From an uncultured Clostridia bacterium (lineage in GTDB: Bacteria > Bacillota > Clostridia > Christensenellales > CAG-917), in NCBI GenBank assembly GCA_944360115.1, contig CALVTH010000016.1, forward strand, positions 1-33,699: DNA of 33,699 nt, in the 5' to 3' direction. Positions within the stretch are counted from its first letter, which is position 1, and every line of letters begins with the position of its first letter. Positions 1-33,699 of the stretch are shown here, one piece after another. The translations under genes were made by a program, and so were the position numbers. The notes below the pieces were generated by a model. That model was not told where the DNA came from, searched no databases, and worked only from the letters and a program-made list of their open reading frames with translations.

Positions 1-732
1 GCTTCGGCAGAACTTCAGGCGCAAATAGAGCGTTTGGACGCCACCAAACTCGCAATGTTCGACGACGAGGACGGAATAGACACCAATGCCTATGCCGAAT
101 TCTTCATCGCCGCCTTGTCCGAACCCGACTGTAACATATACATTAACGTAGATTCGGACGAAAACACAAATTCCATTGTAATAACAGACAACGGATTGCA
201 AGAGCCGACCAATCCCGACAAAGACGCAACGTATCGTTTAACCTTCTACTGCCCGACTCAGGAATATTACGATACTACAGACCTTAGCGATGCGAAAGAC
301 AAAAACGCAGTCTCGCCCGTCGGGATACTCGAATACAACGATTTCCGTCTGGTGTTTACTGGCGACAGCAATGAAATCAACGAACCGATAATTGCCGAAC
401 GGATAGGCAAGATTGACTGCGACGTCCTGAAAGTTGCCCACCACGGCAGCGAGTCATCCTCTCTCGACGTGTTCCTCAACGCTGTCGATTGCGAATATGC
501 GGTAATCTCCTGCGGAGAAGGCAACTCTCATCATCACCCCCGTCAAAACACCCTCGACAGACTGATTGCGCAGGATATGACAATATACCGCACGGACAAC
601 AACGGCAACATCGTGCTCACCGTGACCGACGGCGACAACTTCGTTTTCAACACCGAAAAGGAAGCCTCTCAGGAGCAAAACCGCGACGGCTGGACGGATG
701 AGGAAATAGCCGCGGCAAAAGAAGAGGACTGA
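1..732 (+). CDS. ComEC/Rec2-type metallo-beta-lactamase-fold protein, C-terminal part (5' truncated)
   Basis: The reading frame is open to the first base of the window, so the gene begins upstream and the TTG at 34 is not a credible start. The visible C-terminal part carries hallmarks of the ComEC-type metallo-beta-lactamase fold: FTGDSN (about codons 119-124 of the visible frame), VLKVAHHGS (about 144-152), then YAVISCGEGNSHHHP, followed by TLDRL and a YRTD..GNI strand. In ComEC this domain is an extracytoplasmic nuclease-like domain of the DNA-uptake channel; many Clostridia also have stand-alone secreted versions. No membrane segment is visible here, so the two cannot be told apart. The tail after VFNTEK is hydrophilic and acidic. 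The gene converges on proS across a shared terminator. Fold assignment is confident; function is not. Confidence 0.8.
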   Translation, partial: ASAELQAQIERLDATKLAMFDDEDGIDTNAYAEFFIAALSEPDCNIYINVDSDENTNSIVITDNGLQEPTNPDKDATYRLTFYCPTQEYYDTTDLSDAKDKNAVSPVGILEYNDFRLVFTGDSNEINEPIIAERIGKIDCDVLKVAHHGSESSSLDVFLNAVDCEYAVISCGEGNSHHHPRQNTLDRLIAQDMTIYRTDNNGNIVLTVTDGDNFVFNTEKEASQEQNRDGWTDEEIAAAKEED

Positions 733-779
733 CGGTCGGACAAGCTCCGTTTGTCAACAAAACTCCGATATGAAATAAC

Positions 780-806
780 AAAAACGGCGTTGTAAACGCC
801 GTTTTT
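780..806. terminator. Bidirectional rho-independent terminator
   Basis: A 12-bp stem (780-791 paired with 795-806) with a GTA loop has an A-run on its left side and a T-run on its right. It can therefore end transcription of the ComEC-like gene on the plus strand and of proS on the minus strand. It lies about 50 bp past one stop codon and about 35 bp past the other. Confidence 0.9.
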
Positions 807-838
807 GGTTGTTTTGTTTGTTTTGGGCTGTCTGCCGC

Positions 839-2275
839 TCAATAACTCTTCGCGAAATATACCGTCTTGGTCGCGGGCTTGCCGCAATAGACGCATTTGT
901 CGCCGACGGGGGTCTGGTCGAAGGGCATAACGCGCGCGCTTGCCGCGGTCTCGGCTTTGATTGCGTCTTCGCATTCGCGGCAACCGCACCACATCGCCTT
1001 GACGAAATTCTTGTTGTCGAGGGCGGCGTTGAATTCTTTCATATCGTGGCACACCGTGACATGGGAGTGCAGGAAGTCGTGCGACTGACGGTACATCGTC
1101 TCGTGAATGTCGTCGAGGAGCGCGGGAACTTCCGCCGCAAGGTCTGCGAGTTTGATCGTGCCTTTCTCGTGAGTGTCGCGGCGGGAATAGGCGGCGACGC
1201 CATTTTCGATGTCGCGAGGGCCTATCTCGAGGCGCAGGGGCGCGCCTTTCATCTCCCATTCGTTGAACTTCCAGCCCACGGACTGATCTCTGTCGTCGAG
1301 TTCTACCCTGAGACCCGCTTTGCGGAGGGTGTCGGCGACTTCGGTCGCCTTTTCGGTGACGCCCGCCTTGTGGGCGGCGACGGGAATGACGACCACCTGC
1401 ACGGGCGCGACGCGCGGCGGGAGTTTGAGCCCGCGCTGGTCGCCGTGCGCCATGATGAGCGCGCCGATAAGGCGGGTGCTTACTCCCCAGCTGGTCTGAT
1501 AAGGATTCTTGATCTGGCCGTCACGGTCGAGATATTTGATTTCGAAAGCCGACGCGAAATTCTTGCCGAGGAAATGGGTCGTGCCCGATTGCAGGGATTT
1601 GCCGTCGAGCATCATGGCTTCCATGGAATAGGTCTCCACCGCTCCCGCGAATTTTTCCTTTTCCGTCTTTATGCCCGTGAGCACCTCGATTGCAAGCACA
1701 TTGCGCATAAATTCGCGATAGACTTCCAGCATTTTGAGCGCTTCGCCGCGGGCTTCTTCCTCGGTGGTGTGGAGAGTGTGCCCTTCCTGCCAGAGGAATT
1801 CGCTCGTGCGCAGGAAAGGACGGGTGGTCTTTTCCCAACGGACGACATTCGCCCACTGGTTGATGAGCAGGGGCAGGTCGCGGTAACTCTGCACCCATTT
1901 GGAGTACATATCGCAGATAATGGTCTCCGAAGTGGGGCGCACGACGAGTTTTTCTTCGAGTTCGGTGTTGCCGACATGGGTGACGAGCGCGACTTCGGGC
2001 GCGAAACCCTCGACATGCTCGGCTTCTTTCATGAGGTAGCTGAGCGGAATGAACATCGGGAAATACGCGTTCTTGTGCCCCGTCTCCTTAAACCGCTTGT
2101 TGAGTGCTTCCTGAATGTGCTCCCAGATTTCGTATCCGTAGGGACGGATGACCATAGTGCCCTTGACGGGACCGTAGTCGACAAGTTCGGTCTTCAGAAT
2201 GACATCGGTGTACCAGCGCGGGAAATCCTCCGTCATGTCGGCGATTTCCTGCACGAATTTGTTGTCCTTTTCCAT
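839..2275 (-). CDS. proS: Prolyl-tRNA synthetase (short, archaeal/eukaryote-like type)
   Basis: Charges tRNA-Pro with proline in the cytoplasm. At 478 residues it is the short form without the editing insertion of the E. coli-type enzyme. Class II motifs are clear: VRPTSET near residue 115, motif 2 RTSEFLWQEGHT near 157, and motif 3 MAHGDQRGL near 285. The C-terminal extension typical of this subtype is present, with a cysteine cluster (CGCREC followed later by CVYCGKPA) that probably binds zinc, and the protein ends in Tyr as is usual for this group. The ATG follows an AGGAG at 2281-2285 with a 5-nt gap. It lies 24 bp downstream of the zinc-ribbon gene and probably shares its transcript. Confidence 0.96.
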   Translation of the reverse strand: MEKDNKFVQEIADMTEDFPRWYTDVILKTELVDYGPVKGTMVIRPYGYEIWEHIQEALNKRFKETGHKNAYFPMFIPLSYLMKEAEHVEGFAPEVALVTHVGNTELEEKLVVRPTSETIICDMYSKWVQSYRDLPLLINQWANVVRWEKTTRPFLRTSEFLWQEGHTLHTTEEEARGEALKMLEVYREFMRNVLAIEVLTGIKTEKEKFAGAVETYSMEAMMLDGKSLQSGTTHFLGKNFASAFEIKYLDRDGQIKNPYQTSWGVSTRLIGALIMAHGDQRGLKLPPRVAPVQVVVIPVAAHKAGVTEKATEVADTLRKAGLRVELDDRDQSVGWKFNEWEMKGAPLRLEIGPRDIENGVAAYSRRDTHEKGTIKLADLAAEVPALLDDIHETMYRQSHDFLHSHVTVCHDMKEFNAALDNKNFVKAMWCGCRECEDAIKAETAASARVMPFDQTPVGDKCVYCGKPATKTVYFAKSY

Positions 2276-2299
2276 AATTGCTCCTAAAGCGCGGGTCGC

Positions 2300-2785
2300 T
2301 CAGATGTCGTCGTCCTCGTCGCCCTCTTCTTCGTCCTCGTCGTAGTCGCCCTCGTCGAAATCGGGAATGGATTCGTCGAAATCGTCGGGCTCGTCGGACA
2401 GGCTCTCGTCCTCGTCGTCCTCGTCGTCCTCCTCCTCTTCCTGCAACATCGACAACGAAATCTCGTTGCTGTCGTCGTCGTCCACCACGGAGTCGGCGTC
2501 GTCGTCGACATACTGTTCCCAGTTGTCGTCCTCTTCGGCTTTGTCGGCTTTCTTGCCGTACTGCGAAGCCTTGCATGCCGCGCACACATCCTCGCCGTCG
2601 GAAAGATAGTTGACCTTGCACACGGGGCAAACCCTTTCGCTCTCGTAAAGGCTGTCCTCTTCTTCCTCTTCGATGAGACTAATGGAACTCGCCTTGCCGA
2701 GCTCCGCCTTGCATACCTCGCACAAATCGGCGTCGGAAGTTATCCAGTTGAGTTCGCAACGCGGACACTTTTTATACTTACCCAT
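2300..2785 (-). CDS. Double zinc-ribbon protein with long acidic tail, function unknown
   Basis: 161 residues in two halves. The N-terminal part has two identical-spacing cysteine modules, CxxC-x11-CxxC, with Cys 7, 10, 22, 25 and Cys 53, 56, 68, 71, most likely two zinc ribbons. From about residue 84 the protein is almost entirely Asp and Glu with few hydrophobics, so it is probably disordered. The ATG at 2785 was chosen over an in-frame upstream start at 2806 because an AGGTG lies 8-9 bases before it, whereas the upstream codon has none. A good promoter at 2822-2850 sits just upstream and proS follows 24 bp downstream, so the two are probably co-transcribed. I recognise no named family; a role in nucleic-acid or RNA polymerase contact is only a guess. 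Confidence 0.8.
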   Translation of the reverse strand: MGKYKKCPRCELNWITSDADLCEVCKAELGKASSISLIEEEEEDSLYESERVCPVCKVNYLSDGEDVCAACKASQYGKKADKAEEDDNWEQYVDDDADSVVDDDDSNEISLSMLQEEEEDDEDDEDESLSDEPDDFDESIPDFDEGDYDEDEEEGDEDDDI

Positions 2786-2821
2786 CAGCAGCACACCTCG
2801 CCACAATCGGATTTTTCATAT

Positions 2822-2850
2822 ATTATATTTACGCGCGCGCAAGTTGTAAA
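2822..2850 (-). promoter_or_regulatory. Sigma-A promoter for the zinc-ribbon/proS operon
   Basis: Minus-strand -35 TTTACA (2845-2850), 17-bp spacer, perfect -10 TATAAT (2822-2827). Predicted start of transcription is near 2815, giving a leader of about 30 nt before the ATG at 2785. The same -35/-10 pair occurs before asnS. Confidence 0.85.
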
Positions 2851-3265
2851 CCCTTTTTTGTAAAACGCGCGCTTTTTGCCCTCCGAAAGTTTTCGGCGCG
2901 CCGACGGCGGCAAAACTTTTTTGCACTCTCCCACGACATATTGTGCTCCGTTATATCCGAAAAACAAAATATGCCTAATTGAAAAATTTTTGAAAATTTC
3001 GTTTTGCGCGCGGTCTTCTTTTTTGTATATTGACTGCGCGTCGCGGGTGCGCCCCGCACCTCCTCCGTCGTCCGTTTCCCGACGGGAAAATGCGCCCCTT
3101 TGCGACACCGAACCGACATTTCCCGCGGCGAAAACCCGTCCGCGAACAATGTATAGACACAAAAGCAGAATATTCGACAAAATCGCCCCGATTGCGTCAC
3201 CTTACGGCACGGAGCACGATTTTCGCGCGTGTTAAAATCGAAATACAAAATCTTCGGAGGACAAG
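2851..3265. other. Intergenic region upstream of spo0A
   Basis: About 415 bp without a convincing gene; minus-strand open frames here lack ribosome sites and resemble no protein. It contains an AT-rich stretch at about 2975-3030 and the 0A-box-like heptamer at 3173-3179. A sigma-A promoter for spo0A is not obvious: TTGCGT at 3192-3197 is followed 17 bp later only by a poor CACGAT. A sigma-H type promoter, known for spo0A in Bacillus, could not be placed with confidence. Confidence 0.5.
3173..3179 (-). promoter_or_regulatory. Putative 0A box (Spo0A binding site)
   Basis: TTCGACA on the plus strand, that is TGTCGAA on the minus strand, an exact match to the core of the Spo0A recognition heptamer known from Bacillus. 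It lies 87 bp before the spo0A start codon, where autoregulation would act. A 7-bp match can occur by chance, but the position is apt. Confidence 0.45.
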
Positions 3266-4054
3266 ATGAAAAAAACCGTTATCATTGCCGACGACAATAC
3301 GGCGCTTACACGCAGTCTGAAAGAATTCATCGGCGCGCAACCCGATTACGAAGTGGCGGGCGTTGCGGCAAACGGGGCGGAAGCCCTCTCCCTTCTCGAA
3401 AACATAACGCCCGACTTTCTTCTTCTGGACATCGTTATGCCCGAAATCGACGGCTTCGGCGTGCTCTCCTCCGTCAAAACCCAGAAAACGACGGTGATTA
3501 TGATGTCGCAGCTCGGCACCGACGCCTTCGTGCAGAAAGCCTTCCGTTACGGCGCGGCGTATTTTCTCGCAAAACCCTTCAACTTCGATGTGTTGCTCAA
3601 GACAATGGACGACTTTTCCGCCGAAGAAACGGCGCCCGCGCCCGTCGCCGTGGCGGCGCCCGCTCCGTCCTCTCCCGTGACCGCCGCGCGCGGCGCAAGG
3701 CGCAGTCGTTCCCTCGACGAGAAAATCGCCAACCTGTTCATATCCGTGGGAATCCCCGCGCACATCAAGGGTTATCAGTTCCTGCGCGAGGCAATCAAAA
3801 TCACCGTCGCCGACCCCGAAATCATCAATTCCATAACCAAACGCCTTTATCCCTCCATTGCCGAGGTGTTCAACACCACGCCGTCCAAGGTGGAACGCGC
3901 CATACGCCACGCAATCGAAGTGGCGTGGAACAGAGGCAAGATAGAGAACATCAACCAGATTTTCGGAATGAGAATTTACTCGGCGAACGAAAAGCCGACC
4001 AACGGCGAATTCATAGCCCTCGTCGCCGACAAGATGTTGCTCGAAGGCGCATAA
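3266..4054 (+). CDS. spo0A: Sporulation master response regulator Spo0A
   Basis: Phosphorelay-controlled transcription factor that commits the cell to sporulation. 262 residues, close to the usual length. The receiver domain (about 1-112) has the acidic pair D9/D10, phosphoacceptor D55 in LLLDIVMPEID, S81 in the switch position and K103 in LAKPF. A low-complexity Ala/Pro linker (about 120-145) leads to the Spo0A-specific effector domain (about 150-262), whose signatures are plain: GIPAHIKGYQFLREAI, LYPSIAEVFNTTPSKVERAI and RHAIEVAWNRG. The ATG follows GGAGG at 3256-3260 with a 5-nt gap. It is monocistronic, with its own terminator and a 0A-box-like site upstream. Its presence indicates an endospore-forming lineage or recent descent from one; no other sporulation gene is in the window. 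Confidence 0.98.
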   Translation: MKKTVIIADDNTALTRSLKEFIGAQPDYEVAGVAANGAEALSLLENITPDFLLLDIVMPEIDGFGVLSSVKTQKTTVIMMSQLGTDAFVQKAFRYGAAYFLAKPFNFDVLLKTMDDFSAEETAPAPVAVAAPAPSSPVTAARGARRSRSLDEKIANLFISVGIPAHIKGYQFLREAIKITVADPEIINSITKRLYPSIAEVFNTTPSKVERAIRHAIEVAWNRGKIENINQIFGMRIYSANEKPTNGEFIALVADKMLLEGA

Positions 4055-4072
4055 GCGCGCAGCCCGCGCCCC

Positions 4073-4090
4073 GCGCGCTTGCAAGCGCGC
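4073..4090. repeat. Perfect 18-bp palindrome GCGCGCTTGCAAGCGCGC
   Basis: A self-complementary sequence just past the spo0A stop codon and 27 bp before the terminator. It has no unpaired loop, so it is a poor RNA hairpin but could form a cruciform or bind a dimeric protein. Role unknown. Confidence 0.5.
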
Positions 4091-4116
4091 GTCGAACTCC
4101 GATATACCTCCGACCT

Positions 4117-4146
4117 GAAAATCGCGCGGCAATCCGCGCGATTTTC
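4117..4146. terminator. Bidirectional rho-independent terminator
   Basis: A 13-bp stem (4117-4129 with 4134-4146) with a CAAT loop, flanked by an A-run on the left and a T-rich run on the right. It can end spo0A on the plus strand and the EIIC-like operon on the minus strand. Confidence 0.88.
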
Positions 4147-4247
4147 TTTTGTTTTTATATGGGGTGTGCAACGCGCTCGGCAATGAGCCACGCGTCGCCG
4201 ACCGCCGCGACCGTTGTCTTCCTCTCCGCCCGATTGTCCTCCGACCT

Positions 4248-5735
4248 TTACAGTTCGAGCGACTGGTCGCCGTATTTTATAAAGCCGAATTTGCGCATGA
4301 GCTCGGACAGCCCGAGACATATCGCGGCGGGGAGCACGAAACAGCACACGACAATGCCGAGAGCCAGTTGCCAATCGGGTATGACGCCCGCCGAGGCGTC
4401 TATCGCGCCGAAAACGCCCACCAGTCCCGAGGTGCCCATACCGCCGCCGACGGCGTTGCAACGCATCCGGAAAACGCAGGTGGACAGAGGTCCGACCACC
4501 GCGCTCGCAACCACGGGCGGAATGAGTATGCGGGGATGTCGCATGAGGTTGGGTATCTGCAACATACTTGTGCCTATGCCCTGCGCAATCAGACCTCCCC
4601 ATTTGTTTTCGCGGAAGGACTGCACGGCAAATCCCACCATGTGCGCCGAGCACCCCACCATTGCCGCGCCGCCCGCGAGCAGCATGGCGTCGTAGGTCTC
4701 GAACGCGACCGTGCCCGCCGCATACGCCGTGACGACGGGCGTCGCCACCGCGAGCCATATCGCCGCCGAGGAGGTGGGCAGGGTGAGCAGTATGCCCATG
4801 ACGACGGCAATAACGATACCCATGACGGCGGGAGTCGCCATGGTGGCAAGCGCTATGCCCTCTCCGATGAGGTTGACGAGCTGTATGAAAGGCCACGCCG
4901 CCCACACGGCGAACAGACACACCACGAACATGACCAGCGGCACGACGACTATGTCGACCTTGGTCTTGCCCGCCACGAGTCTGCCCAGTTCTATCGCCAG
5001 CACGGCGACGACATAGGAGCCTATGGGGTTGCCGGGCGCGGCGGGTTTTATGCCCGCGAGCACCGTGGCGACATCCGAGGACACGAAGCCGCCCGTCACC
5101 CCGCCGGCGACGGAATCGGCAAAAGCGCCGACGAGCCCCGCCACCGCCGCGGTGAACATAACCAGCTTCGGGGCTTTGAGCGCGTGAGCAATGCCCACGC
5201 CTATGCCCGCGCCCATAAGCATTTTTGCGATGTTGGCGACAGCCACCACCGCGCCGCCGACAGCCAGACCCGCGTCGGTGCCCGCCGCCTGTATCCAGCT
5301 GCCTATCTGCCCGAGAATGGTGCCCGCGATGAGGGTGCAGAACAACCCTTGCGCCATGCCCGTAAACGCGTCTATGAAATACCTTTTGCAGAATTTCTTC
5401 AGCAAAACTAAAAACCTTTTCCAACCCGTTTGTACGGTTGAACCGCCGTTTTGTTCGGATAAAATGTCGTTTTCGACACTTTCCTGCCCGACCGCGCGGC
5501 AATCTCCGACCGCGGCGACAACAGGCGTTCCTTCCGCGTCAGGGATTTCGGAGCGCTTCTCTTCGTCCGCTCCGACGGCGGCGTTTCCGTCGCCGTCGGC
5601 GACTTCCGCACCGTCCGTCAGTCCGTCCGTCGCGGCTTCGCACACGCGCTCTTCACGCGCCGTATCCTCTGCGGACGCCAGACCCTTGCCGTCCTCCGCG
5701 GCGGCTGCGACGCCGTCGTCATTCCTTGTCTCCAT
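4248..5735 (-). CDS. PfoR-like / PTS EIIC_2 family membrane protein with long acidic N-terminal tail
   Basis: A polytopic membrane protein of the family annotated as PTS sugar transporter subunit IIC or regulatory protein PfoR. From about residue 110 to the end it is hydrophobic with Gly/Ala-rich segments and family-like signatures: LPTSSAAIW, GTSMLQIPNLM, IPPVVASAVVGPLS and GGMGTSGLVG. Members are usually about 350 residues; this one has 495 because of a hydrophilic, Glu/Asp/Ala-rich N-terminal tail of about 108 residues. The start is well supported by GGAGG six bases upstream, so the tail is probably real. It overlaps the preceding gene by 17 bp, suggesting translational coupling. No IIA or IIB components are nearby, so sugar phosphotransfer cannot be assumed and substrate is unknown. 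Confidence 0.82.
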   Translation of the reverse strand: METRNDDGVAAAAEDGKGLASAEDTAREERVCEAATDGLTDGAEVADGDGNAAVGADEEKRSEIPDAEGTPVVAAVGDCRAVGQESVENDILSEQNGGSTVQTGWKRFLVLLKKFCKRYFIDAFTGMAQGLFCTLIAGTILGQIGSWIQAAGTDAGLAVGGAVVAVANIAKMLMGAGIGVGIAHALKAPKLVMFTAAVAGLVGAFADSVAGGVTGGFVSSDVATVLAGIKPAAPGNPIGSYVVAVLAIELGRLVAGKTKVDIVVVPLVMFVVCLFAVWAAWPFIQLVNLIGEGIALATMATPAVMGIVIAVVMGILLTLPTSSAAIWLAVATPVVTAYAAGTVAFETYDAMLLAGGAAMVGCSAHMVGFAVQSFRENKWGGLIAQGIGTSMLQIPNLMRHPRILIPPVVASAVVGPLSTCVFRMRCNAVGGGMGTSGLVGVFGAIDASAGVIPDWQLALGIVVCCFVLPAAICLGLSELMRKFGFIKYGDQSLEL

Positions 5736-7005
5736 TGTCTCCCTCCGCTGTCTTTGCCATTGCGTTCACGGCGAACTCGTACGCTTTCACCGCAAGGTCA
5801 ACGGGCGCGGACTGCGCCGCGGTGCCTTCCGAAGAGTAATCTTTTGCCGTCAGCATAAACACATCGCACCCCGCTCCCGCCAGCGCTTCCGCGGCGTAAC
5901 CGTGCAAGGCGTTCAGTTTGCTTTTTATGCCGTCGTCCGCGGGCACGGCATCGCACCGTATGCCGCACCTTGCCGACGCCCTCTCGGCGGAAGTGACCGC
6001 CGTGCGCGAAAAGACTTTGTCTCTGAGCGCGTCCTTGCGCACGAATCGGAACGCTTCGCTCGTTATGTCGCCGAACACGATTGCCCTGCCGCCCGCGATT
6101 TCGGGGTGCGCCGCCGCGAATGAGCGCGAGCCCGCGTGCGCGGCGTATTCCGCGCCGAAGCAGGCAAAGCACACTCGCGTGTTTTCGGGAAGAAGTTCGG
6201 GGTGGGCGATGAAATAGCGGTAGGTGCACAGCGCCGCCGCCACTCCCGCGTCGTTGTTCTCGCGCGCGTGGCGCGGAGAGAAGGAAAAGTGCAACGCCAG
6301 CGCGGCAATGCCCGCCGCGGCGAATATGAACGGGAATATGGCGAACACCACAACAGTCGCCACGGTCTCGGTGCCCAGCACCATTTTGAGGATGCACATC
6401 AGCACGAAAAGCGCAAGCGAAACGGGCACCGCCACGAACACCGCCTTGCGCACGGCGGCGAAGTTGGCGAAATACGAGCCGGGCGCACTGCTGTGCGTTG
6501 CGGCGACGACGAGAATTTTGCCCTTCTCCTGTTTGCGGGAAGGAAAACTTTCGCTGAAAACATTGTACGCCACTCTGCCCGGCAAAACGGCGCACAGTCT
6601 GCGCGCGCCGAGGAAGACGCCGCCCGTCACCGTCATTCCCGCCGCCAGCACGCCGAGGGCGAGCGCGGTCAGACCTATGCCTGCGGCGCGGTCGCCTGCA
6701 AAGGACACGAAGAACACGACGAGCGCGAGGAAATACGCCACCGCCATAAGCGCGCTTGCCGTCCTGCCCGCGAGAGGCGAAGCCTTGAAGGCTTCCAGTC
6801 GCGTGGTGGCGACGCCGCCCGCTTCGTCGCGGAGAAATCTTGCGCACTCCTTTTCGGCGCGGGTTGCGGCAAGTCTGCCGCGGAAGTCCGAAAGTCCCGC
6901 CGTGAGCGTACGGCAGTAATCTTCGGCGGAATTTCTGTTTTCGTCCGAGACCAGCGACTTTTCGCCGCCTGCGCCGGTGCCGTCGGTCAAGACATTGTCT
7001 TCCAT
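5719..7005 (-). CDS. Membrane protein with M28-type aminopeptidase-like fold, metal site degenerate
   Basis: 428 residues. Hydrophobic pairs at about 84-135 and 186-240 suggest four membrane segments, set around elements that resemble the M28 zinc aminopeptidase core: AATHSSAPGS (H171, canonical HxD), NNDAGVAAAL (D252), CFGAEYAAHAGS (E286, canonical EE) and FGDITS (D313). The second acidic residue of the HxD motif, the second Glu (Y287) and the C-terminal His region (DYSSEGT) depart from the canonical metal ligands, so it may bind fewer metals or be inactive. The start follows AGGAGG with a 5-nt gap. It lies 7 bp after the SDR gene and overlaps the EIIC-like gene, so the three are one operon. 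Substrate unknown. Confidence 0.65.
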   Translation of the reverse strand: MEDNVLTDGTGAGGEKSLVSDENRNSAEDYCRTLTAGLSDFRGRLAATRAEKECARFLRDEAGGVATTRLEAFKASPLAGRTASALMAVAYFLALVVFFVSFAGDRAAGIGLTALALGVLAAGMTVTGGVFLGARRLCAVLPGRVAYNVFSESFPSRKQEKGKILVVAATHSSAPGSYFANFAAVRKAVFVAVPVSLALFVLMCILKMVLGTETVATVVVFAIFPFIFAAAGIAALALHFSFSPRHARENNDAGVAAALCTYRYFIAHPELLPENTRVCFACFGAEYAAHAGSRSFAAAHPEIAGGRAIVFGDITSEAFRFVRKDALRDKVFSRTAVTSAERASARCGIRCDAVPADDGIKSKLNALHGYAAEALAGAGCDVFMLTAKDYSSEGTAAQSAPVDLAVKAYEFAVNAMAKTAEGDNGDKE

Positions 7006-7012
7006 ACTCCTC

Positions 7013-7732
7013 CTATAGGGTGAATCCCCCGTCCACGGTGAGAGTCTGTCCCGTGATGTAGCCGTTGTCGAGAAGGAAAAGGACAGCGGCGGCGATTTCG
7101 TCGGGGGACGCCAGTCGCCCGAAGGGTATGTCTCCCTCGACGAGCGCGATTTCCTCCGCCGAATACGATTTCATCATATCGGTGTCCACGGCTCCGGGTG
7201 CGACGGCGTTCACGCGCACGCCCGAGAGCGCGACCTCTTTTGCAAGCGCGCGGGTCATTCCTTCGAGAGCGGCTTTGGACGCCGAATAAGCCACCTCGAG
7301 ACTGGCTCCAGATTCCCCCCACACCGACGAAACATTGACGATTGCGCCGTGTTTCCTGGTCAGCATATCGGGCAAAAACGCGCGACTGACGCGGTATGCG
7401 CCGTCGCAGTTGACGGCAAAGACCTCGCGCCAGTCCTCTTCCGAAGTGTCCTGAAAAAGTTTCTTGAGCGACACGCCCGCGCAGTTGACGACGGCTTCGG
7501 GCGCTCCGAAACGGGCGCGCACCGCCGCCGCCGTTTCGGCGACCGAGCGCGCGTCGCGCACATCGCAACGGAAAGCTTTCACCCCGCCGTACGCGGCGAG
7601 TTCGCCCTCGAGAGCCAGCGCGGCGTCCTCCGACGCGTTGTAGGTGAACGCCACATTGCCGCGCGGAGCGAGAGCGCGCACAACCGCCGCTCCTATTCCC
7701 CTGCTTCCTCCCGTCACGAATACCGTTGCCAT
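7013..7732 (-). CDS. Short-chain dehydrogenase, likely EF-P 5-aminopentanone reductase (YmfI-like)
   Basis: A classical SDR of 239 residues: TGGSRGIG cofactor loop at 7-14, NCAG near 83, catalytic S136, Y149 and K153. It would usually be labelled FabG-like. The segment SSVWGESGASLEVAYSASK and the later VDTDMM..S.EE...IP.GRLASPDEIA look like YmfI, which in Bacillus reduces the 5-aminopentanone group on translation factor EF-P, rather than fatty-acid FabG. That assignment is from memory of the family pattern. The ATG at 7732 follows GGAGG with a 4-nt gap; an upstream in-frame start at 7849 would run through the terminator and is rejected. First gene of the operon with the M28-like and EIIC-like genes. 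Confidence 0.85.
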   Translation of the reverse strand: MATVFVTGGSRGIGAAVVRALAPRGNVAFTYNASEDAALALEGELAAYGGVKAFRCDVRDARSVAETAAAVRARFGAPEAVVNCAGVSLKKLFQDTSEEDWREVFAVNCDGAYRVSRAFLPDMLTRKHGAIVNVSSVWGESGASLEVAYSASKAALEGMTRALAKEVALSGVRVNAVAPGAVDTDMMKSYSAEEIALVEGDIPFGRLASPDEIAAAVLFLLDNGYITGQTLTVDGGFTL

Positions 7733-7746
7733 CCGTCCTCCGTTTC

Positions 7747-7786
7747 CGCCCGCACCGCGGGCGTTTCGCGACGCATTGTCCGTCGC
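7747..7786 (-). promoter_or_regulatory. Two adjacent hairpins in the leader of the SDR operon
   Basis: Perfect inverted repeats 7747-7753/7757-7763 and 7768-7773/7781-7786 lie between the upstream terminator and the SDR ribosome site. I found no strong sigma-A promoter between 7733 and 7810, so the operon may depend on readthrough of the terminator at 7811-7839 or on a promoter I cannot recognise. The hairpins could shape that leader; role unproven. Confidence 0.3.
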
Positions 7787-7810
7787 GGCCTGCCTTGCGT
7801 CTTTGTTTTG

Positions 7811-7839
7811 AAAAAGCCGTCCGCAACGCGGGCGGCTTT
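7811..7839 (-). terminator. Rho-independent terminator of the lipoprotein gene
   Basis: On the minus strand an AAAGCCG..CGGCTTT stem continues inward with CCGC/GCGG (one mismatch, loop GTT) and is followed by further T residues. It lies 27 bp after the lipoprotein stop codon. Confidence 0.82.
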
Positions 7840-7865
7840 CCGCTTTCATCGCGGGGACAGCCTGA

Positions 7866-9356
7866 TTATTCCTCGGCGTCCTCTTCGGCTTTGGCGTCCT
7901 TGTCCGCCTGCGTCATATCCCCTATCATAACGGGGGTGAGTTCTTCGCCTTCAAATGCGGTGAGCACGACATACGAGGTGTAGGTGTACTCCTCCGTGTC
8001 GAAGTAGAAGAGCAACGCGTTGTCGCCCTTGTCGACGAACTCGAGCGCCAGCCAGTCGGTCTTGACGCCCGCCGCGATAATACGCTCGGCGTTGGGGCTG
8101 CCGCCCGTCGCCGCCGCGTCGAGATTTATGCGGTAAAGCGCGTTGGCGTCGGTGTAATACACATATCCGTCGATGACCGCCTGCACGGTGGACGACGCGC
8201 CGATGACCACGCGGCCGTCGGACAGCTTGATGTCGTCCGCGCCCGTGCCGGTCACGAGATAATACTTGGAGTTGCTTTGCAGCAGAATCCCCTCAGCCTT
8301 GCCCATCGGGAAGAATGTGGTGGAAGAATTCTCGGTCAGTTTCTTTTCGCCCGCCGCACCGAGTCCGCCGTCAAGAGTGAAGGTGTTGAGGTAAAGCCCC
8401 ACGGAAGTGGCCGAGCCGTTGATTTCCACGCTCTTGGTGTAGTACAGCGTAACTTCGTTGTCGCTTTCGTAAAAGAGTTTGGACAGCGTGAAGTTGAACA
8501 CCTTCTCGGGGGTGTTGAGATAGTTGTCGCCCTCTGCGAGGAAAGAGGTGTTGTCGAGAAGCACGCGGCGGTCGCTGCCGTCGTAACGCACGCAGCACAG
8601 TTTGTTGTAGAACTCGTAACTGTTGCTGTCGTCGGTGAGTTTCTCGGTGTAGAAGATATAATCGGACACCTGCGCGCCCGCACCCGCTTCACGGGAGAGG
8701 TCGTAGCCCCACACGACGCTGGTGGCGTTTTCGATGAGCACGCCCTCGGTGACGCCCTTGCGGTTGCTGAGGCTCTTGTTTTCCTTCATCCCTGAGAAGT
8801 CGAAGTAATAGACGGTGGCGTTGCTGTCCGTGGAGAACAGCACGCGGGTGGGGGTGAAGAGATAGTTGGAAGAACGCGAATTTATGGTGCCGATGAGCTG
8901 CGTGACGCTGCCGTCGGTCTTGGTGCGCATAAAGTCGGTGTGCGTGGTGGACGCCGTACCCGTGGTGTCCTCGTCGTTGTTGGGCGTGGCGTAATAAATC
9001 CAGTCGCCGTAAATGGCAAATCCGCCGCTCGTGCTCTGATTGTAAATGCTCTTGGGCACGACGACTTTTGCGGTGGCGTTGTTGACGGTGCCGTCGGCGT
9101 TGAGTTCGGCGCGCATAATGCTCTGCTTGTAGGGGGTGCCCCAGTCGTTGGCGTCGTTGTCGCCGACATAACCGTTGATGAAATAGGCATAGCCGCCCTG
9201 CTCGACATAATAGCCGCCGTTGGACACGACGGTGCCCGCGCTGTCGCCCGCGCCGATGGAATCCCACTTGTATTTATTGCAAGCGGTGAGGACGAATATC
9301 GCGGCAATCAGCACGACGACCGCAACCGCCACGGCGCAAATCTTCTTTTTGTTCAT
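7866..9356 (-). CDS. Secreted lipoprotein with repeated Tyr-rich strands (probable beta-propeller), function unknown
   Basis: 496 residues. A Lys-rich start, hydrophobic core and LTAC lipobox (residues 23-26, lipid-modified Cys26) mark a lipoprotein anchored outside the membrane. The body has repeated motifs such as GGYAYFING, GDWIYYAT, GYVYYTDANALYRINLD and similar, resembling the DUF5050-type propeller repeats common in clostridial lipoproteins. The C terminus is acidic. Start chosen from AGGAG seven bases before the ATG. It has its own promoter (9422-9450) and terminator (7811-7839), so it is probably monocistronic. No catalytic motif seen; ligand binding is a guess. Confidence 0.78.
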   Translation of the reverse strand: MNKKKICAVAVAVVVLIAAIFVLTACNKYKWDSIGAGDSAGTVVSNGGYYVEQGGYAYFINGYVGDNDANDWGTPYKQSIMRAELNADGTVNNATAKVVVPKSIYNQSTSGGFAIYGDWIYYATPNNDEDTTGTASTTHTDFMRTKTDGSVTQLIGTINSRSSNYLFTPTRVLFSTDSNATVYYFDFSGMKENKSLSNRKGVTEGVLIENATSVVWGYDLSREAGAGAQVSDYIFYTEKLTDDSNSYEFYNKLCCVRYDGSDRRVLLDNTSFLAEGDNYLNTPEKVFNFTLSKLFYESDNEVTLYYTKSVEINGSATSVGLYLNTFTLDGGLGAAGEKKLTENSSTTFFPMGKAEGILLQSNSKYYLVTGTGADDIKLSDGRVVIGASSTVQAVIDGYVYYTDANALYRINLDAAATGGSPNAERIIAAGVKTDWLALEFVDKGDNALLFYFDTEEYTYTSYVVLTAFEGEELTPVMIGDMTQADKDAKAEEDAEE

Positions 9357-9421
9357 ATCTGTCTCCTGCCGACGCTCCCTCGTGCGCCTCGCGTGCGCTC
9401 CGCGTAGCGGTCGGTAAATGA

Positions 9422-9450
9422 ATTATATTTTATGACGCTGCGTTTTGCAA
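9422..9450 (-). promoter_or_regulatory. Sigma-A promoter for the lipoprotein gene
   Basis: Minus-strand -35 TTGCAA (9445-9450), 17-bp spacer, perfect -10 TATAAT (9422-9427), giving a leader of about 60 nt. It lies immediately downstream of aspS; no terminator for aspS is evident before it. Confidence 0.8.
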
Positions 9451-9475
9451 CACTCTGCCGCCTCGGCGGCTCTTT

Positions 9476-11227
9476 TCATTTTTTGTCGCCTTCGGGGGGA
9501 AGGTCGAGCTTGATGTGCACATCGGCAAGCTGCCTGTCCGTCACCTCGGACGGCGCGCCCATGAGCAGGTCGCGGGCGTTGCGGTCCATCGGGAAGGCTA
9601 TGACCTCGCGGATGTTGGGCTCGCCGAGTAACAGCATGACGATTCTGTCCACGCCGGGAGCGATACCCGCGTGCGGCGGCGCGCCGAACTTGAACGCGTT
9701 GTACAGCGCGGAGAACTTCTTCTCGATGACATCTTTTCCGTATCCGACGATTTCAAACGCCTTTTCCATAATGGCGGGCTCGTGGTTTCTCACCGCGCCG
9801 GAGGACAGTTCCACACCGTTGACGACGCTGTCGTACTGATAGGCGAGAATGTCGAGCGGATTCATGGTCTCCAGCGCTTCGAGACCGCCCTGCGGCATAC
9901 TGAACGGATTGTGACAGAAGGTGAGGTTGCCCTCGTCGTCGTATTCGTACATCGGGAAGTCGACAATCCAGCAGAAACGGTAGGCGTCCTTTTCGAGGAG
10001 GTCGAGACCCACGCCCAGTTCGGTGCGCACGAATCCCGCCTGCTTGTCGGCGCCGCTCTTCTCGGCGACGATTGCGACGAACGACCCCGCGCCGATCCCC
10101 AGTCTCTCTTTGAGGGCGTCGAGACGGTCTCCGACGAACTTGGAAATGCCGCCCACGGGCGCGCCGTTGTCGTCGAGACGGAACCAGTACATATTTTCGG
10201 CGCCGTTTAACTTGACCTTTTCGGTGAGCGCGTCGATAAACTTTCTCGTCTCGGAGAATTTCTCGACTGCGACGGCTTTGACGGTCTTATCCTCGGTGAA
10301 GAAAGGCGCGGCGCCCGTCATGATGTCCGTGATGTCCTTGATGATGAGCGGGTTCCTGAGGTCGGGCTTGTCGGTGCCGTAATCGCGCATTGCGTCGCGG
10401 TAACTTATCCTGCGGTAGGGCCCCTTGTCCACCTTCTTGTCGCTGAATGCGGTGAAGACCCCCGTCAGCACTTCTTCCATGACCGCGAAGACATCTTCCT
10501 GACCCGCGAAGCACATCTCGGTGTCCAGCTGATAGAATTCGCCGGGGCTTCTGTCCGCCCTCGCATCCTCGTCGCGGAAACAGGGGGCAATCTGGAAATA
10601 TCTGTCGAAGCCCGAGGTCATAAGCAGTTGCTTGTACTGTTGCGGGGCTTGCGGCAACGCGTAGAATTTGCCGGGGTGCAGTCTCGACGGCACGATGAAA
10701 TCGCGCGCGCCCTCGGGGGACGAGCCCGTGAGAATGGGGGTGGTGATTTCGAGGAAGCCCATTTCCGTCATCTTGTTGCGCAGCCAGCTGACGACCTTTG
10801 CGCGGAAGACGATTTTCTCCTTGACCTCGGGATTGCGCAGGTCGAGGAAACGGTAACGCAGGCGGGTGTCCTCGCGGGATTGCACGGACGCCGCCACCTC
10901 GAAAGGCAGCTGCTCGTAGCACCTGCCCAGCACCTCGATTGCCGAGGGCACGATTTCAATCATACCCGTGGGCATATCGGGGTTGGGAGAACTTCTCCTG
11001 ACCACTTCGCCCTCGACGGAGACCGTCGATTCGCGGGGAATGGAGCGCACGAGCGCCTTGGTCGCCTCGTCCGAAGCCACGCCCTGAGTCATACCGAAAA
11101 AGTCGCGGAGCACGAAGAAAACGACGGCGCCGAGGTCGCGTATTCCGGACAGCCAGCCCGCCACCTTGACCTTCTGCCCTATGTTGCTCTCGCGCAACTC
11201 TCCGCAGTTGTGAGTCCTGTAATTCAT
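9476..11227 (-). CDS. aspS: Aspartyl-tRNA synthetase
   Basis: Charges tRNA-Asp. 583 residues, the bacterial form with N-terminal OB anticodon-binding domain (about 1-110), class II catalytic core and the GAD-type insertion. Motif 2 appears as PCFRDEDARADRSPGEFYQ, motif 3 as GIAPGVDRIVMLLLGEPNIR. The OB domain has RDLG where the non-discriminating Pseudomonas enzyme has RDHG (His31), which fits an enzyme specific for tRNA-Asp, as expected with asnS in the same operon. The ATG follows GGAGG with a 6-nt gap. Last gene of asnS-asnA-aspS, 58 bp after asnA. Confidence 0.97.
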   Translation of the reverse strand: MNYRTHNCGELRESNIGQKVKVAGWLSGIRDLGAVVFFVLRDFFGMTQGVASDEATKALVRSIPRESTVSVEGEVVRRSSPNPDMPTGMIEIVPSAIEVLGRCYEQLPFEVAASVQSREDTRLRYRFLDLRNPEVKEKIVFRAKVVSWLRNKMTEMGFLEITTPILTGSSPEGARDFIVPSRLHPGKFYALPQAPQQYKQLLMTSGFDRYFQIAPCFRDEDARADRSPGEFYQLDTEMCFAGQEDVFAVMEEVLTGVFTAFSDKKVDKGPYRRISYRDAMRDYGTDKPDLRNPLIIKDITDIMTGAAPFFTEDKTVKAVAVEKFSETRKFIDALTEKVKLNGAENMYWFRLDDNGAPVGGISKFVGDRLDALKERLGIGAGSFVAIVAEKSGADKQAGFVRTELGVGLDLLEKDAYRFCWIVDFPMYEYDDEGNLTFCHNPFSMPQGGLEALETMNPLDILAYQYDSVVNGVELSSGAVRNHEPAIMEKAFEIVGYGKDVIEKKFSALYNAFKFGAPPHAGIAPGVDRIVMLLLGEPNIREVIAFPMDRNARDLLMGAPSEVTDRQLADVHIKLDLPPEGDKK

Positions 11228-11285
11228 TTATACCTCCGGGCGCAAAACGGGGTTTATCGTCCGTTTTTGCGCGTCTGAACCGCCT

Positions 11286-12293
11286 TTACAGCAGATTTAT
11301 GCCTGCCGCCGCGCATTTCTCGCGCATTTCGTCGGGCCACAGGCTGACCTGCACTTCGCCGATGTGCGCCTTGCCGAGAAGCAACATGCACAGTCTCGAC
11401 TGACCTATGCCGCCGCCCACGGTGAGGGGAAGTTCGTCCGCGAGTATCATCTTGTGATACGCGTGTCCCAGCCTGTCCTCCGCTCCCGCGATTTTCAACT
11501 GGCGGGCGAGACTTTCGGCGTCGACGCGGATACCCATGGAAGAAATCTCCAGGCTTTCGCCCAGCACTTCGTCATAGAAAAGAATGTCGCCGTCGAGACT
11601 CCAGTCGTCGTAGTCGGGCGCCCTGCCGTCGTGGGGTTTTCCGTCCGAAAGCGCGCCGCCGATGTTCATGAGGAACACCGTGCCGTATTCCTTCGCCGCC
11701 GCCGTTTCGCGTTCGCGCGCGGTGAGAGCGGGATAGCGGTCCAGCAATTCCTGCGTGGTGATGAACCTGACTTCACGGTTGAGCGCGGTTTTCACTGCGG
11801 GGAAATTCTTTTTCGTTTCCTCGAGGGTGTCGACGATTGCGCCCACTATGCGGGAGACCACTTTCCTGAGAAATTCTTCAGTGCGCTGCTCGCGGCAGAT
11901 GACCATTTCCCAGTCCCACTGGTCTACATACACCGAATGGGTGTTGTCACACTTGTCGTCGCGGCGTATGGCGTTCATGTCGGTGTACAGCCCTTCGCCG
12001 TTGCGGAATCCGTAACGGGCGAGGGCGAGCCTCTTCCATTTTGCGAGGGAATGAACGATTTCGGCTTCCCTGCCGCCCTGCGCCGAGATGTCGAAACGCA
12101 CGGCGCGCTCCACGCCGTTGAGGTCGTCGTTAACGCCCGATCTGCTCTCCACGAACAGCGGCGCCGACACGCGCTCGAAACCGAAATTGCGCACGAAATT
12201 GCGCTGGAAGGCGTCCTTGACGAATTTGATCGCCCTTTCCGTCTCTCGCACGCTCATACGGCAATCGTATTTTTCGGGTATGATAAGTCCCAT
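11286..12293 (-). CDS. asnA: Aspartate-ammonia ligase (asparagine synthetase A)
   Basis: Makes asparagine from aspartate, ammonia and ATP in the cytoplasm; structurally related to class II synthetases. 335 residues, the normal length. Recognisable segments include the start LIIPEKYDCRMSVRETE, then GVNDDLNGVERAV, THSVYVDQWDWE and the C-terminal GGGIGQSRLCMLLLGK. AGGAG lies seven bases before the ATG. It sits 31 bp after asnS and 58 bp before aspS, so the operon couples asparagine synthesis from aspartate with charging of both amino acids. Confidence 0.97.
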   Translation of the reverse strand: MGLIIPEKYDCRMSVRETERAIKFVKDAFQRNFVRNFGFERVSAPLFVESRSGVNDDLNGVERAVRFDISAQGGREAEIVHSLAKWKRLALARYGFRNGEGLYTDMNAIRRDDKCDNTHSVYVDQWDWEMVICREQRTEEFLRKVVSRIVGAIVDTLEETKKNFPAVKTALNREVRFITTQELLDRYPALTARERETAAAKEYGTVFLMNIGGALSDGKPHDGRAPDYDDWSLDGDILFYDEVLGESLEISSMGIRVDAESLARQLKIAGAEDRLGHAYHKMILADELPLTVGGGIGQSRLCMLLLGKAHIGEVQVSLWPDEMREKCAAAGINLL

Positions 12294-12324
12294 CTCAGTC
12301 TCCTCTTTCCCCCGTCCGTTTCCT

Positions 12325-13719
12325 TTACGCCATAAGATCGCCCGCGGTGCGGCTGTACAGCTGCAGGTCGCGGATGTTTCCTATGCCCGTGACATACATC
12401 AATATCCTTTCAAGCCCCAGTCCGAATCCGCTGTGCGGCACCGTGCCGTACTTGCGCAGTTCCATATACCCCTTGTAATCGTCGAGGTTCATTCCGCGCT
12501 CCACCATTGCGGCGGTGAGTTTGTCGAGGTCGGCTTCGCGCTCGCTGCAACCGATGATCTCTCCCACGCCGGGCACGAGAAGGTCGGTCGCCGCCACGGT
12601 CTTGCCGTCGTCGTTCTGTTTCATATAGAAACTCTTTATCGCCTTGGGATAGTTGATGACGAACACGGGTTTGCCCACGATTTTTTCGGTGAGACAACGC
12701 TCGTGTTCGGTCTGCAGATCCAGACCCCATTCCACGGGGTATGTGAACTGCTCTCCCGATTTCCTGAGCATTTCGATTGCGTCGGAATAGTCGACCACGG
12801 CGAAGTCGCTGTCCACGACGGACTGCAGTTTCTGCCGCAGTCCCTTCTCGAAAGCGCGCTCGAAGAATTCCATTTCCTCACCGCACTCGTCGAGCGCCGC
12901 CTTGATGACGAACTTTATCATCTCTTCGGCGATTTTGATGATGTCGGGCAGTTTGGCAAACGCCACTTCGGGCTCGATCTGCCAGAACTCGGCGGCGTGA
13001 CGGGGCGTGTTGCTGTTTTCGGCGCGGAAAGTCGGACCGAAGGTGTAAATCTTGCCCATCGCCATCGCGGCGACTTCGCCTTCGAGTTGTCCCGACACCG
13101 TAAGCCCCGCCTTGCGACAGAAAAAATCGCGCGCGATATACTCGGCTTCGTCCTTGCACGCCCTGGCGTCCTCGTAGGTGTTGGTGGTCACGCGGAAAAT
13201 CTCGCCCGCGCCCTCGCAGTCGCTGCCCGTGATGATGGGAGTGTGCACATAGGTATAGCCCCTCTCCTGGAAGAAACGGTGCAGCGCGAAACTGAGTTTG
13301 CTGCGCACGCGAAGCATTGCGTTGAAAGTGTTGGTGCGCACGCGAAGGTGCGGTATCGTGCGCAGGAACTCCAGCGTGTGATACTTTTTCTGGAGAGGAT
13401 AGTCCGCGGGGCAATCGCCGAGAAGTTCGACTTCCTCGGCGTTTATCTCGAACCCGCCGCCCTCGTTGAACGCGGGCACCACTTCGCCGCGCACGGCTAT
13501 CGCCGCGCCGCTCTTGAGACAAGCCGACAGCGCGTCCGCCGCGAACTTGCTCTTGTCGAAAACAATCTGGAGATGTCTGAGCGTGGTGCCGTCGTTGAGC
13601 GCGGCAAACGCCATGGTCTTGCTGTCGCGCGCCGTGCGCACCCACCCCGCGACGGAAACCTGTCCGCTCGCGAGAGTTGCTCCTTTTGCGAAAATTTCGG
13701 AAATGTCGGTGTAAGCCAT
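12325..13719 (-). CDS. asnS: Asparaginyl-tRNA synthetase
   Basis: Charges tRNA-Asn directly. 464 residues with an N-terminal OB domain (VAGWVRTARDSK near 23-34), class II motif 2 (TFRAENSNTPRHAAEFWQ) and motif 3 (GFGLGLERILMYVTG). First gene of the operon, with a consensus promoter at 13781-13809 and a leader of about 55 nt, too short for a T-box. The ribosome site is weak (AAGGCAG) compared with neighbours. Presence of AsnRS means the organism need not depend on the Asp-tRNA(Asn) amidotransferase route. Confidence 0.97.
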   Translation of the reverse strand: MAYTDISEIFAKGATLASGQVSVAGWVRTARDSKTMAFAALNDGTTLRHLQIVFDKSKFAADALSACLKSGAAIAVRGEVVPAFNEGGGFEINAEEVELLGDCPADYPLQKKYHTLEFLRTIPHLRVRTNTFNAMLRVRSKLSFALHRFFQERGYTYVHTPIITGSDCEGAGEIFRVTTNTYEDARACKDEAEYIARDFFCRKAGLTVSGQLEGEVAAMAMGKIYTFGPTFRAENSNTPRHAAEFWQIEPEVAFAKLPDIIKIAEEMIKFVIKAALDECGEEMEFFERAFEKGLRQKLQSVVDSDFAVVDYSDAIEMLRKSGEQFTYPVEWGLDLQTEHERCLTEKIVGKPVFVINYPKAIKSFYMKQNDDGKTVAATDLLVPGVGEIIGCSEREADLDKLTAAMVERGMNLDDYKGYMELRKYGTVPHSGFGLGLERILMYVTGIGNIRDLQLYSRTAGDLMA

Positions 13720-13780
13720 ACTGCCTTTTTTGCGCCCGCGAACGGGTGTCCGTGCGCGCGTTTAATCTTTATAGAATGTT

Positions 13781-13809
13781 ATTATACGGTCGCCGCGCGC
13801 TTTTGTAAA
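13781..13809 (-). promoter_or_regulatory. Sigma-A promoter of the asnS-asnA-aspS operon
   Basis: Minus-strand -35 TTTACA (13804-13809), 17-bp spacer, perfect -10 TATAAT (13781-13786). Back to back with the trxB promoter; the two -35 elements are 19 bp apart. Confidence 0.88.
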
Positions 13810-13828
13810 GGATTTGCGGGGCAAAAAG

Positions 13829-13857
13829 TTGACGGGTCGACGGAGCGTGTATATACT
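13829..13857 (+). promoter_or_regulatory. Sigma-A promoter of trxB
   Basis: -35 TTGACG (13829-13834), 17-bp spacer, -10 TATACT (13852-13857). Predicted leader is about 20 nt, ending in GGAGG at 13872-13876. Confidence 0.82.
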
Positions 13858-13883
13858 TGAATTGATTTTTCGGAGGTAACCTT

Positions 13884-14795
13884 ATGTACGACATCGCCAT
13901 ACTCGGCGCGGGTCCTGCGGGACTGACGGCGGGAATATACGCCGCCCGCGGCGGAATGTCCGTCGCCGTAATCGAAAACCAAGCCCCCGGCGGACAAGCC
14001 GCCCTCACCGCCGAGATAGAAAACTACCCCGGCTTCGAGACCATAAGCGGCTTCGACCTCACCGCCCGTATGGTCGCCCAGTGCGAAAAACTCGGCGTCG
14101 TCTTCGTCTACGACAATCCCACGGAAATCGCCCTCAACGGCGATGTCAAAAAGATAACCACAGCCTATTCGGGCACGGTGGAAGCGCGCTCCGTAATAAT
14201 CGCCACGGGCGCCCTGCCCCGTCCCCTCGGCGTCCCCCGCGAAAGCGAACTCCTGGGCGGCGGCGTGTCCTACTGCGCCACCTGCGACGGAGCCTTTTTC
14301 CGCGGCAAACCCGTCGCGGTCGTGGGCGGCGGCAACACCGCCGTCGAAGACGCGCTGTACCTCGAACGCTTTGCCTCCGAAGTCTACCTCATTCACCGCA
14401 GAGACGCCCTGCGCGCCGACGCGCTTCTCTCCGACCGTGTTGCCAAAAGCACGGTTAAAATCCTGTGGGACACCGTCGTGACCGACCTCGTCGGCGCTCC
14501 CCGTCTGCAATCCCTCACCGTCAAGAATGTCAGGACGGGCGAAACCTCCTCCGTGCGCGTCGACGGATTCTTTATCGCCGCGGGCAGAAAACCCGCCTCC
14601 GACGGGCTGACGGGCGTCGCCCTCGACGAAAGCGGCTATGTCCTCACCGACGACGAAATGCGCACCAACATCGCGGGCGTGTTCGCCGCGGGCGATGTCA
14701 GGCGCAAATCTCTCCGCCAGGTGGTCACCGCCGCGGCGGACGGCGCTCTCGCCGCGGAAAACGCGGTGAAATATGTCGGCGCCCTCAAAGCGTAA
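13884..14795 (+). CDS. trxB: Thioredoxin reductase
   Basis: FAD enzyme that reduces thioredoxin with NADPH. 303 residues. FAD-binding GAGPAGLTA at 8-16, redox-active CATC at 131-134, NADPH-binding GGGNTAVEDALYL at 148-160 and HRRDALRA at 171-178, and the C-terminal FAD motif GVFAAGDV. The HRR pair is what is expected for NADPH preference. Start supported by GGAGG seven bases upstream. Transcribed alone, divergently from asnS, with a terminator about 110 bp downstream. No thioredoxin gene lies next to it. Confidence 0.96.
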   Translation: MYDIAILGAGPAGLTAGIYAARGGMSVAVIENQAPGGQAALTAEIENYPGFETISGFDLTARMVAQCEKLGVVFVYDNPTEIALNGDVKKITTAYSGTVEARSVIIATGALPRPLGVPRESELLGGGVSYCATCDGAFFRGKPVAVVGGGNTAVEDALYLERFASEVYLIHRRDALRADALLSDRVAKSTVKILWDTVVTDLVGAPRLQSLTVKNVRTGETSSVRVDGFFIAAGRKPASDGLTGVALDESGYVLTDDEMRTNIAGVFAAGDVRRKSLRQVVTAAADGALAAENAVKYVGALKA

Positions 14796-14903
14796 TTCCG
14801 ACCCTACCACTCCGCACCGCACCGCAAAACCCTGCAACTAACGACACATTTTGCGCCGTTCTGCTCGGTAAACCCGTTCTCAAACATAACGCAAAAACCC
14901 CCT

Positions 14904-14927
14904 CGGCCGCACAATGCGGCCGTTTTT
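14904..14927 (+). terminator. Rho-independent terminator downstream of trxB
   Basis: CGGCCGC (14904-14910) pairs with GCGGCCG (14916-14922), ACAAT loop, followed by TTTTT. Confidence 0.88.
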
Positions 14928-15254
14928 GTTTGTCTGTCCCCCGCAAATTCCGTCGCGGAGTCGTGCTATCCCGCTCTCCGCGCACCGCGCAAGGTTTCAC
15001 GCGAACTAAACGGGTCAACCGCCCTTTTTTTTTCGTTTTTTGCACCGAAAATTCGATTTTCCGCCGTTTCTCCTGAGTTTCGCACGATTTTCGCCGACTT
15101 TTTCGCCTTTCGTTGCCACTCGGAACGCTTTCACTCGCCCCGTGAAACATTACAAAACCGACATTTTTAATGATTCTTTAATGTTTTGATTACCACTTTT
15201 GTGGACTTTTTTTCGCGGTTTTGAAATTTTTTTGAAATTTTTTACAAAAACCCC

Positions 15255-15283
15255 TTGACATGAAATTCCGACGGTGCTATTAT
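15255..15283 (+). promoter_or_regulatory. Strong orphan sigma-A promoter with UP-element-like tracts
   Basis: Perfect -35 TTGACA (15255-15260), 17-bp spacer, -10 TATTAT (15278-15283). The 30 bp upstream (about 15219-15250) are repeated A and T tracts like the UP elements before stable-RNA promoters. No convincing protein gene follows on this strand. Predicted start of transcription is at about 15290, exactly the first base of a hairpin. Confidence 0.8.
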
Positions 15284-15289
15284 GCAACC

Positions 15290-15377
15290 GTAATCGAGAG
15301 GTTACTAAACACTGCTCATAATTTTCCCCCTTATCATAGCGAGACGCGTTGGGTTCCGACCCGACGCGTTTTGCTAT
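15290..15377 (+). ncRNA. Candidate structured small RNA from the orphan promoter
   Basis: Two hairpins follow the promoter. The first, 15290-15305, is a 6-bp stem with a GAGA (GNRA) tetraloop and begins at the predicted +1. A 30-nt less structured stretch containing CCCCC follows. The second, 15336-15377, is a 19-bp stem with a few G-T pairs and a TCCG loop. A T-run terminator does not follow, so the 3' end is unclear and the transcript may run on into the hairpin-rich region. It does not match 6S, tmRNA, RNase P or SRP features I could look for. The structures are seen directly; that this is a functional RNA is inference. Confidence 0.35.
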
Positions 15378-15898
15378 ACTCTTTGCCCACCCTCGCGGCA
15401 GGTTGTTGTAGCGCTCTCTCACGCGAGCGTGCGTGACATAGGTAGGACTTTTCAGGTGCACTGCATGAAACGGGAAGTTGCTGTGCCTCCCTCCTTCACT
15501 TCGGGCTTTCTCGAAATACAAGAAAAAGTTGTTGCCCCCCTCCTGCGGGTTCCCCCCGCTACCGTACCCCCTTGAAAGGGCACCCACGGTTGCGGGCGGG
15601 CACCTTCGGCACTCGCGCACAGCCTGTTCCTCGTTGCCGCTCCGCGCGGCAACGAAGTTATGCCACTTGCGGCGCGCCCGCCTACGGCGAATTACAACGG
15701 CGCGCCGCTTGCGTACTTTACGTCCTGCGCTCGGCGCTCACACGGTCGCCGCCTGTTGCGGCTCCACCCTATCAAACAGACATCGTGCATAAGAACGCTC
15801 GCTCGGGGTGTTCGTTTGCCGCCTGTTGCGGTTCGCGCTCCGAACAGGCAAACGTTTAGAACGGGTGAAAATTATGTTCTTCTCTTTGCAAAGGACAG
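15378..15898. other. Hairpin-rich gene-poor region, possible interspersed repeat
   Basis: No gene I can support. It holds perfect or near-perfect inverted repeats at 15631-15640/15646-15655 (10 bp), 15669-15678/15699-15708 (10 bp) and 15813-15820/15847-15854 (8 bp), separated by Pro/Gly/Arg-rich frames in several registers. A 36-codon frame at 15465-15575 has an AGGTG six bases before its ATG (start MKREVAVPPS), the only small frame here with a plausible ribosome site. The composition recalls multi-copy intergenic repeats of gut Clostridia, but that can only be tested against a genome. Confidence 0.4.
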
Positions 15899-16589
15899 GA
15901 ACGTGTAAAAGCGCGATATTTCGATGAAGAACGCTCAGCACACCTCAAAATTCTGCTACGCAGAAATTTCGGGGACCCCTATGCCGCCCGAACAGACGGG
16001 AGCATACTTTTGCGTATGTGACTGTTTGCGAGGGCGTTTGTGTTGACGCTGTATCACGCCAAACAGCGCGGTTTGGATAAGGCGGACACCCTGTTTGTCA
16101 TCGGGGAAAAATGATAGAAACGCTTAAAACCTCGATATTCCGATGAAAAACGAGGAAGAGCCGCCCGAACAGACAGGAGTGTTCTTGTCGTATGTGACTG
16201 CTCGCGGGCGTTTGTGTTGACGCTGTATCACGCCAAACAGCGCGGTTTGGATAAGGCGGACACCCTGTTTGTCATCGGAAAAAAATGAAAGAAACGCTTA
16301 AAACCGCGATATTTCGATGAAGAACAAGGAAGAGCCGCCCGAACAGACAGGAGCGTACTCAGCGTACACGACTGTTTGCGAGGGCGGCTCTGACAAAGTT
16401 ATTCGCGGAATAGCGCGGAGAACATCGACAATCCTGCGTCTTCTCTCCCCCCACGGAAAGAAACGTGTAAAACCTCGATATTCCGATGAAGAACAAGGAA
16501 GAGCCGCCCGAACAGACAGGAGCGTACTTGTCGTACGTGACTGTTTGAGAGGGCGGCTCTGACAAAGTTATTCGCGGAATAGCGCGGTT
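15899..16589. repeat. Four-copy tandem array of hairpin-forming units abutting pyrB
   Basis: Units begin at about 15899, 16117, 16291 and 16460 (periods 218, 174, 169; last unit about 130 bp). Each starts with a form of GAAACG..TAAAA, then CGATATT and CGATGAAGAAC, then an inverted repeat. In units 3 and 4 the outer arms are perfect, AGAGCCGCCC/GGGCGGCTCT (16331-16340/16382-16391 and 16500-16509/16551-16560), with inner arms AACAG/CTGTT and an apical stem. The apical stem is GCATAC/GTATGT in unit 1 and GCGTAC/GTACGT in unit 4, a paired change that keeps pairing. Unit 1 has an extra hairpin of about 44 bp (near 15946-15970). Units 1 and 2 share a nearly identical segment of about 75 bp at 16037 and 16211. 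The array ends a base or two before the pyrB stop codon, so it lies in the pyr operon 3' region. Confidence 0.85.
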
Positions 16590-17699
16590 TTACTTGTAGT
16601 GACCGAAGCGCGTCTCACAATACTCGCACCTGTAGATGTTGTGCGCCTGGTCGCGGAGCGAGAATTGCTGGGGAAGGTCGGTCTCGACGGCGGTGACGCA
16701 CTTGGGGTTGTGGCAGACAAAACCGTCTGCGGCGGTGTAAATCTTGCGGGGATTGGGCTCGGGGCAATAGCCCTTCTCGGCGTCGGAAAGGAAACGGAGA
16801 ATGAGCGCCATGCGCATAAACTTGCCGTACTCCACCTGTTTGAAATAACAGGCACGGGGGTCGTCGTCGACATCGACATTGATTTCCTTGACGCGCGGCA
16901 GGGGGTGAAGCACGCTCATGTGCTCGGGAGCGGCTTTCATTTTCTCGGCGTTGAGCACATAGCAGTCCTTCAGGCGCTCGTACTCGTCGAGGTCCTGAAA
17001 ACGCTCGCGCTGTATGCGGGTCATATAAAGCACATCGAGGTCGGCAATGCAGTCTTCGATGTCGGTGCAATGACTCCACACCGCACCACGGGGCTCCATA
17101 ATTTCGTAGCGCACATAGTTGGGTATGGTGAGTTCGGGGGGCGATATCATAACGAAACGGTTGCCCTCGTAGCGAGTGAGCGCATTTATGAGGGAGTGCA
17201 CCGTTCTGCCGTATTTGAGGTCGCCGCAGATACCTATCGTGAGATGGTCGAGCCTGCCGTGACGGTCCTTGATGGTGAGCAGGTCTGCGAGGGTCTGCGT
17301 GGGGTGACAATGCCCGCCGTCGCCCGCGTTGATGACGGGCACAATGCTGCGGCGGGAAGCCGCAAGCGCGGCGCCTTCGAGAGGATGACGCATTGCGATG
17401 ATGTCGGCATAAGCGCTGACGGTGCGTATGGTGTCCATAACGCTCTCGCCTTTGGTGGTGGAGCTGTTGGACGCGGAGGCAAACCCGAGAGCTTTGCCGC
17501 CGAGTTCCATCATGGCAGCTTCGAAGGAAAGGCGGGTGCGGGTGGACGGCTCGAAAAAGAGGGTGGCAATCTTCTTGCCCTCGCAGGCGTGAGCGTACTT
17601 CGCACGGTCGCGCATTATGTCTTCGGCGACGGCAAGTATGCCGTCTATTTCTTCCGTCGTCAGGTCGGAAATGTCGATGAGATGTCTGATACCTTTCAT
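16590..17699 (-). CDS. pyrB: Aspartate carbamoyltransferase fused to a PyrI-type zinc domain
   Basis: Condenses carbamoyl phosphate with aspartate in UMP synthesis. The catalytic chain spans about 1-308, with carbamoyl-phosphate loop FEPSTRTRLSFE at 49-60, a HCHPTQTLAD segment at 130-139 and HPLPR at 265-269. The last 60 residues are extra: Cys 329, 334, 358 and 361 have exactly the 5/24/3 spacing of the zinc site in E. coli PyrI (109, 114, 138, 141), and surrounding residues also match. The PyrI nucleotide-binding domain is absent, so CTP/ATP control of the classical kind is not expected; the zinc domain may hold subunits together. The ATG at 17699 was chosen because the family sequence begins there; its ribosome site (AAAGGCAAG) is weak. 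Last gene of the pyr operon, 100 bp after pyrE. Confidence 0.95.
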   Translation of the reverse strand: MKGIRHLIDISDLTTEEIDGILAVAEDIMRDRAKYAHACEGKKIATLFFEPSTRTRLSFEAAMMELGGKALGFASASNSSTTKGESVMDTIRTVSAYADIIAMRHPLEGAALAASRRSIVPVINAGDGGHCHPTQTLADLLTIKDRHGRLDHLTIGICGDLKYGRTVHSLINALTRYEGNRFVMISPPELTIPNYVRYEIMEPRGAVWSHCTDIEDCIADLDVLYMTRIQRERFQDLDEYERLKDCYVLNAEKMKAAPEHMSVLHPLPRVKEINVDVDDDPRACYFKQVEYGKFMRMALILRFLSDAEKGYCPEPNPRKIYTAADGFVCHNPKCVTAVETDLPQQFSLRDQAHNIYRCEYCETRFGHYK

Positions 17700-17727
17700 A
17701 ATCAACTTGCCTTTGTCTGCCCGATTG

Positions 17728-17787
17728 CGCCGCAAAGCGGCGTTTGTTCGGTCGTTTTGAACATTGAAACCGCGATTTGCGCGGTTT
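17728..17787 (-). promoter_or_regulatory. Two hairpins in the pyrE-pyrB gap
   Basis: Inverted repeats AAACCGCG/CGCGGTTT (17767-17774/17780-17787) and CGCCGC/GCGGCG (17728-17733/17737-17742). Neither is followed by a T-run on the minus strand and no -10/-35 pair is visible, so they are not clear terminators or a promoter. They may tune pyrB expression relative to the genes upstream, or be processing or stability elements. Confidence 0.4.
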
Positions 17788-17799
17788 GTGCAAGATTGC

Positions 17800-18474
17800 T
17801 CAATTCCTGTTCATCCAGCTTTCGTCGGACGGATTGTCGCGGAAAGCGATGAGTTTTGCGCAGTCGCTCTCGCGGATATACCCTTCCTCGACGGCGACTT
17901 CGAGCAATGTGTCGAGCGTGCAAAGGCTGACGGCGCGCACTCCGGCTTCCGCCATTTTATCCTTGCCCGCCTTCATCCCGTAGGTGAATATGCTGACCAT
18001 GCCCAGCACCTCTGCGCCCGCTTCGCGGAGCGCGTCAACCGTTTCGAGCGAGCTTTTCGCCGTGGAGATGAGGTCCTCGACGACGACCACTTTTGCGCCC
18101 GCGTCGAGTTTGCCCTCTATGCGGTTCGCCCTGCCGTGGTCCTTCGCGCCCGAGCGCACATAGCCCATGGGCATATCCAGCAGATAGCCCGCTATCGCGG
18201 CGTGCGCTATTCCCGCAGTCGCCGTGCCCATGAGCACTTCGCAGTCGGGGAACTGCGTTTTCACCACCTGCGCAATGCCTTGCTCCACGGTGCTGCGCAC
18301 GGCGGGAGCGGTGAGCACCAGACGGTTGTCACAGTATATGGGGCTCTTTATTCCGCTCGCCCAGGTGAAAGGCTGGTCGGGGCGCAGGAACACCGCGCCT
18401 ATGGACAACAGTCCTTTTGCGACTTCTCTTGCGAGAACTTCTGCGTTTGCTTTTTCGGAAACCTTTTTGTTCAT
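17800..18474 (-). CDS. pyrE: Orotate phosphoribosyltransferase
   Basis: Joins orotate to PRPP, giving orotidine 5'-phosphate. 224 residues. The PRPP loop is [14 protein letters not shown] at about 129-142, with AKSS where many enzymes have [14 protein letters not shown] near 83-92 and the [12 protein letters not shown] segment near 36-47 are typical. The ATG at 18474 overlaps the pyrF stop by 4 bases (ATGA), so the two are translationally coupled. A longer in-frame extension upstream is only the antisense-free shadow of pyrF and is rejected. Confidence 0.96.
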
Positions 18475-19184
18475 ATCTCTTCTCCGAGGAAATCCTTCAC
18501 GCAACGCGCGTATGCGGCGACGGGGTCGTCCGCGGCGGTTACGGGTCTGCCCACGACGATATAGTCGGAGCCGAGTTCGCGGGCAAGTGCGGGTGTCGTC
18601 ACACGCACCTGATCGCCTTTGCTTGCGTCGTCGAAACGGATTCCCGGCGTGACCGTGAGGAAATTCCGCCCGCAAACGCCGTGCACCTTGCCCGCTTCGA
18701 GGGGCGAACACACCACGCCGTCCAGCCCCGACCGCGCGGCGTTCTGCGCGTAACTCATGACGGTCTCGTCGAGCGGTCTGGCGATGAGGAGTTCGTCGCG
18801 CATTAGCTGCTCGCTCGTGGAGGTCAACTGCGTGACGGCGATGAGCAGGGGTCGCGTGCCGTCGGCGCGGGTCAGTCCTTCGAGCGCGGCTTTCATCATG
18901 ACCGAGCCGCCGCCCGCGTGCAGGTTGCACATATCCACATCCAGCCCCGAAAGCACCGCCATGGCTTTCTTTACGGTGTTGGGAATGTCGTGCAGTTTGA
19001 GGTCGAGGAAAATCTTATGCCCGCGGCGCTTGATTTCCCGCACCATATCGTTGCCCGCGGCATAGAAAAGTTCCATGCCGATTTTGACAAAAGGTTTCCT
19101 GCCGCACCCGTCGAATCTGTCGAGAAAACCGAGCGCCTGCTCGGCTCCCGCGAAATCGAGTGCGATGATGACATCTTTGGCCAT
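18471..19184 (-). CDS. pyrF: Orotidine 5'-phosphate decarboxylase
   Basis: Decarboxylates OMP to UMP, the last step of the pathway. 237 residues, the type 1 family. D10, K34 and the catalytic [11 protein letters not shown] at 61-71 (Asp61, Lys63, Asp66) are present, as is the C-terminal phosphate-binding YIVVGRPVT. It lies 18 bp after pyrD and overlaps pyrE by 4 bases. Confidence 0.97.
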
Positions 19185-19202
19185 ACTCTCTCCCGTGCCG
19201 CC

Positions 19203-20111
19203 TCAGAGGGCGGCGCCTATTATGTCGGATATATTCCTTATGCCGTACCGCTCCATTGCGGCAGGCAAGGCTTCGACGATTTCCTTGCAGGCGTAGGGAT
19301 TGACGAGATTCGCCGCGCCTACCTGCACCGCGCACGCGCCCGCCATCATCATTTCGAGAGCGTCCTCGGCGGTCGTCACGCCGCCCATTCCTATTACGGG
19401 CACATTCACCGCCCGCGCCACATCGTTGACCATACGGAGCGCGACGGGAAACACCGCGGGTCCGCTGACGCCGCCCGTGCGCACGGCGATAACGGGTCTG
19501 CGCGTACGGAGGTCTATCCTCATCCCGACAAGCGTGTTTATGAGACTGACGCCGTCGGCGCCGCCGTCAACGACTGCGCGCGCCATATCGGAAATGCTGG
19601 TGACATTGGGACTGAGTTTAACAATAAGCGGTTTTTTGACCCTCTTTTTGACCGTATAAACCAGCGATTTTGCGATTTGAGCGTCGGTGCCGAACGCCAT
19701 TCCGCCGCCTTTGACATTGGGACACGAGATGTTGAGTTCCACCGCGAAAACTTCCTTACAGTCGGAAAGTTTCTCGGCGGTGACGACATACTCTTCCTCG
19801 CTGTGTCCGCCGACATTGGCGATTATCGCACCGTCGTACACCGCGGCAAGACGAGGTATCTCCTCGGCTATCACGGCGTCGACGCCGGGATTCTGCAACC
19901 CTATAGCGTTGATCAAACCCGCGGGACATTCGGCTATCCTCGGGAGAGGATTGCCGTAGCGCGCGTCCCTCGTCGTGCCTTTGAGCGCTATGCCGCCGAG
20001 AATGTTCAGGTCGTAATATTCGGCAAATTCGCTGCCGAAGCCGAAAGTGCCGCTTGCGGGAATGACGGGGCTTGCAAGTTTTCGTCCGAACAGGTCTACA
20101 GAAATATCCAT
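19203..20111 (-). CDS. pyrD: Dihydroorotate dehydrogenase, class 1B catalytic subunit
   Basis: Oxidises dihydroorotate to orotate with FMN, passing electrons to PyrK and NAD. 302 residues. Catalytic Cys130 lies in ELNISCPNVKGGG, which marks class 1 rather than the membrane class 2 enzyme; SGTFGFG, GLINAIGLQNPG and GMGGVTTAEDA are also typical. The adjacent pyrK, 7 bp upstream in the operon, confirms class 1B. Confidence 0.97.
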   Translation of the reverse strand: MDISVDLFGRKLASPVIPASGTFGFGSEFAEYYDLNILGGIALKGTTRDARYGNPLPRIAECPAGLINAIGLQNPGVDAVIAEEIPRLAAVYDGAIIANVGGHSEEEYVVTAEKLSDCKEVFAVELNISCPNVKGGGMAFGTDAQIAKSLVYTVKKRVKKPLIVKLSPNVTSISDMARAVVDGGADGVSLINTLVGMRIDLRTRRPVIAVRTGGVSGPAVFPVALRMVNDVARAVNVPVIGMGGVTTAEDALEMMMAGACAVQVGAANLVNPYACKEIVEALPAAMERYGIRNISDIIGAAL

Positions 20112-20118
20112 ACCGCCC

Positions 20119-20853
20119 TCACTCCCATATAACTTTCGCCGCGTCGAACACGGGACCTTCCTTGCAGACGCGCCTGAAGCCGTCCGTCGTCTTTATACTG
20201 CAACCCATGCAAGCGCCGAAGCCGCAACCCATGCGCGCTTCGAGGCTGAGTTCGCCGTCGGCGCACCACGCCGACAGCGCGCGCAACATCACCGCCGGGC
20301 CGCAGGCGTAATAGCGGTCGAAATCCTTGCCCGCCGCAAAGCCTTTGTCGCACAGCGCGGCGACGGCGTTGCCTTTGAAGCCGTCGCTTCCGTCGTCGGT
20401 GGCGACGATTACCTCGGCGTAACGGGCAAATTCGTCACGGTAGTAGATTTCCGCCGCCGCCTGGAAGCCGAGCACGACAGTGGGGCGCACGCCCTTCTCC
20501 GCAAAATCGCGGGCGAGCCTGTACAGCGGCGCGCAACCTATGCCGCCGCCGACTAGCAGGGGTTTTGTCGCGTCCGAGCCGAAGCCGTTGCCGAGACCCG
20601 TCAGCGCGGAGACCTCTCTCCCCGCCTGCCAGCGCGACATTTTGTCCGTGCCGACGCCCACTCTTTTGACGAGCAGGGTGAGCGTGCCGTCCGCGCTGTC
20701 GCACACGCTTATCGGGCGGCGCAGATACTGCCCTTCCACCTCGAGTTCGACGAACTGTCCCGCGCGCATTGCCGACGCGCCCGAGAAGGTCAGCTCGAAC
20801 ACGGTGGGAGTCAGGGGGCGGTTGCCCGTGAGCAAAAGGGTCTCGCGTTTCAT
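20119..20853 (-). CDS. pyrK: Dihydroorotate dehydrogenase electron-transfer subunit
   Basis: FAD and [2Fe-2S] protein that takes electrons from PyrD to NAD. 244 residues. FAD motif RRPIS at 45-49, NAD-side GGGIGCAPL at 102-110, and iron-sulphur ligands Cys 210, 215, 218 and 230 in the usual C-x4-C-x2-C-x11-C order. It starts one base after the carB stop codon and precedes pyrD by 7 bp. Confidence 0.97.
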   Translation of the reverse strand: MKRETLLLTGNRPLTPTVFELTFSGASAMRAGQFVELEVEGQYLRRPISVCDSADGTLTLLVKRVGVGTDKMSRWQAGREVSALTGLGNGFGSDATKPLLVGGGIGCAPLYRLARDFAEKGVRPTVVLGFQAAAEIYYRDEFARYAEVIVATDDGSDGFKGNAVAALCDKGFAAGKDFDRYYACGPAVMLRALSAWCADGELSLEARMGCGFGACMGCSIKTTDGFRRVCKEGPVFDAAKVIWE

Positions 20854-20854
20854 A

Positions 20855-23800
20855 TCAGCAGATTGTGGACACCTTGAAGGTCATATCTTCGAGGACATCG
20901 AGAAGGGCTTCGACGGTGTCCTGAGAGGTGAACAGGGTGACATTGTTCTCCACCGCGGCGCGACGGATTTCGTAGCCGTCGTGTTTGGTGCTCTCCTCGT
21001 CGAGGTCGCGGGTGTTGATGACATAGGTGACATGGCCTTTCCTTATGCTGTCGAGGATGTCGCTGCTGCCGTCGCTTATCTTGGCCTTGCTGCGCGCCTT
21101 GATACCGTTGCGGTGCAGGAATTCCGCCGTGCCCGCCGTCGCCTCGATGTTGAATCCGAGGTCGTAGAAGCGGCGCGCTATGGGCAGGAACGCCTGTTTG
21201 TCGCAGTCGGCTATCGTCATGAACACCGTGCCGTAATTCTGCATACTCATGCCCGACGCCTTGAGCGCCTTGTACAGCGCGCGGTTCATCGAGACATCGT
21301 AGCCGATGGCTTCGCCCGTGGACTTCATCTCGGGCGAGAGGTAGACCTCCATACCCTTGATTTTGGAGAATGAGAAGGCGGGCGCCTTGACATACCACCT
21401 GTCGGGGGCTTTGGAGGGGAACACCTCTTTTATGCCCTGCTGTTTGAGGGATATGCCGAGCATGACCTTGGTGCCGATGTCGGCGAGGGAGTAACCCGAA
21501 GCCTTGGAGATGAAAGGCACCGTACGCGAGGAACGCGGGTTGACCTCGATGACATACACATCGTCGTTGCGGTCGACGATGAACTGAATATTGTACAGAC
21601 CCACAATGCCTATGCCGAGCCCGAGCTTGACGGTGTAGTCGATAATCTTCTGCTTGACCGCCTCGGAAATGCTGAATGTGGGATAGACGCTTATGCTGTC
21701 GCCGGAGTGCACGCCCGTGCGTTCGATGTGCTGCATAATCGCGGGACAGAAGACATCCTTGCCGTCGCAGACGGCGTCGACCTCGAGTTCCTTGCCGAGC
21801 ACATACTTGTCGACGAGAATGGCGTGACCCGTGTTGAGCGCGGAAGCCGAACGGAGATATTTGCCGAGAGCTTCGGGCGTGGACGCAATCTGCATCTGCC
21901 TGCCGCCGAGCACATAACTGGGACGGACGAGGACGGGATAGCCTATCCTCTCCGCCACGGCGAGACCGTCCTCGACGGTGAACACCGCCTCGCCCTTGGG
22001 CTGAGGAATACCCAGACGGTTGAGGATTTTCTCGAAGCAATCGCGGTCTTCGGCGTTCTGTATCGCCTGCACATCGGTGCCGATGATCTTGACGCCGAGG
22101 GAATGGAGTTTGTCGGCGAGGTTGATTGCGGTCTGACCGCCGAGCGACACCACCACGCCGTCGGGCTTTTCGAGGTCGATGATGTTCATCGTGTCCTCGA
22201 CGGTGAGCGGCTCGAAATACAGTTTGTCCGAGGTGGTGTAGTCGGTGGACACCGTCTCGGGGTTGTTGTTGATGATTATGGCTTCATAGCCCGCTTCGCG
22301 TATCGTCCATATCGCGTGGACGGTGGAATAGTCGAACTCTATGCCCTGACCTATTCTTATGGGGCCGGAGCCGAGCACGATAATCTTCTTGCGGTCGCTG
22401 ACGACGCTCTCCTGCTCCTCCTCGTAGGTGGAGTAGAAATACGGCACATAACTCTCGAATTCGCCCGCGCAGGTGTCAATCATCTTGTAGACGGGCATAA
22501 TGCCAAGCGCCTTGCGTTTGAGGTAGATTTCCTCTTCGGTGGATTTCCACACCTTGGCGAGATACTTGTCGGAGAAGCCGCGCTTTTTGGCCTCGCGGAA
22601 AACTTCGGGGTCGAAGGGATTTGCCTTGACGACAAACTCGAATTCCACTATTTCGCGTATCTTCTCGAGGAAGAACATATCAATCTTGGTGCTGGACGCG
22701 ATGAGACCGATGTCGCCGCCGCGCTCGAAGAGTTCGGCTATGGCGAACAGCCTGTCGTCCGTGCAGTCCTTGATGTAGTCGTAAAGTTCCTGCCTCGTCC
22801 AGTCGTCGAACTTGGGAATCCAGATGTGGATTGCGCCGATTTCGAGGGAACGGAGCGCCTTGAGCAGACTTTCCTCGAAGGTCCTGCCTATGCTCATAAC
22901 CTCGCCCGTCGCCTTCATCTGGGTGCCGAGTTTGTTGGACGCGGTGTCGAATTTGTCGAAGGGGAAGCGCGCTATCTTGGTGACGATATAGTCGAGGGCA
23001 GGCTCGAAGGACGCGGGGGTGTTGGCGAGCATAATCTCGTCGAGTCTCATGCCGAGAGCCACTTTCGCCGTGACGCGCGCGATGGGATAGCCGCTCGCCT
23101 TGGACGCCAGCGCGGAGGAACGGCTGACGCGGGGATTGACCTCGATGAGGTAATATCTGAAAGAGTGCGGATCGAGCGCGAACTGCACATTGCAGCCGCC
23201 TTCGATTTTGAGTTCGCGTATGATTTTCAGCGCGCTGTTGCGCAACATCTGCACCTCTTTGTTGGTGAGAGTCTGCGCGGGGGCGACGACTATGCTGTCG
23301 CCCGTGTGCACGCCGACGGGGTCGAGGTTTTCCATGCTGCATATCGCAACCGCCGTGTCCGCCGCGTCGCGCATGACCTCGAATTCTATTTCCTTGAAGC
23401 CCTTGACGCTCTTTTCGACGAGCACCTGACCGACGGGGGAAAGCTGCAAGGCGTTCTTCATGATTTCGCACAGCTCTTCCTCGTTTTCGGCAAAGCCGCC
23501 GCCCGTGCCGCCCAGCGTGAACGCGGGACGGAGCACGACGGGATAACCGATTATCTTCGCCGCTTCGATCGCTTCCTCTATGCTGTATGTAATCTGCGAC
23601 GGAATGACGGGCTCGCCTATCCTCTCGCACATCTCCTTGAACTTCTCGCGGTCCTCGGCCATCTCGATACTTTCGAGCGAGGTGCCCAGCAGTTTGACAT
23701 TGCACTCGTCGAGCACGCCGCTGTGCGCCAGTTTCATCGCGAGGTTGAGCCCCGTCTGCCCGCCGAGAGCGGGGACGATGGCGTCGGGACGCTCGTAGCG

Positions 23801-24034
23801 TATGATACGCGCCATATACTCGAGGGTGAGCGGCTCCATGTAGATTTTGTCCGCCATCATCTTGTCCGTCATTATGGTGGCGGGGTTGGAGTTGGCGAGC
23901 ACGACCTCGTAGCCCTCTTCCTTGAGCGCGATGCACGCCTGCGTGCCGGCATAGTCGAATTCCGCCGCCTGTCCTATGACGATGGGTCCCGATCCGATGA
24001 CCAAAACTTTCTTTATATCCGTTCTCTTAGGCAT
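20855..24034 (-). CDS. carB: Carbamoyl-phosphate synthase, large subunit
   Basis: Builds carbamoyl phosphate from bicarbonate, ATP and ammonia delivered by CarA. 1059 residues with the duplicated ATP-grasp plan: first half opening with VLVIGSGPIVIGQAAEFDYAG, second with IIVLGSGPIRIGQGIEFDYS near 550, then a C-terminal MGS-type domain (about 930-1059) where effectors bind in other enzymes. The first half has the GGTGGGFAENEEEL glycine-rich loop. It overlaps carA by 8 bases. With no separate arginine-type copy in view, it may serve arginine synthesis as well. Confidence 0.98.
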   Translation of the reverse strand: MPKRTDIKKVLVIGSGPIVIGQAAEFDYAGTQACIALKEEGYEVVLANSNPATIMTDKMMADKIYMEPLTLEYMARIIRYERPDAIVPALGGQTGLNLAMKLAHSGVLDECNVKLLGTSLESIEMAEDREKFKEMCERIGEPVIPSQITYSIEEAIEAAKIIGYPVVLRPAFTLGGTGGGFAENEEELCEIMKNALQLSPVGQVLVEKSVKGFKEIEFEVMRDAADTAVAICSMENLDPVGVHTGDSIVVAPAQTLTNKEVQMLRNSALKIIRELKIEGGCNVQFALDPHSFRYYLIEVNPRVSRSSALASKASGYPIARVTAKVALGMRLDEIMLANTPASFEPALDYIVTKIARFPFDKFDTASNKLGTQMKATGEVMSIGRTFEESLLKALRSLEIGAIHIWIPKFDDWTRQELYDYIKDCTDDRLFAIAELFERGGDIGLIASSTKIDMFFLEKIREIVEFEFVVKANPFDPEVFREAKKRGFSDKYLAKVWKSTEEEIYLKRKALGIMPVYKMIDTCAGEFESYVPYFYSTYEEEQESVVSDRKKIIVLGSGPIRIGQGIEFDYSTVHAIWTIREAGYEAIIINNNPETVSTDYTTSDKLYFEPLTVEDTMNIIDLEKPDGVVVSLGGQTAINLADKLHSLGVKIIGTDVQAIQNAEDRDCFEKILNRLGIPQPKGEAVFTVEDGLAVAERIGYPVLVRPSYVLGGRQMQIASTPEALGKYLRSASALNTGHAILVDKYVLGKELEVDAVCDGKDVFCPAIMQHIERTGVHSGDSISVYPTFSISEAVKQKIIDYTVKLGLGIGIVGLYNIQFIVDRNDDVYVIEVNPRSSRTVPFISKASGYSLADIGTKVMLGISLKQQGIKEVFPSKAPDRWYVKAPAFSFSKIKGMEVYLSPEMKSTGEAIGYDVSMNRALYKALKASGMSMQNYGTVFMTIADCDKQAFLPIARRFYDLGFNIEATAGTAEFLHRNGIKARSKAKISDGSSDILDSIRKGHVTYVINTRDLDEESTKHDGYEIRRAAVENNVTLFTSQDTVEALLDVLEDMTFKVSTIC

Positions 24035-25124
24035 TTTTCTTCCACTCCTCGATGTTGACGATAAACTTCTCGAACAGCCTTATGCTGTCCTGCGGACCGG
24101 GCGCGCTCTCGGGGTGGAACTGCACGGAAAACACTCTGTTTTTTTTGTCTTCCACGCCTTCCACCGTACCGTCGAGCAGGTTGACATGCGTGACGGTCAG
24201 CCCCGTGCCTTTAAGGGACTTCTCGTCCACCGCGTAGCTGTGATTCTGCGCCGTAATCTCGACGCAACCGGTCTCCTTGTTGAGAATGGGATGATTGCCG
24301 CCGCGGTGACCGAACTTGAGTTTGTAGGTCTTTGCGCCGTAGGCGAGCGAAATGAGCTGATGTCCCATGCACACGCCCATCATGGGCACCTTGCCCTTGA
24401 GTTGTCTGACCAGCTCCACCACCTCGGGCACATTGACGGGGTCCCCGGGGCCGTTGGAAAGGAACACTCCGTCGGGCTTGAGCGCCAGCACATCCTCGGC
24501 GCTTATGGTGTGGGGCACTATGATGACATTGCACCCCTGCGCGTTGAGGTTGTGCACCATCTGATTCTTTATGCCGCAATCCACCGCCACGACATTGTAT
24601 TTGTGGTTGGGCGTGCGGCTGTACCACCTCTTCTTGCACCCCGCGCGCTTGACCTGGTCGGTGGGATAGGAGAACGCCTTGATCCTCTCCATAACCTCTT
24701 CGGTGGGAGTTTCTTCGTCGGTGAGGCAAGCCACCATGGAACCCTTGTCGCGTATGGTGCGCACCAGTTTTCTGGTGTCTATGCCCTGCATACCGGGCAC
24801 GCCGTCCTCTTCGAGCAGCTCCGACAGCGTCTTGGTATAACGGAAGTTGGACGGCGCGTCGTTGTAGTCGCGCACTATGAGCGCGCGGAGCATAAGCCCC
24901 TTGCTCTCGTAGTCCTCGTCCGTAATGCCGTAGTTGCCGATTATGGGATAACTCATGACGATAAGCTGGTCGGCATAGCTGGGATCGGAGATTATCTCCT
25001 GATAGCCCGCCATCGCGGTGTTGAACACGATTTCGCCTATGGCGTCCGTGTCCGCGCCGAAGCCCTTGCCGATATAGACATCGCCGTTTTCGAGCACAAG
25101 TTTCTTCTTTTTTATTTTTTCCAT
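24027..25124 (-). CDS. carA: Carbamoyl-phosphate synthase, small (glutaminase) subunit
   Basis: Hydrolyses glutamine and channels ammonia to CarB. 365 residues: N-terminal CPSase domain (about 8-140) and a class I glutamine amidotransferase domain with Cys252 in GVCMGHQ, and His337 and Glu339 in QFHPESAPGPQD. The ATG has GGAG seven bases upstream, overlaps the end of pyrC by 13 bases and is followed by an 8-base overlap with carB, a tightly coupled trio. Confidence 0.98.
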   Translation of the reverse strand: MEKIKKKKLVLENGDVYIGKGFGADTDAIGEIVFNTAMAGYQEIISDPSYADQLIVMSYPIIGNYGITDEDYESKGLMLRALIVRDYNDAPSNFRYTKTLSELLEEDGVPGMQGIDTRKLVRTIRDKGSMVACLTDEETPTEEVMERIKAFSYPTDQVKRAGCKKRWYSRTPNHKYNVVAVDCGIKNQMVHNLNAQGCNVIIVPHTISAEDVLALKPDGVFLSNGPGDPVNVPEVVELVRQLKGKVPMMGVCMGHQLISLAYGAKTYKLKFGHRGGNHPILNKETGCVEITAQNHSYAVDEKSLKGTGLTVTHVNLLDGTVEGVEDKKNRVFSVQFHPESAPGPQDSIRLFEKFIVNIEEWKKNA

Positions 25125-26365
25125 ATTGTTTCTCCGCCCGACATTGTCGTGATGATTTTACCCTTGATTTTTCTGCCCTCGAAGGGCGTCGCATTGCCCT
25201 TAGACGCACTCTCTCTCCCCCGCACCGTCCATTCTTGCGAAAGGTCTATGACGGCAAGTTCGGCGGTCGCGCCCTGCTTTATCTCGGCTACAGGCAGCCC
25301 GAACCTCTTGCGCGGGGAATAACTCATTGCCTCTATCAGTCTCACAAACGGGATTTTGCCCGTCAGCACCAGTTCGGTGTACAACACGGGGAAGGCGTAT
25401 TCCAGCCCGATAACCCCCATGAGACTGCCCGCCAGACCGCGGGATTTCTCTTCGTCGGAGTGAGGCGCGTGGTCGGTGGCAATCATATCCACCGTACCGT
25501 CGGCAAGTCCCTCGACGAGCGCCTCCCTGTCCTCCGCGGTGCGGAGCGGCGGATTCATCTTGAACCTGCCCTCGTCTTTGAGGTCGTCCTCGCAAAGCAC
25601 GAGATAGTGCGGAGCCGTCTCGCAGGTGACATCCACTCCGCGCGCCTTGGCTTTGCGTATTATGTCCACGCTTTCCTTGGTGGACACATGACAGACATGA
25701 TACCGCACGCCCGTCTTTTCGGCGAGCGCGATGTCGCGCTCCACCATTTTCCATTCGCTTTCGGAGCAGATTCCCTTGTATCCGTGCGCGCGAGCATACG
25801 CCCCGTCGTGGATGCAACCGCCCCGCAACAGACTCTCGTCCTCGCAATGCGCCGAGATGATTCCGCCCACGGCGCGCACGCGTTTCATTGCTTCGAGCAT
25901 AAGGCTCTCGGACTGCACTCCCTTGCCGTCGTCGGAAAATCCGACGACCGACGGCGCAAGCCCTTCTATGTCCGAAAGTTCCCGCCCTTTTTCACCCACG
26001 GTGAGAGCAGCAAACGGACGAACGAGCACTTTAGCGGACGATTTGATTATTTCAAGTTGCTTTTGCAGATTTTCGACGCTGTCGGGCACGGGGTTGAGGT
26101 TGGGCATGGAACACACCGCGGTATAGCCGCCGCGCGCCGCGCTTTCCGTCCCCGTCGCTATGCTCTCTTTATAAAAAAAGCCCGGTTCTCTCAGGTGCAC
26201 ATGCACATCTGCGAAAGCCGGAACAATCACCTTTGCGTCCCTTACAGCCGTTTCGGAGACGACGGGAGCGGAATCCGAAAGGAACACTTTCCCACCCTGT
26301 ACGGTCATCTCTCCGCACAAGAGCTCCTTTCCCGAGACATAAAGCACCTTTCCGAAAACGGACAC
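25112..26365 (-). CDS. pyrC: Dihydroorotase
   Basis: Closes N-carbamoyl-aspartate to dihydroorotate. 417 residues from the chosen start. Type I metal site: HVH at 55/57 in DVHVHLREPGF, Asp in SDDGKGV near 145, His173 (SAHCED), His226 (CHVSTKES) and Asp298 (ATDHAPHS). I place the start at a GTG (26365) because GGAGG lies 8 bases before it and the promoter's expected transcript begins at about 26384. An in-frame ATG at 26392 lies within the -10 element, so it would not be transcribed, and it has no ribosome site. First gene of the pyr operon. Confidence 0.95.
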   Translation of the reverse strand: MSVFGKVLYVSGKELLCGEMTVQGGKVFLSDSAPVVSETAVRDAKVIVPAFADVHVHLREPGFFYKESIATGTESAARGGYTAVCSMPNLNPVPDSVENLQKQLEIIKSSAKVLVRPFAALTVGEKGRELSDIEGLAPSVVGFSDDGKGVQSESLMLEAMKRVRAVGGIISAHCEDESLLRGGCIHDGAYARAHGYKGICSESEWKMVERDIALAEKTGVRYHVCHVSTKESVDIIRKAKARGVDVTCETAPHYLVLCEDDLKDEGRFKMNPPLRTAEDREALVEGLADGTVDMIATDHAPHSDEEKSRGLAGSLMGVIGLEYAFPVLYTELVLTGKIPFVRLIEAMSYSPRKRFGLPVAEIKQGATAELAVIDLSQEWTVRGRESASKGNATPFEGRKIKGKIITTMSGGETIWKK

Positions 26366-26390
26366 CGCGCAGTCCTCCGAAATTTTTTCC

Positions 26391-26419
26391 ATTATATCAC
26401 AGCCCGCGCAAATTGCAAA
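26391..26419 (-). promoter_or_regulatory. Sigma-A promoter of the pyr operon
   Basis: Minus-strand -35 TTTGCA (26414-26419), 17-bp spacer, perfect -10 TATAAT (26391-26396). The -10 overlaps an apparent upstream ATG of pyrC. The predicted leader is only about 19 nt, with no room for a PyrR attenuator. Confidence 0.75.
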
Positions 26420-26864
26420 TTGTTTGGGAGCAAAATCTGCCGCTTTTTTGCGGGGCGCGCTCCCGCCCGCAGATTTATGACTTTCAATGCGCAGGCGGCG
26501 TTGCCGCTGGCACAAGCGCAGGCTCAGACGCCGAAAGTGTCGCGCCGCAGGGATTGTCCCACGCAAGACTGCGCCGTCGGAATTCGCCGCACAAGCCGCG
26601 CTCCACGCCTGCCGTCGCATGCGCGCACGCGACGCGTACGCGTACGAGCGCAACGAGCGCGCCGCGGGCGCGTCCTTTAATGTTTGTTCCGCTATGTTCC
26701 CCGTCCGCGTTTTATCCCGTTCCGTCTACGCGCCGTCCGAGCCGCACGGTTCGGAGTCGCCGTCCGTGCCGTACTGCGCCGTGTGCCGGGCGGTCGCCGA
26801 AGAGCGCAACGCACGGATTGCCGCCTCGGGGGCGGCAACCGTCGGCGCGTCTCGGAGCACGCTC
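26420..26864. other. Intergenic region between the membrane-protein operon and pyr operon
   Basis: About 445 bp without a gene I can support; plus-strand frames are Arg/Ala-rich and lack ribosome sites. It holds an inverted repeat AAATCTGC/GCAGATTT (26433-26440/26469-26476) just upstream of the pyr promoter, a 12-bp palindrome (26635-26646) and a perfect 8-bp hairpin TTGCCGCC/GGCGGCAA (26818-26838). Confidence 0.5.
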
Positions 26865-26895
26865 AAATGAAAAGTGCCGCGTTGCCGCGGCACTT
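26865..26895 (-). terminator. Terminator of the membrane-protein operon
   Basis: On the minus strand a perfect 10-bp stem AAGTGCCGCG/CGCGGCACTT with a GCAA tetraloop, followed by TTCATTT, starts 7 bp after the stop codon of the last gene. Confidence 0.82.
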
Positions 26896-26901
26896 GTTCG
26901 G

Positions 26902-28851
26902 TTATTCGTCATCTCCCGAGGGAGCTTCGCCGAAGTATTCGCCTCCGCCGACCTCGTCGGCCGCGGGAGCCTCGTCGTCGTACGCGGGAGCCTCCTCATC
27001 GTACGCGGGAGTCTCCTCATCGTACACGGGAGTCTCCTCATCGTACACGGGAGCCGCGCCCGCCGCATCCGCCGCGGCGCCTGCCGTTTCGGTTGCGGGT
27101 TCGAGAGCCGCCGCCGCTTCCTCGGCGTCCTTCTTGATGCGGAGTTTGAACTCACGGCAACAGCTTGCCGCAAACACCGTCACAAGCGCGATTGCGCCGA
27201 CGATATACAGCCAGTTGCGCAGCGACATCACGGAGATGACCGCGCACAGCAGATTGTTGGACTGCAGCCATGTCATATCCTGATAGCCGAGCACGCCGTA
27301 GGTGACGCTCATCGGGAAGATGTTGATTTCGAGCAGACCGCTGTCGTTGATGCAAAGTCCGAGAGAGAGAGGTCTGCCACCGGTGGCGTCGTAAAGCACA
27401 TTCCCGAGACCGTCGAGCAGTCCTTCCACGATGCTGACATCGCCGACCTTGATTTCGGCAAGCAAGGGCACAAGGGTGTTGAGCGCGCCGTTGAGCAGTC
27501 CCGACATATCCAGCGAAGTGACCGCCATCGTCTTGCCGTCCATGTCGAGTATGCCCCACTTCATGGGCTGGCTGACATAGCCGCCTATGAGTTCGTCGCT
27601 GTCGTTGTAGCACGGCACGACGACGGCGCCCGCAAGCACTCTGGACACCTCGTTGTCTTCATAGAAGGCGGGGTTGACATAATAGGTGTTCTCGTAGTTG
27701 TTGACCTTGACGAGCGCATGGGAATAGTCGTTGAACAGTTCCTTGACGGCGTCCGCCATATACAGCTCGTAGTACATCGAAGTTATCGCCTCGACCTTCT
27801 GGCCGTCGACGGTGGCTTCGTAGGTGGGATAAATGAGGTTGTTGTTCTCGTCGAGCACCGCACGGGAGTCTTCGGAGAAGTCGCTGCTCTGGTCGAGTAT
27901 GAGTCGGAGCACGACGGGCACCGTCATTCTGCCCGAGGACTGAGCGTAGAGGATAAGGCTGTCGTCGTAGGTGACATAGCCGTCGTTGTGCATACTCGCA
28001 TAGTTCTTGTTGAACAGATACGAGATACGCTCGTTGCTCATGCCTTCCTGCGCGAGTTTGGTGTAGGTGTTCAGCGTGGCTTTGGAGACCGCAAGACCGA
28101 CCGCCAGACGCTCGATGTTGCCGATGGAACTGCCCGCCGTAGGCGAGTTGAGCATATAAGCGGGGTCACGCATAACCCAGCTGGTGTACACGAATTCGAA
28201 GTACTCCTGCTGCAGTTCGGGCAAGCCCGCGATGAGCGCGTCGTATTTCTCCTGCTGCACGGCGGAGTCGGAGTTGCTTATGATCTGTTCCAGCTGATTG
28301 AGGTAGCTGGAGTTGTAGGTGAACATATCCGAGCCGAAGGTGTCCGTCTGCGATACCAGCGTTTCGTATGCGTAGTCGGCTGAATAGTTGCCGTTGGCGA
28401 TGTTGTACATCACGAATCTGCGCACGAGGAAGGCGTTGGTCTCGGCCTGTTCTTCGTAGTTGTTCTCGAGGTCTTCTACCTTGAGGGTACCGGATGTCAG
28501 CGAGGACAGGATGTCGGGGAGCACCACATCGACGAGCGCGCCCACGAGGAAGGTGAGACACACAACCGTCACGATGAGGGCTATCGTCTGCCGTCTGATT
28601 GTCTTGCGGGACTTCTTGCGGGTGACGCAGAGCAGCACGATGAAGAACACCAGACACAGCACGCCGGCGAGAATCACGCCGACAAAGGGCCAGAAGGTGT
28701 AGTAAGGCACCATCTGATAGAACTGCACGGAGAACACCGCGGTGAGCACCACCAGCATGGGCATACCCACAAGATAGAGGAACACTTCCAACAGGGTGAG
28801 GCCTGCGACTTTTCTGTTGACGGATTTCCTGATGTCGTTAGTCATAGTCAC
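26902..28851 (-). CDS. Membrane-anchored protein with large extracytoplasmic domain and YDEE-repeat tail, unknown
   Basis: 649 residues, no family recognised. Three N-terminal membrane segments (about 18-44, 52-77, 88-112), a region of about 430 residues likely outside the cell, a fourth segment (about 546-563) and an 84-residue acidic cytoplasmic-type tail with four 7-residue repeats of the form P-V/A-Y-D-E/D-E-T/A (601-628). The N-terminal part resembles that of the upstream gene: VN.K at the start, Y..G.P..V in segment 1, and D-hydrophobic-VLP after segment 3, so the two look like distant paralogues. Start: GTG at 28851 overlaps the upstream stop (GTGA) with AGGAGG 4 bases before; an ATG at 28845 is the alternative. 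Function unknown; an envelope role is a guess. Confidence 0.75.
   Translation of the reverse strand: MTMTNDIRKSVNRKVAGLTLLEVFLYLVGMPMLVVLTAVFSVQFYQMVPYYTFWPFVGVILAGVLCLVFFIVLLCVTRKKSRKTIRRQTIALIVTVVCLTFLVGALVDVVLPDILSSLTSGTLKVEDLENNYEEQAETNAFLVRRFVMYNIANGNYSADYAYETLVSQTDTFGSDMFTYNSSYLNQLEQIISNSDSAVQQEKYDALIAGLPELQQEYFEFVYTSWVMRDPAYMLNSPTAGSSIGNIERLAVGLAVSKATLNTYTKLAQEGMSNERISYLFNKNYASMHNDGYVTYDDSLILYAQSSGRMTVPVVLRLILDQSSDFSEDSRAVLDENNNLIYPTYEATVDGQKVEAITSMYYELYMADAVKELFNDYSHALVKVNNYENTYYVNPAFYEDNEVSRVLAGAVVVPCYNDSDELIGGYVSQPMKWGILDMDGKTMAVTSLDMSGLLNGALNTLVPLLAEIKVGDVSIVEGLLDGLGNVLYDATGGRPLSLGLCINDSGLLEINIFPMSVTYGVLGYQDMTWLQSNNLLCAVISVMSLRNWLYIVGAIALVTVFAASCCREFKLRIKKDAEEAAAALEPATETAGAAADAAGAAPVYDEETPVYDEETPAYDEEAPAYDDEAPAADEVGGGEYFGEAPSGDDE
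26968..27051 (-). repeat. Four 21-bp coding tandem repeats
   Basis: Encode the P-V/A-Y-D-E/D-E-T/A heptads in the tail of the overlapping membrane protein. Copies 1 and 2 encode VYDEET and copies 3 and 4 AYDEEA or AYDDEA. Near-identity suggests recent expansion and possible copy-number variation. Confidence 0.85.
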
Positions 28852-31154
28852 TCCACCTCCTTTCCGTTATTTTCTTCGGCAAGGGTCTCGGTGCCCTCCT
28901 CCGCTTCGGGCTGTACCGTCGGTTCTCCGACAATATCGGCCGCGGGTTCCACGAACGCTTCGGTGCGTTCCACGGGGGTGTCCGTCTCTTCGGGCTTGGA
29001 GAATTCCTCTTCGACCGCGGGCAGAGCCGCCTCCGCTTTCGCCGCCGCCTTATCCGCTTTCTTTGCTTTCTTCTTCTTGGCGGGGGTGTCGTCCTGACCC
29101 GTCTCTAGCAGCCACTCTTTCTCCGCCGCTATGCCGCTGGCTATCAGCGCGAACACCACGACGGGAAGGAACGCAAGAAGGAGATTGCGCACCATGTAGA
29201 GCGGATAGTACACGGGCTTGTAGGAGAGGTCTGTCTGCAACTGAACGACCGCGGCATAGGAGCCGAGTCCCATGGAGGACGGCATACCCGAACCGATGTT
29301 GTCGCCCGCGATGAGGGAGACGCCGGGGATAAGCGTGGAGCCTATCATGTATCCGTGCCAGCCGCCGTTGTAAACCGCCTTGTCGAGCATGCAGTAGTAG
29401 GAAGCGAGTTCGGTGTCGTAGCCGAGGCTTTCCGCCGCCTCTTCGTAGTAGTCGTAGACGGGAATGATTTCGGGGTCGCAGTACCAGTACAGACCGCCGA
29501 GCAGGTTCATGACTATTTTTTCGAGCACTTCGCCCGTGGACATGGTCTTGTCGACGCCGACAAACAGCGAGGACAGGTCGAGACCGAACAGTCCGAGAAT
29601 GCTGTTGAGGTTCAATCCGAGGATAAGATCCTTGCTGAGCAGATCGTACAGCCAGGCGCCGATGCTGAGCCCGCCCGTACCGACGGGAATGACGCCGCTC
29701 TTCACCAGACCGTCGAGCAGGTCGCCGAGCGCATACAGAATGTTGCCGTTGAGCTGAATGTTGGAGGCATCGCCCGTCGCGGGTTGGTAACGGATGAGCA
29801 GACCTTCCGTGACGCCTTCGCCGTATGTGTTGTTCGCGACATCCGCGGCGGTCACGACGAGAATGGACAGGGTGCCGTCGCCGACGGGGAAGGACAGGCT
29901 GACGCCGAAGGTGTCGGTGATGAGCCCGAGCAACGAACTGATGACGACATTGTTGCCGATGTGGCTGCCGACGGAGTTAAGCAACTGAGTGAGTTTGCCG
30001 ACCGTCATGGAGAAGCCCTCTTCGGTGCCGCCGCTGCCGCCTACCTTGACATAGTTGTGCCAGATTTCGTACTTCTCGGTGCCCACCTCGCTGTAATCTT
30101 TTTCCTGCAGCCTGAGCGCCTCGGCGTAAATGGCGTTGTAAATCGCGTCGCTGCCGCCCAGTTCGCTTATCTTCATCTGGGAGTAGTAGTACTGACGGAG
30201 AACTTCGAGCGCGGTGTCGATACCGAAGACATAGCCGTCGGAGAGCAGACCGTTGGCGTTGTAACTCGCCATACCGTAAACGCCCTCTTTATACTCGGAG
30301 TCGCGGGAAGTCTTGTACCAGCGGAAAATCTTGTATCCCGTCGTCGCGCTGCCCGTGGTGCCGCTGGGAAGAGACGGAGAATAGGACGCGCTGGTGTAAT
30401 TCTCGTACACCACGCCGTCTATCTCGAGTTTTCCGTCCGCATTCGGGGGAACACGCACGAAATCGTGGTCGGTGCCCGTGCCGTCGCCGTACTGTTTCTT
30501 CAGTTCGAGGATACGCTCTTCGGAGAGCTTATTGATTACTTTGCCGTCTTCGTCGACATTGTACAGGCTCTCGTAGGTGACGGGAATGTTGCTGGTGTTG
30601 TCCGCAAGACCCGATTTCGTGCCGTCGTAGTAGCCGATGTTATACGCTCTGGTGACGGACGATACCTGACTGAGGAAAGAGTGTGCGTCGCCTATGGGAC
30701 TGCCCGTCTTGCCGACGAGGTCGGACAACTGCAGACCGTAGGACTTGACGGTCACGCCCTCGGGCGCCGTCGCCTGTATATCCGCGAGGTTGGCGGGAAG
30801 CACGATGTCCATGACGACAATGGGCACACCCATTGCGAGCAGCGCAATCACCGCAACGATGACCGTGCGCGCACGCCTGTTGTGCATGGTCTTGCGGAGA
30901 ATGACTTGCACGACGGCGACGAGAAGCCACACGCCGAATGCAATCCAGATTCCGTAAGGACCCGAACCGGTGACCTGATTTTGCAACCAGATGACCGTCG
31001 TCGAACCGCCCGAGCCCATATAGGGGTCTTCGCCGGCAAAAAGCCAAGTCATCGTTATGATAACGGCGAAAACGAAGAGCGGAAGCCCAAGGCAGTAAAA
31101 GAGCACTTTCAAGTTGCGGTAGAATTTAATCTTTCCGTTGACGCTCCGTTCCAT
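28848..31154 (-). CDS. Large membrane-anchored protein, paralogue-like to the next gene, unknown
   Basis: 768 residues, no family recognised. Membrane segments at about 16-40, 68-87 and 96-116 are followed by about 540 residues that are likely extracytoplasmic, rich in Gly, Ser, Thr and Tyr, with leucine-rich amphipathic stretches (for example ILGLNLNSILGLFGLDLSSL, about 525-545). A fourth segment (about 655-676) leads to a charged tail with a Lys/Ala-rich part (KKKKAKKADKAAAK) and then a Glu/Pro-rich part. The plan is the same as the 649-residue protein encoded next, with which it overlaps by 4 bases. AAGGAG lies six bases before the ATG. The two proteins may form a complex; no enzymatic motif was seen. 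Confidence 0.75.
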   Translation of the reverse strand: MERSVNGKIKFYRNLKVLFYCLGLPLFVFAVIITMTWLFAGEDPYMGSGGSTTVIWLQNQVTGSGPYGIWIAFGVWLLVAVVQVILRKTMHNRRARTVIVAVIALLAMGVPIVVMDIVLPANLADIQATAPEGVTVKSYGLQLSDLVGKTGSPIGDAHSFLSQVSSVTRAYNIGYYDGTKSGLADNTSNIPVTYESLYNVDEDGKVINKLSEERILELKKQYGDGTGTDHDFVRVPPNADGKLEIDGVVYENYTSASYSPSLPSGTTGSATTGYKIFRWYKTSRDSEYKEGVYGMASYNANGLLSDGYVFGIDTALEVLRQYYYSQMKISELGGSDAIYNAIYAEALRLQEKDYSEVGTEKYEIWHNYVKVGGSGGTEEGFSMTVGKLTQLLNSVGSHIGNNVVISSLLGLITDTFGVSLSFPVGDGTLSILVVTAADVANNTYGEGVTEGLLIRYQPATGDASNIQLNGNILYALGDLLDGLVKSGVIPVGTGGLSIGAWLYDLLSKDLILGLNLNSILGLFGLDLSSLFVGVDKTMSTGEVLEKIVMNLLGGLYWYCDPEIIPVYDYYEEAAESLGYDTELASYYCMLDKAVYNGGWHGYMIGSTLIPGVSLIAGDNIGSGMPSSMGLGSYAAVVQLQTDLSYKPVYYPLYMVRNLLLAFLPVVVFALIASGIAAEKEWLLETGQDDTPAKKKKAKKADKAAAKAEAALPAVEEEFSKPEETDTPVERTEAFVEPAADIVGEPTVQPEAEEGTETLAEENNGKEVE

Positions 31155-31257
31155 AATTTTCTCCTTCTATCTATACTCACCCGCGAAGGGGTAAATATTC
31201 ATTGTCGGGTTTGTGCGGTCGGCATTCACACCTTTGCCGCCGCAAACAACTGTTTTC

Positions 31258-31932
31258 TCAGAGACCGTTTTCTTCGAGATATTTTTGCTCTGCCGCCCTG
31301 TCGTAGCCGGGTTCGGTCTCGGGATTGGGCTTGAACAACCACACAAATGTCAGACTCGACAAGTCTATATTCGAAATGTCTTCGCCCGAATCTCCGCTAG
31401 ATGTAAGCGCCAAACGCACTATATATACGCCATCTTCGTCAGGTTCAAGGGCAACCCATGTACCGTTAGGGACGGGAACCTTATTCGCGTTGAGCAAGGA
31501 AACATTTCGTGTGTTTATGGGAGAACCGTTTTCAAGGTCCCATCCGTCCACATCCATTTTGATGTAGAGCGTGTCAAGGCTGGGAACTCCTTCTCCGTCT
31601 TCCCCGAACCGGTATTCACCTGTTGCCCATTTAAGAGTGCCGCCACCGGCAACAGCCGTCAGTCCGAAAACGCAATCCGCGGTCAACTCTCCTTCCCAAT
31701 GCGTATCGTCCACAAAACGCAGGAACATCTCTCCCAACGGGAAAGGCAGTTCCGAATACGCCCACCAGGCGCCGCCCTCAGGAGGTCCGAACAGCGCGCC
31801 CGCGCCGAACCAAGTGGCGAGTATTATCGCCGCACAAAGCAACACGGACATCACGACAAGAAGCGTTATCCATATCGCGGATTCTTTCTTGTCGCGCACT
31901 CTGATCGGACTGTAGCTTTCGAAGGTAAGCAC
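31258..31932 (-). CDS. Single-pass membrane protein, unknown
   Basis: 224 residues, no family recognised. A short cytoplasmic N terminus (about 18 residues, basic), one membrane segment (about 19-43) and an outer domain rich in Gly, Trp and acidic residues with beta-type pattern (ITLLV..., then DTLYIKMDVDGWDLENGS). The start is GTG with GGGGGA about eight bases upstream. It lies 103 bp before the 768-residue gene on the same strand, with no terminator seen between, so the three probably form one operon. Confidence 0.65.
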   Translation of the reverse strand: MLTFESYSPIRVRDKKESAIWITLLVVMSVLLCAAIILATWFGAGALFGPPEGGAWWAYSELPFPLGEMFLRFVDDTHWEGELTADCVFGLTAVAGGGTLKWATGEYRFGEDGEGVPSLDTLYIKMDVDGWDLENGSPINTRNVSLLNANKVPVPNGTWVALEPDEDGVYIVRLALTSSGDSGEDISNIDLSSLTFVWLFKPNPETEPGYDRAAEQKYLEENGL

Positions 31933-32024
31933 TGAAAATCCCCCTTTCTCTCCCCTCTCCCCCGCGCTCCTCTTGCGTGCGGGCGACGCCCGCGCGTCGC
32001 GTGCAGGAGTTTTGACCTTATTAT

Positions 32025-32051
32025 ATTATCACAGCGTGCGCACATCCGCAA
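32025..32051 (-). promoter_or_regulatory. Possible extended -10 promoter for the membrane-protein operon
   Basis: Minus-strand TGTGATAAT (extended -10 TGn plus GATAAT, 32025-32033) with a weak TTGCGG 15 bp upstream. The leader would be about 85 nt and contains a GCGGGC/GCCCGC hairpin (31979-31993). Confidence 0.45.
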
Positions 32052-32163
32052 GACAGTTTTTCGGGTTTTAATCCCCATTTAATGTCGCGGGCGGCAAAAC
32101 TCTTCCTTTCACAAGGTTTTCGGGTCGATTTTTTTGCGTCGTTTTCGAATAAATAGTTCACTC

Positions 32164-32192
32164 TTGACTTATTTTTGGCACGGTTATATAAT
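32164..32192 (+). promoter_or_regulatory. Sigma-A promoter of gdhA
   Basis: -35 TTGACT (32164-32169), 17-bp spacer, perfect -10 TATAAT (32187-32192). Leader of about 44 nt. Confidence 0.88.
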
Positions 32193-32206
32193 TTTCTCAA
32201 CACAAA

Positions 32207-32222
32207 GCGTCCGAAAGGGCGC
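32207..32222 (+). promoter_or_regulatory. GNRA-capped hairpin in the gdhA 5'UTR
   Basis: GCGTCC/GGGCGC (one G-T pair) closed by a GAAA tetraloop, 10 bp before the ribosome site and 7-8 nt after the predicted transcript start. It could stabilise the mRNA; it is too small to be a known riboswitch. Confidence 0.5.
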
Positions 32223-32242
32223 ATCTCAATGGGGAGAAATTT

Positions 32243-33589
32243 ATGTCTTACATTTCGGAAGTCATCGAAGCAACAGCTCTGAAAAATCCGGGTGAACCCG
32301 AATTTATGCAGACCGTGAAGGAAGTTCTCGTTTCCCTCACCCCTGCCGTCGAACACAACGAAAAGGTGCTGCGCAAAAACTGCATCCTCGAAAGAATGGT
32401 CGAACCCGACAGGCAGATTATCTTCCGCGTTCCGTGGCAGGATGACAAAGGCGTCTATCATGTCAACCGCGGATTCCGCGTGCAGTTCAACAACGCTATC
32501 GGACCCTACAAAGGCGGCCTGCGTTTCCAGCCCAATGTCAACCTTTCGGTGATGAAATTCCTGGCGTTCGAGCAGACTTTCAAGAACTCGCTCACCAGCC
32601 TGCCCATGGGCGGCGGCAAGGGCGGCAGCGACTTCGACCCCGCGGGCAAATCCGACGACGAAGTCATGCGCTTTTGCTACAGTTTCATGAACGAACTTTA
32701 CCGCCACATCGGCTCCAGCATAGATGTTCCCGCGGGCGACATGGGCGTGGGCGGCAGAGAAATCGGCTATCTCTTCGGCGCATACAAGAAACTGACGGGC
32801 GTCTACGAAAACGGCGTGCTGACGGGCAAAGGTCTGTCCTACGGCGGCTCGCTCATCCGTCCCGAAGCGACGGGCTTCGGTGCGACCTATTTCCTAAAGG
32901 AAGTGCTCAACCACTGCGGCGAGGACATCGCGGGCAAGACTTTCTGTCTCTCGGGCTTCGGCAATGTCGCGTGGGGCGCGGCGATCAAAATCACCGAACT
33001 CGGCGGCAAGGTGCTCACCCTTTCCGGTCCCGACGGCTACATCTACGACCGTGACGGCGTGTCGGGCGAAAAAATCGATTATATGCTCGAAATGCGCGCC
33101 AGCGGCAGAAACAAGGTCAAGGACTACGCCGACAAATTCGGCTGCGAGTTCGTCGCGGGCAAAAAGCCGTGGGGCAATGTCAAGGCGGATGTGTATATGC
33201 CCTGCGCCATGCAGAACGAGATACGCATAGAGGACGCGAAAGCCATGGTGTCCCTCGGCGTCAAATACCTCAACGAAGTGTCCAATATGCCCACCACTAA
33301 CGAAGCCCTCGAATATCTGCAGCAGAACGGCGTGCTGGTCGCGCCCTCCAAGGCGGTCAACGCGGGCGGCGTGGCGGTCAGCGGCCTCGAAATGAGCCAG
33401 AACAGCGAACGCCTCTCGTGGAGCAAAGAGGAAGTCGACTCCAAACTGCAGGGAATCATGAGCGGCATCCACAAGCAGATCATCGAAGCCCTCGACACCT
33501 ACGGCATGGGCTACAACCTCGTCGCGGGCGCCAATCTCGCCGGCTTCAAGAAAGTCGCCGACGCGATGATAGCACAAGGCATCAACTGA
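32243..33589 (+). CDS. gdhA: Glutamate dehydrogenase (probably NADP-specific)
   Basis: Interconverts 2-oxoglutarate plus ammonia with glutamate. 448 residues, the hexameric bacterial type. Substrate-side GPYKGGLRFQP at 87-97, catalytic Lys126 in LPMGGGKGGSDFDP, Asp166 in DVPAGDMGVGGREIG, and nucleotide-binding SGFGNVAWG at 237-245; C-terminal KAVNAGGVAVSGLEMSQNS is typical. Length and sequence resemble the NADPH-using, ammonia-assimilating enzymes, but cofactor choice is inferred. GGGGAGA precedes the ATG by about six bases. It has its own promoter, 5'UTR hairpin and terminator, so it is transcribed alone. Confidence 0.97.
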   Translation: MSYISEVIEATALKNPGEPEFMQTVKEVLVSLTPAVEHNEKVLRKNCILERMVEPDRQIIFRVPWQDDKGVYHVNRGFRVQFNNAIGPYKGGLRFQPNVNLSVMKFLAFEQTFKNSLTSLPMGGGKGGSDFDPAGKSDDEVMRFCYSFMNELYRHIGSSIDVPAGDMGVGGREIGYLFGAYKKLTGVYENGVLTGKGLSYGGSLIRPEATGFGATYFLKEVLNHCGEDIAGKTFCLSGFGNVAWGAAIKITELGGKVLTLSGPDGYIYDRDGVSGEKIDYMLEMRASGRNKVKDYADKFGCEFVAGKKPWGNVKADVYMPCAMQNEIRIEDAKAMVSLGVKYLNEVSNMPTTNEALEYLQQNGVLVAPSKAVNAGGVAVSGLEMSQNSERLSWSKEEVDSKLQGIMSGIHKQIIEALDTYGMGYNLVAGANLAGFKKVADAMIAQGIN

Positions 33590-33621
33590 AGCAATTACAC
33601 AAAAACGATGTTTACAACAAC

Positions 33622-33647
33622 AAAAAGCGCCGTAATCGGCGCTTTTT
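33622..33647 (+). terminator. Rho-independent terminator of gdhA
   Basis: AAAAAGCGCCG (33622-33632) pairs with CGGCGCTTTTT (33637-33647), TAAT loop. The A-run on the left means it could also work for a minus-strand gene beyond the window. Confidence 0.9.
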
Positions 33648-33699
33648 GTTTATTCCGAACCGCATCCGAGCCGCAGACTTTTTCCGAAAAAGCTCGGCA

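Follow-up and report, generated by a model that had tools for sequence, protein, structure and literature searches.

What does a strong promoter transcribe when it points at no protein gene? This question was raised by the gap between trxB and pyrB in the window, by which we mean the whole 33,699-nt stretch of clostridial DNA that was analyzed. trxB ends at about position 14795, pyrB starts at 16590 on the opposite strand, and no gene lies in between. The first-pass annotation had described in this gap a perfect TTGACA, a 17-bp spacer and TATTAT, preceded by A/T tracts and followed by two hairpins, and had suggested an abundant structured RNA. The features of the locus are as follows.

15255-15377 (+): candidate sRNA gene, consisting of promoter, 5' hairpin, 30-nt unpaired linker and terminator hairpin; RNA of ~90 nt
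15219..15252 (+): A/T tracts resembling a UP element, 5' of the -35 box; genus relatives are also A/T-rich here
15255..15283 (+): promoter, TTGACA, 17 bp, TGcTATTAT (extended -10); conserved in all genus copies
15290..15305 (+): 5' hairpin, 6 bp, GAGA loop; stem begins at the predicted +1, covaries in the family and is absent in other lineages
15314..15338 (+): 25-nt unpaired seed, GCTCATAATTTTCCCCCTTATCATA; near-invariant, with an anti-AUG (CAU) and an anti-SD (CCCCCUU)
15336..15377 (+): 3' hairpin, 19 bp, TCCG loop; U-rich TTTTGC in and after the 3' arm; intrinsic terminator

The locus is a probable, previously uncatalogued sRNA gene, as judged from its sequence.

Promoter and fold of the candidate gene

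The -35 box (TTGACA, 15255-15260) and the -10 box (TATTAT, 15278-15283) are separated by 17 bp and match the consensus at 11 of 12 positions, and a TG precedes the -10 box. Shuffled sequence contained a mean of 0.8 promoter sites of ≥9/12 per 1.8 kb. The predicted +1 is G15290. Anatomy was counted in 140 non-identical copies, and a -10-like box was found upstream of the seed in 135 of them. The annotated boxes, spacer and A/T tracts were thus all recovered, and the predicted promoter is a strong, A/T-flanked one that is conserved within the genus. The sRNA gene has its own promoter and lies outside any operon.

The minimum free energy fold and the centroid fold both consisted of exactly the two hairpins that had been proposed, with 6 bp at the +1 and 19 bp located 30 nt later (z = -6.7; 0/200 shuffles equally stable). 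Positions 15306-15335, between the hairpins, were unpaired in the predicted fold. A strong hairpin was present directly 3' of the seed in 133 of 140 copies, compared to 2 of 140 shuffled ones, and U-rich sequence follows it across copies, which identifies it as an intrinsic terminator. Covariation was detected in the 3' hairpin, with 12 of 16 pairs retained through two-sided changes in a 13-sequence set, and stem variants of the 5' hairpin occur in the family (GTAATC/GGTTAC, GTGATC/GGTCAC and GCAATC/GATTGC). In lineages without the 5' hairpin, the -10 box is close to the seed. As the 5' hairpin is variable or missing and the seed and 3' hairpin are kept, the functional unit would be the unpaired seed plus the terminator. 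Folding of the seed itself into an internal hairpin (AUAA/UUAU) was rejected; this hairpin was absent from the predicted fold and is broken by the common CATCAT variant.

A search with blastn of 15150-15500 detected a match in 19 of 31 relatives, in which the layout of promoter, hairpin, linker and hairpin was kept; conservation of the region with this layout indicated that the feature is not due to chance. Covariance models of 6S, tmRNA, RNase P and SRP RNA gave no match to the locus, in agreement with the first-pass annotation, and an Rfam scan, which included RoxS/RsaE and all other sRNA families, gave no match at the gathering threshold and only noise or chance-level matches at E<5. The exact seed sequence was not found in the literature searched. 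The earlier suggestion of a structured RNA was partly right: the evidence points to a conserved noncoding RNA from an orphan strong promoter, but structure is not its chief feature, as the long hairpin serves as a terminator, while the 5' hairpin varies and many copies lack it. The emphasis on hairpins was misplaced, since conservation is centered on the unpaired linker of 30 nt with its anti-SD/anti-AUG seed, which had been passed over.

Some minor observations were made in the same regions. Loci L079, L113, L097 and similar ones carry a near-palindrome, TGTAAATAAGATTTACA, around the predicted +1 of the sRNA gene, which may be read either as a 5' hairpin or as a repressor operator. The remainder of the trxB-pyrB gap (15983-16555) is occupied by a 174-bp unit repeated ∼3.3 times in tandem, with copies that are 80% alike, and no gene was called there; a 43-nt piece occurs four times from 15890. 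Elsewhere in the window, two large predicted membrane proteins are encoded by an adjacent pair of genes at 26905-28845 (-) and 28848-31154 (-), the first of which had no match in a Pfam search.

Conservation and distribution of the seed

The reverse complement of the seed, TATGATAAGGGGGAAAATTATGAGC, reads as an SD (AAGGGGG) followed, after a 6-nt spacer, by an ATG. Because this is a strong SD plus ATG at normal spacing, the seed is, from its sequence, an anti-ribosome-binding-site element (anti-SD plus anti-AUG). In nine other genomes of the genus, the surrounding DNA was ∼70 to 80% identical and the 25-mer was unchanged; hairpin sequences drifted with pairing kept while the linker 25-mer stayed near-invariant. 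Among the 140 copies, the most variable seed positions were 7 (A or C) and 22 (C or T). Natural variants differed in the nucleotide next to CAT or in the number of U residues between anti-AUG and anti-SD, which varied by plus or minus one, and left the anti-SD and anti-AUG intact. As the spacing from SD to start varies in the same way, this pattern fits an anti-ribosome-binding site and excludes a conserved reading frame. Three or five U residues instead of four were seen in L448 (genome G024) and L445-L447 (G398, G394 and G011), and the U-run length could covary with the SD-to-start spacing of those genera.

Alternatively, the 25-mer could be recognized by an RNA-binding protein for which the RNA acts as a sponge or scaffold, the complementarity to ribosome-binding sites being a by-product. 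A length of 25 nt exceeds most pairing seeds, and the element is almost frozen over many families, as would be expected of a protein-binding site, but its variation preserves exactly the anti-SD and anti-AUG, and matches to the seed are seen at target starts of many genera. We consider this explanation improbable.

Distribution of the seed was examined by several searches. A scan of 84,980 species for the exact 25-mer, which demands identity and is hence no measure of conservation, detected 105 stretches, and every one came from a record whose title named a Clostridia, Christensenella-type or Eubacteriales genome. With up to 3 mismatches, the seed was present in 31 of 101 genomes distributed across the order, which is a lower bound, and a search with mismatches was positive for 21 of 26 further genomes of the family. 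A covariance model, which came out without base pairs and was applied as a sequence model only, added three genomes, all from a single genus in which the spacer is U5, as well as clear matches in a few more families. Combining genus, mismatch and sequence-model matches, the sRNA gene is present in ∼38 of the 40 genomes that represent the window's family; the two without it are 54% and 72% complete. When up to 2 mismatches were allowed, none of 277 genomes from other orders of Clostridia contained the seed. By these searches, the predicted sRNA is order-wide in mostly uncultured gut Clostridia and limited to one order. Viral carriage was also considered and rejected, as IMG/VR viral contigs contained no exact match to the seed.

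In the window's family the sRNA gene lies near the 3' end of trxB, and in several other families trxB is convergent to it, on the other strand. Adjacency to trxB (thioredoxin reductase) was observed in L002-L131 and others, and in either orientation the 3' end of trxB was the one turned toward the sRNA gene. Proximity to trxB in several families supports common descent of the locus. The gene order also bears on whether the RNA is a cis-acting leader, attenuator or riboswitch, or a short coding RNA. Promoter, structure and a terminator-like hairpin do resemble an attenuator, but no gene follows on the same strand for >1.2 kb in the window, and in several other families the gene that comes next is trxB, which lies on the opposite strand and converges on the sRNA gene; single-U insertions and deletions in the seed rule out a conserved reading frame. 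Both the cis-acting and the coding forms were rejected, leaving this class of explanation with a very low probability.

Predicted targets and their replication

For prediction of targets, 1.38 Mb of the home genome was retrieved, 1,182 genes were called and 1,161 starts were ranked by duplex energy. A single other place in this genome matched the 22-nt complement within 3 mismatches, namely, the ribosome-binding site and start of a GH31 glucosidase, which was the best complement of the seed, with 18 contiguous pairs. A GPH transporter gene closely downstream of it ranked 15th. Four of the eight GPH transporters (PF13347) were in the top 30 of 1,161 starts (P = 2e-5). Sugar genes defined by Pfam (transporters, glycosidases, kinases and isomerases) made up 11 of 37 top starts but 2 of 38 random ones (P = 0.005), a category that was noticed only after ranking; the GPH test was later repeated on new genes. 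Genome-wide, the best duplex energies at home genome starts were not above those of shuffled seeds. Single targets are therefore not certain, and absolute duplex energy was discarded as proof of a target. An order-wide search for near-perfect targets starting with ATGAAA yielded few and no coherent set; two were sRNA loci themselves.

The GPH prediction was next examined in further genomes. A first set of GPH starts from other genomes of the window's family had values of -19.4 versus -13.4 kcal/mol (0/200 shuffled seeds). For 20 extra GPH starts from the genus and 40 from other genera of the family, the values were -18.2 versus -13.0 kcal/mol and -18.6 versus -13.8 kcal/mol, respectively, with 0/500 shuffled seeds as good in each case. 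GPH starts were also stronger than the starts of other genes within the family (P = 1e-7, with start codons picked by SD strength and a small sample of 49 background starts). A much weaker signal was detected in other sRNA-bearing families (-13.1 versus -10.9; 0/200), and hence the regulon may differ there. Order genomes classed as sRNA lacking gave -12.7 versus -11.2 (11/200), a set defined by pattern search in which the sequence model later found divergent sRNA copies in a few genomes. A GPH regulon is thus well supported by predicted pairing in the window's family and weakly outside it.

These data bear on a second possibility, that an sRNA of this kind acts as a general anti-ribosome-binding-site regulator, or as one directed otherwise, the sugar genes merely having ribosome-binding sites of the AAGGGGGAAATTATG type. 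The seed does resemble an anti-consensus ribosome-binding site, duplex energies over all starts are unexceptional and the GPH signal in other families is weak. However, among 13 sugar genes, a set chosen after the ranking list was seen, the real seed placed 7 in the top 30, compared to at most 4 for 60 flank-shuffled seeds keeping CCCCCUUA, while an anti-canonical-SD seed ranked 2 of 13 high and the 16S tail 1 of 13. Within the family, GPH starts are also distinct from the remaining starts. We regard a general regulator as rather unlikely, although less so than a protein-binding site.

The favored and likely explanation is a promoter-driven, terminator-ended trans-acting sRNA of ~90 nt whose seed would block the SD and AUG of mainly carbohydrate uptake and catabolism mRNAs. 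An own promoter, an unpaired seed, an intrinsic terminator and unlinked complementary mRNAs, by which trans-acting base-pairing sRNAs are generally recognized, were all found. Once transcribed, the RNA would pair in vivo through its unpaired 25-nt seed with translation initiation regions, covering SD and AUG together, and so would block 30S binding and ribosome loading; pairing may also destabilize the mRNA. The outcome would be repression: the sRNA probably shuts down translation of sugar transporter and sugar enzyme messages, and in the window's family the predicted regulon comprises GPH/MFS_2 sugar transporters, glycoside hydrolases and sugar kinases. We infer that some signal acting at the sRNA promoter would lower sugar uptake and glycan catabolism. 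More speculatively, and with somewhat less than an even chance in our estimation, this could be an order-wide master sRNA whose frozen anti-ribosome-binding-site seed sets the priority of carbohydrate use, a form of posttranscriptional carbon catabolite control, with the start regions of sugar genes having evolved to match.

Comparison with known sRNAs

The closest likeness in design was to the csRNAs of the streptococcal CiaRH regulon (PMC3091779, PMC4507080), which are also short RNAs with a 5' hairpin, an unpaired anti-SD plus anti-AUG and a 3' terminator hairpin, occur in several copies in some genomes and have transporters among their targets. The clostridial RNA shares their unpaired anti-SD and anti-AUG beside a terminator hairpin. 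However, csRNAs are defined by a CiaR-activated promoter, TTTAAG-N5-TTTAAG, with the -10 box ten bases on (PMC3091779), whereas the promoter here is an ordinary sigma-70-type TTGACA-N17-TATTAT without the CiaR direct repeat at the required place. Exact matches were all in Clostridia-type MAGs and not in streptococci, the seed is restricted to one order, which is not that of the csRNAs, and differs from theirs, and most genomes have one copy. The predicted sRNA would work like the csRNAs, yet its sequence sets it apart as a family of its own. RoxS/RsaE and other C-rich sRNAs of Firmicutes (PMC8216469, PMC5419742, PMC9410917) likewise have a C-rich unpaired region pairing with the SD and targets in central metabolism, but theirs are separate C-rich loops, whereas one continuous seed also covers the AUG here. 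What is notable is the order-wide, almost frozen seed. Such conservation is far beyond what sRNAs usually show. The locus would represent an uncatalogued RNA gene that occurs throughout a large order of gut bacteria for which metagenomes are almost the only source of knowledge, and a new family for Rfam and MAG annotation, with a predicted regulon, made up of sugar transporters and glycosidases, that is open to testing.

The LhrC multicopy sRNAs of Listeria (PMC4132741) offer an architectural parallel only, that of sibling copies in one genome; the clostridial sRNA is mostly single copy, and the sequence comparison was the Rfam scan only. Five sRNA copies were present in genome G046, on contigs C2 and C6, and two copies with different terminators were in tandem on one contig in L091, at 4465 and 4673. 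These multicopy versions resemble sibling sRNAs.

Follow-up and report, generated by a model that had tools for sequence, protein, structure and literature searches.

A tandem array of hairpin units follows pyrB

The window, as we call the whole 33,699-nt stretch of DNA analysed here, contains a pyr cluster whose last gene is pyrB. This gene (16590–17735, minus strand) encodes an aspartate carbamoyltransferase (Pfam OTCace_N and OTCace) fused to the PyrI metal-binding domain (PyrI_C), the zinc-binding domain of the regulatory chain. Behind it, positions 15899–16592 comprise four units in a single orientation, at spacings of 219, 174 and 169 bp. An earlier, sequence-only reading of this DNA had described four tandem hairpin units that abut the pyrB stop codon and end at 16589. 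Four units are present, but the right end of the array is 16592, and positions 16590–16592 are the pyrB stop codon itself (TAA, minus strand), which provides the first three bases of the sense-5' arm of unit 4; pyrB of the congener G007 is arranged likewise. As had been noted, the pyr operon mRNA (minus strand) runs directly into the units, which follow pyrB in sense.

Unit 4 (16468–16592, minus strand) is a complete hairpin element that scores 141.8 bits in a cmsearch with the covariance model R1 (see below) and folds as DNA with a z-score of -9.3. In the sense of the pyr operon its outer-arm ends are TAAAACC (16468) and GGTTTTA (16592), and its apical core ACAGGAGCGTACTTGTCGTACGTGACTG (16516–16543, plus strand), an exact match to the core pattern, contains tandem G.A mismatches. 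Unit 3 (16297–16418, minus strand; 119.6 bits, z -3.9) has partly lost its outermost arm. Unit 2 (16123–16258, minus strand; 57.1 bits) combines a left half of its own subfamily with a right half of the ...GCGGGCGTTTGTGTTGACGC... subfamily, and unit 1 (15904–16072, minus strand) is a degenerate chimera interrupted at about 15933–15982, of which R1 recovers only the core (39 bits, 15987–16036). The model places the other three at 16458–16600, 16289–16431 and 16115–16258. Units 1 and 2 look like chimeras because their right halves match a different subfamily, found in an array at the start of contig C1; unit 2 and that array are 89.7% identical over 126 columns. Only units 3 and 4 fold as whole hairpins, the DNA z-scores of units 2 and 1 being -2.4 and -1.2, the latter not beyond chance.

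Units 3 and 4 have perfect outer arms, AGAGCCGCCC/GGGCGGCTCT, in agreement with the first description. A compensatory change in the apical stem had also been proposed. Unit 1 indeed has GCATAC/GTATGT and unit 4 has GCGTAC/GTACGT, but units 2 (GTGTTC/GTATGT) and 3 (GCGTAC/GTACAC) are mismatched. Compensatory change is strong across genomes, and not in the array alone, in which pairing is unconserved in units 1–2. A coding function for the 81-aa ORF that spans units 3–4 was set aside, as the repeats diverge as hairpins and not as codons.

The surroundings of the array are repetitive as well. The piece of about 50 bp (CTCAGCACACCTCAAAATTCTGC...GGGGACCCCTAT) that interrupts unit 1 at 15933–15982 also interrupts elements on contigs C1 and C34 (L012/L017, L019) and forms a smaller dispersed repeat in its own right, lodged within the first. 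Two copies of a CGCCTGTTGCGGCTC-type repeat lie at 15743–15834; at L015 and L018, on other contigs, repeats of this type likewise adjoin elements. All of 15.5–16.6 kb is a repeat island. Elsewhere in the window, a 21-bp tandem repeat (4.5 copies, 93% matches) lies within a long ORF at 26962–27055, and shorter tandem repeats occur at 2310–2431 and 10467–10518.

The units belong to a dispersed family of hairpins

The pyrB repeats are local members of a dispersed hairpin family. A blastn search with unit 4 found 23 places in its own genome (1.49 Mb), 19 of them with E < 1e-4 and many at contig ends. The core pattern ACAGGAGYRTACT-N1-8-CGTAYRYGACTG had 13 exact matches in this genome, compared with none for the reversed control. 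Across GTDB, with one genome per species, the exact core occurred 83 times in 79 stretches. The genomes that carry it are mostly Clostridia, Christensenellaceae bins, Candidatus Limadaptatus and Candidatus Alloclostridium, and it was also found in bins labelled Lentisphaerae, Sumerlaeia, Alistipes and Selenomonadales; as phylum rests on the labels of metagenome-assembled genomes (MAGs), mis-binning may account for copies in other phyla.

The covariance model R1, for which 23 Clostridial copies were used, detected 25 copies in the genome of the window. Among nine congeners the numbers ranged widely (G001, 75; G009, 70; G008, 65; G004, 52; G005, 39; G003, 33; G007, 26; G006, 1; G002, 0). Order-wide, 65 of 248 genomes and 25 of 115 genera had matches (E ≤ 1e-6; 12 candidates scored per genome), as did all 24 genome handles picked for carrying the core, three of which are duplicates (G016=G136, G022=G140, G046=G131). 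Many contig ends of the source genome lie in elements (C1, C28, C29, C33, C42), and because assemblies break at elements, copy numbers in MAGs are underestimates. The sequence-only reading had thought of a REP/MITE-like repeat and had reasoned that units found nowhere else, with no conserved pairing in relatives, would speak for chance local duplication; the units are clearly dispersed and show compensatory change across genomes.

No exact core was found in viral contigs, and blastn returned no match to plasmids or phages. These empty searches led us to reject a virus, phage or plasmid as the vehicle. A limited search of the open-access literature yielded no matching description, and the family seems to be previously undescribed.

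The element is a single imperfect hairpin that folds best on the template strand

Each unit is a single imperfect hairpin of about 120 nt whose stems covary freely. Folds of 26 of the 95 distinct elements share one design, in which a long imperfect stem, broken by internal loops every ~10 pairs, is topped by a conserved apex, CAG-[GA]-GYRTAC / GTAYRY-[GA]-CTG, with tandem G.A mismatches. Covariation was measured in A1, a MAFFT alignment of 23 of 91 distinct sequences, all of one Clostridial type, with the structure derived from the same alignment. In it, 96.5% of cells were paired, compared with 82.1% after shuffling, and the covariation score was 0.421 versus 0.164 in shuffled and 0.055–0.099 in slid alignments. 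Changes on both sides of the stem were present in 24 of 43 pairs, and the changed cells comprised 152 two-sided and 9 one-sided cases. Helices in RNA usually change via G-U intermediates. The excess of two-sided over one-sided changes therefore makes it more likely that a duplex is kept at the DNA level, and the pairing looks more like that of a DNA duplex than of an RNA, a comparison that has no matched control (a TPP riboswitch alignment from the same genus, intended as the RNA control for wobble rarity, was too conserved for use).

The two strands of the element are not equivalent. The template strand of the upstream gene, which carries ACAGGAG, is the more stable of the two in 88 of 92 elements by DNA parameters and in 90 of 92 by RNA parameters, while the difference in stability averaged zero in 270 control windows. 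The conserved mismatches are G.A and G.T on the template strand and C.T and C.A on the other. The best-folding, template (bottom) strand is held by conserved G.A and G.T mismatches. Template switching between the arms of an inverted repeat homogenises them, according to a published account (PMC8604942), and such homogenisation, rather than selection, could explain part of the arm covariation. The conserved mismatches, however, should have been erased by it as well, yet they persist.

Two variants of the hairpin were also observed. A second apical class, GACCGCTTATGTAC...GTACACYGCGCG in sense, sits on the same outer arms and is often in tandem with the first (G007, L060, L100, L102). At L020 (C3, about 51266–51343) the apical hairpin has the orientation opposite to that of the outer arms, as though it had been turned over within the stem.

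Elements are anchored in one direction on stop codons

The position of 95 distinct elements relative to genes was determined from the distance between the core and the stop codon of the longest ORF of at least 90 codons within 200 nt; distances were taken from the core or from model ends, because ends defined by folding over-extend. On the sense-5' side an ORF stop was found in 71 of the 95 elements, and in 43 it fell 42–54 nt from the core, which corresponds to the outer end of the hairpin. The opposite side had an ORF stop in 26 elements, with only four at 42–54 nt (43/95 versus 4/95, Fisher p 1.5e-11). Model-found copies within the genus gave the same picture: in 29 of the 30 R1 loci (L141 was left out), 19 stops lay at match offset 8–10, the first paired bases, and none of the 29 did so on the other side.

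Subfamilies with different arms all begin with a stop codon (TAAAACC, TAAACGG, TGACGGC, TGAGGGC and TAAGCGC), and in the Lentisphaerae copies the stop codon is immediately outside the stem. Behind efp, three species have an element at a common site, with the arms GTTTAAGCGC, GGTTTAAGCGC and GTCTGAGGGC and matching complements, which indicates a switch of the stop from TAA to TGA with a corresponding change in the stem. The elements are thus dispersed, structured, asymmetric between strands and polar with respect to stop codons.

Near-identical copies lie behind unrelated genes

Unit 4 shares 97.8% identity with a copy that follows a peptidase-like gene (C28:13–149), and the homology ends within 3 bases of the stop. 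The dimer of units 3 and 4, linker included, has a counterpart of 94.7% identity at the end of C28, where it follows a gene read as hisIE. Among the copies behind pyrB, the hisIE-read gene and the peptidase-like gene, the boundary of homology is at most 3 bases from the stop codon.

Comparison of pyrB itself across congeners revealed different element subfamilies at the same codon in G000 and G007. The element of G004 and G009 is displaced a few codons into the gene, its arm encoding the last residues of the protein (KKGTI), and in G002, G005 and G006 there is no element. This pattern is best read as repeated gain. From the near-identical copies behind unrelated genes and the patchy presence we infer mobility by copying; no transposase linked to the element was found. 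At a separate set of loci (L126–L130, L132), the single Y1 (RAYT-like) gene of congeners stands beside an AMP-dependent ligase gene and has its own GGGACGGG-type inverted repeats; the ligase gene of the source genome ends in an element instead (L010).

Within one genus, elements and canonical terminators exclude each other

The ends of pyrB and of eight further genes, all chosen because they carry elements in the source genome, were read in G002, G004, G006 and G007. Of 21 orthologous ends free of the element, 16 had a canonical intrinsic terminator within 200 nt, as scored by script. Among 15 element-bearing ends, four of them from the source genome, two had a terminator, both inside the element, and none had one beyond it (16/21 versus 0/15, p 3e-6). 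Five ends of the source genome (L010, L011, L019, L020 and L021) were not counted because they lay at contig ends, had an inverted core or had been assigned the wrong ORF. L208 was scored as terminator-less after the script picked the wrong ORF, its true end having a terminator-like hairpin. Within this one genus, element and canonical terminators are mutually exclusive, and the element apparently stands where an ordinary terminator would otherwise be. The difference was not significant in the wide cross-phylum set, with terminators behind 2 of 25 elements and 70 of 424 other gene ends (p 0.40), the latter excluding ends with a possible divergent GTAC...GTAC hairpin.

By rule, none of the 25 elements in this wide set qualified as an intrinsic terminator itself: none had at least 6 T in 8 positions, and three had at least 4. 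In the orthologue set 2 of 15 did so. In Clostridial copies the GC-rich stem of the sense strand is followed by a short T-rich stretch, CTTTTTCGCG or CTTTCCTTG, which other families lack, and two weak terminator-like sites in units 3 and 4 are no more than regional chance. The suggestion that the units, with their T-rich stretch, may end the pyr transcript needs to be modified: the stretch is too weak for a canonical intrinsic terminator, but the replacement of canonical terminators in orthologous genes fits such a role. Judging from the orthologue comparison, the element most likely ends or protects the transcript at gene 3' ends, a predicted function.

Relation to known repeats

The nearest known kind is the REP element. 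One study (PMC3733652) places REPs downstream of genes and reports that GTAG REPs often provide TAG stops. Like the REP/REPIN/BIME repeats (GTAG and CGTC families, RAYT-associated), which are dispersed, palindromic, mostly downstream of genes and sometimes clustered, the hairpins are high-copy, dispersed extragenic palindromes downstream of genes, with 25–75 copies per carrying genome. They differ in being single hairpins of about 120 nt with variable ends, where REPs measure 20–40 bp; in having no GTAG or CGTC tag in their conserved columns; in an outer-arm stop that is TAA or TGA; in having no linked RAYT; and in a conserved apical core common to several phyla.

Bacterial MITEs and intergenic repeat units are alike in size, in being non-coding and intergenic, and in sometimes encoding protein ends; RU-1, RU-2 and RU-3 are described in this way, at ~100–170 bp, in PMC2759123. 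In contrast to these, the element seems to have no fixed terminal inverted repeat, its arms being inverted repeats that vary by subfamily, and it is strictly one-way relative to the stop codon; no parent IS was found for it. Among spreading repeats with a terminator function, the neisserial DNA uptake sequence comes nearest; paired as inverted repeats, it doubles as a rho-independent terminator (PMC2397512). Those sequences are 10–12-mers for DNA uptake, whereas the element is a long hairpin without a canonical terminator tail. Rfam gave no match over the gathering score in the whole window and only chance-level matches to the repeat (E ≥ 1.3), so that membership in an Rfam family was rejected.

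Integron attC sites form an imperfect hairpin on the bottom strand directly after an ORF and have R''/R' boxes, RYYYAAC / GTTRRRY, at their ends. The outer arms of the element, which by subfamily are TAAAACC, TGACGGC, TGAGGGC and TAAACGG, do not conform to these boxes. In 26 genomes, moreover, no integron integrase passed the cut-off, and the element lies behind scattered housekeeping genes. By the tests made, the element is neither a REP/RAYT system nor an integron attC site.

Discussion

Several explanations have to be weighed against each other. The position of the elements and their exclusion with canonical terminators would fit lineage-specific intrinsic or hairpin-cluster terminators that are not mobile, that arose by local duplication and gene conversion and that owe their place at the stop to selection alone. 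So would the Clostridial sense strand, with CTTTTTCGCG or CTTTCCTTG after its GC-rich stem, and the shared efp site, where TAA became TGA with a compensated arm. We consider this unlikely in view of the near-identical copies and copied dimers behind unrelated genes, the genome-wide absence of the element from G002 and its near absence from G006, the lack of a canonical T tract by rule, and a 27-nt core common to several phyla that would be superfluous for a terminator. Strong conservation of pairs and a location within the transcript of the upstream gene are also what a structured 3' UTR RNA would have, be it a stability element, a processing site or a protein-binding RNA. Such an RNA is difficult to reconcile with the better folding of the antisense strand (90/92), with conserved mismatches that turn into C.A, C.T and U.C in the sense RNA, with the near absence of wobble intermediates (9 one-sided versus 152 two-sided cells) and with the absence of an Rfam family at threshold, which makes it improbable.

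Both remaining alternatives name a mobilising enzyme. For a true REP/REPIN moved by a RAYT (Y1) transposase, the distribution within the genus is suggestive at first sight, with Y1_Tnp genes in six of eight element-rich congeners and neither of two element-poor ones. The source genome and G007, however, have no Y1_Tnp and 25–26 elements each, recent copies included; the domain exceeded its cut-off in only 5 of 25 distinct genomes searched; an element lies within 1.5 kb of a Y1 gene at 1 of 15 loci; and the RAYT loci of the genus have a different, GGGACGGG-type repeat (read from translations). We consider this explanation very improbable and, on account of the missing Y1_Tnp in those two genomes and the single nearby element, have dropped RAYT as the mobiliser. 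Solitary attC-like sites that serve an integron or another tyrosine recombinase as substrates deserve even less credence. No integron integrase exceeded the TIGR02249 cut-off in 26 genomes, for which reason an integron origin was dropped. The outer arms vary freely and lack the RYYYAAC/GTTRRRY boxes, and the genes involved are scattered housekeeping genes and not cassette arrays. What the element and attC sites have in common is the outline of their anatomy, namely an imperfect hairpin right after the stop, a bottom strand that folds and mismatches at fixed places.

On the best reading, the element is a mobile, REP-like hairpin that settles at the 3' ends of genes and takes over the end of the transcript. 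We think it somewhat more probable than not that these are short, non-coding, dispersed hairpins that multiply in bacterial genomes, sit one-way on stop codons and likely end or protect the transcript. As a kind, they are dispersed palindromic repeats; they stand out for their anchoring on stop codons, for the core found across phyla and for the apparent takeover of the terminator position. Strand asymmetry, conservation of the core and the patterns of copies suggest that a putative enzyme would recognise the single-stranded hairpin of the template strand by its apical core and copy it to other gene ends. Copying may prefer stop codons, or copies may survive best there. With the stop codon within the outermost pairs of the hairpin, the element would provide the translational stop as well as the 3' end of the message. 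Once inserted, it would serve as that 3' end and the old terminator could be lost, a step to which the orthologue comparison points. A wider version, in which selfish single-stranded DNA hairpins of several phyla target the stop codon, insert one way and displace the terminator until their hosts depend on them for message ends, is possible, and we offer it tentatively.

If this reading is true, a mobile repeat would have repeatedly taken over the ending of genes across an order of gut Clostridia, by way of their stop codons. G002 and G006, set against eight congeners, would then form a natural series in which the replacement of terminators may be read gene by gene, and the recognisable core of the hairpin permits a search for the enzyme that mobilises it.
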